Shown here in pieces: positions 1 through 64,000 of a stretch of DNA of 64,000 bases. Position 1 is the stretch's first letter. Each line of letters opens with the position of its first letter. The notes beneath the pieces were generated by a model, which saw only the letters and a program-made list of their open reading frames with translations, was not told where the DNA came from and did not search any database. Source of the DNA: Chrysophaeum taylorii (taxonomy: Eukaryota > Sar > Pelagophyceae > Pelagomonadales > Pelagomonadaceae); NCBI GenBank assembly GCA_029834535.1, contig JAQMWT010000148.1:1-64000 (forward strand), read 5' to 3'. The position numbers and the translations under genes are program-made.

Positions 1-3000
1 GGACACACCTGGACCTCTACTCCATGTTGGAAGAGAGCTTTCAGACTGTATCTAATTCATAGTCCTGAATAAGTAATTATTGCGGAAGGGTGAGGAAGGA
101 AAGAGGAAAAGCGTATTGCGGAGAGAGAAAACTCTCTAGTGGAATAGGTGTGAAAGGAGTGAGATGTTCCAGTGTCGTACACATAATAGTGTAGCTCTCT
201 GAAGGTCACCATGCTTAACTGGCACGTTGATTTGTTTGGTTCTGTACATGAATCCACTTTTTATAAGGCGTATTGTACATATCGCACACGCACATTATAG
301 AACCAATCTTTCCTATGTGTCGCATTTGTTTGTCAATCCTCCGACCTATCTTCACAGTTATGTACACACATCCCCCCAAAAGTCAAGTCCACCACAAGAT
401 CACGATCATGTCAAAGTCCAAGCCCGTCTCTACAACGGATATTATTAAACAGAGCAGGCCCTAGTCGATAAATTGACTGATGGCCTACGCTTCCAAGATA
501 ATTTTGTTAAGGTAAGTTTGCAGTTGGAAATGCGTCGTAGGCACATGACGTTCTCTAACGCGGACGCGTTGTTCGCGTTCGACTCGTACGAGGCGCTCAC
601 AAGAAATGTTCCCGATTATAATGTCATCCTCGATGATGCTATCGAAGACATTTTCGCTCGCTGGAAGGCTCAACAAGTTCGAGCACTTCATCTTCCAGAT
701 GAAGATGAACTGCCAGAGCATCTCAAGACTTGGTACATAAATAATACTCAGCGCCTAACCACCGATGAACGCAACGAGCTTGAGCGCATATATTTCCGAG
801 AGTCTTATATCTTGTCCGTCCCGAATTAAGTGCGGACGTAAAACGTGCCCTAAATCGTTTAGATGCTCAATTCCCTAAATCAATAGTGTACGATTCGTCT
901 CTAACCAATATAGCGTTCTCAGGTCTCTCTAGAGCCGACTGGTGCAAGTACTCAGAAACATATGCAAGCTTCCTCTACACGTTCTTTAATCAAGAGTCGA
1001 TTAACAAGCCCCCCCCCTTGCCATTAGGGCACAATTTAAACAACTCTATGCACTAAGTGCGCACCCAAACAAGACGAGAGCGATTATGCTTTTATCTTAT
1101 TTTTATTATGAAACCTGTCCTGCGCGGACGTCTCCGAACTAAAGTCGCAATTCAACCACATGACGCTCACTGTTATAACTGGTACGCTCATGTGTTTGTT
1201 GAACAATTGCTTGCTTTTCAGACTCAGGCTAATCAACTTAACAAGGAAGAAGCAAAGATTCAATTTAGCGACTCCATCATCACACTTCAAGCACATGAGG
1301 AGATCTGGCTATATGCCAACCCTCCGACCACGAGCGATATTTGCAATCCCTTATGGAGTGGAGTAAAATACGAGACACGTTCTAATAGCGACTCCACTCG
1401 GGATCCTGCTTTGCTAAAACTGGTGGATCCAAATGACGTGCGCCCGTTGCTGGAGTTCCTGTTAAAGATTTATAACGAAGCAATGTTTACAACTAATCGC
1501 CGTTTGATAAACCAGCTTCTTGGATCCCTTATGTTCCGGGAACTACTTCATCGAAACCTCCAAAGGTATTACTAATGTATACCATACAGGAACCGCACGC
1601 ACGACACTCTAAATAGCACATATTCTTTGCTGGCTACAGTTGCGGGTCAATCTGGCTTCAATGCTCGTAAATTGTGCAATGCTAAAGATAAACCTTCGAC
1701 AATCTCGCCTAGAGACACGTCATACTATCGTCCTCCATCAAATTACAATGTTAAAGGCTCTAGCTACGACCGGCCCGTTTACTCACAGACTACAAACCGT
1801 AGCACGCGCTCCAATATGTCTCTGATGGATAGGGCCAATTTCCAGGTCGAGCGACTTCGCCATTTTTTTGGTAAATTATAGGACGCGAATCCTAATCCTT
1901 CCACCGATTTAAAGAATGTACAGGAAGAGATGAAGACTCTCTTAAATACTCTGTCGACTACTGCTTCCCAGGCTTCCACACAGACTCTTGAGCCTGAAGA
2001 AGCAACACAAGTACAGCTTTATCTGTCACGTGTCGAGTCCAAGTCAAACGCCATATCCAATTTTCTCGAGTCCGATACATCAGCTCATGTCTCAGAAGAA
2101 AAGGCTGAAGTAAATATATCTGCTCCTACAGTGTCCCCCAGTGATGCGGAGCAGAGGGGGCCGCTGAAACGGGGAAAATGTTTGTTTTATACCTTTCTTT
2201 CTATAAAAGACGAAGAAATTGATGATATCCCGCAAAACCGTTACTGCAATCATGTAAATGCTAAAGCTCAAAGTGCCATTGTCCGCCGTCAAACTCTGGA
2301 AGCTCCCCCTAAATCTGATGAGCCTCAGAATAACTCTCAACACGATGGAGAGCAAGATGATTTTACTGAACCTCGTAGGTTTCTTCCAGAGCCAAATAAC
2401 GCCTTCACCTTGGTTGTTACACCCTCCGAGCAAACGCAGACTTTTCTAACGCAGTATGCTTTCGGCCAAAGCTCCACTCATGCACGCTACGCCACTATTC
2501 TCAACTTGTATAATGAATGTAACCTACCCATTATGACAACACCGGGTTATGCCGATACATGCGCTTCTCGACACGTCATCAATTTCCGGCAGTAGGCGGA
2601 TTCCTTGCATATTGTTAAATTGCCAGAAGCACTGTCTCCCGCAATCCAAACCGCTACTGACACTCAAAGTATCACTCATGCAATGATCATACGGACAGTC
2701 ATCCCCGCTCTACCGAAGTATCCCGACGTTGGCTACGTCAAACTCGACATCGCCCTGTTTCTTCCTAAGCAAAACCAACACAACGACCCTGACTTGCATA
2801 TCATAAGCATGGCGCAATGGGGTGAAGATAAGCTAGGCATACATCTTTTCGGGATTGAGTTTAAGGGCCAGTCCAATATCACCAGTAAAATCGACGATAA
2901 TGTTAAAACTCCTTTGTTCAGATTGGAAAACCTTCTTCCCACGCTTCCCATTTATTCGCTGCAGCAAGCTACGGCGCGAAAGATGGAACTTCGCTCTTTG

Positions 3001-3157
3001 CAGTTTAAGCTATGCTCTTTCAATGAGCAACGTGAAATGCCAGGACTTTACCCCAAGCTGCTCGAACGTGCAATTTACGTTCCCTGGCTGAAATCCATCC
3101 TGGAATCCATGTACTCACAGCTTCCCTATATTCGCAAGCACCACTCGCCCCCTGTAT

Positions 3158-3256
3158 AACTAACTAACTAACTAACTTCGGACCTCTCCGGGCATGGCAG
3201 CCAGGCTGGGCCGGCAGTAGCCGGTCCAGGATCACAGAGCAAAAATCACACAGTTG
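3158..3256 (-). repeat. Short LINE/SINE 3' tail insertion with 13-bp target duplication
   Basis: A roughly 99-bp insertion begins on the plus strand with the tetranucleotide tail (AACT)n and continues with a diverged copy of the sequence seen at 3959-4344 and 13826-14220. It is flanked by a perfect 13-bp direct repeat, TCGCCCCCTGTAT, at 3145-3157 and 3257-3269. A tandem-repeat tail plus a target-site duplication is the mark of target-primed reverse transcription, so this is a strongly 5'-truncated non-LTR copy on the minus strand, inserted into the copia fossil. Confidence 0.85.
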
Positions 3257-3958
3257 TCGCCCCCTGTATGACGCAGACTTAATCCCAACTTGCTGTATAC
3301 TGCAACATCCACCTCTAATTCTCGTGCACCCTCGGTGACTCTGCTTTGCTCCGGCTTGTCTACTCCTGCATTCTCAAGGCCTGTGCTACCAATGACTTGC
3401 GAATCAACATTATTGTCAAAGTTCTTGTTGAGAGCGATGAAAATCTTACGCACATGCTTCGAAGAAGACTTGGCAAATCTGCTCAAGTGTCCCCTTCTCT
3501 TCCAAAGTCCCTTATGTATTTGCACCGCGCATCTGATAATGAACGGACCAAATACTACTCGGACTTTGTGGAATTGACGTTCCCGTGCACCAACCGAAAC
3601 GTAATCAACGGGAGAGCCATCTCGACTTTCGAGCGAGATATGGACGATTCCTTATTTCCAAGCGCGTTAAGTGTGCTTGAACTCTTAAAACCCCTTGTCC
3701 TCCTTATGGAGATGACACCAACGCATGGGGTATCCTTCGAAGATCATATTAGGGTTGCTAATCTACTCTTCTCTACGATGCACTATACGGTGGACATATG
3801 TGATCTTTTTCCTTGTTACTTATGTGGCGATTTTCAAGCTCGGGAAAGATGGATCCTCGTTGCCCGCAACTATAACTCTGGCCCGCTTGATCTGTTTTCC
3901 TGGCCTAATAAAAGGGTCACCTCCTTTCTTGATATTGCGGATAACAGCAATGCTATAA

Positions 3959-4344
3959 AACTAACTAACTAATTTCAGACCTCTCCCGAGCATGGGAGCC
4001 AGGCCGGACAGGCAGGAGCCGATCCGGAATCACAGAGGAAAATCACGCAGTTGGGGCAGAGGCGAGGGACGAGGACTCGTTGATGACGGACCGCCACTGC
4101 GCGCGGTCTTGTGCGAAGTCGTGCAAAAGCGTCGCGGGCCGCAAACGTGTTGGTCCACGAACAATCGACCTGTCCGTCGCGTTCTGCCCAACCGAGCGAA
4201 CCCCATCCCAGCGCGGACTTTCCGGGTGCTAACCGGCCAGCCCGGGAGGCGAGCAGGCACCGTCTCACTCCGGGACGGCCGGGGCCGCCGCAGGGAGCAA
4301 GCGTGTTAGGCGCCGTCCTCCATCGCAACCAACGGTTAGCGATC
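3959..4344 (-). mobile_element. SINE-like element with LINE 3' end, copy 1
   Basis: A 386-bp insertion is flanked by the 12-bp direct repeat GCAATGCTATAA (3947-3958 and 4345-4356). Read on the minus strand, the 3' part encodes the end of a LINE reading frame (DRAQWRSVINESS, then a stop) and finishes in a (TTAG)n tail. A near-identical copy at 13826-14220 starts at almost the same 5' point, so this looks like a defined short non-autonomous element rather than random truncation. The last ~140 bp match the LINE remnant at 36612-37255, which points to that LINE family as the source of the machinery (inference). Confidence 0.85.
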
Positions 4345-5064
4345 GCAATGCTATAAGTCGAAAACTTTATGTCGATGAACCATAGACACAAGTTTTTCCT
4401 GGTGCTCCTCACGTCTCCAATCATAAAACATTCGGCGCCTTCAGTCGCACAGGGTCCGTTCGTCCGACTGTAGCAGAGATCGAAACACTAACTATGCTCT
4501 TTCTCCGGCTACATTCCCAAAAGACGACAGAACACTCATCTCAAGATGATATAAATGACATCGCCCATTTTCGCTTAGGATTCTTAACGAATTCAAGGCA
4601 ACTCCCACCTTGTATGACATCACCTATTGAACTCAAAGCGTTCGTCATCTTGTATAACACTATGGAACGCCTGTTCCCTAACTCAACCACTTTACCCGTG
4701 TCCTTTCGTACTACAACACTCGAAACTAACCAACCCTCACATAGGTTTTTTTAATAAATCCCCAAGTTCTCCCATCATTTACATCACAGGTGAAAGACAC
4801 ACCGGCGGCGACATCACCGTCACCAACCCTTCTTCTAATTACCAAGCCCACATCAACCCCTTTGGCGAGACCTATGTTCTCCAATCGCATGAGAGTGGAG
4901 TCGATAAAACGGCTGTGCTTGACTCTGCGATTGGCTTCCTATGGCTCTGTCAAGCTTATCACCATGGTACTGAACTGCGGGGCACACGTCGCCTAATGCA
5001 GACCCTTGTGTCTCACACCTCTCCTGTGCTTCAAGTTTCTCTCATCTTCTACTCAAAGTCCAAC

Positions 5065-5249
5065 TAGAGATAGAAAATTCCATTTAGGGTTAGGACCCCC
5101 CCCCTTAACCTCACACTCACACCTACAACCCCAAAATCGCTGTGTCGTACACCGTGCTGCTCTTTGTGTCGTTAGAGGACAGGACGAAAGGCAGCACTAC
5201 CACTGCCACCATTCTCTACCAGAGGCACAGTGATTTTTACTGTTCTCTA
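5065..5249 (+). repeat. Left terminal direct repeat of the 8.3-kb element
   Basis: A 185-bp repeat with TAGAGA/TCTCTA ends, containing a run of nine C near its start. It is paired with 13225-13411 and preceded by the target duplication CCAAC. Confidence 0.9.
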
Positions 5250-8141
5250 GGTTTGGACCCAGTCCGGTACTGGTAGAGAAACGTCCTCCGAAAGACATCG
5301 ATCTCGATCGACGTCTCGGACAAAGGCTCAGGATTTCCAGGCAAGAGCAATCTCCTGAAGTTTCTGAAAGTTTTAAGACCGTAGTCAAGTTTCATCGCTT
5401 GCTATTGGTGAAAAGGTGTGAAAAAGTGTGAAAGGCAACCAACAACGCGCAAAACGCAACCCGAAAACGATGGCGACTCACGACACACAAGTCCCGAGTC
5501 TGGAAGTACCAACGCAATTCGCTAAAAAAACAAGCTCTCTGGCACCAGCTCAAAGCTAATTTCCTTGATCAACTCGCCGCTGATCGCAAGCTGCCTTAAG
5601 AGCCAAACACGCTGCCGAAAGAGCTGCGCTCGCCGAAAAATTCGCTGCCGCAATCGAAGCTCAAGACGAGCAACTCGATCAAGACGTGCAACTCGATCAA
5701 GACGAGCAACTTGAACAAGCTCCCCAACCAGCTGTTCATACGGCAACTCCCCTCAAGCACAAGCAAACTTCTCACGAAGTCGCGACCCAACACCCGATCA
5801 TCTCGATGGTCACCCCCCTTCATGCCGACAACCCCACCGGATATCAAACACCCCTCGGCAAAGTCTCAGACCCCACTGCCTTCCCTCCGGACCCAGGCGT
5901 AGCCAAGGTTACTCCACAACCTGGCAAACCCCACATTCACGAGGACACTCCACCTTGTTCAAATATCGCACCAGCATGTTGAACACACCACCACCAATAA
6001 ACTTACTCCCTTCACTCCACCAACCCCACCGGAGCCCCCACCTCCTTCACTGGAGCCTAACTCCCCACTAACTCCCCACTATCGGCGACTCCCGCTACAC
6101 CACCAATCCAAGTTCCCCAACATCCTCGTCAACCCCCTCGCCGCACCACTCATCTCCTTGATGATCATGCCATATACGGCCATGACGGCCCCGGTACCTT
6201 CATCCCGACCAAGCCCCCACCGCGGCTCAAGCTCCTGCCGCCCCACTGTCGGATTCCCTTGTCCGATATCCATCATCTTCCCAAGTCGCTCTCCTCAAGA
6301 CTTCTCTCCATCCACAAGACCATACCTACGGCCACGACGGCCCCCGGCACTTCCATTCTACCACCAGCCCTTCCGCGGCTCAAGTTCTCCTGCCGCCCAA
6401 CCATCAGACCCTCCTGACACCTTCATCACCTTTCAAAGTCGCTGTTCCCCCGATTTGCCCCTCCACCCGCGTGACTATGCATTCCACGATACGACCATGT
6501 CCTCCCGTCCCCACTCAAGCAACACCACCCCCACCTTTCTCCAAGTTCCAATGCACCTCCGTCTGCGCTCCAACGCGAGTTGGCCACCGACTAAGCTGCA
6601 TTCCGCACCCAAGCCGCTGCTGGCCGCAACCAAGGCCATGCTCATTCATCAGGAGATGACGCTTTGTCCTCCACAGCCAACAACTCATCATCACCGACCG
6701 TCACCGACGCCGCCCTGGCTATCGCCACTGCCCAGCTCGCCATCCAAGCCGGACGGACGAAACTGGTCTCCACCCACCACCCACAATCAATGAAGGGGAA
6801 AAACCCCCATCTCAACCCACCTACCCAAAGCCCACAACCCCAAAACTCCAGACTCAGGCACTCGAAACTGACCACGCTGGAGCCAGGTGGAAACATCCGC
6901 ATCTCCCACCTTGAAAACCAACGCCGCCTCAAACCAACTCATTTCTCACCTCCTTTGGATGCCAAGCCCTACCCCCCAGATGCTGCATCGCATCTTTTAC
7001 CTCCTTCCCCTCCACACCAATCAACCCCCTCACCCCCTTCCGAACCAACTCCAATTTGCCTCTCCCCGATTCTCTCCGATATCATCACCACCTCCACTGG
7101 ATGGCCCCGGGACCTGGTTCTTCCTGTCACCACCACACTCCGTCTCTCTCTGTTCTCAACCCCCCGCCCATCTCTGGCCCCTCCTCCTTCTTACTCCCTC
7201 ACGCTTATGCGCCTCTTTGGCCCCCGCAACCCCTTGCACCCGCTCGCCTATGCATCTACCTGGTTCATTCCAAACTTAACCACTATCCCCTCGTCCCGAA
7301 TTGCGATGGCGTGCTTAACATTCAACACCGGCCGACCGTCCCCTACCTCCACGCACGATTAACTCCCCACCAACACGTGCCAACGTCCCTCAATAATCCA
7401 AGCCAACCAACATACAGAATCGACAAGAACCGAATTACGTAAAAAGACAGCTCTTCCCTGATGGTCCTTGCTCAACATCCCATCTGCCAAGACAGCAAAG
7501 GGCATCTTCTCTCCTCGGGCACCGGCCAGGAAGCAATCTTGTCGAAGAAACACCAAGCCACCTCGGTCCCCCAACTTTCGACGAGGCAAAGAAAACAAGA
7601 CCACCTGTGATGCACCGAGTATTAGGCCTACAGCGACATGGCAACCACACCCAAGAAAGAACCTAAGGCTCCCGCCGTATTCCATGCCCCGGCACAAGAG
7701 CCCGCAGACCACTGAACAACATCCTCGATTCATCCCCCTAGTATGATGGCATGACATAGACGGAAAGAAAGAAAGACCCCCTTCACTAGTCTCGAAGATG
7801 GTCTCCCCCGACCATTCCGATCAGCCGCCTGATCCAGCACCACAATGACCCCGCAATGCCGAAGATCCACACTAAGGACACAAGAACCCGTCAACGGTCC
7901 CACGTCATACCTACTCGCACTAAGGCACTCACCGCACCTGCGGGTAATCGCTCAGATTCACAAGGCATTCCCGACTTTTCGATATCTCTCGATCACAGCT
8001 CCAGATCACTTCGAAGCTGGTTCCCCTCGCCGCCTCCCCTCCTCGAGACAGGCGCGCACTGCCGCTCACCGGCGCTTGCTGCTGCACCCACCATCCACCC
8101 TCTCGGTTGGATGCACTGGATGACACTGCTCAGCAGGTTGC

Positions 8142-9650
8142 ATGGCCCATCTGCGACCACCACCATGTAACGATTTGATGGATGTCTTCGCACGAGCACC
8201 AGTCGCAGCACCTGTCACCCGCTCCCCAAACTTTCGGTCAGAGGACGCAATCCTTTCAAACTGCCGATCCTTATGTCTCATGTCTCCACCGCGACCAAGA
8301 CTCTGGAAAGCTCTCCCCATGGCTGCAGTAACAGACACAGATTTCGAGAGTTCTGAACGACCCGATCAGCCGCAAACTATGCACGATTCCATTGCGACTA
8401 CTTCGGTCCTGTATGTCCCCTTGCATAGCTCTCTTCTGGACGCCACACGCTTACTCTACCTCCGGAAAATCGACGTTGCGCTCTCAGGAAACATTCTCCG
8501 CGCACTGTGCACAGACTCGCTTCAACTGAACCACTTCTGTAAGCACTTTCGCATCACTGGAATGCACGACAAACGTTCCACGCCAGCTGCCGGCTCCACC
8601 ACAAACATGCACCCAAGTCACGTACGTTGCTTCCCTCAAAAGCGTCTTATCGTTCAGCACGCCACTCCTCATTTAAGGACGCATGTCAAATGCCCGCACC
8701 TTCGAATGCTCTACACGCCTAAGGGCAACCCTGGTCACTACGGCACTCACTGCTCTGGCCCCAGCATCTCCGCTATTGAGGATGCACCCAGCAGGACTGA
8801 CCCTTACATTGCCCTTGGTTCTACTGCACTCTCCTTCGGCGACCCCTCTTTTCGAATTCCCGCACTGGACCCCAAGCATTTCAGGCCGGATACTCTCCAC
8901 CACGGGATCTCAGCCCACGCGCCCATCTGCCCTACCTTGCAGACAGGTCAGCCGCGAGCCACACTCCTTTTGGCACTGACTTCGGACCACCCGCATCACG
9001 CGCTTTTGCTCTTGGAGCACGACACGCTTTTCGATACTCTCCGCGTCACCGCCTCTAACACCACGAAACTCGTCATTTCCACCGACACTCCGCGCCGCAG
9101 CGTATCTCACGACCTTCAGATCACCAACATAAGTCGCTCGCGCCCGCACCACGTCGCGCACGCCTTACGAGGGCGCATTTCAATTGGTGACCTCACAGGT
9201 CTTTCGATGCATTTTCCGACGTCCGACTTTGAACTTACGAGTTACTTTATGGCAATCCCCAATGCCAAGACGTCTGAAGCTGCGCAATCATGTCTCTGGA
9301 ACTCCAAAGCAACAGAAGCTGCCAGACAAGAAAGCACTCAACTCTCAACAGCTGCTCAACAGCTACTTAAGGTCTCGCACATAGCAACCAGTACTATCTC
9401 GCAGTCTCTATTGGACGACAAGACGAAAAATAAGACCACAACGGCCAGCTACACCAGCCAGCTCATTGATGTAGCAGACGAGACAACGCCAACCAACTGC
9501 ACAGCACGGTTCCAGACTATGCAGACGATGCTCAGGTCCAACGCTCTATTTCTCGACCACGCACACGTTCTGTCACCCGACCTTGCACTGCTACTGGCTC
9601 CTGTCTCATTCATAGCTGATGCACTCCATCCGATGGACCAATCCTTATGA
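8142..9650 (+). CDS. Possible element-borne ORF, Ser/Thr/His/Pro-rich, unknown
   Basis: A 502-codon open frame inside the 8.3-kb LTR element. It is rich in Ser, Thr, Pro, His and Leu, with no domain I recognise, no predicted membrane segment and no polymerase, protease or integrase motif. The surrounding DNA is C-rich and G-poor, which lowers the frequency of TAG and TGA, so the frame may be open by composition alone. It is reported because of its length and because it lies between intact terminal repeats. Confidence 0.3.
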   Translation: MAHLRPPPCNDLMDVFARAPVAAPVTRSPNFRSEDAILSNCRSLCLMSPPRPRLWKALPMAAVTDTDFESSERPDQPQTMHDSIATTSVLYVPLHSSLLDATRLLYLRKIDVALSGNILRALCTDSLQLNHFCKHFRITGMHDKRSTPAAGSTTNMHPSHVRCFPQKRLIVQHATPHLRTHVKCPHLRMLYTPKGNPGHYGTHCSGPSISAIEDAPSRTDPYIALGSTALSFGDPSFRIPALDPKHFRPDTLHHGISAHAPICPTLQTGQPRATLLLALTSDHPHHALLLLEHDTLFDTLRVTASNTTKLVISTDTPRRSVSHDLQITNISRSRPHHVAHALRGRISIGDLTGLSMHFPTSDFELTSYFMAIPNAKTSEAAQSCLWNSKATEAARQESTQLSTAAQQLLKVSHIATSTISQSLLDDKTKNKTTTASYTSQLIDVADETTPTNCTARFQTMQTMLRSNALFLDHAHVLSPDLALLLAPVSFIADALHPMDQSL

Positions 9651-10058
9651 TATGTCCCGCTCGCAGAAGCACCACCACAGGACACAAAGGTACATCATGA
9701 AGACACAGGTAAGCGCACCACAATCATGCGCACAAGCTCATTGCGCCTACCCGATCACGACGAGACGAAGCTACAGCTTTGCTCGACCCCTTCGCCTCTG
9801 GAAGACAAAGGCCGCCTCTCAGCCCCCCAGGCACCTGACCCTTCCCTGTTGCTGCAATCCGCATTAGTACAGACGATCTCGCCTCCCTGCAGGACTGCAG
9901 ATCAGGAACAAGCCAATTTCAGCACTATGCAGAGTTATGCGCACCCGCTGGAATCTTACCAGCACGGCGACCTCAGCCAGTGAGGTCACTGCACCACCTC
10001 GGTCTCCCCTGACACCAGGTAGACGTATCGCTCGTTCGCGACCACCTCAAGTCATCTA

Positions 10059-12815
10059 ATGGACGACTATGATCTCGAGCATGAACTCATTTGTACGCTT
10101 GAGTCATACCCAAGAAGGAATCCTACTTTGGAGTCACCTCAACCACTCCCACAGGAACTTTGGCCACCAGACGCCGCCCATGTGCTCGTGGTTTCTCCAT
10201 TGGTTTCCTCCAAAGCATTTGACTGCAGCAGAGACAAAATGAAACCTCCCCATGCGACAATAACCGCATTATCGTTTGAGACACAAGCATTTACTTCATG
10301 TCATTTGTTTACGCCCATAGTACCGCGACACACGGCAACCAAAATAGAAGTGGACTGCGTTCCACCCTCATCTCTGAGCACTACCCCCGACGTGCTGCTC
10401 CCGGCACTACTAGCCAGTCCCATCACGTCTGATTCAGCTCCCATCGCTTTGTATGACGTCATATGTCATATTCCGATTAAAGCCCAGAGACCGCACAGAC
10501 TACAATGCACTCGCGACGGCACGCTCACCGCCCCTCTCGGTTTAGACTACAGACATTGCGCCACACCCATGGTACACTCGCAGTCAACTGAGACGCACGC
10601 TCGCTTGTCGCACAGTACGATGCCCAAACACCTTTCGATTCATGATACGCAGAACACTGTCGTCTCAGCCACCGCTGAAGCGCCTCCTCCGACCGCCGCC
10701 CGGCTCTGCGCTCGTTTCGCAATCATGGTCATTCGGTCTCACCGGCAATTCCAAGATTTCACCCAGTTCGAATTACGAGGGCGCATTAGTCTCCCACCGA
10801 CGACAAGATTCGTTTTGATTCGTATCAGTCATGCCTCCTATGGCTACTCCGGCTACATCGGAACACAATTCAAGGCACGTACCGAAATCCCTCTTTCTAA
10901 GGACCTCCGTCACACGCCAAGACCTGATGAGTATTCGTCGTTCCTCCCCGCTTCAACGCGACTCCCGACGACCAAATCCCCGACGATTTGTGATGACACA
11001 AAGTTCCGTCATCAATGCAATTCAGAGCCTCCCACGCTCTTCCGTCAATCTCTTGCAGGTCACACCTCTCAAGTTTCAGCATTCCACCCTCGCTCGATTT
11101 TATCGAGCATGCTGCCATATGCAAACGAAGTTCAGTCACGCCAACGCCACACTTCGCCGTTATCGCCAGTCTCGCGCAATAAATGCCCGCCGCCAAATGA
11201 TATCCGCACGCAGAGTCCTCTACTCACCTCTCTTCACGTCCCTCCCAGCACTGTGCTTGACGTTGAAGCTCTGCACCACTATGGTTCGGTTACAACACAA
11301 CTTCACGCGAAATCCTCGTCCAATTCTGATCATGTTTCGCATCTGTCGACATTACTATCAGAATCATGCTTCGGACACAGCTCAGACTGCACTCGCGTAT
11401 TACGCTTCTATGACGCACCCGGTTCGCTCCTCTCCGTTCACACTGCAGGTTCCATCTTGCTGAACTCTGAGCCCAACAGCCGCCATTGCGATTCGCACCC
11501 AGCCGACGCTTTCCGTAGCACCCGCGAGGATAACCCCCAATCTCCACAGGTTGGACACGCGCTCTGCTCTCAGCATTCCACCGAATCTCACTGCCGCACA
11601 CCGCTAGCCCCACCCAGTTGGGTTACGAATCAAATAAAAAAATTAACTGCCTTGACTATTTACTTCTTCATTCCCACACACTCGCTGCTAGCCACAGTCT
11701 CGCACGACTCGTTGCCGGACAGTTCTCGCATTATGGACAGGACCTCACATCATGTCCATTCTTCGGACATCCCCCGTCCACAGATCAATCCTCTCTTGAA
11801 ACATACGCTCCCTACACGTTGTATACTGTACAGCTCTCGCATATCGACAACACCCTTCTGTCGAATGTCCCCCCTTTCCGTCACTGCACGATTCACCAGG
11901 GATGCACCACGCTCCCTCGCGCTTGTACATCAAGGGAAGTTCGATTCTGGTGAAAACGCTTCGTTTGATTCTGATGATGCTTCGTTTGATTCTGATGAAA
12001 ACGACTCCGGACATGAAATGAATGGATCAGTCGATTGTCACAGTTCAGGATTACTTTGCAACATAGAACACGAAAGATGCGACTTTGACCATACCTTCGA
12101 AGTCAACTCACCCCCTGGCACGGACACTATCTTCAAACAGTCCATCGCCTTCAGGCATTCTCTTCTGTCGCCCGACTCTTCTGCATTTTCTGAACAGGGC
12201 ACCGACTCGTCAGCACAGGACACACGCCTGTATCCACCATCATACGCGATACACTCGCAAACCTCAGTCTCCGCCCAATCATCTTTCGATGATAGCCACT
12301 GGCGACTTACACGAGATTACGAACCCAAACCTACAGCAAATTTAGAGTTTTCATATTTATGGCCAATCCCAGACAACTTTATAACGACATCGCCATCGCA
12401 CTACGATTACACCCATATCGTTTTACACGCTCATAGCCTAGCTTCAGCTGTCCCACGCTACACTCAGGACGACAGCTTTGACACGTATGTGGCAGGCAAT
12501 TCTGGTTCTCTCATCTTCCAGAAACAGCACCGCCTTGCTCGCTCTCATTACGACGATTACCTTACCATGTCGAAACCGATTTGGTTTAATGGTCATATCT
12601 CTTCATGGGATCACGCTGGCGCTCCGTCACATCGTCACATCTTTACTAGCAAAACTTTAGTCACGATAGAATCACATCCCTACGACCACTTTCACTATTC
12701 GCCTTTCGATCAACCATTGGTCTGCTGCACAATTCCCGACTGCCTGACCCATGATCCCTCCTGTTATTATTCGTTAGACCACCCGCTCTACTCAGATGCT
12801 TCCCCAGCCACGTAG
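10059..12815 (+). CDS. Possible element-borne 918-aa ORF, low complexity, unknown
   Basis: The longest open frame of the repeat region, 918 codons from an ATG. The product is rich in Ser, Pro, Thr, His and Asp, with a short FDSD repeat (GENASFDSDDASFDSDEND, about residues 635-655) and many scattered Cys. I see no known domain. Overlapping open frames in another phase (10831-11463) show that the base composition itself favours long frames. It could be a structural (gag-like) or accessory protein of the LTR element, or not a gene at all. Confidence 0.35.
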   Translation: MDDYDLEHELICTLESYPRRNPTLESPQPLPQELWPPDAAHVLVVSPLVSSKAFDCSRDKMKPPHATITALSFETQAFTSCHLFTPIVPRHTATKIEVDCVPPSSLSTTPDVLLPALLASPITSDSAPIALYDVICHIPIKAQRPHRLQCTRDGTLTAPLGLDYRHCATPMVHSQSTETHARLSHSTMPKHLSIHDTQNTVVSATAEAPPPTAARLCARFAIMVIRSHRQFQDFTQFELRGRISLPPTTRFVLIRISHASYGYSGYIGTQFKARTEIPLSKDLRHTPRPDEYSSFLPASTRLPTTKSPTICDDTKFRHQCNSEPPTLFRQSLAGHTSQVSAFHPRSILSSMLPYANEVQSRQRHTSPLSPVSRNKCPPPNDIRTQSPLLTSLHVPPSTVLDVEALHHYGSVTTQLHAKSSSNSDHVSHLSTLLSESCFGHSSDCTRVLRFYDAPGSLLSVHTAGSILLNSEPNSRHCDSHPADAFRSTREDNPQSPQVGHALCSQHSTESHCRTPLAPPSWVTNQIKKLTALTIYFFIPTHSLLATVSHDSLPDSSRIMDRTSHHVHSSDIPRPQINPLLKHTLPTRCILYSSRISTTPFCRMSPLSVTARFTRDAPRSLALVHQGKFDSGENASFDSDDASFDSDENDSGHEMNGSVDCHSSGLLCNIEHERCDFDHTFEVNSPPGTDTIFKQSIAFRHSLLSPDSSAFSEQGTDSSAQDTRLYPPSYAIHSQTSVSAQSSFDDSHWRLTRDYEPKPTANLEFSYLWPIPDNFITTSPSHYDYTHIVLHAHSLASAVPRYTQDDSFDTYVAGNSGSLIFQKQHRLARSHYDDYLTMSKPIWFNGHISSWDHAGAPSHRHIFTSKTLVTIESHPYDHFHYSPFDQPLVCCTIPDCLTHDPSCYYSLDHPLYSDASPAT

Positions 12816-13224
12816 GATTTATCCACCGGCACGCACCGTCCCCTATCTCATTAGCCACTGAGCAAGATGATGATCTGATCTCTCGCACAACATTCGCCAT
12901 ACTTCATCGTTAGCCTACCTAGCATCTTCCTCCACTTTTCTTCTTACTCACGCTCGATGCTTTTGCCTTTCTTTGATCATCCACCTCTTCTTGCAATACC
13001 CTTTTTCTTTGCTTCCCATCTCAATCGATTCTACACTCGACTTCACGCTCTTTCTCCTTTCTCACACACACCTACCTGCGTTTCGTTTTCCTCTATCTCT
13101 TTCATGCACTTCGCACACTTTCCTTCAACGCCACCTCGCGACTCGACATCCATTTGTCCTTGGCCAGACATTTGTTTTGTTTGTCCCAGATTTCGCTCAT
13201 CACCGAGTTAAATCTGCGAGGGCG

Positions 13225-13411
13225 TAGAGATAGAAAATCCCATTTAGGGTTAGGACCCCCCCCCCCTTAACCTCACGCTCACACCTACAACCCCAAAATC
13301 GCTGTGTCGTACACCGTGCTGCTCTTTGTGTCGTTAGAGGACAGGACAAAAGGCAGCACTACCACTGCCACCATTCTCTACCAGAGGCACAGTGATATAT
13401 ACTGTTCTCTA
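13225..13411 (+). repeat. Right terminal direct repeat of the 8.3-kb element
   Basis: A 187-bp repeat nearly identical to 5065-5249, with the C run two bases longer. It is followed by the second copy of CCAAC at 13412-13416. Confidence 0.9.
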
Positions 13412-13825
13412 CCAACCATCTCGAGTTTGTCGACAGGTCCTTTGCTCTAGGCGATATGCATCTGCCTCAAAGCAGATATCTGGGCTCCATCAATTCCAGT
13501 GACAGGAAAATGGGCGCTAAAGTCCATTCCATTTATACACCCACTCCTACCATTCGGGGATATGCTTGCATGTTGGTATATGATCCAAGAGTTGGTCGCA
13601 TTAGACACTACTCGACACGAGAATTGGCACGCGCCAATAACTTTACCGCGCATCAAATTAATTTTCTTTTGTCTCTATCTCCTGATATGTGTTGTGGCAT
13701 GATTGCTAATGCTATTCCAGCTGGCACCTACATGTATTGTATACGCATCTGTGTCAGATTGTTTATGATTTGCGTAAATTAACCCTATCGCCATCTTTCG
13801 ATCCCGATCATGCATCACTAACCAA

Positions 13826-14220
13826 CTTAACTAACTTCAGACCTCTCCCGAGCATGGGAGCCAGGCCGGACAGGCAGGAGCCGATCCGGAATCACAGAGG
13901 AAAATCACGCAGTTGGGGCTGAGGCGAGGGACGAGGACTCGTTGATGACGGGCCGCCACTGCGCGCGGTCTTGTGCGAAGTCGTGCAAAAGCGTCGCAGG
14001 CCGCAAACGTGTTGGTCCACGAACAATCGACCTGTCCGTCGCGTTCTGCCCAACCGAGCGAACCCCATCCCAGCGCGGACTTTCCGGGTGCTAACCGGCC
14101 AGCCCGGGAGGCGAGCAGGCACCGTCTCACTCCGGGACGGCCGGGGCCGCCGCAGGGAGCAAGCGTGTTAGGCGCCGTCCTCCATCGCAACCAACGGTTA
14201 GCGATCGCAGGGTTAGGGGG
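13826..14220 (-). mobile_element. SINE-like element with LINE 3' end, copy 2
   Basis: A 395-bp insertion flanked by a 17-bp direct repeat, CATGCATCACTAACCAA (13809-13825 and 14221-14237). It is nearly identical to the copy at 3959-4344, with the same 3' tail and the same internal LINE-derived frame end. On the minus strand its 5' end extends a dozen bases further (CCCCCTAACCCTGC). The high similarity of the copies indicates recent activity. It is inserted in the copia fossil just right of the 8.3-kb LTR element. Confidence 0.85.
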
Positions 14221-15463
14221 CATGCATCACTAACCAAAACATACAGGTCAACTTTCTTCACCAACATCTTTCAGATAGACCACTCACAACAACTAACGTT
14301 TTCTCACAATGCAATACATCTCAGATAAACTTTTCTAATGCCGTGAAACTCTGTCATCTAATCCTGAACTCCCTTTGTTTGATGTCGACTCTGTTGCACA
14401 TGTGTTTATGTCTAACATCTCGTCTTTAGATGATCCATCAACCACCTCCTCTAAATCCAAACTTAAACACACTCCCTTAATTACCCCCAGACAGCTGCAT
14501 GAGAAACATGCTTCCTTTGACAAAAAGGTACATGATCGAGGTACCCTCGCTTTTCGTGATGCACAGAGACGCGCAACGAACTTCCATAACACGCATCACT
14601 CTAGTGACTCGCAAGCCATAAAGGCCGTTCAAGTCATTTCAAACCCTGGTCATCATCCCTCTGATGTGCCTTACCGAAAATTTTGTGCGGACGGCACCTT
14701 GCATAAGAAGCGGTTCCCGCACTCCCACCATTTAAAGCAACAGCCATCCTTCGAGAAAATTTTCAGCCAGGCAAGCTTGGGCTTGTGATGGTGGATATGT
14801 CTCCGTCCTTTCCGAGTGGGGCCTCTTTCGACATTTTTTGGTCTTCAAGTGTCTTATCTCAAAGTTTTTGTTAGTATACTATTGTCGCACAACAAACGCT
14901 GGCGAATTTTGTAATACTCTCGAGTTTGTTCGTAACTTTTGTTCTGCTTATGTCCATGTGCAATTAAAACAAATCAATGTGACTCCTTTAAACCCTATTT
15001 GTCCCAGTACATTACCACTCCATATCGTGTTGAACACGGTATTAATATGTCTGCCTTCCCGCCTTACTTGCATGTGTTCAACCATGAAGTAGAAACTGCT
15101 GTTGGTCACATAGCCACTGCCGCGTCCACTAGACTTAGGAACCTACTCAATGTGTCGTACAAGGGTCACCCCTTAACTGACCCTGCTCCACATTATCCTT
15201 GGGCCGTAATTCGCGCTGTTCAATCGTATAATCTCCTTCCTAATCTCTCTCTCGAACGCATTTATGATAGAGTGTTAAGTCCCCACAAATGTTGTTATGT
15301 GGCGCTAATGTCCTTAACCCGCTTGTTACACCCCATGTCAACCATTTAGCCGATGTTGTTCTTAATCCCGAGAACGGTCAAGTCCGTGTCTCTTCTAAAC
15401 TTACTTTTCCTCACTTAACTTCGAAATCTCCTACTCCCGATTATGAACAACAAGTGCAGGCCA

Positions 15464-15776
15464 GTAAGTTCACCTAGTCCCAATCTCTAACCCCAGCAAG
15501 TTCACCTGTTCCCGTTAAGTTCACCTAGTCCCAATCTCTAACCCCAGTAACTTCGGCGTAAACCCGCACCCACTCACCCCACTCTCCTTCGAGCTCGTCG
15601 CTCTCACCCCCGCCAATCTAAGCTGCTTTGATCCGCACACGCGGCTAAGCTTTGAGTTTACTCTAAAAGCCCCAGTAAGTTCACACTTGGCCTCAGTAAG
15701 TTCACCTGGTCACTAAGTTCACCTAGTCCCAATCTCTAACCCCAGTAAGTTCACCTGGTTCCAGTAAGTTAACCTA
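15464..15776 (+). repeat. Cluster of AAGTTCACCT short repeats
   Basis: About eight copies of the decamer AAGTTCACCT or close variants lie within 310 bp. Three of them belong to a ~31-bp unit that continues TAGTCCCAATCTCTAACC. The spacing is irregular and there are no palindromes, so this is not a CRISPR array. It lies between the integrase-like and polymerase-like parts of the copia fossil. Confidence 0.7.
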
Positions 15777-16841
15777 TAGTGCGCGTGTATATCCCCTTCA
15801 CCCGCACCTTCTCCTGAGATACCCTTTTCTGTTCGAAGCATCCCCAGTGATGCGTTGCAGAGGGGGATTGCCGTGTCACCGGACACTGAACACGAGAGGG
15901 GGACTGCCTCTCCAGCACCAGCTCAGTTCCCGAACCCGCTCCAGCTGCTCCAGTCGCTACACCTGCGACATCTGAGTTATCACCAAATGCCTTGCCTATC
16001 TTGCGAAGATTTCGTGAGCTATTTTGACAAGATGCACTTCGTCTGACCCGAGGTCATAATCAACCTCAATCTCGCCGTAAAACTAATCTCCATGCTGTAG
16101 AAGCTCGCCTCGATTCGCCCACGATCGCTGCTTATAAACAAGCTGGTGGTACGCTCGCCGATTTCGAGAATGTTCTCTCCAAGCACTACCTCACCTTCTC
16201 CGACCCCACCCTCCACTCCCTGCATGCTGCTAATGGCATCCACTGGATGGCTATGGCTCCAGAGGGGGAATTTACACAAACCCTTCATCTTCACGTTCAC
16301 CAAGCGCTATCGCGATCATCTTCACGCTCATCTTCTCGTGTGCATCAAGGCAGTCACACGCACCCCTCTGTTGCCACACCAGCTCACCTTCTCGACGACT
16401 CCAGCCTCTCGGATTTCCACCTACCTCTTGTTCATCTAATAACCTACCTCTTGTTCATCTAATCACTGAACACGCTCAAGCATTTCAAGTTCCACCCGCT
16501 CAATACGCGTATGCTCTGTTGACGCCCCACGCCATAATGGCGCACAATGAAAGCCTCCGATGGAGCTTCAGAGCCCCATCTCTCCGTTATCGAGGACTAC
16601 CTCACCGTGCAGGCTCACTATTATATTGAGGCTCACCTCCAAGCTGATCCTCTACTCGTAGTTCAACTAGTTGAAATTCCCGAACATGCTCCCGATCACT
16701 CAGATGCTGATTCTTACGAGATCACCACCTATTTGACCCAAGAGCAAGATTCCAGCACGGTCGGCCCTGATGAACACAAGATCTAAGCCAAGGACGTCAA
16801 GATCGATGTGTACGAGCTGAGCTGCCTAAAAGGTCTCTCAG

Positions 16842-17804
16842 ATGCTGATCGCAAGGCCAACATCCCCGAGATTTCCAAAGGAGATCTTCGACGTTGTTAA
16901 GTTCGGCTGCTTTAAGTTATCGCTGCTCAAGGCCAACTCCAAGCCCACCGATACCCGGCTGGTGTTACGTATAAAGACCAACGCCGCCGACGAGTATCTC
17001 AAGCACAAGGCGAGGTTGGTGCTAAGGAGGTTTCTCGCTTCCCTTGGTACCGACTTCTTCAACGCGTTCAGCCCGCTGGCGCAGCTCACAGGCATCCGTT
17101 GTGTCCTAGCTCTAGCTGCGCATCTTCGGCTTCCCGTCTCTATCATATAGACGTACCCAACGCGTTCGTCCAACCCCCCATTGACTCTCGCGTGAATGCC
17201 AAGCTACCGCAACGCATTTACTTCCTGGATCCCGAGGACGCTAAATACCAAGGACGTCTCGTCTTCCTAAGCTGCTCGAGTCGCTTTATGGACTTCGGCA
17301 GAGTCCTGCGCTCTGGAATCAGACTATTATCGGTTTCTTTGAAGCGCTTGGATATCATCGCTTTCGGACGGACGGACGGACGGACGGACACATGTATTTA
17401 TGCGAAAGTCCGAGATGATGCTACTTTCCTGTTATGCACTCTATCCGTGGATGATGTTGTGGTCATTTGCACTTCAGAAGTCCTCCGTCTCGAGTTTCAA
17501 CAGGCCATGAAAAAAGAATACTCTGGTGAAGAGCTCGCAGAAGTTCACACCATCTTGGGTATGCGAGTAACGACGCGTACTGCCGATGGTCCCATTTCGC
17601 TGGTTTGTCAAGCTAAACTTGATGCCATCTTCGAGGGGCACTCTATTTCGTAAAAACTACGACCATCCTCGACCCCCATGTCTCTTCTCGACACTTCTTG
17701 GTAAGTTAACATTCGTTCAACTAGCCTGCCGACCCGCGATCTTTCTCAAAGTCTCAGCCGCTGCTCCCGTGGAATGCACGACGGCGGCCCTTCCTAAACC
17801 GTAG
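16842..17804 (+). mobile_element. copia reverse-transcriptase portion of the fossil
   Basis: This is the most recognisable piece of the left-hand fossil. It holds the polymerase palm motifs of Ty1/copia elements (KHKARLVLRRF, FSPLAQLTGIR, DVPNAFVQ and the catalytic SVDDVV box), followed by a connection-like segment (LLGKLTFVQLACRPAIF). A GGAC tetranucleotide run sits inside it near 17370-17390. The portion is broken and not functional. Confidence 0.8.
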
Positions 17805-17867
17805 TGAGCACCACACTGCGCACGCAGCAGCATGTGATAGGAACAGAACTCTATCCCCCTCAGATCC

Positions 17868-17985
17868 TGAGCAGCAGCAGCAGCAGCAGCAGCTGAGGCC
17901 ACGGTTACGACGGACGGAGGGAGTAAGGTGTGGCGCGTTAGTTTCCCTATTCATTCATTCATTCATTCATTCATTCATTCATTCC
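17868..17985. repeat. CAG and ATTC microsatellites at the fossil/host boundary
   Basis: A run of CAG triplets (17871-17893) and a run of ATTC tetranucleotides (about 17950-17985) mark the change from element DNA to gene-dense host DNA. The ATTC run supplies the stop codon of the neighbouring MIC10-like gene. Confidence 0.9.
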
Positions 17986-18245
17986 TCTTTTCGAAAATCC
18001 GCCGAGGAGCGCTCGCAGGCGACGCCGACGCCGACGCCCATGCCGAAAGTGGTCATCGCGAAGCGGTAGGCGAAGCCGCGCGTCAAGACAAAAGAGGCCG
18101 CCATGCCGACGAAGAGACCGTAGCCCGCCTGCGGTGCAGTGAGGAGGGAAAGGAAGACTCCTCCTACGTTGAGGAGGACGCGCTCGATGAGCTTGTCCCA
18201 CTTGGCCGACATGATGAGTTCCGACGGCATCTTCGTTGAGTCCAT
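17979..18245 (-). CDS. MIC10: MICOS complex subunit MIC10-like
   Basis: An 88-residue protein matching the MIC10/MINOS1 family in size and layout. An N-terminal KWDKLIERVLLN corresponds to the family's KWDKCLEN. It is followed by a first membrane hairpin segment (about residues 27-50) and a second (about 55-76) ending in the glycine motif GMGVGVGVA, then a short charged tail (CERSSADFR). In the family the GxGxGxG motif of the second helix drives oligomerisation that bends the inner mitochondrial membrane at crista junctions. The start is the only ATG that fits (18245) and leaves 33 bp to the divergent prolyl hydroxylase gene. The TGA stop is formed by the first unit of a GAAT microsatellite. 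Confidence 0.85.
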   Translation of the reverse strand: MDSTKMPSELIMSAKWDKLIERVLLNVGGVFLSLLTAPQAGYGLFVGMAASFVLTRGFAYRFAMTTFGMGVGVGVACERSSADFRKEE

Positions 18246-18278
18246 CCTCTCTAGCCAGCCGTCTCTCCTTACCCTGCG
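18246..18278. promoter_or_regulatory. 33-bp divergent intergenic region
   Basis: Only 33 bp separate the start codons of the MIC10-like gene (minus) and the prolyl 4-hydroxylase-like gene (plus). 5' leaders and promoters must overlap each other or the opposite coding sequence. No TATA box is evident. Confidence 0.6.
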
Positions 18279-19385
18279 ATGTGGTGGTGGGTAGTACTTT
18301 TGGTGCGGGTCATCGCGTTGGAGGTCGTGGATGACTTCGCCACGGCGCGCGAGATGGCGGGGGTCGTCGCGATCCTCGAAAAATGCGAGGCGGCGGAGAT
18401 GTGGTGCTTCGACCCCGCCGTGAAGCGCGTCGACGAGGGCGTCGTCACCGTCGCCTCGGCGTTGCCGGCGTGGGTCGACGAGGCGACGCTCTGCGCGCCG
18501 CAGGCGGTCGTGCGGCGCGAGACGGGGATCGAGCCGTCGGTGTCGTTTGTGGCGTCGCGGGACGAGTTCGGCGCGACGCGCGTGCTGGAGGCTAGGATCG
18601 CCGAGAGGCTCGGGCTCGAGGGCCATCGCGGTCTGATGCAGCAGGTGCTCTACTATCCGCCCAACGCGAGCTACCCGCCGCACACCGACTGTCGGTTCGA
18701 CCGCGCGGGGGCCCAAGTTTGGGGCCCCGTCGACGAGCGGGCCTTTACCGTGCTCGTGTACGCGTCGGACGGAGGCGGACTCACCGTTTTTCCAAAGACG
18801 GGCGTGAGGGTAAGGCCGAAGACGGGCCGCCTCGCATTCTGGGCCAACCTCGACGACGAGGGGAACTGCGACCCGCTCTCGACGCACGCGGCGGAGCCGT
18901 CCGCGGAGCCCAAGATCGTTCTCCAGCGATGGTACGAACGTCGCCCGACGCTCCCGCCGCCGAACCGCCACGCGAAGACGTCGACGCGCTGCGGCCTCGA
19001 CGAAGATGGAAGGGTCGAGTCCTGTCGCACCTACTGCGCCTCACCAAACGCGGCGGTCGCGGCGGAGGCGACCACCCGAGCCTTCCACCTCTGGGAGCTG
19101 GGGGACTACGAGGGTGCCGAGAAGGAGCTCGAGACGGCCCTCGCTCGCCAGCCCCGACAGGCGCTTGCCCTCGTGCTCGCGGCCCAGGCCATTTACGCGA
19201 GAGGGGCGATAATCGACCTTCCGGAGCCGATGCGGACTCACAGATGTCGTCTCGTCGTGCGGCACTTGACCACCTTTCTCGAGGACAACCCTACGGGCGC
19301 CGTGGCCGACGAGGCTAACCTCATGCTCTCCGACCTCGCCGCGTCAGTCCCAACCTGCGTGGAGGAGGAGGCGTGTGGAGGATGA
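18279..19385 (+). CDS. Prolyl 4-hydroxylase-like 2-oxoglutarate/Fe(II) oxygenase
   Basis: A 368-aa protein with an N-terminal hydrophobic signal (MWWWVVLLVRVIALEV), so probably secretory. The P4H catalytic core runs from about residue 85 to 220. The Fe(II) ligands are the HxD pair in PPHTDCRF (H135, D137) and the distal His in LSTHAAEP (H203); K212 fits the 2-oxoglutarate-binding lysine, and GGLTVFPKTG is the family's core strand. The C-terminal 120 residues are helical and TPR-like (FHLWELGDYEGAEKELETAL), as in animal P4H alpha subunits, although there the TPR-type region precedes the catalytic domain. The likely role is hydroxylation of proline in secreted or wall proteins. The start is at the first ATG. 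Confidence 0.85.
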   Translation: MWWWVVLLVRVIALEVVDDFATAREMAGVVAILEKCEAAEMWCFDPAVKRVDEGVVTVASALPAWVDEATLCAPQAVVRRETGIEPSVSFVASRDEFGATRVLEARIAERLGLEGHRGLMQQVLYYPPNASYPPHTDCRFDRAGAQVWGPVDERAFTVLVYASDGGGLTVFPKTGVRVRPKTGRLAFWANLDDEGNCDPLSTHAAEPSAEPKIVLQRWYERRPTLPPPNRHAKTSTRCGLDEDGRVESCRTYCASPNAAVAAEATTRAFHLWELGDYEGAEKELETALARQPRQALALVLAAQAIYARGAIIDLPEPMRTHRCRLVVRHLTTFLEDNPTGAVADEANLMLSDLAASVPTCVEEEACGG

Positions 19386-19511
19386 GATTATTCTCTCTTT
19401 CTCATAATAATAATAATAATAATAATAATAAAGATGGAGGTGGTGGGCTCCTCTTCTTCTAATACAGCTGCTGTGTCTCAGAGGTGGAGGGGCCCTACAT
19501 CTTCATCATGA

Positions 19512-19549
<38 letters not shown>

Positions 19550-19820
19550 TGCTGTCGGCGGCGACCACAACCATAAAAACTACTATAATAGATTGCGCGC
19601 CGCCCGACTCGGTCGAAGAAGGGGCCCGAAGAAAAAGAAGAAGAAGAAGAAGAGGAGGAGGGGGAAAAGAAGCAGGAACGCCAACAACAACAACAACAAG
19701 AAGAAGAAAACGCCTCGGACTGGCTGGCGCGCCGCAAAGCAGGGAAAGAGACTCGCTCTCTCAGAGAAAAGACGGTAATGTTGCCTGTTGTTGCCGACCC
19801 TCTAAATGAAACGTGCGCTC
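19386..19820. other. Intergenic, microsatellite-rich
   Basis: No gene seen. The interval contains an (ATA)n run near 19406-19430, a (CGT)n run near 19510-19545 and a purine run of GAA/GAG units near 19618-19660. It is the 3' region between two convergent genes. Confidence 0.8.
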
Positions 19821-22148
19821 TTACTTGATGCCCTTGGCCTTGAGGGCGTCGAAAACGCCGTCGGCGCCGTACTCCTTGATGATGGCCTTGCGGTTGAGCT
19901 TGTTTGACGCGGTGAGCATGCCGTTCTCCGGGGTCCAGGGGTCGTCGTAGCGAGGGGGCGTGTTGTCGTGGGGACCCGTCCCCGGGAGCACGACGCAGCC
20001 GGCAATGATCTCGTTAGTTCCGAGGCCGCCCGACTTGCCCGACTTCTGGAGGGCGGACAAAACCTCGGCCACAACCTCGGGGACCCTGCAGAGGTCGGAG
20101 AAGGAGGAGACCGCGATCCCTGCCGCTGCGGCCCATTCGCTGATTTTTTTCTCGTCGCCGACGACAAAGGCGACGGGGCGGTCGAGGTCGTGGTCGCCGT
20201 AGCACATGACGCCGCCGTTGGCGCCCGAGACGTAGTGGCAGGTCGAGTACTCCTTTTCCATGTGCTCGATCGCGACGTACTCGCCACCTTTGAGCTTGAC
20301 GAGGTTCTTGAGGCGGTCGACGATCTTGAGCTGGCCGTCGACGGCCCAGACGCCGACGTCGCCCGTCCGGAACCAGCCGTCGGCGCCAAAGACCTCGGCC
20401 GTCTTGTCGGGCTGCTTGAAGTAGCCCGAAGCCACGGGGGGGCCGCGGATCTGGATCTCGCCGCGACCCTTGCAGCGGGTCCCGAGGTGCGAGGTGTCGG
20501 TAGAGAGGTAGGGCTTGCCGTTGGCGTCCTGGATGTCGACGGAGGCGAGCCTGATTTCGACCGATTCGAGCGGAGGGCCGACGACGCCGTCGACGTTGCC
20601 CTCGTCGTTGGGGTTCTGGAAGGTGGCCGAACAGCAGGTTTCGGTGAGGGCGTAGCCCTGGAGGGCAGGGGCGCAGAAGGCCGTCCGGACGAAGGTCTGG
20701 ACCTCGGAGGAGATGGCGCCGCCGCCCGAGACGCTCCCCTTGATGTTGCCGCCGACCAGGTTCTTGAGCTTGGAAAAGACGAGGGCTTTGAGGAGAGGGG
20801 CCTCGCGGTGCTGACGGAGCGCCGTCGCGCGGCCGGCGTACGCGATCTGGAAGATGGTTTGCTTGAGGGCGCTCGACTTGCCAATCTGGTCCTCGATCGC
20901 CTTCTTGAGAATGTCCCAGATCTTGGGCACGCCCGCCATGAACGCCGGCCGAAACTCCTGGATCGCGCCCGGGGGGTACGGGTATCCGGCCGTGGTGTTG
21001 AGGGTGCCGTCGGGCCTCACGCGGACCGCGCCGGCGGACGAAATCGAGCGGGGGTCGGCGTACCCGATCTTGACGCCCAGTCGCAGACACGTGAGCTCGG
21101 CGCACAGCTCGAGGATGTGAGCTTGCGGGAGGTAGCCGAGGTAACAGTCGCCCGGGACCGAGACGCGCCCGAGGGCCTCCGAGAGGCCCCCGACCGAGGA
21201 GCAGACCGACAGATGTTTCAACATCACGCCCTTGGGTTTGCCGGTGCTCCCCGAGGTGTACATGATGAGGGCGATCATCTCGGGCGAAGGGAGCGCCGGG
21301 ACGATCGACTCGACCCGAGCTCCGGCGATCACGTCCTCCATGTCTTCGATCATCAATCGCGACGCGGGGATCGGGACTTCCGAGGGGATCACGTTCAAGT
21401 TCGTGTAGATGATCGCCTTGAGGGTCCGGGACGTTATGTTTTTCGTAATCGTATCCACCTGTTTCCTGTTGGTGAGGACGACCGGTACCAGACATTCTTC
21501 GACCGAGTCGGCGACGGCGCTGATCCCAAGGGTAGCGTAGGACGTCGCCACAACGATCGAATAGTACGACGCTCCCAGCGCGGCGGTCATCCAGGCGGCG
21601 CACGTATCCTCGAACAGCAGCAGCGTGTGCGGCCCCGTCGCCACCTCGAGGTCCGCCCCGGGCGGAAGCGGTCGCATGCCAAACTTTTCCGATACGAGCG
21701 CAGCCCCAAACTTGAGCGCGCGGACCTTGAGCTCGGCGTAGGTCATCCACGTGGTCTCGCCGAACTTCTTGAGCGGAAACTTCGCACCCGGGGGCTTGTA
21801 CTCCCCCTCGTAACTACGAGTTCCCATCACCGGCTTCTCCGCGAATTCTTCGCACATCCAATCCACGAGCTCTGGAATCGTCCGAATCTCCTTCCCCGGC
21901 ACTGCCGTCGTGATCAACTCACCCTTCTTCTTGCGCCGCAGGGCCGTGTCGATCTCTACCGAGTACGAACCTTGCAAATAGTAGGCGATCGTCTTGATGG
22001 GCCCAATCACGGACAGAAGCCATACGAGAAAGTCCAGACCCCACAACAACCATGCGAGCGGGTTCAAACACAACCCCCACGACGGCGACGCCTGCGCCTT
22101 GAACAGCTTCTTTTTCTTCACCACCAGAGGGGCGCGCTCGTCGCCCAT
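19821..22148 (-). CDS. Long-chain acyl-CoA synthetase (AMP-forming)
   Basis: A 775-aa member of the adenylate-forming family that activates long-chain fatty acids to acyl-CoA. It has a short Lys-rich head and a hydrophobic segment (about 25-60: WGLCLNPLAWLLWGLDFLVW) that would anchor it in a membrane. The AMP-binding P-loop MYTSGSTGKPKGVM is at about 296-309. YALTETCC follows in the middle, and GWFRTGDVGVW, IVDRLKNLVKLKGGEYV and a C-terminal NKLNRKAIIKEYG tail complete the fold. Length and the ER/membrane-type N terminus match eukaryotic ACSL enzymes. The ATG at 22148 is the first in frame and lies 89 bp from the divergent TenA gene. A 757-codon plus-strand frame through the same DNA is an antisense shadow. 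Confidence 0.95.
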   Translation of the reverse strand: MGDERAPLVVKKKKLFKAQASPSWGLCLNPLAWLLWGLDFLVWLLSVIGPIKTIAYYLQGSYSVEIDTALRRKKKGELITTAVPGKEIRTIPELVDWMCEEFAEKPVMGTRSYEGEYKPPGAKFPLKKFGETTWMTYAELKVRALKFGAALVSEKFGMRPLPPGADLEVATGPHTLLLFEDTCAAWMTAALGASYYSIVVATSYATLGISAVADSVEECLVPVVLTNRKQVDTITKNITSRTLKAIIYTNLNVIPSEVPIPASRLMIEDMEDVIAGARVESIVPALPSPEMIALIMYTSGSTGKPKGVMLKHLSVCSSVGGLSEALGRVSVPGDCYLGYLPQAHILELCAELTCLRLGVKIGYADPRSISSAGAVRVRPDGTLNTTAGYPYPPGAIQEFRPAFMAGVPKIWDILKKAIEDQIGKSSALKQTIFQIAYAGRATALRQHREAPLLKALVFSKLKNLVGGNIKGSVSGGGAISSEVQTFVRTAFCAPALQGYALTETCCSATFQNPNDEGNVDGVVGPPLESVEIRLASVDIQDANGKPYLSTDTSHLGTRCKGRGEIQIRGPPVASGYFKQPDKTAEVFGADGWFRTGDVGVWAVDGQLKIVDRLKNLVKLKGGEYVAIEHMEKEYSTCHYVSGANGGVMCYGDHDLDRPVAFVVGDEKKISEWAAAAGIAVSSFSDLCRVPEVVAEVLSALQKSGKSGGLGTNEIIAGCVVLPGTGPHDNTPPRYDDPWTPENGMLTASNKLNRKAIIKEYGADGVFDALKAKGIK

Positions 22149-22237
22149 AGCTTAAACAACTACTTTTGTGACCGTCTCCTTCCTTCCTTCCTTCCTTCTC
22201 GACCCTTCTTCTGCTTATTAGTACGTCGTCTGATTGG
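22149..22237. promoter_or_regulatory. Divergent promoter region, acyl-CoA synthetase / TenA
   Basis: 89 bp separate the two start codons. The region holds a (TTCC)n run; no TATA box is recognised. Confidence 0.5.
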
Positions 22238-23056
22238 ATGATGAGAAACCCAACGGGTCTTGTTTTTGTCCCAAAAATCATCATGATATTACGCATCTTC
22301 TTCCTCTCCTCATCATCAGCTGTTGTTGTTGCTGCGGCGGCGGCGGCGGGCCTCCTTGCGGCGGATAGCCTGTGGGACGCCAACAGCGAGACGGCGCGCC
22401 GCTGCCTGCACCACCCCTGGGTTTTGGCGCTGGGGGCGGGCGTCCTGCCGCACGCGAGCTTCGCGGCCTACGTCGCGCAGGATGCCTACTTCCTCATCGC
22501 GTTTGCGAGGGCCTACGGACGAGCGATAGGAAAGTGCGACGACATCGAGTGCATTTCGACCCTCCACGCCCTCTTGGGCGCCGTCACCGACGAGCTCAAG
22601 CTCCATCGGGGGTACGCGGCACGATGGGGGGCCAACATCGACGGCGTTTCTCCGATCCGAGCGACCTCCGCTTACACCCAGTTCCTGACCAATGTCAGCG
22701 CGAGCCCCGACACCACCGTCGTCGACGTCCTCGCCGCGATGGCACCCTGCATGTCCCTCTACGCCTACATCGGTTCCGAGCTCGCCAAAGTCAAAGTCGT
22801 CGTCGAAGACGGTCCCTATAAGGAGTGGGTCGACGCTTACGCCTCGCCCGACTTCCACGAGGCGGCAAAAAAAATCGAGGGGCTCCTCGGAAAAGGCCCG
22901 TGGCGAAGAGCGCCTGACTACTACGCCGAGGCAATGCGCCTCGAGTTTGACTTTTTTGACGCCCAATCCCTCGACGGCCTTGATGACGACAGGGCGCGCC
23001 GAGCCGTGGCCGACCTCGACGCGTCTCTCCAGCGGCGCGCCTGTTCTTCTACATAA
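22238..23056 (+). CDS. TenA/THI-4 family aminopyrimidine aminohydrolase
   Basis: A 272-aa TenA-like protein, which in this family hydrolyses aminopyrimidines (or thiamin) for thiamin salvage. The first ~40 residues are a hydrophobic leader (ILRIFFLSSSSAVVVAAAAA), suggesting a signal or organelle-targeting sequence. The TenA core begins at SLWDANSE. Expected active-site positions are filled: the Asp/Tyr pair in AQDAYFLIAF (D82, Y84), the catalytic cysteine in MAPCMSLYAYIG (C171), and an acidic residue in AEAMRLEFDFFD near the C terminus. Presence of the cysteine places it in the TenA_C subgroup rather than TenA_E. Two further in-frame ATGs follow the first, so the exact start is uncertain. Confidence 0.85.
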   Translation: MMRNPTGLVFVPKIIMILRIFFLSSSSAVVVAAAAAAGLLAADSLWDANSETARRCLHHPWVLALGAGVLPHASFAAYVAQDAYFLIAFARAYGRAIGKCDDIECISTLHALLGAVTDELKLHRGYAARWGANIDGVSPIRATSAYTQFLTNVSASPDTTVVDVLAAMAPCMSLYAYIGSELAKVKVVVEDGPYKEWVDAYASPDFHEAAKKIEGLLGKGPWRRAPDYYAEAMRLEFDFFDAQSLDGLDDDRARRAVADLDASLQRRACSST

Positions 23057-23261
23057 GCGAATGCCCCCCTCGAGGAGGCACATTTCCTCTTTTGGTCCCC
23101 ATAGCTCTCTCTCTCTCATAAGGGTTCGTGTCGTCGTGTGCCACGAAAAACATACAAGGGGGGTTTCGAGTCCGGCGTATGCTCCAGGCCTAGCAGGGAT
23201 GTGGACAAGAACTCGTCGCCATACTTGACGGTTTGGTGCTTCCTCGGACCCCCGAACGCGA

Positions 23262-24188
23262 ATGCGAATCTTGGCGCTGTTGGTTCCGGGAGCCGCTCTC
23301 ACTAACGGGGTCTCGGTGGTGTCGTTGGAGCTCCCCCCGTGCGACTACTCGGTCGCACACAAGTGCTGGCGATGGAAGTCGCTAGTTCTGGGGGACGACA
23401 TGGGCCTCCCGCGTCGACGCGCGGCTCGAAGCCTGCGCGAGGTCGTCCGCGGCCGTCCGGGCGTCGATGACTGCCTCGTGCTCGCGACCTGCGCTCGGTT
23501 GGACCTCTTGATGACGGGCCCCGCCGCGTTTGACGCCGCCGCCGACGTCCTCGCCCGCCAGGTCGGCGGTAAGTGGCCGTCCTTTGCCGTCGCCGCGCTC
23601 GACGCCGTGGATATGTGGCCGAACGACGCCGTCGAACCTACGCTCGACGTCCGCGATGCGCTCGCGCTCCACTCGGACAGTGCCGCGGCCCTGCGCGTCG
23701 CGCTCGTCGCGACGGCCGCGCACGACTTCGACCCGACGTGCTCGAGGCGCGCGCATGTCCTTCGCCAAATTAGAGCGTGCGTCGCGCCAGACGCTTCTCC
23801 CGAACTGCGCGTCGTAGTGAATGCGGCGCTAGAGGCGGGAAAGCGAGCACGCGATCCCAGAGAGCCCCACGTCGAGACGTTCCGCGACGACCCGAAGAAA
23901 GCCGTCGCAGTCGTCCGGGAGATTGCAAGCGGCGCCGCGGACCGCGCCATGGCGCGCCTCCGGGCGAGGGCGGCGGGCCCCGCCATCGCGGCCCTTCGAC
24001 GGGAGAGCCACGACCGCCTTGCCACACTCCTCCCGCGCCACGCCTCTGAGCGCGAACGACGCCTTGCTGCCAAGGCGCTCAATCGCGAGCTCCACGGCGC
24101 GACGCTCGACCTTCGGGAGTCTGCTACCGCTGAGGTGGACGTCGACGCGCTTGCTGCCCGGGCACTCGCGGCAGTTCGCCAATGCTGA
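23262..24188 (+). CDS. Glutamyl-tRNA-reductase-like protein lacking the NADPH domain
   Basis: A 308-aa protein. Three blocks match glutamyl-tRNA reductase (HemA). Residues 65-83 (VDDCLVLATCARLDLLM) align with the catalytic-cysteine motif (LSTCNRTE), keeping Cys77 and Arg79 but not the Asn. Residues 163-197 (RRAHVLRQIRACV, then AALEAGKRAR) match the end of the catalytic domain (GE.QIL.QV...AL..GKR.R). Residues 228-290 (MARLRARAAGPAIAALR, LNRELHGATLDLRESA) match the dimerisation domain. The ~160-residue NADPH-binding domain that normally lies between the last two blocks is absent. The N terminus is hydrophobic and may be a targeting signal. It probably cannot reduce glutamyl-tRNA; a regulatory or tRNA-binding role in tetrapyrrole synthesis is inference. 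Confidence 0.6.
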   Translation: MRILALLVPGAALTNGVSVVSLELPPCDYSVAHKCWRWKSLVLGDDMGLPRRRAARSLREVVRGRPGVDDCLVLATCARLDLLMTGPAAFDAAADVLARQVGGKWPSFAVAALDAVDMWPNDAVEPTLDVRDALALHSDSAAALRVALVATAAHDFDPTCSRRAHVLRQIRACVAPDASPELRVVVNAALEAGKRARDPREPHVETFRDDPKKAVAVVREIASGAADRAMARLRARAAGPAIAALRRESHDRLATLLPRHASERERRLAAKALNRELHGATLDLRESATAEVDVDALAARALAAVRQC

Positions 24189-24838
24189 CCGCGGTTTTGT
24201 TCCGCGCGCGGGCCTAGCGCGCGTGCTCGACGACGACATCGTCTCCGATTTGAGCTCTCGTCTCGGACCAGCGAGGCCCCGGCCTCCTCGCGATGAAGGG
24301 GCAGGCAAAAACCCCAAACGGCCCCGCATGGTTTGCGGGTCCGTGCTGACCTCGCTCGAAATCACGCTCGCGTTATCTCAATTCGGACGCTACTCCGCGT
24401 CGTACACGCGGTCCTGCATAATTTTAAGACAGTGCGTGTTGGTGGAGCGCGAGAAATGCCGCACGCGTCCTCACTAATCAGACTGAGGGACTTACGGAGG
24501 GACCGCTGCCGGAAATCATTACAAAATTCGTTTGAGTCAAGTCGGCAATAGCCTACCCGCAAGGTGTCGTCGTCGCCGCGAGTCGGTCGAAACTCGAGAG
24601 CTGGGCACCGAGGCCAACACGTCGTCGTAAACGCCTCGTCCACGCGGAGCATAGACCACCACACCGCGTGACCTCCTTGCAGCAGCATACATAAAAACCG
24701 ACAACGACGACAACGACGACGTTTACTAGTTTAATCAGACTATATTATATACATATTACATATTTTATTTTAGTTTTATGACTCGCTGGAGGAGGGAAAA
24801 TTCTCAGGAACCACGTTTGAATCAAGTCGCTAACGGTG
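24189..24838. other. Intergenic with relic of the downstream Nudix 5' end
   Basis: No complete gene. Positions 24530-24614 repeat, at roughly 80 percent identity by eye and with small insertions, the start region of the Nudix gene (24815-24899), including the AAGGTGTCGTC and GCGAGTCGGTC stretches. An AT-rich patch follows at 24720-24780, which may be part of the Nudix promoter (TATATTATATAC near 24740). Confidence 0.65.
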
Positions 24839-25429
24839 ATGGCTTACCTCCAAGGTGTCGTCGCCGCGAGTCGGTCCAAGCTCGAGCTGGGCACCGAGGG
24901 TGCGTTGTACGACAAGATACGGTTTCGGCAGCGCGAGGCGGGGATCGGATGCGCGCTCGAGTCGATCACTGACTACACGCTCGTCGAGTGTATGCGCGGC
25001 GGCGAGGTGCTGCTGGGGTTGAAGAAGCGCGGCCTCGGCGTCGGCAAGTGGAACGGGTTTGGCGGGAAGGTCGAGGTGGGGGAATCTGCCTACGAGGGAG
25101 CGAAACGCGAGCTGCGCGAAGAGTGCGGCCTCGAGGCCGAAGATCTCGAGTGGCGGGCGATGCTGCTGTTTACGTTCCGCGATTCGGGCAAGCTCATGCG
25201 CGTCCACGTATTTGTCGCCGACAAATTCAAGGGCGAGCCCGTGGAGACCGACGAGATGCGGCCGATGTGGTTTCACAAGTCCGAGATCCCCTACGCCGAC
25301 ATGTGGGCCGACGACCTCTATTGGCTCCCCAAGCTCCTTGCCGGGGACAAGTTCATGGCCTGGTTCGACTACATGCCCGGCGGCGAGCATACCAACAAGG
25401 TGGTCGACTCCCTCCTCGTCGATCTCTAA
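24839..25429 (+). CDS. NUDT1: MTH1-like Nudix hydrolase (8-oxo-dGTP diphosphatase)
   Basis: A 196-aa Nudix hydrolase that should clear oxidised purine nucleotides from the pool. The Nudix box is complete: G76 followed by E82 and the core RELREECGL at 90-98 (GX5EX7REUXEEXGU). Flanking residues match animal MTH1 closely, with GKWNGFGGKV before the box, and VHVFVADKFKG, VETDEMRPMWF and DMWADDLYWLP after it; the last two blocks hold the Asp and Trp positions used for 8-oxoguanine recognition in MTH1. An N-terminal extension of ~45 residues is longer than in human MTH1. The start is the ATG at 24839; an in-frame GTG lies just before it. The gene ends 2 bp from the convergent unknown gene. Confidence 0.9.
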   Translation: MAYLQGVVAASRSKLELGTEGALYDKIRFRQREAGIGCALESITDYTLVECMRGGEVLLGLKKRGLGVGKWNGFGGKVEVGESAYEGAKRELREECGLEAEDLEWRAMLLFTFRDSGKLMRVHVFVADKFKGEPVETDEMRPMWFHKSEIPYADMWADDLYWLPKLLAGDKFMAWFDYMPGGEHTNKVVDSLLVDL

Positions 25430-25431
25430 CA

Positions 25432-26214
25432 CTACCTCTCGAATTCCTCGAGCGCATAGCCCCCCCTAGTGCGCGACGCCGTGGGGCCTCCGGGGACCGC
25501 GGGCGCGGGCCCCAGCTTGATGACGGTGATTTCCCAGCTCAGGAGGAGGATGTGCCCGGAGTCCGTGACAGAAGAATCGTCTTGGAGCAGATGCCGGTCG
25601 ACGTCGAGCTGAAGCAGTGCGCCTTCCTGGGGCGCGTAGTCGAGGGTGCCGGCGTGGCGGTAGTCGAGGCGGCACCACAGGAGTACGGAGGCCCCGCGGG
25701 GGGTTGCGTGCACTTTGGCAAAGTCGGGTCGGACGTCGACGACGAGGCAGACGTCTCTTTGGATGGCCAGAAGAGCTCGCTTGATGTTGTAGGCGCCTTG
25801 CGAGAAGATGGGCGCGGCCGAGCGCTGGTACCTCAAAAGATACGCCCCCGGCGCGAGCGCGCACCGGCCGGACTCGAGGGTGTCGGGGGAGCCGTTGAAC
25901 GCGTCGACGAACGCCTTCGCGACCGCCAGCGCCGGGACGTTCTCGTCCGTTTGGATCTCGAGGCTCTGACCGAGGCTGCGCTGCGTCACCTCCAACGCGA
26001 CCTCGCGCAGGCTCTTGCCGTCGCGGGAGACGTGGGCCTTGGCAGCTATTTCGGTGACAGCTTCTGCGCTCAGGTCAGCCCACGTGACGCCGTCCAGGCG
26101 CAGGCACAGGTCCTTCTTGTTCCCCGAGCTCGATCCGGACAACGCCTTGAGCGTTGCTTTCGTCATCGTCATCAGCACCAACGGCGGCACTGCGGTGGTG
26201 ACGAAGTCGTCCAT
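25432..26214 (-). CDS. Unknown protein
   Basis: A 260-aa protein from the ATG at 26214 (an earlier non-ATG frame extends further but is low complexity). I do not recognise the family. It begins with a weak hydrophobic stretch (FVTTAVPPLVLMTMTKATL), is then mostly soluble and mixed alpha/beta in character, and ends in a Pro/Gly-rich tail. Notable blocks are VALEVTQRSLGQSLEI, GAYNIKRALLAIQRDV and GHILLLSWEITVIKLG. It is convergent with the Nudix gene with only 2 bp between the stop codons, so the 3' untranslated regions must overlap. Codon use and GC content match its neighbours, so it is probably a real gene. Confidence 0.6.
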   Translation of the reverse strand: MDDFVTTAVPPLVLMTMTKATLKALSGSSSGNKKDLCLRLDGVTWADLSAEAVTEIAAKAHVSRDGKSLREVALEVTQRSLGQSLEIQTDENVPALAVAKAFVDAFNGSPDTLESGRCALAPGAYLLRYQRSAAPIFSQGAYNIKRALLAIQRDVCLVVDVRPDFAKVHATPRGASVLLWCRLDYRHAGTLDYAPQEGALLQLDVDRHLLQDDSSVTDSGHILLLSWEITVIKLGPAPAVPGGPTASRTRGGYALEEFER

Positions 26215-26416
26215 TTTAGTCGACTTGCTCTTTCGAATGAAATGAGGGTTTTGAAAAAAAAAAAAAAGTTCGACCGACTGCAAGAGGGGAGCATCTTTCT
26301 TTCTTTAGAATTTAGAATGAATTTAGACCACAAGGCGGCAAGAAGGTCGTCGTCGTTGTTGAAGCGTGTAACGCCGCGATAAAGGATTATAGGACTCCTC
26401 GTCGTCGTCGTCGTTT

Positions 26417-29011
26417 ATGGCGGCCAGCGGCGAGGCGGTCGATAAGGAGGAGGACGATGGGACCGTCGCCGAGTTCGACGAGTCGACGTGCGTGGGTCGG
26501 TTCAAGCGGGGCCTGTTGAACGAGGTATTGAACACGAACTGGTTCAACACCCTGACCGGTCTCGTGACGACGTTCGCTTTGTTCGGGGACGACATTCGCA
26601 TCATGGCCTTCACGGGACGTGGCTCGGCGGACCTGACGTTTTCGATCCTGAACGTGATCGGCATGGCCATCTTCACCTTTGAGATCGGCGGGCTGTGTTC
26701 GACCAAAGCCGAGTACTTCAACGGCTTTTATTTCTGGCTGGACGTCGTCTCGACGGCGTCGATGATATTCGACATCAAGTGGTTGAACCCCGGGGCGACC
26801 GACGGATCGGCGAGCGTCGCGAGAACGGGCAAGGTGTCCAAGTCGGCCAAGGGCGGGCGGATCGTGCGGATCGCGCGACTCGTGAGGCTCGTGCGGATCC
26901 TCAAGCTGTTCAAAATGAAGAAGAACCTCGAGTCGTCGGAGGACGAAGAGGAGGACGAGGACGAGGAGATGGTCTCGCGGCAGCCCTCCAAGGTGGCGAA
27001 GAAGCTGACCGAGCTGACGACGCGGCACATCATCCGCATCCTGATCGTGATGGTCGCCGTATTTCCGCTGTTCGACAACCCGTCGGCGTTCGACAGCACG
27101 ATCGACGGCTACGTGTCAAACGGCCTCGTGTTTTTGTACAACATCCGGCCCAAGCACCTCGACCTGGACGTGGAGATGCCTGTCGAGGCGAACGAGCGCG
27201 GCAGCCAGTTCTGCCTCGCCAACCCGCAGCACGAGTTTTGTTTGAACTTGCGGCAGTGGACGCAGCGATGCGGCAAGCTCCGGTACTTGCGGATCCACCA
27301 CGTCCGCTACGACGACTTCCTCAAGGCGTTGTATTTCCACGCCCAGGGTCGCAACAAGTGGAAGCGTCCCAAGGGGAAGCGGGAATCCGAGAAGCGGCCC
27401 TACACGAAGAAGAACAAGGCGTGCGAGGTCGATCCGTGCACGCACGCGCAGCGGTGGAACCCGCGGCACGACCTCGTCTCGCGCGACTCCAAGCTCAAGA
27501 CCGAATTCGGATGGCGCTTCGACACCGAGCTGATGTCGGTGTCGCGCGACGCGAAACTCAAGACGTACGCGATCATCGAGATCACGAGCAGCGCGCGATT
27601 CGACGCGATGCTCAACCTGATTCGCATGGTCGTGGTCATGGTCGTCCTCGTCTCGGCCGTCGTCGTCTTCACGCAGGACGCGACGACCTTGGTCGTGGGC
27701 CCCATCGAGCGCATGATGACGCTCGTCCAGCGCATCGCCGAAAACCCGCTCGCCGACATGAAGGCCAAGAAAAGACCGCGAGAGGGCCACGACCCGTCGG
27801 ACGAGACGTACCTCCTCGAGCAGACGCTCGCCAAGATCAGCGGGCTTCTCCAGGTGGGGTTCGGGGTCGCGGGCGCCGAGGTCATCTCCAAGTCGATGTC
27901 CACCGACGGCGGCTGCGGCGGCGATCGCGGCGTCAACTACATGCTTCCCGGAAAAAAAATCACGGCCGTTTTCGGGTTCGCGATCATCGAGGACTTCACC
28001 GTCACGTGTTCGTGCCTCGAGGAGGAAACGTGCACCTACATAAACACCATCGCCAAGATCGTCCACGAGGCGGCCCACGCCTTCCACGGCGCCCCAAACA
28101 AGAACATCGGGTGCGCCTTTTTGTGCGTCTGGAAAATATGCGAGGGTCTTCTCCCGGGAATACGCGACCTTCGCGACTCGGAACCGCCCCCCAACACGCC
28201 CGAATTCCGCCAGTGGCGCACGGCCCAGCGCGTCGCCATCGCGGCCCAATCCCAGGCCCTCGGCCAAAGTTCGCGCCTGGTCCCCCCGCTCGAGATGGTC
28301 GAATCCTCCCTCGCGAGCTTCCTCAAGGCTCAGGTCGACCTCCATCGCGCCAACCAACCCGAGAGCGGCGTGCTCGCACCCTTCGTCGACCACCCGAAAA
28401 TGGTTGCCGAGTTTGGCAACGACTTCAAGGTCCGCATGGGCTTCGGACTCCATATTGGATGGGCGATCGAGGGAACGATCGGATCGCGCTTTAAGATCGA
28501 CGCGTCCTACCTTTCGCCCAACGTCAACACGTCCGCTCGCCTCGAGGCCGCGACCCACATGTACAATTGCCCCCTCCTCATGTCCGGCTTTTTCGTCGAC
28601 GAAATGTCCCCCGCCGCCCGGAGCTTCTGCCGCATGATCGACGTCGTCTCCGTCAAGGGCTCCCAGGTCCCGCTCGAACTCTGGACGTTTGATGTTTCCA
28701 ACTACCCCCAAGAAACGCTTCTCCCGACCTTTGATAACCACATGGTGCAGAACCCCGTCGACTTTTCCAACGACATTTATTACCGCGAACTCCAAAAAGG
28801 CATCGACCCAATTTTCATGCAGAGCTTCAACGACGCCGTCCAGGAGTACGTCGCCGGCGACTGGGCGGCGGCCAAGGAACACCTCACCGACGCCCTCAAG
28901 CGCTACCCCGAGGACGGACCCTCAAAGGTCCTCATGCGCGTCCTCGCCAAAGACCGCTTCCTCGCCCCTTCCAACTGGAAGGGCTTCCGCGCACTCACCT
29001 CCAAGACCTAA
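26417..29011 (+). CDS. Voltage-sensor / class III nucleotidyl cyclase fusion
   Basis: An 864-aa membrane protein. Residues 45-170 form a voltage-sensor domain; the S4 helix (GRIVRIARLVRLVRILKLFK, about 147-166) has an Arg every third residue. A helix follows (~206-219), then an extracytoplasmic-looking region, a second membrane helix (~400-430: VVVMVVLVSAVVVF) and a HAMP-like linker (GPIERMMTLVQRIAENPLAD). The cyclase domain spans about 510-770, with the substrate-side motifs FKIDASYLSPNVN and SARLEA (Asn and Arg of the transition state) intact. Both metal-binding aspartates are replaced: the first position is I523 in FAIIEDF (usually FxDI) and the second is C566 in NIGCAFL (usually GDAFL). 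The C-terminal ~80 residues look TPR-like. Similar voltage-sensor cyclases are known in protists. Activity is doubtful. Confidence 0.85.
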   Translation: MAASGEAVDKEEDDGTVAEFDESTCVGRFKRGLLNEVLNTNWFNTLTGLVTTFALFGDDIRIMAFTGRGSADLTFSILNVIGMAIFTFEIGGLCSTKAEYFNGFYFWLDVVSTASMIFDIKWLNPGATDGSASVARTGKVSKSAKGGRIVRIARLVRLVRILKLFKMKKNLESSEDEEEDEDEEMVSRQPSKVAKKLTELTTRHIIRILIVMVAVFPLFDNPSAFDSTIDGYVSNGLVFLYNIRPKHLDLDVEMPVEANERGSQFCLANPQHEFCLNLRQWTQRCGKLRYLRIHHVRYDDFLKALYFHAQGRNKWKRPKGKRESEKRPYTKKNKACEVDPCTHAQRWNPRHDLVSRDSKLKTEFGWRFDTELMSVSRDAKLKTYAIIEITSSARFDAMLNLIRMVVVMVVLVSAVVVFTQDATTLVVGPIERMMTLVQRIAENPLADMKAKKRPREGHDPSDETYLLEQTLAKISGLLQVGFGVAGAEVISKSMSTDGGCGGDRGVNYMLPGKKITAVFGFAIIEDFTVTCSCLEEETCTYINTIAKIVHEAAHAFHGAPNKNIGCAFLCVWKICEGLLPGIRDLRDSEPPPNTPEFRQWRTAQRVAIAAQSQALGQSSRLVPPLEMVESSLASFLKAQVDLHRANQPESGVLAPFVDHPKMVAEFGNDFKVRMGFGLHIGWAIEGTIGSRFKIDASYLSPNVNTSARLEAATHMYNCPLLMSGFFVDEMSPAARSFCRMIDVVSVKGSQVPLELWTFDVSNYPQETLLPTFDNHMVQNPVDFSNDIYYRELQKGIDPIFMQSFNDAVQEYVAGDWAAAKEHLTDALKRYPEDGPSKVLMRVLAKDRFLAPSNWKGFRALTSKT

Positions 29012-29684
29012 TAATTATTATTTTTTTTATGGACACAGCAACGTAATAATAATAACAATTATACCAATGCTTCGGACGTCTTCCGCTTTTTCTCGCCATG
29101 AATCAGGGCTCGCGCCTTCGTGGCGAACGACGGCGGACCGCCACGCGGCTAGGGATGACGAAACAAAACCGTCCGGCGGCCAGCGAGGTGGGTGGGTGAC
29201 CACCCGGCGCGCCGCCCATCGCCCACTTCCGAACCCGAAGAAGACGCGGAACGAGCGAAAAATGAGGTATGGGACCAAAGGAATGATCGTGGACGGCGAG
29301 CAGTTCTGACGGAGAGTTGCCGATCGTCGCAAAGAGGGGTCGACAGGAGTGTCAGCCGTAGAAGCAAACATCCTCTGATTTGGGAGCTGCAGCGGCGTGA
29401 CACGGTGCTCCCAGCGTCCACGCGATGCCATCGCGCAGACGAAACTTGACCTCGAAGCGACCAATGGCCCTGCTGCGCCGGCCACTCATATACTTTTTCT
29501 CAACCAATGGCCCTGCTTTCGTACGGCTGCGCCAGTAAATAGTATGGAATTTAGGAAGAAATGAAAGGATAGGTCTATATGTATACGTCGGCTCGGGCAC
29601 ATGGAGATTTAAGCTCGAAGTGTGACGTCAGTGGGCTGGATATCGCCAAGGTTTTCGCTCTTGGGCACATACCAAAAACACACG
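29012..29684. other. Intergenic with twin CCAAT-type motifs upstream of the FABP-like gene
   Basis: No gene supported. The 15-mer ACCAATGGCCCTGCT occurs twice (29460-29474 and 29503-29517), 43 bp apart and about 170-225 bp before the next start codon, with an AT-rich stretch (TAAATAGTATGGAAT) after it. These look like CCAAT-box promoter elements of the FABP-like gene. Confidence 0.55.
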
Positions 29685-30113
29685 ATGGCCGAAGCGTTCG
29701 CCGGCACCTGGAAGACAACGGGACAGGAGGGCGACATGTCCTCGTTTCTCACGGAGCGCGGCATTCCGCTGCCGATCCGCAAGGTGCTCGAGTTCATGGC
29801 CACAAAGGGAGAGTTTGTAATCGAGATTAAGGATGGAGCTTTTGTTGAGACCGAGGTCGGCCTCATCAGCAACACCGTCAAGCCCCCCGTACCCCTCGAC
29901 GGCACGCCCTTCGACGACAAGTCTCCCGCGGGAGAGGAGATCACGCGGAGTGGCAAGATCGCCGGCAACGTCGTGACCATCACCGACACGATGAAGACGG
30001 ACGCCACGGACCAGGTCATCAATGAGATGACCCTCGAAGGCGACGTCATAAAGCGCAAGCTCACCAACGCCAAGACAGGCACTGCCTTTACGGTCTTTCT
30101 CGGCAAGAAGTAA
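29685..30113 (+). CDS. Fatty-acid-binding-protein-like (intracellular lipid-binding protein)
   Basis: A 142-aa soluble protein of typical FABP length. The N-terminal signature FAGTWKTTGQEGDMSSFL matches the family pattern (F.GTWKL..SENFD.yl), followed by a short helical lid region (RGIPLPIRKVLEFM) and then alternating beta strands (GEFVIEIKDGAFVETE, ITRSGKIAGNVVTITDTM, VIKRKLTNAKTGTAFTVF) as expected for a ten-strand barrel. It should carry fatty acids or other hydrophobic ligands in the cytosol. The start at 29685 begins exactly at the family N terminus; an upstream in-frame ATG at 29622 would add an unrelated 21 residues. FABPs are best known from animals, so its presence in an alga is noteworthy. 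Confidence 0.75.
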   Translation: MAEAFAGTWKTTGQEGDMSSFLTERGIPLPIRKVLEFMATKGEFVIEIKDGAFVETEVGLISNTVKPPVPLDGTPFDDKSPAGEEITRSGKIAGNVVTITDTMKTDATDQVINEMTLEGDVIKRKLTNAKTGTAFTVFLGKK

Positions 30114-30705
30114 AAAAGGCTCAAAGCAAAAATAACGTAGACCTGCCTGCCCCTCGCCGCTAGGGAAAATGAAGCCCTGCCTGCCCCGACTTTGCATGGC
30201 GCCTTCTTATATTATTGCATGTCCCCGTGTCCACCCGTTCCTCCGACTTATGCGCAGTCGTGGAGCCGACTCGTGACTCATATGATTTAATAATTTTGAA
30301 GCGAAGCGAGCTCCCGGGACGCTTCCGGGCGGCCAGCAGAGTGTCGATTCGACTATTGCTTGCTACATTACAATTACTCTGCCGCGTGGCCACATGGAGA
30401 AGCAGAAAAAGAAGAAGAAGAAGAAGAAGAAAGGTCTTGGATGATATGCTTCCATGTGGACGAAAATACACCCCCCGAGCCAGTAGTAGTGACCTGTGAC
30501 ACGATTTCCGAAAAAAAAAAGAAAAAAAAGAGCTTCGGGAAAGTGAAGCAGCTGCGGGCAAGTACATCTGGTGTTGAGGGCGACGTGGCGCGATGGGATC
30601 TTTGTGTTGAAGCGAGTGATCTTGTCAACCTCATCCCATAACCCTCTGACCGTGCGTATTTGGGACGTGCCTATACGTTGTTTGCGAATAATAAAAGAGG
30701 AGAGC
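30114..30705. other. Intergenic, low complexity
   Basis: No gene supported. It includes a purine run (AGAAGAAGAAGAAG near 30410-30435) and an A-rich stretch near 30510-30530. Confidence 0.7.
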
Positions 30706-30996
30706 ATGTTCGGGTTTACGCGATCCGTGTCCGAGCCCATGGTGCTCCAGGGGTATGTGGACGTGATGGACTACTACGACGTGAGGGCATCGATGGTTGA
30801 GTCGCCGGTGCGAAGGCCACGGAACAACCTCGAGCTGTGGCTCATGTCGCGAGGCCTCGAGAACAAATACGAAGAGCTCAGGAGTCTTGGTGCGAAGAAG
30901 GTCTCTGACCTCGCCCTTCTCACCCCCGACGACCACAAACAGCTTGGCTTGTCGGCGGAGCAGGCAAAGGTCCTGACGATTCATGTCGTTGGGTGA
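30706..30996 (+). CDS. Small SAM-domain-like protein
   Basis: A 96-aa protein. Its second half (about 42-94) fits a sterile alpha motif: LELWLMSRGLENKYEELRS, then VSDLALLTPDDHKQLGL and AEQAKVLTIHV reproduce the spacing of the five SAM helices (WL..LGL..Y, dL..Lt..DL..LGI, .R..il). SAM domains mediate protein-protein or RNA contacts. The N-terminal 40 residues have no recognised domain. The ATG at 30706 is the first in a frame preceded by non-ATG codons. The gene could be one exon of a longer gene, but no extension is visible. Confidence 0.55.
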   Translation: MFGFTRSVSEPMVLQGYVDVMDYYDVRASMVESPVRRPRNNLELWLMSRGLENKYEELRSLGAKKVSDLALLTPDDHKQLGLSAEQAKVLTIHVVG

Positions 30997-31706
30997 CCGC
31001 GCGGCGTCGGTCCGAACTATTCGTGGACTGACCTCTACGACGTGGACTGACTTCTACGACTACGGCGCGAACCGGGGCTGTTCCTCTGAGGGAGGATCTC
31101 TTTGTTTGTTGTTGATCCCCAGCGGTGCCTCCTCTTGAAGACAGTTCCTCTGGCGCGCCCATCCCTACTGCTATTTGATGAACGGGTATTGTGGCCTTGG
31201 GGAGTTGGTGCGTTTTAACAATGGCGCTGGGGGAGAAAGAAAGGGGGTGTGGGTAACACAAGTATCGGTGTGCGCAGTCGAGGAAACCAGCGTCGGAGGG
31301 GACATCATTTCCGGCTCACGCGTGTTTCCGGTCTGTTGAAGAAGAAACTATTCGTGCCACCGCCGCCGCCGTCGTCGTCTTGAGGGTTTCGGGTTTCCGT
31401 CTAGTTGAAGGAATGAATGACTTGGGTTTTTTCTTCTTCTTCTTCTTCTTCTTCTTCTTCTTCCAACACAACAAAGAAGAAAGCTGAAGGAGAACCACGA
31501 TTCAAAGAAAGAGAAAGAAAGGGGATGATGGAAAGAAAGGAAGAGAGTTGCGATGCGCTTCGATGATCCTAAAGAAGAAAAGAGCCAGGAAGAAGAAGAA
31601 GCGTGGTGTGCGCTCAACTCAACTCAGCTCAACTCAGGTCCTCCTTTCAATCAATGAATCTCGGAATGAATGAATGAATGAATATTGTCGGATCCGTGGC
31701 GCGTGT
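30997..31706. other. Intergenic, pyrimidine/purine repeats
   Basis: No gene supported. A TTC run of about 12 units (31429-31463), an AACTCA repeat (31615-31636) and an AATG tetranucleotide run just before the 2-oxoglutarate dehydrogenase stop codon are present. Confidence 0.75.
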
Positions 31707-34700
31707 CTAGTGGAGTCGGCCGAAGGGAACTGCCGTCAATTCATTGCTGAGAGCAGTCTGGAGAATTTTTTTCTGTTCTTGATCGTGGACCTGGCCGTAG
31801 CCCTCGGCCGTGGAGGCCATAGTGGTGCGGCCGACGTAGCCCGGGACTTGCTCGTTCGAGTTGAGGAAGCGCGTCGCAGTAATGATGCGGTCTCGGACAA
31901 AGTACCAGCAGCCCATGTTCTTGGGCTCTTCTTGGCACCAGACGAGGTGAGCGTTGGGATAGGACTTGGCGTAGTTAGCGATTTGGTCGAAGGGAAAAGG
32001 GGAAATTTGCTCGAGGCGAACGATCGCGACGTCCTTGGTTTGGGAGTGGCGGCGTGCTTCTAAGAGTTCGTAGTAAATTTTTCCCGAGCAAAAGATGAGC
32101 CTGCGGATGTTTTGGTTGTCGTCGATTTCGGTCGGAAACATCTCGCCGTAGGTCCGACGGAACCTGTTTCCGGATAGAAAATGCTCGAGCTTGGAGACGG
32201 CGAGCTTGTGGCGGAGCAAGGCCTTGGTCGAGGCGACGACGAGGGGCTTCCTGAATTCGCGGTGTTGTTGCCGGCGGAGAGCGTGGAAGTAGTTTGCCGG
32301 CGTGGTCGGGTTGATGACCTGCCAGTTGTTGAGCTGGACCTGGCGGGTCTGGCCTTGGAGAGTGTCGAGGTTGGGCGGGATGACGTCGGGGTCCTCGTCG
32401 GCCTGGGCCAAAAATCTTTCGATACGACAGCTCGAGTGTTCGGGACCCTGGCCCTGGTAGCCGTGGGGGAGGAGGAGGACGAGGCCCGACTGGCGCATCC
32501 ACTTGGCCTCGCCGCTCGCGAGGAACTGGTCGATGATGATCTGGGCGCCGTTAGCAAAGTCGCCGAATTGAGCTTCCCACAAGACGAGAACGTTGGGGGT
32601 TTCCATCGAGTAGCCTAGCTCGAACCCGAGGACGCCGTACTCCGACAACAACGAATTGGCGATGTAGAGATTGGCATCTCCTCCGAGAGCGTTGAGGAAG
32701 ACGTGCTTTTCGCCCGTCTTCTGGTCGTGAGCTACGGCGTGACGGTGCGTGAACGTTCCGCGCTCGACGTCCTGGCCCGTGAAGCGCACGGGGATACCCT
32801 CCAAGAGCAAAGTGCCAAAGGCGAGCTGTTCGGCGAGGCCCCACGTAATGTTCTCGCCCGATTCCATTGCCTCCCGGAACTGCTCGAGGCGCGGCCGCAG
32901 ACGACGATGGAGAGAAAAATTCTCGGGGACCCAAGTCAGAGCGCGACCGACGCGATTAAGGGTCTCGGCGTCGACGCCCGTCTTGTCGTAGGCGCCGCGG
33001 CCGATTCGTTTCGGGTTGACGATGGCCGCCCAGTTCTGGCCCCAGATATCTTCGTCCCAGACGTACTCGTCCTTCTTCTCGTAGGCGTCGTTAAAGGTCG
33101 CGACGGCAGCCGCGACCGCGGCGTCCGCCTCCGCTTTGGAAATAACCGGGGCCGTCGTCTGCACGTGGTCGACGTACTTCTCGAGGACGCTTTTTTGCTT
33201 GCGGATGAGTTCGTACATGCGCGGCTGCGTAAAGGTCGGCTCGTCGATCTCGTTGTGGCCGTAGCGACGGTAGCCTACGAGGTCGATGACCGCGTCCGTC
33301 TTGAATTTTTGGCGCCACGCGACCGCGAGCTCGAACACCCGAACCACAGCCTCGGGGTCGTCCGCGTTGACGTGGAAGATGGGCGAGTCGAAGGCTTTGC
33401 CCAAATCCGACGCGTAGGTTGTCGATCTTCCCTGGTCGGGATTCGCCGTGAACCCGACCTGGTTGTTGCATATGACGTGGATCGTCCCGCCGCATTTGTA
33501 GGCCTCCAAATCGTACATCTGAAAGGTCTCGTACACCACCCCCTGGCCCGCGAAAGCCGCGTCGCCGTGGACGAGCACGGGCAAAACCGTGTCGCCTTGC
33601 GCGTCGCCCTTCATGTCCAAGCGTGCGCGCGCCTTGCCGACCACCAACGGGTCCACGGCCTCGAGGTGCGACGGGTTCGGGAGAACCTCGATGTGCACGC
33701 GCCGGCCGTCGGGGTACGCGCGATCGAACGACGTCCCGAGGTGGTACTTGACGTCGCCCGACGAGCTCCAGTCGTCGTCGGCGGCGGCGGCTTTATTTTG
33801 CTGCTGCAGCGTGCCGCCGGAAAACTCGCGGAATATCACCTCGACCGGCTTGCGAAGGACGTTGCACAGCACGTTCAGCCGCCCGCGGTGCGGCATCCCG
33901 ATGATCACGTCGGTTACTCCGTGCAGCGTCGCCGCGTCCACCATCACCTTCATCCCCGGAATCATCGACTCGACGCCCTCCAGCCCAAACCGCTTGGCCG
34001 TGTTGAATTTTGTCCCCAGCACCGCCTCGAATTTCTCCGAGTAAGCGAGCCGTTCCAACACGTGGAGCCGCTTCTCCTTGGTCAACGGCGCGCGCGGCAC
34101 CTCGATCCGCGACCGGAGCCAGTTCGTCTTCTGCAAATCGGTGATGTGCTCGGCCTCGATCCCGATCGTCCCGCAGTACGTCGCCCGCAAAAATTCAACC
34201 AGCTCCTCGAGCGTCGTGTGACCGTCTCCGTTCACGTCGGCCGACCCCAGCAGCCCCGCGACCGCGCTCCCCGAGTTCTCCGACAGCCGGAGCGGCCGGT
34301 GGGCGTCGGCGACGGGGTCGAACCCGTAGGTCCGCGGGTCGAGGTCCTCCAGAGGCTCTCGCATCGACATCTTCAAAGGGTCCAAATCGGCTCGCTCGTG
34401 ACCGCGCTTCTGGAACGCCGCGATCAGGTGCAGCGCGCGCATCGTGTCCGCGCCGTACGACGACGACGACGACGTTTCTGGACTCCTCCCCTCCGGAACG
34501 ACCGAGAAGTCGCCCCCCGTCGAGAAGTAGGCCGCCCAACTCGCGTGCACCGACGTCGGATCCCGAGACCAGCTTTCGAACATCGCGTCCGCGTACGTGC
34601 CCGAGCTTCCGCTCAAAAAATAAGGCGCCGAACGCTTCTTTTCCCAACCAGAGGAAGAGTGCTGATGATGATGATGATGACTTGCTGGTGTGGCGGCTGA

Positions 34701-35147
34701 TGGTGTGGCAACGGGTTGTGGCGGCGTCGCGGCAACAACGGGAGTCGAAGCGGCAACGACGGGAGTCGAAGCGGCAACGACGGGAGCCGTCGTCGTCGTC
34801 GTCGTCGTCGTCGGAACAACAGCCTTCTGCTGCTGCTGGTCCGTGTCGATCGTGCAAATAGGCGCGCCGACGACGACCGTGTCGTCGACTTTGACCGCGT
34901 AGTCCTTGAGAACCCCGGCCTGCGGCGCGTAGACCTCGACGCTCACCTTGTCGGTCTCGAGGACGGCGACAACCTGATCAGCCTTGACGGCATCGCCAGC
35001 GGAAGTTTCGAGCGAGACGATAGTCGCCTCGGTGATCGAGTCACCCAAGGTCGGGACGTTCACCTTCAACAACTCGCGCCGCCGCGGCGTCGAGACGATT
35101 GGCCGCGCCAGGCGCGGGACCACCTTGACGAAGAAGAAGAACCTCAT
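31707..35147 (-). CDS. OGDH: 2-oxoglutarate dehydrogenase E1 with N-terminal lipoyl domain and EF-hand
   Basis: A 1146-aa mitochondrial enzyme for decarboxylation of 2-oxoglutarate in the TCA cycle; human E1o has 1023 residues. Residues 1-27 (Phe- then Arg-rich) suit a mitochondrial presequence. Residues 28-103 are an E2o-type lipoyl domain (VPTLGDSITEATIV) with the lipoyl-lysine motif ETDKVSV, K67. A Thr/Ala/Pro/His linker covers 104-170. The E1o body starts near APYFLSGSSGTYADAM (174), with IGMPHRGRLNVL (417-428), the thiamin-diphosphate region HGDAAFAGQG (528-537) and NNQVGFTANP (561-570). Residues 304-315 (DVNGDGHTTLEE) form a canonical EF-hand loop just before the conserved LRATYCGTIGIE. 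No E2 acyltransferase domain is present. The ATG at 35147 leaves 96 bp to divergent TMX2. Confidence 0.95.
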   Translation of the reverse strand: MRFFFFVKVVPRLARPIVSTPRRRELLKVNVPTLGDSITEATIVSLETSAGDAVKADQVVAVLETDKVSVEVYAPQAGVLKDYAVKVDDTVVVGAPICTIDTDQQQQKAVVPTTTTTTTTAPVVAASTPVVAASTPVVAATPPQPVATPSAATPASHHHHHQHSSSGWEKKRSAPYFLSGSSGTYADAMFESWSRDPTSVHASWAAYFSTGGDFSVVPEGRSPETSSSSSYGADTMRALHLIAAFQKRGHERADLDPLKMSMREPLEDLDPRTYGFDPVADAHRPLRLSENSGSAVAGLLGSADVNGDGHTTLEELVEFLRATYCGTIGIEAEHITDLQKTNWLRSRIEVPRAPLTKEKRLHVLERLAYSEKFEAVLGTKFNTAKRFGLEGVESMIPGMKVMVDAATLHGVTDVIIGMPHRGRLNVLCNVLRKPVEVIFREFSGGTLQQQNKAAAADDDWSSSGDVKYHLGTSFDRAYPDGRRVHIEVLPNPSHLEAVDPLVVGKARARLDMKGDAQGDTVLPVLVHGDAAFAGQGVVYETFQMYDLEAYKCGGTIHVICNNQVGFTANPDQGRSTTYASDLGKAFDSPIFHVNADDPEAVVRVFELAVAWRQKFKTDAVIDLVGYRRYGHNEIDEPTFTQPRMYELIRKQKSVLEKYVDHVQTTAPVISKAEADAAVAAAVATFNDAYEKKDEYVWDEDIWGQNWAAIVNPKRIGRGAYDKTGVDAETLNRVGRALTWVPENFSLHRRLRPRLEQFREAMESGENITWGLAEQLAFGTLLLEGIPVRFTGQDVERGTFTHRHAVAHDQKTGEKHVFLNALGGDANLYIANSLLSEYGVLGFELGYSMETPNVLVLWEAQFGDFANGAQIIIDQFLASGEAKWMRQSGLVLLLPHGYQGQGPEHSSCRIERFLAQADEDPDVIPPNLDTLQGQTRQVQLNNWQVINPTTPANYFHALRRQQHREFRKPLVVASTKALLRHKLAVSKLEHFLSGNRFRRTYGEMFPTEIDDNQNIRRLIFCSGKIYYELLEARRHSQTKDVAIVRLEQISPFPFDQIANYAKSYPNAHLVWCQEEPKNMGCWYFVRDRIITATRFLNSNEQVPGYVGRTTMASTAEGYGQVHDQEQKKILQTALSNELTAVPFGRLH

Positions 35148-35243
35148 CGTGCGCGGCGGGTGGTTCTGCGAGCCCGGAACACAACGGCAAAATCAACCGC
35201 AACAACGGACGAAACACTGTGTGGCGGCGTTAGATCGAGCGTC
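35148..35243. promoter_or_regulatory. Divergent promoter region, OGDH / TMX2-like
   Basis: 96 bp separate the two ATG codons; no TATA box is evident. Confidence 0.5.
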
Positions 35244-36104
35244 ATGTGGTGGTGGTGGTGCCAGGCCTACTACCTCGTCAACATCGCGATCCTCGGCTCG
35301 TGGGCGTACCTGCGGACGGTCGTGCCCGGCAACATCCGCGAGGTCCGGGAGGGCCACTGGTTCCAAACCCAGGAGCGCGAAGTCTTCCTCCTTGTCGGCT
35401 TCGGACTCCTCGCAAAGGCAAGGCGCGCATCGAGCCTCCACGAGTACGCCTACAAAATATTCTTGTACGGCAAGGTCGCGATCGGCCTCTGCTTGGCGCG
35501 CTGCGGCAACTACGCCTTACTAGCCCTTTACGCCGCCGTTCTCGCGGCCACCTTTGTCTTTCTCCCGACGCCCAGCTTTCCGGGTCACCAATATGTCGAC
35601 ACCTTCGACGCCGCGAGGTTCGCCGAACACGTCCTCCGGATCCCCAACGACCAAAAGTCCGCGCCCCTCTGGCTTGTCATGTTCTCGGCCGACTGGTGCG
35701 AGACCTGCGCTCTCGCGCAACCTCTCTTCTGTTCGCTCGCCGCCGAGCACACCTCACGTCGCCGAAAGTTTGCCCTCATCGACGTCTCCAAGAACCCGAC
35801 CATTGCGCGCCGCTTCAACATCGACGTCTCGCACAAGACCCTCCAACTCCCCACCTTCGCCCTCTTCTTCGCCGGCCGCGAAAAGCTCCGCCTCCCGTAC
35901 TTTGACGAGGCCAACCGCGTCGTCAAGACCAAATTTGCCAGATCTGCGCTCCAGTCCTTCTTCCTCCTCGACACCCCCGTTAAGGACGCGGTCGCGACCA
36001 TCAAGCGACGCGACGCCCAAAAGGCCCAAGCCAACGCAGACACCTACGTCGATGCCAAGCTCGCCGCCGCAGCTTCTTCCTCCTCCTCCTCAAAGAGCGA
36101 ATAA
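35244..36104 (+). CDS. TMX2: TMX2-like thioredoxin-related transmembrane protein
   Basis: A 286-aa protein with several N-terminal hydrophobic segments (about 6-27, 45-57, 75-110) followed by a thioredoxin-fold domain (about 115-235). Its closest family by layout is TMX2: YVDTFDAARFAEHV before the fold, RRFNIDVSHKTLQLPTF inside it, and ALFFAGREKLRLP after it. Unlike animal TMX2, whose active-site-like sequence is SNDC, this protein has a dithiol motif, DWCETC (C152 and C155), so it could be redox active. The C terminus is a long charged and Ser-rich tail. It probably sits in the ER or mitochondria-associated ER membrane. The start is the ATG at 35244. Confidence 0.8.
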   Translation: MWWWWCQAYYLVNIAILGSWAYLRTVVPGNIREVREGHWFQTQEREVFLLVGFGLLAKARRASSLHEYAYKIFLYGKVAIGLCLARCGNYALLALYAAVLAATFVFLPTPSFPGHQYVDTFDAARFAEHVLRIPNDQKSAPLWLVMFSADWCETCALAQPLFCSLAAEHTSRRRKFALIDVSKNPTIARRFNIDVSHKTLQLPTFALFFAGREKLRLPYFDEANRVVKTKFARSALQSFFLLDTPVKDAVATIKRRDAQKAQANADTYVDAKLAAAASSSSSSKSE

Positions 36105-36436
36105 ATAAACAAACAAACAAATAAATAGTACTCTTCCTTCTACCACCGGTCTGCAGCCTGTGTCAATCAATATTAAGGCCGCGGCGAGCTCTTGCTGGAC
36201 TGCGCGTCCTCACTTTCTTCGCCGCGGTTTCTTGTTGCGACACGTATGATGGGGTAGTACATGGTTACACCCAACTCCCAGCGCTCCCTCGATACCTAAA
36301 ATGAAATGAAATGAAAAGAAAACCCTCGGTACAGTGCAAGCGTATCCGACCATAAAGCCCAACAACACAGCACAGATTCTTGAGAGGGTTTAGTATCAAG
36401 GTCGTTGTTCGGCCATCAAGGAGGGTTAAAGTCGCT
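36105..36436. other. Intergenic, no gene seen
   Basis: AT-rich 3' region after TMX2 (ATAAACAAACAAACAAATAA) followed by unremarkable sequence with an AATGAAATGAAATGAAA run. Confidence 0.7.
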
Positions 36437-36562
36437 TCGATCGGCGCCCCCGCCTACACGCAGGATGCGTCGATAGCACGCATCTAGACTCGGACTTAAA
36501 ACCACTTTTGTCTGTAGAATCTGCTCAGCATCGCTATTGCAGAAGGCGGGGGCGCCGATCGA
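36437..36562. repeat. 126-bp unit with perfect 19-bp inverted termini
   Basis: TCGATCGGCGCCCCCGCCT at 36437-36455 recurs as its exact reverse complement at 36544-36562. The 88-bp spacer has no coding signal. It could be a tiny MITE-like insertion or a hairpin at the 3' side of the LINE remnant. No clear target duplication is seen. Confidence 0.7.
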
Positions 36563-36611
36563 CGCGCCCTCGACCTCATGGAGTTCAGCGGTTAGGAGTA
36601 AAAAAAAAGGG

Positions 36612-37255
36612 TAACTAACTACCTCCTTACTCTCGCGGGCTTGGGGGGAGCCGGTCAGAGCAAAATCACACAGTTGGGGTAGAGGCGAGGGATGAAAAGG
36701 CGTTGATGACGGACCGCCACGGCGCGCGGTCTTGTGCGAGGTCGTGCCACGAGTTGAAGGGGATGTCGAATTTCCGGAGCGCCGCACGTCATCTGCGAAG
36801 CCCCCGGTGGGCGCTTGGAGCGGACCCAAGACGAGAGCATCTAGGGAGTTGGGAGAAGGGCACGCGGGCGACGTGACCGGCTCCGCTGGCGGCGCGTGAC
36901 TTAGACGTCGATGGACTCGAAGCTCCGCAGCAGGGTCTCCGTTGAGATGTGGTGCAGCAAGGTGTGGTCACGCGACGCATGACGCGGGCGCGCTGTGCGT
37001 GGAAGCACCACAGCCGGCGGAACAGGACCTCGGCGAGGCACCACGACTCCGCGCCGTGAAGGAGGATGGCCAGGATGAGCGAGACGTAGACGAGACGCGT
37101 GGCGCGAGCAGAGACGGACTTCGAGGCGAAGATGCAGTCCCGCAAGGCACCGAAGGCCTAAGAAAAACGCCTTCTTGATCCGCGCGTCGACGTCTAAGTC
37201 GTCGCGGTAGTCGCAGAGGACGCTATAGGACGCTATATATACACGCGGCGACCCG
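36612..37255 (-). mobile_element. 5'-truncated LINE remnant, C-terminal part of the ORF
   Basis: On the minus strand the DNA encodes the end of a non-LTR reverse-transcriptase protein. CDYRDDLDVDARIKKAF (a YLGS...D..I..RI.KA equivalent) is followed, after a one-frame change near 37160, by FASKSVSARATRLVYVSLIL and AILLHGAESWCLAEVLFRRL, then GHVARVPFSQLPR (the GHVARM box) and a terminal APWRSVINAFSS. The frame changes again before the GHVARV box. The 3' end carries the TAACTAACTA tail shared with the SINE-like copies at 3959-4344 and 13826-14220. The copy is 5'-truncated and decayed, and abuts the broken glycosyltransferase gene. Confidence 0.75.
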
Positions 37256-37260
37256 CCTGG

Positions 37261-38260
37261 TTGCGACTCGTGATCGTCGTGCCGCAGCACGAGGAAGTCA
37301 AGATGGAGAAGGCGCTTTGGTGCGCATTGGAGGGGTCTTTTCTTTTGGGAGAATCGTGCCCGCGGAGCACGAGCCGCGCGTTCGCGGGGCGTGGCCACTG
37401 GTACGAAACGTCGTCCGGCGCGAGATGGAGCGTCGTGGGCTTCCGCGCGACGAGGCACCGGCACGAGGTCGTCGCGTCGGGGCACCACCAGCGGCTGACG
37501 TCGCCGTTCAAATACGCGCGGCTGTACCTCCACAAGCTGCCGGCGTGTTGGCCGCCCGCGGAGGTCGAGCGGTTGGTCTATCTGGACGCCGACGTGTACG
37601 CTTTGGGAGACGTCGTCGAACTCTCTACTTTCGTGGCTACACCGCGCCGTGTGCGAGACCCTGATTAACTGCAAGCACCCGCGGGTGAGGGCCGCCTTGC
37701 TGGAGAAGGGGATCGGCGACGTCGAGGCCGAGTTGCTCGACTTCAACGCGGGCGTGATGGCTTACCACGTCAAGGCGTGGCGCGAGGACGCGGGGCTCCT
37801 CAAGGAGCTCGAGAGCTGGATCCGCCTCAATCGCGACATCCCCATCTTCAAGCTCGGTACGAATCCGCCGCTCGTGTTGACGGTTCGGAGATCGGGCATC
37901 GCGCCTCTCGACGCGCGATGGAACTGCCAGGATTTTGACCAGAGCAAGCGCGAGACGCACGCCTGCGATCGCGCGGACATCATCCACTTCAGTGGGGCCC
38001 AGAAGCCCTGGCGCCTCGCGCCCAACGAGAGCGCGGCCATGTCGTGGCGTCTCCCGAGCCGCTCGCGAGCCTGCGTGTACGACTTTTCCCGCCTCGGAGT
38101 AAAGGTCCGTCGAAACAAGCGCCCGCCCACCGACTTCATCGGACCCGGGATGCCGACCCACCTTCTCAAAGAGCACATCAAGAAGGGCGACATCCCGGGT
38201 CTCAAGGGAAAGGCGACGACAAGGACGACGACGACGACGGAGCTTCATCGACGAAGACGA
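37261..38260 (+). pseudogene. GT8 (glycogenin-like) glycosyltransferase, frame interrupted
   Basis: Two adjoining frames together show the GT8 family landmarks. Frame one (to about 37620) holds SPFKYARLYLHKLP and the DxD-bearing VERLVYLDADVYALGDVVEL. The next frame (from about 37625 to 38260) holds HRAVCETLINCKH, LLDFNAGVMAYHVKAW, PLDARWNCQDF and the nucleotide-sugar-site IIHFSGAQKPWRL. A one-step frame change near 37620-37630 separates them, with no room for a normal intron. There is no ATG at the left end, where the LINE remnant abuts, so the 5' end may be lost. Downstream of ~38210 the continuing frame becomes repetitive and runs into the antisense of the next gene. It is a decayed gene, or an intact one with a sequence error; GT8 enzymes transfer glucose or galactose. 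Confidence 0.65.
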
Positions 38261-38358
38261 AAATCATCACCACCAGTGGCGGCGCGGGATGCGCCGCGGC
38301 CGCGGCGGCGCCATAGCCATAGTTGTCGCAGCAGATTAGAGGTAATTTTTTTTCAACA

Positions 38359-39279
38359 TCAAAAAATGGAGGTGGCGGCGTTGGCGAGGCGCTTGAGGTC
38401 GGCGGCGAGGCCGGGGTCGTTCGCGCAGACGCAGGACTTGGAGAATAGATCGAACTTTCCATCTCCAACGACGGCTTTTTTTTCTGATGCGAGGGTGCGC
38501 CTCCCGTCGATCGTGGCGAATGTAGCGCCCGCCTCGCGGGCGATCAGGGTGGCCGCGACCCAGTCCAAGGGTTTAGGCGCGTCGCCGTTGGCAAGGCCCG
38601 CGATAAAGGCGGAGGCCCGCGAAGCCGCGACCCAACAGAGCGAGAGCACCGACGAGCCGATAACCCTTATTGCCCTCGTCTTGCGTTCGAGGAGCGCGCG
38701 ATAGACAGCAACTAAAGCGTCGATGTTCTCGCGCTCGTATCCCGGATAGGTCAGGACGAGCGCGTTTTCGGGCTTGGTCGGCGCGGCGTCTGCCGAGAGA
38801 AGACGGCCGTCGAGGAACGCCCCCTTTGCCGCCTCCGCGACGAAGAGCTCGTTCCGGTGCGGGTCGTAGACGACACCAACCCGTGGAGACCCGTCGACGC
38901 AGAGCGCGAGCGACACCACCGAGCACGGAAGTCCGCGAACGAAGTTTTGCGTGCCGTCGATAGGGTCCACGACCCACGTCCGACCTCCTAGTCCCGGGAT
39001 AACGCCCGTCTCTGAGCACGCCTCCTCGCCGACGACGGCGTCACGGGGAAAGGCGCGCCTCAGGCCCGCGACGACCACCTCCTCGTCGTCCCGATCGGTC
39101 TGCGTGCAGGGGTCGATCCCCGCGTCGTCCTTCCACTGCACGGCGACCCGCCGTGTCTCGAGGATGGCGCGCCCGCGCCGGAGCGCGAGCCGGACGCGCC
39201 GCGCGCACCTCGCGCGACTTCCACCACCACCACCTCCACTGCGCCGCCGCCAGACCCGCAACCCCGCCGGCAGCGACAA
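38359..39279 (-). CDS. Inositol monophosphatase family phosphatase
   Basis: A ~300-aa lithium-sensitive-type phosphatase of the IMPase superfamily, with metal and substrate motifs in order: VVGEEACSE (the GEE metal site), WVVDPIDGTQNF (motif DPIDGTxNF), and KPLDWVAATLIAREAGA near the C terminus (the WDxAAG-like motif; here the Trp follows the Asp). The most likely role is dephosphorylation of inositol phosphate or a related sugar phosphate. The listed frame starts at a TTG. The nearest upstream ATG (39298) is in another frame (MFSRRVVVAAGG) and could be joined by a 52-nt intron with a GTGCGC donor, at the cost of the first helix. The true start is unresolved. Confidence 0.8.
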   Translation of the reverse strand: MSLPAGLRVWRRRSGGGGGGSRARCARRVRLALRRGRAILETRRVAVQWKDDAGIDPCTQTDRDDEEVVVAGLRRAFPRDAVVGEEACSETGVIPGLGGRTWVVDPIDGTQNFVRGLPCSVVSLALCVDGSPRVGVVYDPHRNELFVAEAAKGAFLDGRLLSADAAPTKPENALVLTYPGYERENIDALVAVYRALLERKTRAIRVIGSSVLSLCWVAASRASAFIAGLANGDAPKPLDWVAATLIAREAGATFATIDGRRTLASEKKAVVGDGKFDLFSKSCVCANDPGLAADLKRLANAATSIF

Positions 39280-39298
39280 CTACTCGTCGGCTAAACAT

Positions 39299-39400
39299 TA
39301 TTATATGGGTATCTATCTTTAAGTGTGTCGGATCCGGATACTCACTATAGGATACAATATATTGTACTACTAACGCCGTGTTGGAAAGAAAGAAAGAAAT
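39299..39400. promoter_or_regulatory. Divergent promoter region, IMPase / EDR2-like
   Basis: About 100 bp of AT-rich sequence including ACAATATATTGT, a perfect 12-bp palindrome (39355-39366), between the divergent starts. It is a plausible core promoter. Confidence 0.5.
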
Positions 39401-40966
39401 ATGAGGAGGCAAAGGAGTTCGATGATGGTGATGGAGGCCGCCGAGGATGCGACCAGCCCGACGACGGCGGGGACGAAGGGTCTCAAGGTGATATTGAGGC
39501 GGCACGTCGACAAGCTCAAGCAGAGGAAATTGCGGTCGCCGCGGTCGCCCGACTCTGACGACGAGGCCGTCCCGGGGCGTCGTTACGAGCGGCTTGAGAG
39601 GGCCGTCAAGAGGCAGCTGAATCGCGGCAGAGCGGCGCGGCGCAAGTTCCAGCAGTTGCGGCACAGGCGACGCCGGCGCACCGACGGGTATTCCTCGGCT
39701 GTCGAGGAGGAGGAGGAGGAGGAGGAGGAGGAAGAGGAGGAAGAGGAGGAGGAGGAGGAAGAACCTCCCAAGGACGAGCTCGTCGACGACCCCCAAGAGG
39801 CGGTCGTCTTTCGCGACGATAACGTGAGGGCCCTGTATCTGCCTTTGGTCCGCGAGGCCCTGGGAGAAGCCATGTCGGAGGTCCAGTGGGCGGTGCTGGC
39901 GTTGGTGTCGACGGCTGCTTGCGCCTTGGACGCGAGCCGAGTGCTCCTCGTCGCAGCTCTCGCCTTCCAGGCCCTCGCTCTCCGGCGGCGTGTCCACGGA
40001 GTGGCCGCGACGGCCATCGGCCTCGCCACGGGCGAAATCACCAAGGCCCCCAAGCTCGAACAGGACGACGACGACGACGACGACGACGTTTCCAACAAGT
40101 CTCCTCTTATTCGGAAGAAGAAGAAGACGACGACCGTGCCACACTGGGAGGTCCCGAGCGGCGCGGGGTCAAACTCGTGGTCTCCCGTGGCCTCGGAGCG
40201 GTTTTCGCTCCGCGGGGCAAAGTACCTCCAGGACCGCGCCAAGGCGCCCTCGGGGCCCGCGCTCTACGAGCCCGAGGCCGTTCACATATTTCAGTCGCGC
40301 GGCGGGAGCATGGCGCGCGTCGTCGAGTCGAGACCCGAGCTCCTTCCCCCCGACCACAGCGAGGAACCGTCGTCGTCGACGTTGCCGCGGTTCCTCGTGT
40401 TTAACATGAGCGTCCCGACCGAAGCGCCCTCGATGCGCGGATGGTGGCCGGGGAACCCCTGCTGGACGATCGTCGTCGTCTTTAAGCTGGTGTCCGAAGC
40501 CGCCGCGTCGCCGGCCGTCCGGCTCTTCGAAAGGTGGTTGGAGTCGTGCAACGAGGACCCCGCCACGAACAGTCGGTTGAAGGGCGTTTTTTTTTGCCGG
40601 GGATCCTCGGACGACGAGCCGAACAAGGACGTTCCCCGACTCCTCCAAAAGTGGAACGGCAAGCCGGTCCTCATGGCCGAGAACCCGAGCGGCTTTTCGC
40701 GCGCGCGCAAGGGCATATCCAAGGTCCACGTAGCGGCGAACTACGCCGAAGTGGCTATAAACGTGGGCGAATCCTTTTCCTACACGGGCCGCGCCGCCGT
40801 CTACATCATGATCGGCAAGCTCGGGGCCCTCGAATGCGACGTCGGCTTTACGCTCGAGGGGCGCGCGGCCGACGAGCTCCCCGAAACCCTCCTCGGCGCG
40901 ATCACCTTCTCCAAGCTCCGCCTCGCCGACCGCTTCAAAACCCTCCAGCCCCCTTCGGTGACGTGA
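39401..40966 (+). CDS. EDR2-like protein with DUF1336 lipid-binding-type domain
   Basis: A 521-aa protein. The N-terminal 130 residues are basic and then contain an uninterrupted run of more than 20 Glu. A hydrophobic pair of segments follows (about 155-200: VQWAVLALVSTAACALDAS, LLVAALAFQALAL). An acidic Asp run precedes the C-terminal DUF1336 / EDR2_C domain (about 258-510), with FSLRGAKYLQDRAKAPSG at its start, RFLVFNMSVPTEAP in the middle, and ALECDVGFTLEGR and LPETLLGAITFSKLRL at its end. Plant EDR2 proteins carry this domain after PH and START domains; neither is seen here. The role is probably lipid-related membrane signalling (inference). It ends 7 bp from the convergent AP-4 epsilon stop codon. 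Confidence 0.8.
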   Translation: MRRQRSSMMVMEAAEDATSPTTAGTKGLKVILRRHVDKLKQRKLRSPRSPDSDDEAVPGRRYERLERAVKRQLNRGRAARRKFQQLRHRRRRRTDGYSSAVEEEEEEEEEEEEEEEEEEEEPPKDELVDDPQEAVVFRDDNVRALYLPLVREALGEAMSEVQWAVLALVSTAACALDASRVLLVAALAFQALALRRRVHGVAATAIGLATGEITKAPKLEQDDDDDDDDVSNKSPLIRKKKKTTTVPHWEVPSGAGSNSWSPVASERFSLRGAKYLQDRAKAPSGPALYEPEAVHIFQSRGGSMARVVESRPELLPPDHSEEPSSSTLPRFLVFNMSVPTEAPSMRGWWPGNPCWTIVVVFKLVSEAAASPAVRLFERWLESCNEDPATNSRLKGVFFCRGSSDDEPNKDVPRLLQKWNGKPVLMAENPSGFSRARKGISKVHVAANYAEVAINVGESFSYTGRAAVYIMIGKLGALECDVGFTLEGRAADELPETLLGAITFSKLRLADRFKTLQPPSVT

Positions 40967-40973
40967 TAGTTCG

Positions 40974-43900
40974 CTAGTGGTCGGTTTCGAGGGAGGAAAT
41001 GGCGGAAGCGAGAACGTCCTGGGTTGCCTGAAGATTCATCGACCGGATCTTGAGGGCCACCTTGCGGGCCTGGGGGACAAGCTTGGCGTGGGCGAGGCAC
41101 TGGGTGCCGGAGGCGAGATGCGTGGTGGCGAGGATGAGCTCGCTGCTGGCGGGTATGGCGTCGACGGGGTGCATCCCGAGGGCGGCCAGGCGGGTCGACA
41201 CAAAGTCGAGAGTCAGCTGGGGTACGTTGGGGACGACGTCGGCGGCGCGTTCCTGGCGGCACGAGCCCCAGCGCGCCCCAAAGTCCCGGGTCGAGAGGCG
41301 GGCCGGCGCGAAGGGCTCGGAGGGCGCCGGCGGGGCGGGAACGGCGGCGAACGGGTCGTCGAGGACGGCCGCGAGCGTCGAGGCCCCTCCCATCGACTGC
41401 GGCGGCGGCGCCTGGGGGGGCGCGTCGTCCACGAGATCGAGAAGCGAAATTTCCGGTCGCGGCGGCGGCGTCTTTTGTCGTTGCGATTCCACCGCCGGCG
41501 GCGGCGGCGGCGGCGTCGTCGTCTTGGGCTTGGGGGGTTGGCGCTGCGGGGTGCGCGAAGAACCCGGCGGCTTGGCGCTGCGAAGAGGCGGCTTGCTCTT
41601 CGGGGTGGGCGGCCGGGGCTCGTCGGAGAGGACGCCCCCGAAAAGGGCGGCGGCCATGCGCTGCTTCTCGGTAATTATCTCCTCAGAAACCCGCGCGGGG
41701 GGGGACAACGACAACTCCTGAGGCGGCGGCGGCGAAACAGACGCCGAAACAGCGGGCTCGACGTTGTTGTTCGCGGGGACGTCGGGCTGCTGCGGGGGCG
41801 GCGCGTTCGGGCGGCCCCAGGGGCCCGTCGTCGCGGCGAGACCTCGGCCGGCTCCGATCGCGTTGGCCGCCGCGCGCGAGGCCATCGGCGGGAGGTGCTG
41901 CGGGGCTTGCGGAGGGGGCGGCTCGACGCGTTGCGGCGCCGCCGGCCTCGTCGGCCGGTCGTAGGCCTCGTACTTCAACGAGACGCGAGCGTCGGAATTG
42001 CCGGCACCAAAACTACGGAGATTGTTGTTGTTGTTGTTGTCGTCGTCGTCGTCGTCGTCGTCGTCGTCCTCCGGGGGGGCGTAGGGCGCGGCCCCCGCGG
42101 TTAAAGCCGATGCCACAAACTTGTCGAGGAAGGCGAGCACGTCGTCGCCCTTGGCCGCGGCACCCTCGCCCTCGAAGGGATCTTCGAGGCTCGCGTCGTA
42201 GGGGACTACGTCGATCAAAAGGTCCAGGTCGGCGCGAAGGTCCATGAGACCCAAAAACTCGAGGGCACGCTGCTGGAGATCGAGGGTGGAGCTCGCGGTG
42301 TATTTAGTGGCGAGGGCGTTGATCGCCGCGAAGTCAGAGGTCGACGCGAAAGCGCCAGACGTGCGTTCGAGCGCGCGCGCGGTCGTCTTGCAGAGCGCCG
42401 CCATCAGAAGACTTCGGGTTTTCGTGGAGCCCCGGAGCCTCGCGTCGTCGGCGCAGAGCTCGCACAAGGCCCCGGGGAGATCGTCGGGCGAGACCGTCGT
42501 ACAGAGCGCACCGTACTCGCCGACGACCCACGCGAGGATGTGGAGCAACGACTCGGGCACCGACTCCCACGATAGCATCGAAGCGAACTCGTCGACCGCC
42601 GAGGCCCGGAGACCGTCGTCCTCGGTCTCGGCCAACAAGGCAACCAAATTCTGCGAGACGTCGGGCTGCACGAGGTCGCCGGCGAGTTCGAGGACTTTGA
42701 TGACCGTCGCGACGTACCATTCGGTCGACGGCGCGAACCGCTCGGCGGCGGTGCAGAGGCGACTCACGAGGGCCGACCTCAAAAATTCGTCGGTCGACGA
42801 TTCGAGACTCTGGATCAGCTTGGTCGCGATAAACTCGACGTTTACGGGGTTGATCATGCGGTACAGCAAATCGAGCGTCTTTCGCTTCAGCGTATCATCC
42901 ACGTCTTCGAGACATTCGATCACGGCGAGCTGGTGCTGCGCGGCGTATTTTGGGTGCTGCTCGACGATGTGCGTCAGTCCCGTAATCCCCAGGTACTTGA
43001 GGTTGTTGTTCTCCGACGCGAGGAACCTCGCAATCGATTTCGCCGCCTCGTCGAGCAGCGTCGTGTTCGGGTAGATCGTCGTGATCGTCCTCACGCATTC
43101 GTAAACTATCGCGTACCCCGCGTTGATCCCCGCGTCCGCGCGACGCATCGCGTCCGACAACACCTCGTACATGCCCTCGCTCGCGCGCTGGTCCGCCCGA
43201 CCCAAATGCGCGAGCACCCGCAACAGCCGGAGCTGCGCCCAGGGCGCGGGAATCCGATGGTAGTCGAAGTCGCGCGGCAGCCGGTGCTCGACCACCTGCT
43301 TGAGGATCGACACGAAGCTCGGAACCAGTTCCTTCAATTTCCCCGGCTCCTCGACGATCATGTCGTGCAGCAAGCACAACGCCGCGCACATCACCGACGG
43401 ATCCTTGTCGCACAAGGTCCGCCGCATCGCGTCGCCCACCACGTGCCCGACCGCCCCCTTATCTAGCTGGTGAAACCGGTGCAACACCATCGCCACCTTC
43501 TTGCGCACCAGCTCCTTTCCGTGCGACCCCAACTTTATCACGCGGTCCGCGAGCGCCGGGATCATGTCGGGCGTCGCGAGCCGCAGCATGGCGCTCAACG
43601 CGGCGGCCACCTCGAGGTAATTGGCCGACGCCATGTCCTGCTGCAGCTGGTTCACCAGCATGAACCGAAACTCGTGCGACGGCGACAGGCACAGCCCCGA
43701 GCACAAGTACCCGACGCGCTTCTGCACCAAGTTCTTCGACGCGGCCAGTTCGATCGCCTTTATGTACCCGAACGACGCGTCGTGACCAAGCATCTCAACG
43801 TACACCAGTCGAATCAAAAACTCCTTCATCTTCTTCTTCGACACGTTCGCCTCGACCATCCGACGCTTCAACGTCTGCACCTCCTCCACGATTATGCTGT

Positions 43901-43982
43901 CCTCCTGCTGCTTCGACTTGCTCTCGCCGATCGCCTTCACGAGGTCGAAAAAGTCCTTGCTGAGGTGCGACCCGCTCATCAT
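40974..43982 (-). CDS. AP4E1: AP-4 complex subunit epsilon
   Basis: A 1002-aa large adaptin. The N-terminal trunk (about 1-560) matches AP-4 epsilon rather than AP-1 gamma or AP-2 alpha: LSKDFFDLVKAIGESKSKQ, KKMKEFLIRLVYVEMLGHDA, SFVSILKQVVEHRLP, YDYHRIPAPWAQ-like FDYHRIPAPWAQLRLLRVL, and CLEDVDDTLKRKTLDLLYRM. A long hinge holds Asp and Asn runs, Pro-rich tracts and a clathrin-box-like SLLDLVDD. The C-terminal ~120 residues (RLSTRDFGARWGS onwards) fit the epsilon appendage. AP-4 sorts cargo at the trans-Golgi. The ATG at 43982 is one of two in tandem. Further upstream frame is antisense to VPS36. Confidence 0.95.
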   Translation of the reverse strand: MMSGSHLSKDFFDLVKAIGESKSKQQEDSIIVEEVQTLKRRMVEANVSKKKMKEFLIRLVYVEMLGHDASFGYIKAIELAASKNLVQKRVGYLCSGLCLSPSHEFRFMLVNQLQQDMASANYLEVAAALSAMLRLATPDMIPALADRVIKLGSHGKELVRKKVAMVLHRFHQLDKGAVGHVVGDAMRRTLCDKDPSVMCAALCLLHDMIVEEPGKLKELVPSFVSILKQVVEHRLPRDFDYHRIPAPWAQLRLLRVLAHLGRADQRASEGMYEVLSDAMRRADAGINAGYAIVYECVRTITTIYPNTTLLDEAAKSIARFLASENNNLKYLGITGLTHIVEQHPKYAAQHQLAVIECLEDVDDTLKRKTLDLLYRMINPVNVEFIATKLIQSLESSTDEFLRSALVSRLCTAAERFAPSTEWYVATVIKVLELAGDLVQPDVSQNLVALLAETEDDGLRASAVDEFASMLSWESVPESLLHILAWVVGEYGALCTTVSPDDLPGALCELCADDARLRGSTKTRSLLMAALCKTTARALERTSGAFASTSDFAAINALATKYTASSTLDLQQRALEFLGLMDLRADLDLLIDVVPYDASLEDPFEGEGAAAKGDDVLAFLDKFVASALTAGAAPYAPPEDDDDDDDDDDNNNNNNLRSFGAGNSDARVSLKYEAYDRPTRPAAPQRVEPPPPQAPQHLPPMASRAAANAIGAGRGLAATTGPWGRPNAPPPQQPDVPANNNVEPAVSASVSPPPPQELSLSPPARVSEEIITEKQRMAAALFGGVLSDEPRPPTPKSKPPLRSAKPPGSSRTPQRQPPKPKTTTPPPPPPAVESQRQKTPPPRPEISLLDLVDDAPPQAPPPQSMGGASTLAAVLDDPFAAVPAPPAPSEPFAPARLSTRDFGARWGSCRQERAADVVPNVPQLTLDFVSTRLAALGMHPVDAIPASSELILATTHLASGTQCLAHAKLVPQARKVALKIRSMNLQATQDVLASAISSLETDH

Positions 43983-44097
43983 GCTGCTGCTCCTTCCTTC
44001 TTTTCGCTCTCGAGCGACTTTTGTTGTAATAATACCTCTCCTCACACACTCTCGTCGACCGAGAGAGGGTTTTTTTTTAGGTCCAGTATATATAGGA
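43983..44097. promoter_or_regulatory. Divergent promoter, AP-4 epsilon / VPS36, with TATA-like box
   Basis: A 115-bp spacer. AGTATATATAGG lies at 44085-44096, immediately before the VPS36 ATG, and TTGTTGTAATAATACC lies nearer the AP-4 side. If the TATA-like box acted on VPS36, transcription would start inside the coding region, so it may instead serve the AP-4 direction or be unrelated. Confidence 0.45.
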
Positions 44098-45231
44098 ATG
44101 GAGTCTTTGGCTCTCAACGCGATGACCAAGCTGCCCGAGATGTCGGGGGGTGAGGTGGTGTTGCACACGGAGAAGGAGGCGTGGGTGCGGACGTTTGGGT
44201 CGGAGTGGCGGGGGACGGTGGTGATCACGACGCTCCGCGTGCTGTTCTGGACGAGCGACGGCCAGGTGGCGCGGCAGGCGTCGGTGGGGTCGGTGCGGAA
44301 GTGCGTCGTGAAAAAGGAGCGGTTCGCGCGCAAGGCGGTCGTCGAGGTGTGGGGAGAGCGGCTGCTGCTGGCGGTGCGGGGGGACGCGGTTTTGGCACGA
44401 CATTGCGAAGAAGCGACGCGCGAATTTTTATTTTCCGAGCGTCGGAGAAGAAAAAAGTCCGAGGAGGAAGGCTTCGAGGTGTCGGGCGCCGGGATCGGCG
44501 GGATCCTGCGGCGCGAGCGGCGCAAGCGCGACGCCGCGGGCCAACTCGCCGCGGAGGTCCAGAACGACCTGACAGCATTAATAAAACGCGCGGCGAGCGT
44601 CGTCGAACTCCTCGAGAGGTACGGTCGGGACCGCGACGCCGACGCGGGCCTGCGCGGGCTGGGGCTGATGGGGGGTCTCTGGGGACACGACGACGACGCC
44701 GAGGGCCTCGCGCGCCGCGTGGTCGCCTTTGCCGTCGAGGCGTATTTTCCGTGGCTTTCGGAGGACGACGCTCCGATAAGTCCCGAAAAAGCGGCCGCCG
44801 CGATGGTTTCGTTGCCCGACGTCTACTCCAAGTTCAACAGGGCCCGCGGCGCCGCCAAGCTCGTCAGCCCCGACGACTTGGTGACGGCCCTCGAGGTCTT
44901 TTGCGTCCGCGAATCCCCGCGCTGCCTTGCTGACCTTCCCCTCGAGCTTCGTACTTTTTCCTCGGGCGTTAAAGTGCTGAGGCCGAAGACCCGCGCCCAC
45001 GCCGCTCTGGTCGCCACGTTGCAGGCGCTCGCCGACACCCCCGGCGGTCTCTCGGACCTCGAGGCGGCGCGCCACCTCGACATCCCGGCGGCCCTCGCGC
45101 GCCAGCACCTCCTCGACGCCGAAGCCCAGGCCGCGCTCTGCCGCGACGACGCCCCCGCTGGCCTCCGCTTCTTCCCAAACCACTTCCACAGCTACAACAA
45201 CCCCGCCGCCGCCGACCTTGTTTCCTTCTAG
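44098..45231 (+). CDS. VPS36: ESCRT-II subunit VPS36
   Basis: A 377-aa protein with the VPS36 layout. An N-terminal GLUE/PH-like domain (about 1-115: GEVVLHTEKEAWVRTF, TLRVLFWTSDGQV) would bind phosphoinositide and ubiquitin. The linker motif GIGGILRRERRKRDAAG corresponds to GI.GIERK, and a winged-helix core follows with VYSKFNRARGAAKLVSPDDL, LELRTFSSGVKVLRP and CRDDAPAGLRFFPNHF, all diagnostic of VPS36. ESCRT-II sorts ubiquitylated cargo into multivesicular bodies. The ATG at 44098 starts at the family N terminus. The last 27 codons lie inside the 236-bp tandem duplication that follows. Confidence 0.95.
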   Translation: MESLALNAMTKLPEMSGGEVVLHTEKEAWVRTFGSEWRGTVVITTLRVLFWTSDGQVARQASVGSVRKCVVKKERFARKAVVEVWGERLLLAVRGDAVLARHCEEATREFLFSERRRRKKSEEEGFEVSGAGIGGILRRERRKRDAAGQLAAEVQNDLTALIKRAASVVELLERYGRDRDADAGLRGLGLMGGLWGHDDDAEGLARRVVAFAVEAYFPWLSEDDAPISPEKAAAAMVSLPDVYSKFNRARGAAKLVSPDDLVTALEVFCVRESPRCLADLPLELRTFSSGVKVLRPKTRAHAALVATLQALADTPGGLSDLEAARHLDIPAALARQHLLDAEAQAALCRDDAPAGLRFFPNHFHSYNNPAAADLVSF

Positions 45232-45622
45232 TTTCGAAGATCTAATTTTGTGGGGCGGTCAGGCGCGGTCCGACTTGATGTCGTCGCCGGCGGCGGCGGC
45301 AATGTAGATCATCTCGTCGCAGGAGTCGTCGGAATCCTCCTCGCCGTCGAAACCAGAGATTTTCGAGGTGGCCGTCGCCGAGCTCCGCCCCCGCTGGCCT
45401 CCGCTTCTTCCCAAACCACTTCCACAGCTACAACAACCCCGCCGCCGCCGACCTTGTTTCCTTCTAGTTTCGAAGATCTAATTTTGTGGGGCGGTCAGGC
45501 GCGGTCCGACTTGATGTCGTCGCCGGCGGCGGCGGCAATGTAGATCATCTCGTCGCAGGAGTCGTCGGAATCCTCCTCGCCGTCGAAACCAGAGATTTTC
45601 GAGGTGGCCGTCGCCGAGCTCC
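45151..45622. repeat. 236-bp perfect tandem duplication spanning two convergent 3' ends
   Basis: Copy 1 (45151-45386) and copy 2 (45387-45622) look identical by eye. Each unit contains the end of VPS36 with its stop codon and the end of the minus-strand receptor gene with its stop codon. VPS36 ends in copy 1 and the receptor in copy 2, so each gene keeps one working 3' end and leaves a dead duplicate of the other in between. The junctions share CGAGCTCC. It is very recent, or an assembly artefact. Confidence 0.9.
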
Positions 45623-48600
45623 CGCCGCCGCCGCTCAGCCCAAGACCGCCCTCGAGTGCGGCGTTTTCGAGCCGGAACAACGCGCCTTGGACGTGGCCGT
45701 CGCCGCTCGCGAGCGAATCGTGGAGCCTCCGATGCGCTTTGCGCGAATGGAGCGTCTCTCCGCGCATGATGAGCGCGGCAAGGTCGCGCCACCGCCAGTG
45801 ATCAGGGTTGTGGTGGTGGACGTCCCGCGTTCGCGCGATCTGCGTCATCAAGTCCACGAAGTTGGAGGTTTCTTCGGGGGGCGACGCGAGCATGAAGTAG
45901 AGGATGGTCGACCGGTGCTCCTCGACCTGTGGTGGTGGTGGTGGTGGTGGTGGTGGTGAAAGGATGGATGAAGACGCCAACTCCTACTACGACTACTACA
46001 ACTCTGGCGGCCGACGATGAGATCGGAGAGGAAGTACGGATGGTGTTTGGCCTCGATCTTGGCGTGGGCGTCTCGCGTAGATTTTTGCAGGCGCACGAGG
46101 ACGCTGTAGAAGAGGTTGCGCTCGTCGGCTGTTAACTCGTACGCGACGATGTTGAGAATACCCGGGTTTTGATCGACGACCTGGCGCCAGAACTCGGAGC
46201 GCCAGTCGACCGAAAGAGGACCGATCGGGGCGTCGTTACTGACGTAGAGCTGAACGCTCTGGGCGGTGGAAACGACCAGCTTAAAATCTTCGTCGGTGCG
46301 ATCCGGGTGGAACATCCAGTCGCGCGTCGGCGCCGCGTCGAGAGCACCCATCATGTCTCTCACGACGCGAGAGGCGCGATCGAGAATCGCAAACTCGGCG
46401 ACGTGCGACATCGATTGTTCGACGGGATCGAGCAGCGACGGTTGGATGCGCTGCATGTAGCTGGCGAGGTCGGTCGCGGACAGCCTGGAGACCTCGACGC
46501 CGGCGCGTTCGAGCAAGGTGAGATAGTAATCGGGAGCGAGCTCGGGGGGTCCCGGGGGTGGCACCTTGCGCTTGAGGGCGAGGAGCTGCGCGAAAAGCGA
46601 GTCGGCCGAATCGATAAATCGATGGCGAGCCAGTGCGAGCAAAAAATCCTCCAGCGTCTGGAGGGGCGTCTCCTCGGTCGCCCGGCGATAATGACTCGTC
46701 GAAGAAGACGCCAATTCCTCCTCCGCCTCGGCGGAGTTATTATTATTATTGGTGTTGTTGTCGTGCCACCGACGACGACGACGGGACTTCATCTCGACGA
46801 CGACGGCGGTCGGAAGCCGCGCTAACGCGATCTTCTTTCGCCGCGATCGGAAGTGTCGCTTGAACGTTTCGTAGACGTTGTCCTCGTCGAAGAGAACGCG
46901 AACGAGAGACTTGAAGCGCGCGTGGGCGATGCCGGCGTCGATGACGGCGTTATACAGGGTCGCCGCGGAGAAGACGCAAAGCCCGAGGACGCAGGCGACG
47001 GCCCAGGCCTCGCGATACGTCTCGTGCTCGAGGGCGTTGAGAGAAATCGCGTAGGCGAGACAAAGCGCGCAGCCGAGGCCCTCGAGGAGGTTGAGTCGAC
47101 TATTCTTGAACGGCAGGTACGTCCAGTGCAGCACGGTGACGAGGGCCATGACGAGGCTGATCCACGACAGCTGGATCGAACTGTGCTCGACGAGGGCGCT
47201 CGCGACGCATATCCCTACGAATCGATACGACAGGACGAGCTTCCACGTAAAGAACGGGCTCCGAAAGTCCCGCACGGCAAAACCAAAACGCTCCTGGAAG
47301 TTAGCTCGATGAACGCCAAAGTGCATTCGCAACTCGCGCCAGACGGCGACGAAAACGAAATGGGGGACGCCGAAGACCACGATCGCCGTGGCCAAAATCG
47401 CGAGCGCGCGGAGCGTCGCGTGGCGCCGGCTCCCGCACTTGATATTGATATCGTAAACCAGGTATCGATCGCCGTCGGCGAACGACTTGCATCGCATGGC
47501 CTCGAAACAGTTGATCGTGACCGTCGGATACGTAAGCTCGACCATCGAAAAAGCTCGCGCGACGGCTCTCGACACGGGCGGCGACGAGTACGCCCACCGA
47601 ATCCGTCGCGATGCGAGACGCACCAGAGATTCCGAAGGCCCAAGCCTGCGTTTGACGCGAGTCGCCGGTGCCGCGACGGCCGCCTGGTAGACCCAAACTA
47701 CCGCCAACACCAAGAAACAGACGAGCGCGAGCGCGAGCTGGAGCACGAAACCCTCGAAGGGTCGCCAGCGGTGCACGCAGTTTGGCGAGACCACGTCGAC
47801 GTCGAACAACAACAGTTGAAATATTGGATCGATGATGTCGACGACGGTCGGAAAGTGGACGCTGCCGACGCCGGCCGTGATAATGGCGACGACTTGGATG
47901 TTGTCGAGGAAAATCGTCATCGTCACCGACTGCTGAACGATGATCGCGTTGACGACAAACCAGAACACCAGGACGCAGGTCGCCGAAACCACGAGCACGG
48001 CGATGCGATTCCGCCGTTTGCGAGGACAGTCGATCGGCGTCGGGTAGCCCGAAATTTCAAAATAGTCCTTTTTCAGATAAGAGCACGCGTTTCTCTTGAG
48101 GCCTTTGTGACACGCGTATTTCTCTTTGCAGACATCTCCTCCGTCGCACTCGTAAAACTCGTCGGGCGAATCTGGGAATCCCCAATACCTGTCGTCGTCG
48201 TCGTCGTCGCATTTTTTCGAAGAATAAAAGAATAGAAGAGCACGCGCGTCGGTCGTACCCGGCTTTGTTGATTGGTGGATGCGTCGTGCCTTTGCACGTA
48301 GCCCCGGCGGGGCCTGCGCAGCACGGCTTTGGTTTTACCACGAAAAACAAACAACTCTACAAAAAAGCACTCTGCACCGAACAGGCTTTGCACGGCTTGC
48401 CGGTCTCGCCCCAGGTTGTGGGAAACTCGGTCGCGGCATCGACGGTGCCGTTCGTGACGCTCGAATAATAGTGGACCAGGCACTGGCACTCGCGGATCGA
48501 CGCCGCGGTGACCGCGACGTCGATCCCTTCGTTCGCCGGATCTTGGTGAAATTCGGACTCGGCTTGACTCCTGTCCGTGTTTTCGGGGCACGGCCTGCAA

Positions 48601-51600
48601 GCGGAGATGGTTGGTGCTTTGTCGACAAGAAAGAACACCGAGCAACTTGCTTGCACTGCGCCTGTCCCGTTTCGTCTTGGTACAGGTTGACGTCGCAATA
48701 CCCTGCACAGAACAAGGAGGAGGAGGATGATACGACGCGATGATGATGACTTTTTTTTAAGAAAAACGCTACTCACGGCACTCGGTGCCGTCGCTGTCTC
48801 GGAAGCGGCCCGCCGGGCAATCCTCCGCGCGCGAGTTTATTTATTTATTTATTTATTTATCGAGAAGAAAGAAAGAAAGAAAGAAAGAAGGAAGGGCCTT
48901 TTTTTTTTCCTTGAAATCATATTATCTCCGAGAAAAACGCACCTCGCAGGAAGTCTCGTCGGCGTTGACCCTCTGGCCGAGGTCGCAGGCCACGCACGTT
49001 GCGTCGTCCGGCCGATAGTAAAAGCCGGGGTCGCATTCGGTCGCCCCGCCAATTGGAGCGTCGGTGACGTTGCCGGGCCAGACGGTGACTTGGTCCGTGA
49101 AGAATTGGCCGTCGAGCAGCCACTCGCCGATAACAGCAATGGTGCCGGGCGAGGTCACCGACGACACGGCGAGCCTGGTTTGCCGTTGGCAGCACGACGA
49201 GCAGGTTCCCGACGTGATCATGTCGACGTTGCCCGACCGTCCGTCAAACTCTACGGACATCGCGTAGCGGCGCAGGAGCGTCGTCTTCTCGGGGAGCTCG
49301 TGGAACGACGCGACGGTATCGTCGCCTTCGTCGAACCGGCGGTAGGCGTCGACGAGGTCCGATATGGTCGCGGCGGCGTGCCAGGTCGCGTCGTGCAAGT
49401 AGGACGGATTGTCGCTTAGCTTTTGGATGACGAGGGCGCCGACGGTGTCGAGGGGAGCATCATCGCCCGGGCGAACGGTGTAGAGGTAGGCATAACCTTC
49501 GAGGGCGCCCGCGTCCGACGCGGCGGCGTACGCTTTAGCGACGTCGTAGATGGAGGCCATGATGATGATGATGCGCAAGCCGGGAAAGGCGGCGAGGGCG
49601 GCGGCCGTGTCCTCGGCGACGGTGTCTGCGTCGAGCAACGCCGACGAGACGAACAAGCCAGCCTTCGCCTTCTCCTTGAAGAGGTCGAGGTGATCGGAAT
49701 ATGCATCCGTGTAGAGAAAGAGGACTTGCGTCCAGGCGAAGTTATCGATGACGGCGTTGACGGCGTCAGCCATGTCTTGGGCGTCGGGGGCCAAGAAGCA
49801 GGTTTGGGAGGAATCGATGAGCGAGTCGACTTGCGACACGATGTCGACGAGCCCAAAGTCGGCGTCGAGCTCCTCGACTCCGGCGACTCGCGAGAGCGGT
49901 TCGGGCGGACCGAGGATGAATTGTACGTTGACGACCCACGCGAGCGGGACTGCTGTCGCGCTCCGTCCCGACGGGCACTCGGCGTCGACGTTAGCAACGG
50001 CATCTTCGAGCTGCGCGACGAGATAGGTCGACGATGCCGACTCGGCGTCCAACGTGATTCGCGTCGCGCAGACTTCCGCGTACGGAAAGAGCCGGGCCCG
50101 CGCGTCGGCGAGCGCGGCGTCGATAGCTGCGGTCTCGTTGTCGGTCTCGGGCCTGGCGTCCGAGGCGACGACGATCGTGACGTCGTGCGGTGGATCGCGG
50201 TACTCGGTCAAGTTCGAGGAGATCGAGGTGCAGAGACGGACGCGCGCGCGGGGAGAGCGACTCGCGCGTAGCCGTCGGTCGTCTCGAACGCCTCGCATTC
50301 CGCGAACTCGCCGACGCCCGCTTCGAAAATGGGCTGGCCGGTCTTCACCGCGTCGGTCTCGAGACCGTGGTATAGCGGCGAGTTGGCGCTGATGAAGTCG
50401 ATGATAGCTTGGACCTGGCCAACCGGGAGCGTCTCGAGGTTCTCGCCTCGTTCGAGGAAGACGTCGTACCTAGGATGATAATGATGATGATGATGATTTT
50501 TTTCGTCATACATCATCAATTGGAAAAACGAACAAACACGAACAGAAAGATTGATACACATATTGTTGTTGTTGTTGTTGTCTGGACTGAGAAGAAGAAT
50601 AGTCCTTACTCGTTGCCGCCGCTCATGATAAACGAGTTCGTGGCGACCTTGTAGGTCGCGGCGGGATCGATTGGATACCAAGAGTCGTCGTGCCGCGAAT
50701 AGACTTCGGCCGACAACACGAGGTCGTAGGGCGCGTTGAAGGCCCATCGCAACCCCGCGAACTGCGGCGGAATCCCACCATGGAGCTCGCACGCACCCTC
50801 GACGCACGCGAGTTGCCCGGGCCCCCCGCAGGTGCCGGGGACGAGCTGGTCGCACTGCTGGTAATCAAAGACCTGGGTAACGGCGTGGTCCAGGAGGTCG
50901 AGGACGGCAGCACCCGAAAGCTCGACCGACTGGATTGAGTTGTCAAAGATGAAACTCGTACGAACCTCAAAGGCCGTGATGTGTTTCCCGCGGGGATCGA
51001 GGCCCGGACGACGCCGCCGTTCTCGAGCGAAAAGTCGCAGTCGCCGCAGAGAGCGAGATCGGCCAGCGCGGCGACGCGTCCGAGGGAACAGTCGGGCCGA
51101 TAGCATCCAAGAGCCTGAGGTCCCGTTGCCGTCTCGTCGAGGCTTCGCTCGCCGTCGAGAAAGATGTGAGTGAACCCAACGTTCTCCTCGAGCGCCGCGT
51201 AAGTCTCGTCGAGCGACGCGACGACGACGTCCCACGCGTCTTTCTTTAGGGGCGTGCCTTCGCCGAGATGCAATTGGTCAACCGATGCGTTGACAATCAT
51301 CCCGCGGTCATCAAAGTCGAGGGACGCCACCGTCATGGCGCTCGAAGTGTCCGAACCCGTGACGGTCGCGGCGAGCGTCGCGCGTACGTAAGCTCGACTT
51401 AGGCCGCCGACGCGAAGCCGCGCGAGCTCCTCGACGCCAACCCATGGCTCGTAGGAGACGATGACGTCGAGCGACGGGTACGCGGCGTACATGTACTCGA
51501 AAAACGTGGGGCCATCGTCGGCGTTGAGCTCGCCAACCAGAAGTATGATGATTTTGCACGCCGGATGCGAAGCCTCGAGGTCGCGTATCGCCGTCGCGAC

Positions 51601-52287
51601 GTCGTCGCCATCATACGGCTCCCTGTTCGACCACGTTCTCGCCGATCGCGCCGACACGTCGGGCGCCAGAGCACCGCCGATCCGCTGGACCAAGTCGGTG
51701 TCCACGAGACCAATCACCCCAACCTGCAGTTGGTCGCTCGCGTTCAACACCGTCCACGGCGCGACGCGTCCGCGCAAATACTCGTTGTCCTCGGCGTCGA
51801 GGTTCGCGCCAACAACTGGCACGCTCAGGTTGCCGAGCTTGTCGACCCAATTCCCGAACGTCTCGCACGTCTGCTCGCACGAGTAAAAGTCCCAGTTGTC
51901 GCACGCGGCCACGTCCACGCCCATCTTCTCGTACACGCCGATCGCCGTCTCGAGCACGTCGTAACGGTACCAGAGATTCGTGTAGTAGAACCCACCCATG
52001 TCCACGAACAGGACGTTCTTCGAAGGATCCATGCGAAGTTCCTCGACCGCCCCCGCAATTCTCGCGGGACCCCCATACACAGCGCCATCGTCGAGAAGGG
52101 CGGAGCCGTCGGTCAAATTGACTTCGCCCGGTTCAGCGAGGCTCCCAAACGGATTGTTGGGGAGAAACCGACCCCTCAGCCGACCCATCACGGCCACCTC
52201 TAGCCTCCAAGTCGAGGTGTTCTTGGCGCTCAAGACCGGAATAACAACGACGACAAAGCCAAAGGCTGCTGCTGCTGCCCGCATCAT
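45495..52287 (-). CDS. Multi-domain receptor: pseudo-5'-nucleotidase, periplasmic-binding-like, Cys-rich, TRP-like
   Basis: A long minus-strand gene with signal peptide (RAAAAAFGFVVVVIPVLSA). I infer seven exons: 50610-52287, 48943-50469, 48777-48822, 48639-48702, 48361-48594, 46016-48187 and 45495-45926. Junctions are GT-AG and keep phase. Exon 1 encodes a 5'-nucleotidase fold (GGPARIAGAVEELR, VGVIGLVDTD, GGVVRASIPAGN, ending SGGNEYDVF), but every metal ligand position is changed. Exon 2 holds an ANF-receptor/PBP1-like domain (TIVVASDARPETDNE, WTQVLFLYTDAYSDH). Cys-rich GCC2/GCC3-type segments follow (CDPGFYYRPDDATCVAC, CPAGRFRDSDGTEC, FYECDGGDVCKEKYAC). Exon 6 encodes the membrane domain (ERFGFAVRDFRSPFF, WKLVLSYRFVGICVA) and the cytosolic tail. 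The frame slips near 50970 and 50250, so it is a pseudogene in part or there are sequence errors. Confidence 0.7.
50470..50609 (-). other. Predicted intron 1 of the receptor gene
   Basis: A GTAAGG donor and a CATCCTAG acceptor join SGGNE to YDVFLERG in frame, completing the 5'-nucleotidase C-terminal motif. The intron is 140 bp. Confidence 0.75.
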
Positions 52288-52483
52288 CCTATCCTTGTTC
52301 CTTCCTGGAATCGTACTGCTTCTTTCGTTGAAGAATCCATTTTTAACGGCCTGCAGAAACACGATCGAGTCGGCCGCCGTCGAGAGATCCTTGCCGCGAA
52401 TCTTAGCGGAAATCGACACTTTGCCGAAATTGAACACCACACACTCACTCGTCTGGGGTTTAGGGACATCCATCCATCATATC
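52288..52483. promoter_or_regulatory. Divergent promoter region, receptor / small membrane protein
   Basis: 196 bp separate the two ATG codons. No TATA box is recognised. Confidence 0.4.
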
Positions 52484-52901
52484 ATGAGACGGGTCCTCGC
52501 CATCATTTTTATGATGGGTTGCAGCAGTAGCCGTGCGCTGCTGCTGCACGGTTCAACAAGAACGCCGCGTCAGCACAGCGTGCGTCTGCGGAAGAGCCCC
52601 GCCGACGAAATTCTCGACGCCCTCGACTCGATGTGCGTTGTTGTGTCCGGTGCGCGTTTATGAGCAAGCCAGGTTCGGCGTGGGCCTGTCAGAAACTGAT
52701 CTCAAGGACGAGGAAGCCTTCCGGAGCGACGCTTTTTTGCGGGAGCGGCAAGCGCAGCGCGATGGCGTCGCCCCCGGGGACGACGCCCTCGACAAGCCCT
52801 CCGTCACCATCTTCTTTGCACTTCTGGGATTTTTCCCGATCGCGTTCATGTCCGCGGCCATGACCAGCGGCCTCGTCGACCCCTTCCACTTGCAGCGTTG
52901 A
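52484..52901 (+). CDS. Small single-span membrane protein, unknown (possibly plastid)
   Basis: Two exons, 52484-52632 and 52673-52901, joined across a 40-nt intron with a GTGCGT donor and a GCCAG acceptor; the same donor is seen at two other introns in this window. The 125-aa product has an N-terminal hydrophobic, then Ser/Arg-rich leader (MRRVLAIIFMMGCSSSRALL, then STRTPRQHSVRLRK) like a bipartite organelle-targeting sequence. A hydrophilic middle (GVGLSETDLKDEEAF, LRERQAQRDGV) is followed by one membrane helix near the C terminus (SVTIFFALLGFFPIAFMSAA). No family is recognised. Small one-helix proteins with such leaders are common among plastid thylakoid proteins (inference). Confidence 0.6.
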
Positions 52902-55069
52902 CCCTACTATGCCAACCCGGAATTCCGTCGAGGTGCAAAGTGGCCCGCCCTCCTGTAGCATTTCGCGCATAATCTTGCTGCCGTGGTTCGCTCGAGAGTA
53001 GGGCACCGCGGTTGCGCGTCGTCGCTCGTTTGTTCTAGACCCTCATTCTGTTCGGCGAAGGCATGAGGCTAGCGAGAGTCGACGGGAAGTCCTTCTAGTG
53101 GCCTGCGCACGGGCGGGATACACGCCCGGAGTCGTCGTCGTGCTGAAGCCGCCGTCGCTGCCTACCTCCGACCCGCGTCACGTTGCTGGTTGTAACGGCA
53201 GCTGTTAATTATCGACGCGTCTCTCATGTCGTCGTGGTGGTGGTCGTCGTCGTCGCTTACAAGTTGCTCACGGCAATAAGCCTAGTAAGAAACATCTTGA
53301 AACACTTGTGGACGGGGTGACTGAAAGTGTTGTTGTTGAATGAGTGTTGCTACAGCGGATAGCCGCATGAACGCACTCCAAACTTTCTGCTCCGGAGACC
53401 CAGGAGGCGATCGACGACTTCAATGAGCCTCGCGATTAATTATCTCCTTTCCCCCGCTCATCAATCACGACAGTGGTTGCGACGTGTTACCGGAGATAGA
53501 TCGGGCGTAGTGGCGCTGGTGATATACTATTTGGACGATTGCGGTAGGCCACATGTAACCGGTATGCGAAGTTTTCGAGATGCAAGTTGCGATTTACTAG
53601 ATCGGTTGAGCGAGATGCCATTCGACTTGATCTCTCGGTCTCGAAAGTCAGTTGGGGCCTTGACGACGTCGAGACAACGTGGCGAAGATGCGATTGGACA
53701 TCGAGTTGTTTGTCCTGCGAAGATGCGATTGGACATCGAGTTGTTTGTCCTGCTTGGGCGTGCAGGCGAATACTACTCGGACGCAACCAACGTCAAGCAT
53801 TTTAGGGTGATGTGATCTCCCACGCGCCTTTCACGATCCACGACTACTAGAAATTCGCCTTGCTTATGTAAGAAGCACGTGTGATTGTCCTCGAGCGCCT
53901 TAACAGCAACGAAGGCATCAAACGGGGCATTGCATTGAGCCTGTTTGGACGCGACTCCCAAGCACGCCATAACAACAACATCATGCGCACGCCGGCCCTC
54001 TGCGAGACGCCCGCCCGACATGCCGTCTTTTTAACGCATAGAGGGCTACGTCGAATCTCGGAAAATGCACCCAACTTCCTGACGTGGCTTGGTAGTTTCA
54101 AACGAAGTAGTGCTCCTCAGAAGAAATCCGTGGTAATTGTAGTGAATTAGTAACTTGAAGTCGTCGCTATGCTTCCCGAAAAAAAAAAAGCAATCATGAC
54201 AATTTTCCTTTTCGCGGTACTGAAGAACGGGTTGAGAATCAACGGGTATCTTTGGGGCGTTTTCTCTTCATGACAACGATTGGAGATGTGGCACGACGCG
54301 GTGAGTGGGCGTTCGCATACTATGCGGACCCAAAAAGTCGTCGGAGCAGCTCGCAAGCCGTTTGTGTCGACCACGGCCGCTACGCATCCAGCCCCTGCGA
54401 GCCGCCCTCGAGAGCGTGCGGAGTGCGTCGCGGTCAGCGATTGATTCCATTGAACATACGGACCATCCATAGAGCAGCTCGCCATTCATAGGCAAAAAAG
54501 GCCGGTGGCTCTCGAGCACGCGGCATGGAAACGAACCGGTGAGAACGATGCAAACGTATCCCGGCATCAACTCGGCAAGGGCTATCTTGCGACGGCAGTG
54601 AGGTCGTTCGTGTGAAGATATATCGAAACCCTGCAAGTCGCGGCAGTGTTCTTTCCAGCGTTGAATGATCGGGACAAAGCGGCGTAATAATCGACGCTCC
54701 ACCTCTCGACGTGGCGTGCAGAGGAGCCGTGGTAGTATGGCGCGAGCGTCAAAAGCCTCGCGGCGTGAAAGAAAGAAAGAAAGAAAGAAAGAAAGAAAAA
54801 AGAACTAATAAAATAATAAAATGGCGGTTTTGGGTTGTTGTTTTTTCCCCGGGCTCCTCGTCGTCGAGCGCGCTCATGATGACGAGAAGCGTCTTGAGGC
54901 AGCAATGTACAGCAGTTCGATCGTCCTTACTCTCCAGCGCGCGTGCTGGCAGAAAGGACGACGACGGGACACTGTCAAAGGAAGGGGCCTCTTACCTTGT
55001 CCAAAAAGTGCGAAAGGGTATCCTCGGTCCGTTAGTAGACGCAATCAAGAAGATCGCCAAGAAAGTAGG
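52902..55069. other. 2.2-kb gene-poor interval
   Basis: No gene supported; frames are short and lack recognisable domains. It contains a 35-bp perfect tandem duplication (53682-53716 and 53717-53751, starting GCGAAGATGCGATTGGACAT), an AAAG/AAGA run at 54770-54800 and, just before homoserine dehydrogenase, an open frame (ATG at 54876) beginning MMTRSVLRQQCTAVRSSLLS. That frame looks like an organelle presequence and might be an unspliced 5' exon of the next gene. Composition is lower in GC than in neighbouring genes. Confidence 0.6.
53682..53751. repeat. 35-bp perfect tandem duplication
   Basis: Two adjacent identical 35-mers, each starting GCGAAGATGCGATTGGACAT and ending TTGTTTGTCCT. Confidence 0.9.
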
Positions 55070-56311
55070 ATGGCCAAGAAGATCGGTATTGTTGGCGGTG
55101 GCGTGGTTGGTGGCGGCGTGTACGAGATCCTGACGTCCAAGTTCCCGCACGTGTGCACGGTACAAAGCGTCGCCGTGCGCGATTTGTCCAAGCCGCGGGC
55201 GTGGGCCTCTGCGGGAACCAAGTTCGTCGACCGGTGGGAGGCCGTCGTCGAAGACCCCGAGGTGGAGGTCGTGGTGGAGGTGATGGGCGGGACGACGACG
55301 GCCAAGGAGTGCGTGTTCCGTGCCCTCGAGCTCGGGAAGGCGGTGGTGACGGCGAACAAGGCGCTCCTGGCCGAGTACACCGACGAAGTGGTCGGGAAGG
55401 CGAAGGGTCCGCTAGGGTTTGAGGCGGCCGTGTGCGGCGGCATCCCGATCATCGCGACGCTTCAGCAGCACCTCGCCGGCGACGAGATTTCGTCTGTCTC
55501 GGGTATCATGAACGGCACGACGAACTTCATGTTGTCTAAGATGGAGTCGTCGAACGTCGACTACGGAGACGTACTGAAAGAAGCTCAAGAGCTCGGGTTT
55601 GCCGAGGCCGACCCTACCGCTGACGTCGAGGGCCACGACGTCCGCGCCAAGATCGCGCTCCTCGCGAAGCTCGCGTTCGGGACCACCGTGAGCGTCGAGG
55701 CTATCCCTACTCTCGGAATATCTCGGATTCAAGCCGTCGACTTCGACTACGCGAAATTGCTGGGAGCTACTATTCGTCTCCTCGGGACCGCCCGCAAGGA
55801 CGGCGAGAGTCTGTCGGTCTACGTCGCCCCCCACGTCGTTCCGGCGACGCACCCCGCGGGCTTCGCTTCGGCAACCGGTCCGACGAACGTGGTCTCGATC
55901 GACTCGAAGCAACTCGGGGTCGCGTCCCTCCGCGGCGCCGGCGCGGGCAGGTACCCCACCGCGCGCTCGATCGTCGCCGACGTCCTCCGCGTCTGCGCCG
56001 GAGCGACGGTCCCGCCCTTCCCAGACCCCAACCCCAATCTTACCCTGACCTCGGATTACGCGTCTCGCTTCTACGTCCGCGTCATCGCCGCCGACCAGCT
56101 CGGCATCGTCAAGGCCATCGGCGAGATGGCCGAGCGAAACGTCGTCTCTATCAACGCCATCCTCCAGAACCCGATCACCGACCCAACGAACATGGCCTTC
56201 GTCGTCACCACCGACGCGGTCAAGCACTCTGCCGTCCAGGCCTTCGCGGCCGACGTTGCGAGCGCCCCCTTTGCCCTCTCCCCCCCCCTCGTCCTTAATA
56301 TCCTCGACTAA
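55070..56311 (+). CDS. Homoserine dehydrogenase with C-terminal ACT domain
   Basis: A 413-aa NAD(P)-dependent enzyme reducing aspartate semialdehyde to homoserine for threonine, methionine and isoleucine synthesis. The Rossmann motif GIVGGGVVGGGVYEIL is at about 5-20, VVEVMGGTTTAKECV at about 65-79, and KAVVTANKALLAEY follows. The catalytic domain has FEAAVCGGIPIIATLQQHLA, SGIMNGTTNFML, GFAEADPTADVEGHD (substrate and catalytic Asp/Lys region) and DVRAKIALLAKLAFG. The C terminus (YVRVIAADQLGIVKAIGEMA) is an ACT-type regulatory domain, as in bacterial monofunctional enzymes. This is a stand-alone enzyme, not the plant aspartokinase fusion. The ATG at 55070 fits the domain start; a presequence may lie upstream in another frame. 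Confidence 0.95.
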   Translation: MAKKIGIVGGGVVGGGVYEILTSKFPHVCTVQSVAVRDLSKPRAWASAGTKFVDRWEAVVEDPEVEVVVEVMGGTTTAKECVFRALELGKAVVTANKALLAEYTDEVVGKAKGPLGFEAAVCGGIPIIATLQQHLAGDEISSVSGIMNGTTNFMLSKMESSNVDYGDVLKEAQELGFAEADPTADVEGHDVRAKIALLAKLAFGTTVSVEAIPTLGISRIQAVDFDYAKLLGATIRLLGTARKDGESLSVYVAPHVVPATHPAGFASATGPTNVVSIDSKQLGVASLRGAGAGRYPTARSIVADVLRVCAGATVPPFPDPNPNLTLTSDYASRFYVRVIAADQLGIVKAIGEMAERNVVSINAILQNPITDPTNMAFVVTTDAVKHSAVQAFAADVASAPFALSPPLVLNILD

Positions 56312-56316
56312 TAAAT

Positions 56317-57096
56317 ATGGCGGAGTCGTCGTCCTTATTATACCTTGGTATCTTCACGCCCGAATGCTGGGAGGTATTCGTGGAGGGCCTCGACCAACTC
56401 TTCTTGAAGCTCGACGCTCTAGGCGTCGTGCGGCGCTTAGAGTACTACGCGCCCTGCGCGTTGTTCGTTCTCAGCAAGGTCCTCGGGTACCTCGTAATCG
56501 CGGGCTCTCTAGGTTTTAAACTCCCGCAGATCGCGGGGATGTGGCGCCACCGCTCGGCCGAGGGCCTCTCGCTCGTCTCCTGCGAACTCGACGTCCTGGT
56601 CTTCGTCGCGAGCTTGGGTTACAGCCTGCGCCGACGTCTTCCGATCTCCGAGTTTGGCGAGCAAGCCTCCGTCCTCGTCCAAAATCTCGTCATACTTTCT
56701 TTCGTGTGGCGATTCGCCGAGGCGACGACCAGGGCGCGGATGTGCGGGGCGGTGGCAGCGGCTCTCGCCGCCTGCATGGCGATTTCTTTCATCCCCCGGC
56801 ACCTCGTTCTCGTACTTCCAGCCTTCGCGACCGTCGCCTCTCTCGCCTCCAGAGTTCCGCAGATCGTCGCCAACGCGACCCAACGCCACACCGGCCAACT
56901 CGCCGTTTCAACCTGCGGCTTGAATGTCGCCGGCGCCCTTGCGAGGGTCCTCACCACGCTCGGCGGCTCGCGAGACCTCGTCATGCTCGCCAGCTACGCG
57001 CTTTCCTTCCTCCTTAACGGCACCATCTTCATCCAGATCCTATGGTATCGGAAAAACACCAACCTCGCCCTCCAAAACAAACTCAAGCACTCTTGA
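56317..57096 (+). CDS. MPDU1: MPDU1-like PQ-loop membrane protein
   Basis: A 259-aa protein with about seven hydrophobic segments and two PQ-loop repeats: the first at LGFKLPQIAGMWRHRSAEGL (about 66-85), the second at SRVPQIVANATQRHTGQL (about 188-205). It matches mannose-P-dolichol utilisation defect 1 (Lec35), including the N-terminal CWEVFVEGLDQLF, a Cys-rich start, and FGEQASVLVQNLVIL between the repeats. MPDU1 is needed in the ER for use of dolichol-phosphate mannose and glucose in N-glycan and GPI assembly. The ATG lies only 5 bp after the stop codon of homoserine dehydrogenase on the same strand. Confidence 0.85.
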   Translation: MAESSSLLYLGIFTPECWEVFVEGLDQLFLKLDALGVVRRLEYYAPCALFVLSKVLGYLVIAGSLGFKLPQIAGMWRHRSAEGLSLVSCELDVLVFVASLGYSLRRRLPISEFGEQASVLVQNLVILSFVWRFAEATTRARMCGAVAAALAACMAISFIPRHLVLVLPAFATVASLASRVPQIVANATQRHTGQLAVSTCGLNVAGALARVLTTLGGSRDLVMLASYALSFLLNGTIFIQILWYRKNTNLALQNKLKHS

Positions 57097-57330
57097 CCCC
57101 TCCCTCCCTCCCTCCCTCCCTCCCTCCTTAGACGGTGTTTGTGTGATTAAAAAAAAAAAAAACGCGACCTTAAGACTGCGATCGCGGCCAGTCGAGCGCG
57201 CAGTCCGTTGTCATCAAGCGAGCGCCGAGCGAGCGAGCCGTCCGTCCGCGAGAGTCTCACCCCTCGATAAGGACACACTTAGACTCCTCTGAACCTCCTC
57301 ATCACTAAGCCTCCTCATCCCGCTCTCTTT
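57097..57330. repeat. CCCT/CCTC run and 3' spacer
   Basis: A TCCC tetranucleotide run (57099-57127), a 13-A run near 57150 and GAGCGAGC-type repeats near 57220; no gene. Confidence 0.75.
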
Positions 57331-58514
57331 TTGTTCAGAATTAGTCCTTCTTCCTACAGGTGCTCTCCGCTAAGACCTAGATTAATAATTAAGCGTGCCC
57401 CGCGCAACAACATTGTAGGTATATTTACGCCTCTCGCCGGCTTTTTTTCCTGCCATCACTATCGTGTCTGTGGCTACTCCAAGAGCACTACCTTCACCGT
57501 CCACGCACCTTCGGACCACTCCCAGGATTTCGATCTTATTCTCGCCCGCCCGAGCATACCTTCTCCCTTTCACTTAGTTCCCCTAAGTGGCACCGCCTTT
57601 CTCATCGTCGACTTTGCCTCACATCCGGACACTGCACGCCACTGCACGACGCGCCCCGGCACTTGGGTGTCCTGTCTGAATCGCTCGTGCACGGTCTTTG
57701 CCGCGATCGACTCACGAGGTCGCATTACACGCAAAAACCCGACGGGCCTCATGATGCCAAAGGTTCGACCCACGTACGCGGACTACCTCGGACACATTGG
57801 CGACAAAGCAGAGGAGGGAACAAAAGTGTACGCCACCAAAGGACCTTATCCCACCAATACCAAGCACAACAATAATCTGATATTAATTATTAGACAGCTC
57901 AAGATAAGCGACGCGACACAACACATAATCGCTCGATTCAGCCACCATCACGACCCGCCTCTATTACAGCTCTTCCAACAGCACCCGCCGGTCTTCGCTT
58001 CTCTCAAAGCTTTTGCCAACGCCGTGCCACATGACATGCTGCAGGGAAAGTATCAGGCAGCGTTAACCTTGCACGCATCGCAACATCACGTTGATCTTTA
58101 ACTCGAATGGCGCGCGATAAAAAAAAAGACAACAACAACAGCAACACAATTCCAAATACAGGACACTTATTAGGTCTAATTGCTGCCTTCTTTTTTTCGC
58201 AATGTCTGCAACCTCCTCCCGTCCGTCCGTCCGTCCGTCCGTAGAGGAATTCCATCTTGGATATCAATTTGGATCCGTCGCGGATGACTACCAGGCCGCG
58301 CTTAACAAATTATCAGCCGACGCAGCACTGAAGCTGGACACCCTACTCGTAGCTGCTGTTACCGTTGATAAACGACGCTCGCCGTATGCTGGAACCATCT
58401 AGCGTGCCAGCATCCTTCTTCCACTGCAACCATTACCTTCACAACATCCCTGGGACTGACCAGTTTATGTGGGATGTCCACAGCTCCGTCCTGTTTGTAT
58501 ATCAGGGGAAGCAC

Positions 58515-58602
58515 GGCAAAGTTGTCACGTCGGTGGATTTCCATGTGGACGCAGACTAACGGCAAAATTGTCAAGTCGGTGGATTTCCACGTGGACGCAG
58601 AC
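58515..58602. repeat. 46-bp period tandem duplication
   Basis: GGCAAAGTTGTCACGTCGGT (58515) and GGCAAAATTGTCAAGTCGGT (58561) start two 42-bp copies with about four mismatches, inside the second fossil. Confidence 0.8.
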
Positions 58603-58883
58603 CTTCCTTTAGTAGAAACCGAGACATCGCGGGCTTTAGGGCTCAATTCAGATCAGGCACACCCAGAAACTACGTGCCGCCGCCCATCTTCAGAAACACA
58701 CCAATGCATCAAGCAGGAGATAGACGCCCCATCAGATGAGGACAAGTCCCCACCCGCTCAAGCAGATAACCCATAATCAGACGAAGAAATGGAAACAACC
58801 GACCAGTCTCATCAGCCGCCAGATGACCGCTCCGACGAGCACCGCGACTCAGACGACCATAAGGCTTCTTCTAGATCGGGTTT

Positions 58884-58960
58884 CTAGTTATGGTGACTAG
58901 CCACCTGCAGGTTGTTCTAGACAATTTGGCCTCACACACGTCGTCGTTCACCATAACTAG
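58884..58960. repeat. 13-bp inverted repeat
   Basis: CTAGTTATGGTGA (58884-58896) and its reverse complement TCACCATAACTAG (58948-58960) are separated by 51 bp. This is a possible hairpin or end of a small insertion. Confidence 0.6.
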
Positions 58961-61330
58961 AGAGACGAATTGAGAGCCGATCTCAGAGATGATCGTGACT
59001 TTTATTTACCCAAGGATCCGCTCTATACTGTTAGGCGTATTAGCGATAGCCAGCTATTTACGAGGGGAATTCCAATATCCGAGCCTTGCAAAACACGGAA
59101 TTATCACCAGGATCAGCCCGCGAAGCATATACTTGCCGACGCTGCTAGCACTCTCATGTTCATGATACGCATGAGTTCGCTATATCAAGGCATGCACGCC
59201 AAAAGCATCGCTTCTAATTGGAACATCCCGAAGTCACAATAAACCACCCGAGGATATTCTCAGTGCATGTCTCGCAGCCGCCACCACCCAGGATTATGGC
59301 ATATCCGGTGGAAACGCATGCGATCCATCACGGGAGATAGATGCTGAGCTCCTGGAAGTAGAATACCGTAGGCAGCCGTATCTCTCATCAGCACGAGTTA
59401 CCCATCTCGTGACTACAATGATAGCTCTGTATTTGACATTTATGATTGTCACGATAAATTTAATTCTCCGCCGCGGAATACTACACAAGACAGTGGAATC
59501 AGGAGTTCTGTTGTTGGAGCTCATCGCTCATTTGAGACATCAATGCTCACAAACATGACTACCTCGCAGCATCTCGGCATAGACACGCTTTTATGCAAGA
59601 AGATGGCGAATTAGATCACCTATTTCTCTGTCAAAGCGACCCTAAAAAAGATATTCTCCAGAAAGTCATGGACCACGACCGCCAGGGCATCGACCACGTT
59701 GCCCTACAACTCGTGACGGCCGATATTATCGAATACGAACCGGACAAGATCTCAAGGTACTTTAACTAAGTCCCGAAGATAAAATCAAAAATATCGAATC
59801 CATCAGCAAACAACTAGCAGGTCTTTGCTCTAACGATATGTTCAAGTTGGAACCACAACCTCCCGCTGCGCATCGATCTCAATCAGACTAGTTCTTAATG
59901 TCAAATATTCACCAACGGCAGTCCCGACTTATACAAGGCTCGCTGAGTCGCACTTTGATTTCTATCTCGCGTTGGCATTGACTTCTATGCCACGTCGACG
60001 TCAACCGCTATGCTTGCCACTAACCGGCTCCTGCTCGCCATAGCATTCACGCATAAGCTCCACGTCGCGCACGCGGATTTTCGGCAAGTGTATATCCAAT
60101 CGGCGCTTGATCGCTCGGTTTGGATCGATTTCCCTCGCGGGATTCATGACGCTCAGAACATGGTTCAACAAGAACAAAACAACTACCCCGAGCACTTCGT
60201 CTTGTCAAAGCCCTTTATGCGTTAATGCAATCCGCTTTGTTGTGCAATAATTTTTTGGGTTCTTTTCTACGACGGGACGAATTTGAAGGTACCCAAGTCG
60301 ATACTTCTCTTTGTATCTACTGGAACAAGTCCACCGACAAATGGGTTCTATTATCCGTTTCCGTCGATGATCTTTTGGTCACTGGCACCGACACTGATAA
60401 AATTAGCTTCGTTCGTACCAATCTCTAAACCGCACACGATAAAGGCACTTGGTACGATAAGGTTCGGTAATTTCTCGGCATTGATGTTCACTACAATGCG
60501 TCAGCCAGACACCTCACCATGAATGTGGCTGGCAAGATCAAGAAGATGCTTGCGGAACATATACTCACTCTCAGAGGTGCAGACGTACGTCACTCGGTTT
60601 CACATCATAACAAGCGTTCCGCGAAATTAATTGCTCCTACCTCGGAGATACTTCGCACTCACTTTCCCCATTAATACTGCGGAACCAGCATCTACACTTC
60701 CTTTACTTGTCGTCCGGACATTGCTACAAACAGTGTGTACAACCCCGAACAGGCCCATCTGCTGCACCATCAATATGTGCCATCACGATACACTAAGGGT
60801 ACTCCCAGCGACTCGTCGGACTTTTCTTCTGAAAAAAAAACCGTCCATCGCTCCCTTCATACAACGCTCCTCGTCAGTACTCACCCCGAGCTGCGTTATC
60901 TCAGTTCCTCTATTCGCTGTTTCACTGACGTAAACTTCGCTGATACGTCCGATCCTAAAATGCGCTCGCACTCTGGCGCATGTATTTTCTTATTTGGCAA
61001 TCTTATAATTTTGTCTAGTAAACGCCAAACTCTAACAGCTTAAAGCACCATCGAAGCTGAACTCATCGCACCTAGCGCTGCCCCTGCTAAATGTTGTTGG
61101 TTTCAAAAAATACTCCCGTCACACCGTCTCCAAACAAGCTCATCCCGTACTTCTTCTTATCGATAACGCAAGCGCACTTCATATGGCTTATCATCCGAAA
61201 GTTGGCACTCCTTGCATCACATCTCCTGACGTGAATTCCGGATATGTGATTACCAGGAGAATCATATTACTCGCCCCCTCTGGTGCCCTACGCACTATCA
61301 GATAGCTGATCATTTTTCAAGTTAATTGCA

Positions 61331-62162
61331 CGCAAGTGTTTCACCGCTTCACACACAAGCATGCGGCGTACACGCAACATCATCTTCTCCCCCTGCACAT
61401 GAGACCGCATGCATCGTCCCCCGAGATGGGTGCATTTTCAAAAGAGAGCACCTGCAGGCAGGGGTTCGGGGGGCATAGCCCCTCGAAAAAAAGCAGCCCA
61501 AGCCCGCTCGGGGGTCTCGGGGGGCGGAGCCCACCCCCGTCGGGGGGGGGGGGGCTACGTCGCCCTCAGCCGCGTCGGCAAACCGAGCGACTTCGCCTTC
61601 TATACGGACGACACCGACTACGCCGCCGGCTACGCCAGACGCCACCCCGACGTCTACTCCAAAACGTCGTATACAGCTAGGTCCTCACCAACGACGACAC
61701 TTAGCCAAAACAGTGGCAGAAAAAACAAAGTTTGTAAAGACTTACTTGTAATTTACTTTTTATAGCACTTAGTCCTTATATTCAATTAAAGACCGTTGTT
61801 GAAATTTCATGAGGGTTTGTTGTAGTCCTAAGGGGAGCTAGTTCCAGGGGGTGGAAACGAGAGGTTTGCAAAGTACTTGTATTCAAATACAAATTCAATT
61901 AAAGACCGTTGTTGAAATTAAATGAGGGTTTTGTAGTCCTAAGGGGAGTTCTAGGGGGGAGGAAACGAGCCTAAAAATTCGGCCGGAAGGTCCGCGTGAC
62001 GCGACCAGCAGCCTGCGCCACGCCGCGGGGCTCTGGAATGGCTCGCCGAAGATATTCGTACGCTTATGACTCCGCTTCCTCCCACCTCTCCGACTTACAC
62101 ACGCACCTACTCATAGACAGGCGCTTGTTTGTTTGTTTGTTTGTTTGTTTGTTTGTTGGAAG
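61331..62162. other. Intergenic with GC-rich palindromic patches and a 113-bp-period repeat
   Basis: No gene supported. Positions 61460-61555 contain GGGGGGCATAGCCCCTCG and GGGGGGCGGAGCCCACCC, short GC-rich palindrome-like units, then a G run. TTCAATTAAAGACCGTTG starts two near-identical stretches at 61781-61861 and 61894-61970, a diverged tandem duplication ending GGAAACGAG. A GTTT run (about 62127-62156) precedes the RluA-type gene's stop codon. Confidence 0.7.
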
Positions 62163-62825
62163 TTAAGAGTGAAGATGTCTCTGTATCTGCATTTCAAGGG
62201 CGTCCCTAATTTCGGGGACAAAAGACGAGGCGAATGTGGAGCGGACGATGCGGCGGTCGAGGAAGGGCGGAAGGCCAAGGGCAGCGTGGCAGAGGAGGGG
62301 TTCGTGTGGCGAGTATTCGCCGTAGAGGAAATCTCCGAGCAGCGGCGCACCCTCGTGCGCCAGCATGCATCGGAGTTGGTGGTATCGGCCCGTTCTGAGG
62401 AGAATGAGGACGTCGAGGTTGCCACCCGGCGCCTCGGCGGTGCACAGAACGTCGAGGAAGCTAGGTTTGCCGCCCGAGCGGACTACCTCGGCGCGTTTCC
62501 CTCTCCGGCGGACGTAGGCCTTGCGTTCGCCGAGGGGGAGCGTCGAGGCAGCGAGGCGTGCCAAGTAGAGCTTGGGGCCCCAGTCGCCAGTGGCGATGGC
62601 GGCATTGTGGGCGGCGGTCGTTTCCCGGTCCATGCAGGCGACGAGGACGCCCGACGTGATGCGATCGAGCCGGTGAGGCAGCTGCGCGTCAGGGTACCTG
62701 CGGCGGATGGACGCAATCACAGACTGTCCAGGCCCTCGCTGCTCCGAGCTCAGGCCGGCCGGCTTGTCGACGACGAGCGTGCCGCGGTGCTGGAGGAGGA
62801 TCGAGAAGAAGCACATGCAGAGCAT
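62163..62825 (-). CDS. RluA-family pseudouridine synthase
   Basis: A 220-aa protein of the RluA/PUS family, which isomerises uridine in rRNA or tRNA. The catalytic motif HRLDRITSG (51-59, Asp54) is intact and preceded by the family's TLVVDKPAGLSS (16-27). The C-terminal active-site strand LLRTGRYHQLRCMLAHEGAP and LLGDFLYGEY match RluA enzymes. It is at the short end of the family and has no S4 RNA-binding domain. The N terminus (MLCMCFFSILLQH) is short and could follow an unrecognised 5' exon. It is divergent, with 71 bp to the next gene. Confidence 0.9.
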   Translation of the reverse strand: MLCMCFFSILLQHRGTLVVDKPAGLSSEQRGPGQSVIASIRRRYPDAQLPHRLDRITSGVLVACMDRETTAAHNAAIATGDWGPKLYLARLAASTLPLGERKAYVRRRGKRAEVVRSGGKPSFLDVLCTAEAPGGNLDVLILLRTGRYHQLRCMLAHEGAPLLGDFLYGEYSPHEPLLCHAALGLPPFLDRRIVRSTFASSFVPEIRDALEMQIQRHLHS

Positions 62826-62896
62826 ATGTAACGGATCTTATATCTCCATCACGCTTACCCTCCTCTCGCGAAAGACTCGGCGAGAGCTGGAAGAAG

Positions 62897-63300
62897 ATGC
62901 CTGTGCGTAGGGCCGCCAGTTGTCGCCATTCGATCTCATCTCGTCGCAGGTCGTCAAGACTGGCGAGGCCAAGGCCGTTGGGACGGTGACTTACACGTCC
63001 TGGGACAAACACTTGACGAAGACGACGTTCGCGCTGGACGAAGCCAAGCCGCCGTTGTTGTGGCGGACGATGGAGGTTGGCATGGAGAAGGTAGAGATGT
63101 CGGGCGAGGCCTGTGTCTCCCTCGCGACGGCCATCGGCCAGATCGAGGCCTACCAAACCAAGTTTGCCGACTGCGTGACGGGCGACGACATGGCCGCCAT
63201 CGCCAAGACGCTCACCGATGCCGCCCCCGCGGACCCGAAAGACTTGGTCGCTGCGGAGAAAGAGGCCGAGGCGGCGGCGGCAGCAGAGGCGGACTACTAA
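62897..63300 (+). CDS. Small soluble protein, unknown, with probable 47-nt intron
   Basis: The coding frame from 62950 to 63300 has no ATG near its start. An ATG at 62897, a two-codon first exon and a 47-nt intron (62903-62949, GTGCGT donor, CGTCGCAG acceptor) give an in-frame 118-aa protein beginning MPVVKTGEAKAVGTVTYTSW. The body is hydrophilic (KHLTKTTFALDEAKPPLLW, GEACVSLATAIGQIEAYQ), ending in an Ala/Glu-rich tail. No family is recognised. The microexon structure is inference but uses the same donor sequence as other introns here. Confidence 0.5.
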
Positions 63301-63429
63301 TATCCCTCAGTCCGTAAGTGAGCGTAATTGGGGGTCTTTGCGTTGTCGTCGTTTCTTCAAAGCCGACTTCTCGTTCTTTCTGAGAAGTGGGTGGGGGGCG
63401 GTGAGAGAGAAAAAAGAGACAGACACACG

Positions 63430-63561
63430 CACGGTGGGGGTTATATACGGGGACGGCTCTGGTCTGAGATAAAAAATTATCGGGGGATGTGCGTGCCCAC
63501 ACACACCACCTCTCGGCACGTTAGGGTTTGAAAGAAGGTGATTGGACTGATATTAAAGAAG
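63430..63561 (+). promoter_or_regulatory. Probable promoter of the last gene
   Basis: GGTTATATACGGGGACG near 63438 is a TATA-like box, followed by AT-rich sequence up to the ATG at 63562. Confidence 0.4.
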
Positions 63562-63903
63562 ATGGCCGTGGAGGACGTGGACCAAAAGGTGCTCAAGGTA
63601 CGGTCCCGGATCATCGGGGCCGTCCTGAAGGAGAAGCATCGGCAGGACGCCGCAGGGCTGCGTCGTGCCCACAAGGACCAGCACCTGACCGAGTATCTCG
63701 CCGCCGACCTCCAACGGATCGGGATCGCGCAGAACCTCGACCGCGAACTCGGCCAGCTCTACGAGGAGCATATCACCCCCATGATTTTCGAGGACCAGGT
63801 CATCACCGAACGGCGGCCGCCCCCTCCCGCCATGCCCGTGCGCCATCGGTGGCCGCGTCTTAGGTGGCTGCTCGCGGGTTGTACGATGGATGCGACGAGT
63901 TAA
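63562..63903 (+). CDS. Unknown small helical protein, may be incomplete
   Basis: A 113-aa frame from the ATG at 63562. The first ~80 residues are charged and helical (VDQKVLKVRSRIIGAVLKEK, AADLQRIGIAQNLDRELGQL), with the rest basic and Pro-rich. The tail after about residue 84 has poorer coding character, and a splice donor may lie before it with more exons beyond the window. No family is recognised. Confidence 0.45.
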   Translation: MAVEDVDQKVLKVRSRIIGAVLKEKHRQDAAGLRRAHKDQHLTEYLAADLQRIGIAQNLDRELGQLYEEHITPMIFEDQVITERRPPPPAMPVRHRWPRLRWLLAGCTMDATS

Positions 63904-64000
63904 CGAGATCAGAGTGGAGTGTGTCGAGGGAAGCGAGGAGGGTCGTCGCAGTTTTCAGGGACCCGGCGATGTCGGCTTCGAGGGCCTCTTGAAGCTCGTC

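Follow-up and report, generated by a model that had tools for sequence, protein, structure and literature searches.

The minus-strand gene at 45495..52287 of the Chrysophaeum taylorii sequence analyzed here (the window; 64,000 nucleotides of contig JAQMWT010000148.1) raises the question of what is made by a gene that places a 5′-nucleotidase-like domain in front of the parts of a membrane receptor, and whether this copy of it is intact. The original prediction read the locus as one gene with phase-keeping splicing. Its module order, now given as a pseudo-5′-nucleotidase followed by a PBP1/ANF domain, a stalk of the Ephrin_rec_like type, a TRP-like membrane part of many helices and a tail, is upheld by Pfam matches, by hydropathy and homology of the membrane part, and by a paralog on contig C675 of the same genome (C675 below) that has the first two modules in a single exon; the phase is not kept, as the coding sequence carries two 2-bp shifts. 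That prediction had missed these frame breaks, as well as the lost active site and a related PARP-type family. The analysis supports a membrane protein of receptor-like type with its modules in this order.

The gene runs from an ATG at 52287 to a stop at 45495-45497 in eight inferred exons; all features located below are on the minus strand. Its seven introns (six GT-AG and one GC-AG) were assigned by visual inspection, with C675 as a guide. Exon 1 (50610..52287) encodes a hydrophobic, signal-peptide-like start followed by a pseudo-metallophosphatase domain and most of the 5_nucleotid_C domain. Intron 1 (50470..50609; GT-AG, 140 nt) is absent from C675. Exon 2 (48943..50469) completes the nucleotidase C domain and encodes the PBP1/ANF domain and the start of the Cys region, which continues through four short Cys-rich exons: exon 3 (48777..48822, 46 nt), exon 4 (48651..48702, 52 nt) and exon 5 (48383..48594, 212 nt), all three equal in length to their counterparts in C675, and exon 6 (48259..48313, 55 nt). 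The GC-AG intron lies 3′ of exon 4 (48595-48650). Exon 7 (46016..48188) holds the end of the Cys region, the TRP-like membrane domain and the start of the cytoplasmic tail, the remainder of which is in exon 8 (45495..45926); the donor of the preceding intron is uncertain.

Reading through this gene requires passing from frame 0 to frame 2 to frame 1 because of two 2-bp insertions relative to C675, both within coding sequence: an AC duplication at 50981..50984 and a TC duplication at 50233..50236. The strict frame from the ATG at 52287 stops at 50623-50625, 554 codons on. Among candidate frame-restoring introns of up to 400 nt, the shortest measured 20 and 35 nt; all of them would delete sequence that aligns with C675 and were therefore rejected. 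The three frame-consistent stretches, about 2050 codons together, have no internal stop, and dN/dS in them is 0.12–0.30 at dS 0.9–1.0, well below 1 in each. By this comparison, past selection acted on the protein, and any loss of the window copy is therefore recent. The copy is probably recently broken, or else it carries assembly errors.

Two readings of the breaks have to be weighed. One is a recent pseudogenization of the window copy, which would then yield at most a truncated secreted protein and leave C675 alone functional; this reading has about as much to be said for it as against it: the two coding insertions and the early end of the strict frame favor decay, as do the apparently decayed state of a third copy, C544, whose matches sit in short shifted frames, and the lack of a near-identical second copy in a DNA search of the assembly; the absence of stops and the low dN/dS argue in the other direction. 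That both shifts are assembly or sequencing errors in an intact gene is a serious possibility, if something short of an even one. Both are dinucleotide duplications in an otherwise open sequence, and a 236-bp tandem repeat, 100% identical, lies at the gene's 3′ end; however, the neighboring Vps36 and AP-4 epsilon frames are open, as are several paralogs of 1500–2010 codons.

The paralog C675 gives the clearest view of the architecture. It consists of seven inferred exons separated by six GT-AG introns, with one open frame of 2001 residues, and its nucleotidase and PBP1 parts both lie inside one 3237-nt exon (5_nucleotid_C, 66.8 bits, cut-off 23.6; ANF_receptor, 38.1 bits, cut-off 25.4; both on the exon-1 frame). 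The window copy, C675 and C544 are the three copies of this TRP-type nucleotidase receptor seen in the genome. A further 14 loci combine nucleotidase and PBP1 parts; 12 of them have a PARP match, in eight cases within a single long frame, and all seven that were scanned with Pfam carry 5_nucleotid_C and ANF_receptor within one frame. These data bear on the reading in which the nucleotidase and the PBP1/TRP protein are two separate, adjacent genes. The frame breaks between the two parts in the window would suit it, but the open C675 exon that spans both contradicts it and the nucleotidase adjoins PBP1 at all 14 other loci, so that two genes are exceedingly improbable.

At the level of sequence, the relationship of the first domain to 5′-nucleotidases is confirmed, yet its catalytic residues are mostly lost. 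The 5_nucleotid_C (PF02872) match at 50609..50995 scores 44.4 bits (cut-off 23.6), whereas Metallophos (PF00149), another family named in the original prediction, matches neither at the window locus nor in C675. Across the genome, 5_nucleotid_C occurs at 18 places, 16 adjoining ANF_receptor and the other two adjoining Metallophos, with no overlap; none of the 16 nucleotidase and PBP1 loci matches Metallophos, while C366 and C457 do. The catalytic His of the GNH motif is replaced in all 12 family rows that have a letter there, and the His of TH and that of GGH are replaced in 13 of 13. In the window copy and C675 the dimetal site has changed from GNH His to Trp, GD Asp to Gly, TH His to Val and the first Asp to Arg, leaving the Asn of GNH as the sole retained catalytic-site residue. 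Because the catalytic His is lost in every informative row and Metallophos is missing from every such locus, the domain is probably inactive.

Phe, Phe and Arg of C675 align with the purine-pocket residues Phe429, Phe498 and Arg410 of UshA, and Asn stands at the position of Asp504; the alignment around Phe498 is not significant alone (i-Evalue 100, against 0.0036 with 2z1a for the same segment). The roles of UshA Phe429, Phe498 and His117 are taken from an excerpt of PMC7922932. The kept residues suit a sensing role, and the predicted sensing of a nucleotide or nucleoside is plausible, with some support from the lost His and the kept Phe pair and Arg in C675. The same purine clamp, with the Asn of GNH, could also point to an active ecto-5′-nucleotidase tethered to the receptor and producing the sensed ligand, such as adenosine; the uniform replacement of the catalytic His and the restriction of Metallophos to two loci, both without PBP1, make this highly unlikely. 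The protein shares with UshA/CD73-type 5′-nucleotidases (PF00149 and PF02872) the two-domain layout and the aligned pocket residues, and differs from them in lacking the catalytic His, most metal ligands and a PF00149 match, and in being fused to receptor parts.

PBP1/ANF receptors include receptor guanylyl cyclases and family C GPCRs, and an extracellular ANF_receptor domain followed by a Cys-rich stalk is common to these and the window gene, which adds the pseudo-nucleotidase in front and the TRP-like membrane part behind. An ANF_receptor (PF01094) match covers part of the PBP1 domain at 49480..49926, and the score of this family in exon 2 is marginal (25.8 bits, cut-off 25.4). Ephrin_rec_like (cut-off 23.1) scores 42.4 bits in the spliced Cys region of the window copy; a second score for this family is 42.9 bits.

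The hydrophobic segments of the membrane part lie at approximately 46940..47995. The number of hydropathy peaks varies: at one and the same setting the window protein shows nine peaks, C675 eight, and C28 and C682 six each. The part has no match to PF06011 (TRP) in its own exon, and C675 reaches 12.0 bits, under the cut-off of 28.5. It is homologous to proteins of the same genome at C330 and C316 (E 6e-27 to 6e-22), which the tail matches too and one of which passes PF06011 at 32.5 bits. In the C28 protein, ANF (50.6 bits), Ephrin_rec_like (32.6 bits) and TRP (37.0 bits) share a single frame. C28, C316, C330 and C682 encode PBP1, stalk and TRP-like or similar proteins with the same PBP1-to-tail layout and a homologous membrane part, and no 5_nucleotid_C match adjoins them. 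Distant PF06011 homology is the basis of the "channel-like" designation, and ion conduction is predicted. A profile search of the PDB with the membrane part gave two hits no better than chance (E 0.66 and 4.9), and AlphaFold, run on single sequences of two window-exon inputs, gave no usable fold for the modules (mean pLDDT 41.8 and 42.0).

PBP1, a Cys-rich stalk and many helices are also the layout of a family C GPCR, and the six peaks of the relatives and a weak NCD3G match (16.6 bits, below the cut-off of 38.9) agree with such an identity for the membrane part. Among the 11 families matched by eight rows at E up to 10, however, 7tm_3 is absent, and PF06011 is found in six of the eight; a GPCR is accordingly an unlikely identity. 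The TRP-like part is distantly homologous, through the C330 and C28 proteins, to fungal TRP-like/Flc/Pkd2 proteins (PF06011), from which the window protein differs in its ectodomain and in lacking a PF06011 match of its own; most fungal TrpR homologs carry TRP_N, according to an excerpt of PMC8618638. In apicomplexan CRMPs, compared by description, a Cys-rich part likewise precedes a series of helices, nine in their case, and the excerpt of PMC9815656 that describes them mentions neither PBP1 nor nucleotidase, unlike the window gene.

Together these parts suggest that the protein is a receptor, with a purine-like compound or another small molecule as its ligand and the TRP-like membrane part as its means of signaling, a proposal that stands evenly balanced. 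By sequence, the protein begins with a hydrophobic secretion start and an UshA-type 5′-nucleotidase whose dimetal site is mostly lost; a PBP1 ligand-binding domain and a cysteine-rich stalk follow, then a membrane domain of many helices with distant kinship to PF06011 TRP-like proteins, and last a cytoplasmic tail also present in those proteins of the genome that combine PBP1 with a TRP-like part. The probably inactive nucleotidase and its PBP1 neighbor may act as a paired trap that closes on a purine, or on some other small molecule, outside the cell; the stalk would relay this closure to the membrane domain, and that domain would either conduct an ion such as calcium or hand the signal on to the tail.

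Between C675 and the PARP-type family, the nucleotidase and PBP1 parts show only a weak relationship, so that a shared origin of the paired ectodomain is at most conjectural. A hybrid origin by domain swapping between the TRP-type and PARP-type families was considered, and the scores do not decide it: the C675 PBP1 domain matches the TRP-type profile (8.4e-6) better than the PARP-type profile (0.17), the window PBP1 domain is weak with both (0.033 and 0.016, respectively), and the nucleotidase scores 32.8 bits against the PARP-type family, thus no closer than the canonical C366 (35.0 bits). Scans of viral contigs confirmed no relatives there; weak nucleotidase matches occur in three phage records. 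Inactive 5′-nucleotidase plus PBP1 may, tentatively, form a reusable extracellular purine-sensing module that this lineage joined to two outputs. One is the TRP-like membrane domain of the window copy and C675; the other would be a WWE-SH3-PARP unit on the cytoplasmic side, connected by a single membrane helix, and would make the protein a receptor ADP-ribosyltransferase. Searches of open-licence papers turned up no account of a protein built in this way or in the PARP-type way, in keeping with the claim that the order of parts is undescribed, yet the order has kin in the same genome, including the PARP-type family; nor was a described example of a membrane receptor with an intracellular ADP-ribosyltransferase effector found there.

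Animal purine receptors belong to the P1, P2X and P2Y families. If the reading proposed here is true, the TRP-type protein would be a purine receptor outside these families, derived from an enzyme whose catalysis was lost and whose binding pocket was kept, and the single-exon ectodomain of C675 offers a concrete target for work on the sensing of extracellular nucleotides by a protist. The PARP-type family, in turn, would be a membrane receptor with an ADP-ribosyltransferase as its intracellular effector.

The window gene, on the minus strand of C148 (the window being C148:1–64000), one of the 697 contigs of the 70.8-Mb Chrysophaeum taylorii genome, is modeled by inferred splicing as exons 50610–52287, 48943–50469, 48777–48822, 48651–48702, 48383–48594, 48259–48313, 46016–48188, and 45495–45926. 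Splice sites were picked by eye without RNA, using as guide the sister copy on contig C675; the donor ahead of the last exon is a guess. Six introns are GT-AG and one (48595–48650) is GC-AG; the C675 counterpart of the latter is GT-AG. The C675 gene has seven exons, six GT-AG introns, and a single open frame of 2001 residues, of which the final ~40 may be a read-through intron. The 46-, 52-, and 212-nt exons are of equal length in the two genes, which share ~74% nucleotide identity over the first 3300 coding bases and 66–83% amino-acid identity, varying by stretch.

The original prediction had splice sites keeping phase throughout the window gene; instead, two 2-bp insertions relative to C675 (50981–50984 and 50233–50236) shift the frame from 0 to 2 to 1, and frame 0 ends in a stop at 50623–50625. 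Frame-restoring introns of 20–400 nt were enumerated for both breaks, giving 210 and 171 candidates on paper (shortest 20 and 35 nt), and were rejected because every one would excise sequence that aligns with C675. The three stretches of 434, 199, and 1419 codons contain no stop codons and have dN/dS of 0.22, 0.12, and 0.30 against C675 (dS 0.9–1.0); both copies have thus, as read from these sequences, long been under selection, and the breaks are either recent or artefacts. Besides itself, a DNA search of the genome with 50100–51200 found only C675 (76–80%) and a third copy, on C544 (67%), which looks decayed.

Two ordinary eukaryotic genes adjoin the 3′ end of the receptor gene: Vps36 (43786–45231, plus strand; open frame, EAP30/Vps36 79.8 bits) and AP-4 epsilon (40974–44822, minus strand; open frame, Adaptin_N 277.6 bits), whose open frames overlap on opposite strands. 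Two 100% identical 236-nt tandem copies (45150–45621) span the 3′ ends of both Vps36 and the receptor gene, which converge here, and each stop codon is therefore present twice; this repeat arose either by recent duplication or as an artefact of assembly.

The catalytic motifs of the nucleotidase part were examined in an alignment of 11 PARP-type sequences (nucleotidase + PBP1 loci of the same genome), the window gene, and C675 with the canonical 5′-nucleotidases C366 and C457, gapped rows being set aside per motif column. Among family rows, the His of GNH is replaced in 12/12, the His of TH in 13/13, the first and second His of GGHDH in 13/13 and 12/13, and the Asp of GD in 12/12 (a column in which C457 is out of register); the first-motif Asp is replaced in 8/10 (retained in C242 and C606) and the GNH Asn in 10/12 (retained in the window and C675). 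Pfam found Metallophos in C366 and C457, and not in C675, the window exon-1 frame, or the seven PARP-type frames scanned. The genome has at least 18 places matching 5_nucleotid_C; among those listed, 16 adjoin ANF_receptor and two adjoin Metallophos, with no overlap. Loss of the catalytic His is established at the level of sequence. Separately, a 5′-nucleotidase frame at L024:858–2573 has Metallophos, 5_nucleotid_C, and below-cut-off EF-hand matches.

Pocket positions of UshA were hand-counted from chain coordinates. In HMMER alignments, C675 retains Phe429, Phe498, and Arg410, the last of which is a substrate-binding residue, and has Asn for Asp504; the segment containing Phe498 is not significant alone against UshA (i-Evalue 100), and 2z1a aligns the same Phe at 0.0036. 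In the 2z1a alignment, Trp stands in place of the GNH His and Gly in place of the GD Asp. Phe429 and Phe498 stack the purine in UshA, and His117 is catalytic (sections of PMC7922932). By-eye reading of the PARP-type rows found the pocket Arg and first Phe not retained.

ANF_receptor scores 25.8 bits in the window, barely above cut-off, and 38.1 in C675; Ephrin_rec_like, the former GCC2_GCC3, scores 42.4 and 42.9 bits, and the ELAPOR1 family, TNF-receptor-like, passes narrowly in the window (33.9 vs. a cut-off of 33.2). The membrane part of the window gene, with nine hydropathy peaks (eight in C675, six each in C28 and C682), matches C330 and C316 proteins at E 6e-27 to 6e-22, and the C675 tail matches them at 9e-13 to 1e-8. 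At E up to 10, PF06011 matches six of the eight rows of a membrane alignment, the window row not among them (L034 is the one seen above cut-off). Across the genome it has 10 matches, the four above cut-off lying in C28 (two), C316, and C330, each with ANF_receptor within a few kb; in one C28 frame, ANF, Ephrin_rec_like, and TRP each exceed their cut-off. Four PBP1 + TRP-like genes stand in tandem at about 97000–136500 of C330. ANF_receptor proteins are also encoded on C682, in a frame of 1714 codons, and on C34, in one of 1397; that of C682 (L048) further carries a stalk of the Ephrin_rec_like type along with several hydrophobic segments. The C675 cytoplasmic tail has a weak PX match (L009:2405–3997; 16.5 bits vs. 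a cut-off of 21.6).

Module order and past selection can be read from the sequence itself; the ligand class, signal transmission, and output of the window/C675 protein are what we infer. We hold the receptor reading as a whole to be evenly poised, and a purine ligand to be less probable than that. Literature searches on the TRP-type and PARP-type architectures, covering open-licence PubMed Central papers, turned up no account of either.

At fourteen other loci 5_nucleotid_C adjoins ANF_receptor. In 12 of these, PARP also matches at the expected distance (C379, C125, C129, C388, C370, three on C439, three on C323, and C242); none was found there at C149 or C606. Eight of the 12 lie in single frames of 1646–2010 codons (C379, C125, C129, C370, C242, and the three on C323). 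WWE exceeds its cut-off in the proteins of C125, C370, C242, C323a, C606, and C149, and the C379 match falls short of it; in a genome-wide scan only C606 and C149 within this family reach E 0.001. SH3_2 is below cut-off at every match in the family. In C125, C242, and C323a, the three proteins checked for hydropathy, a single strong segment separates ANF from WWE; two of them also have weaker peaks at other positions. Against PARP15, the C125 PARP part scores 2e-29, retaining HGT and G-Y-F with Ile at the PARP15 Leu, a pattern shared with mono-ADP-ribosyltransferases; C606 appears to lack the His. The sections of a PARP survey covered here report membrane-spanning regions for PARP16, for a sponge and a rice protein, and in Rhizaria, and mention no receptor ectodomain (PMC4245714). 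The PARP-type genes are receptor-like, with an inactive nucleotidase and PBP1 and, in several, WWE, weak SH3 matches, and one predicted membrane helix, and may be more novel than the TRP-type receptor of the window.
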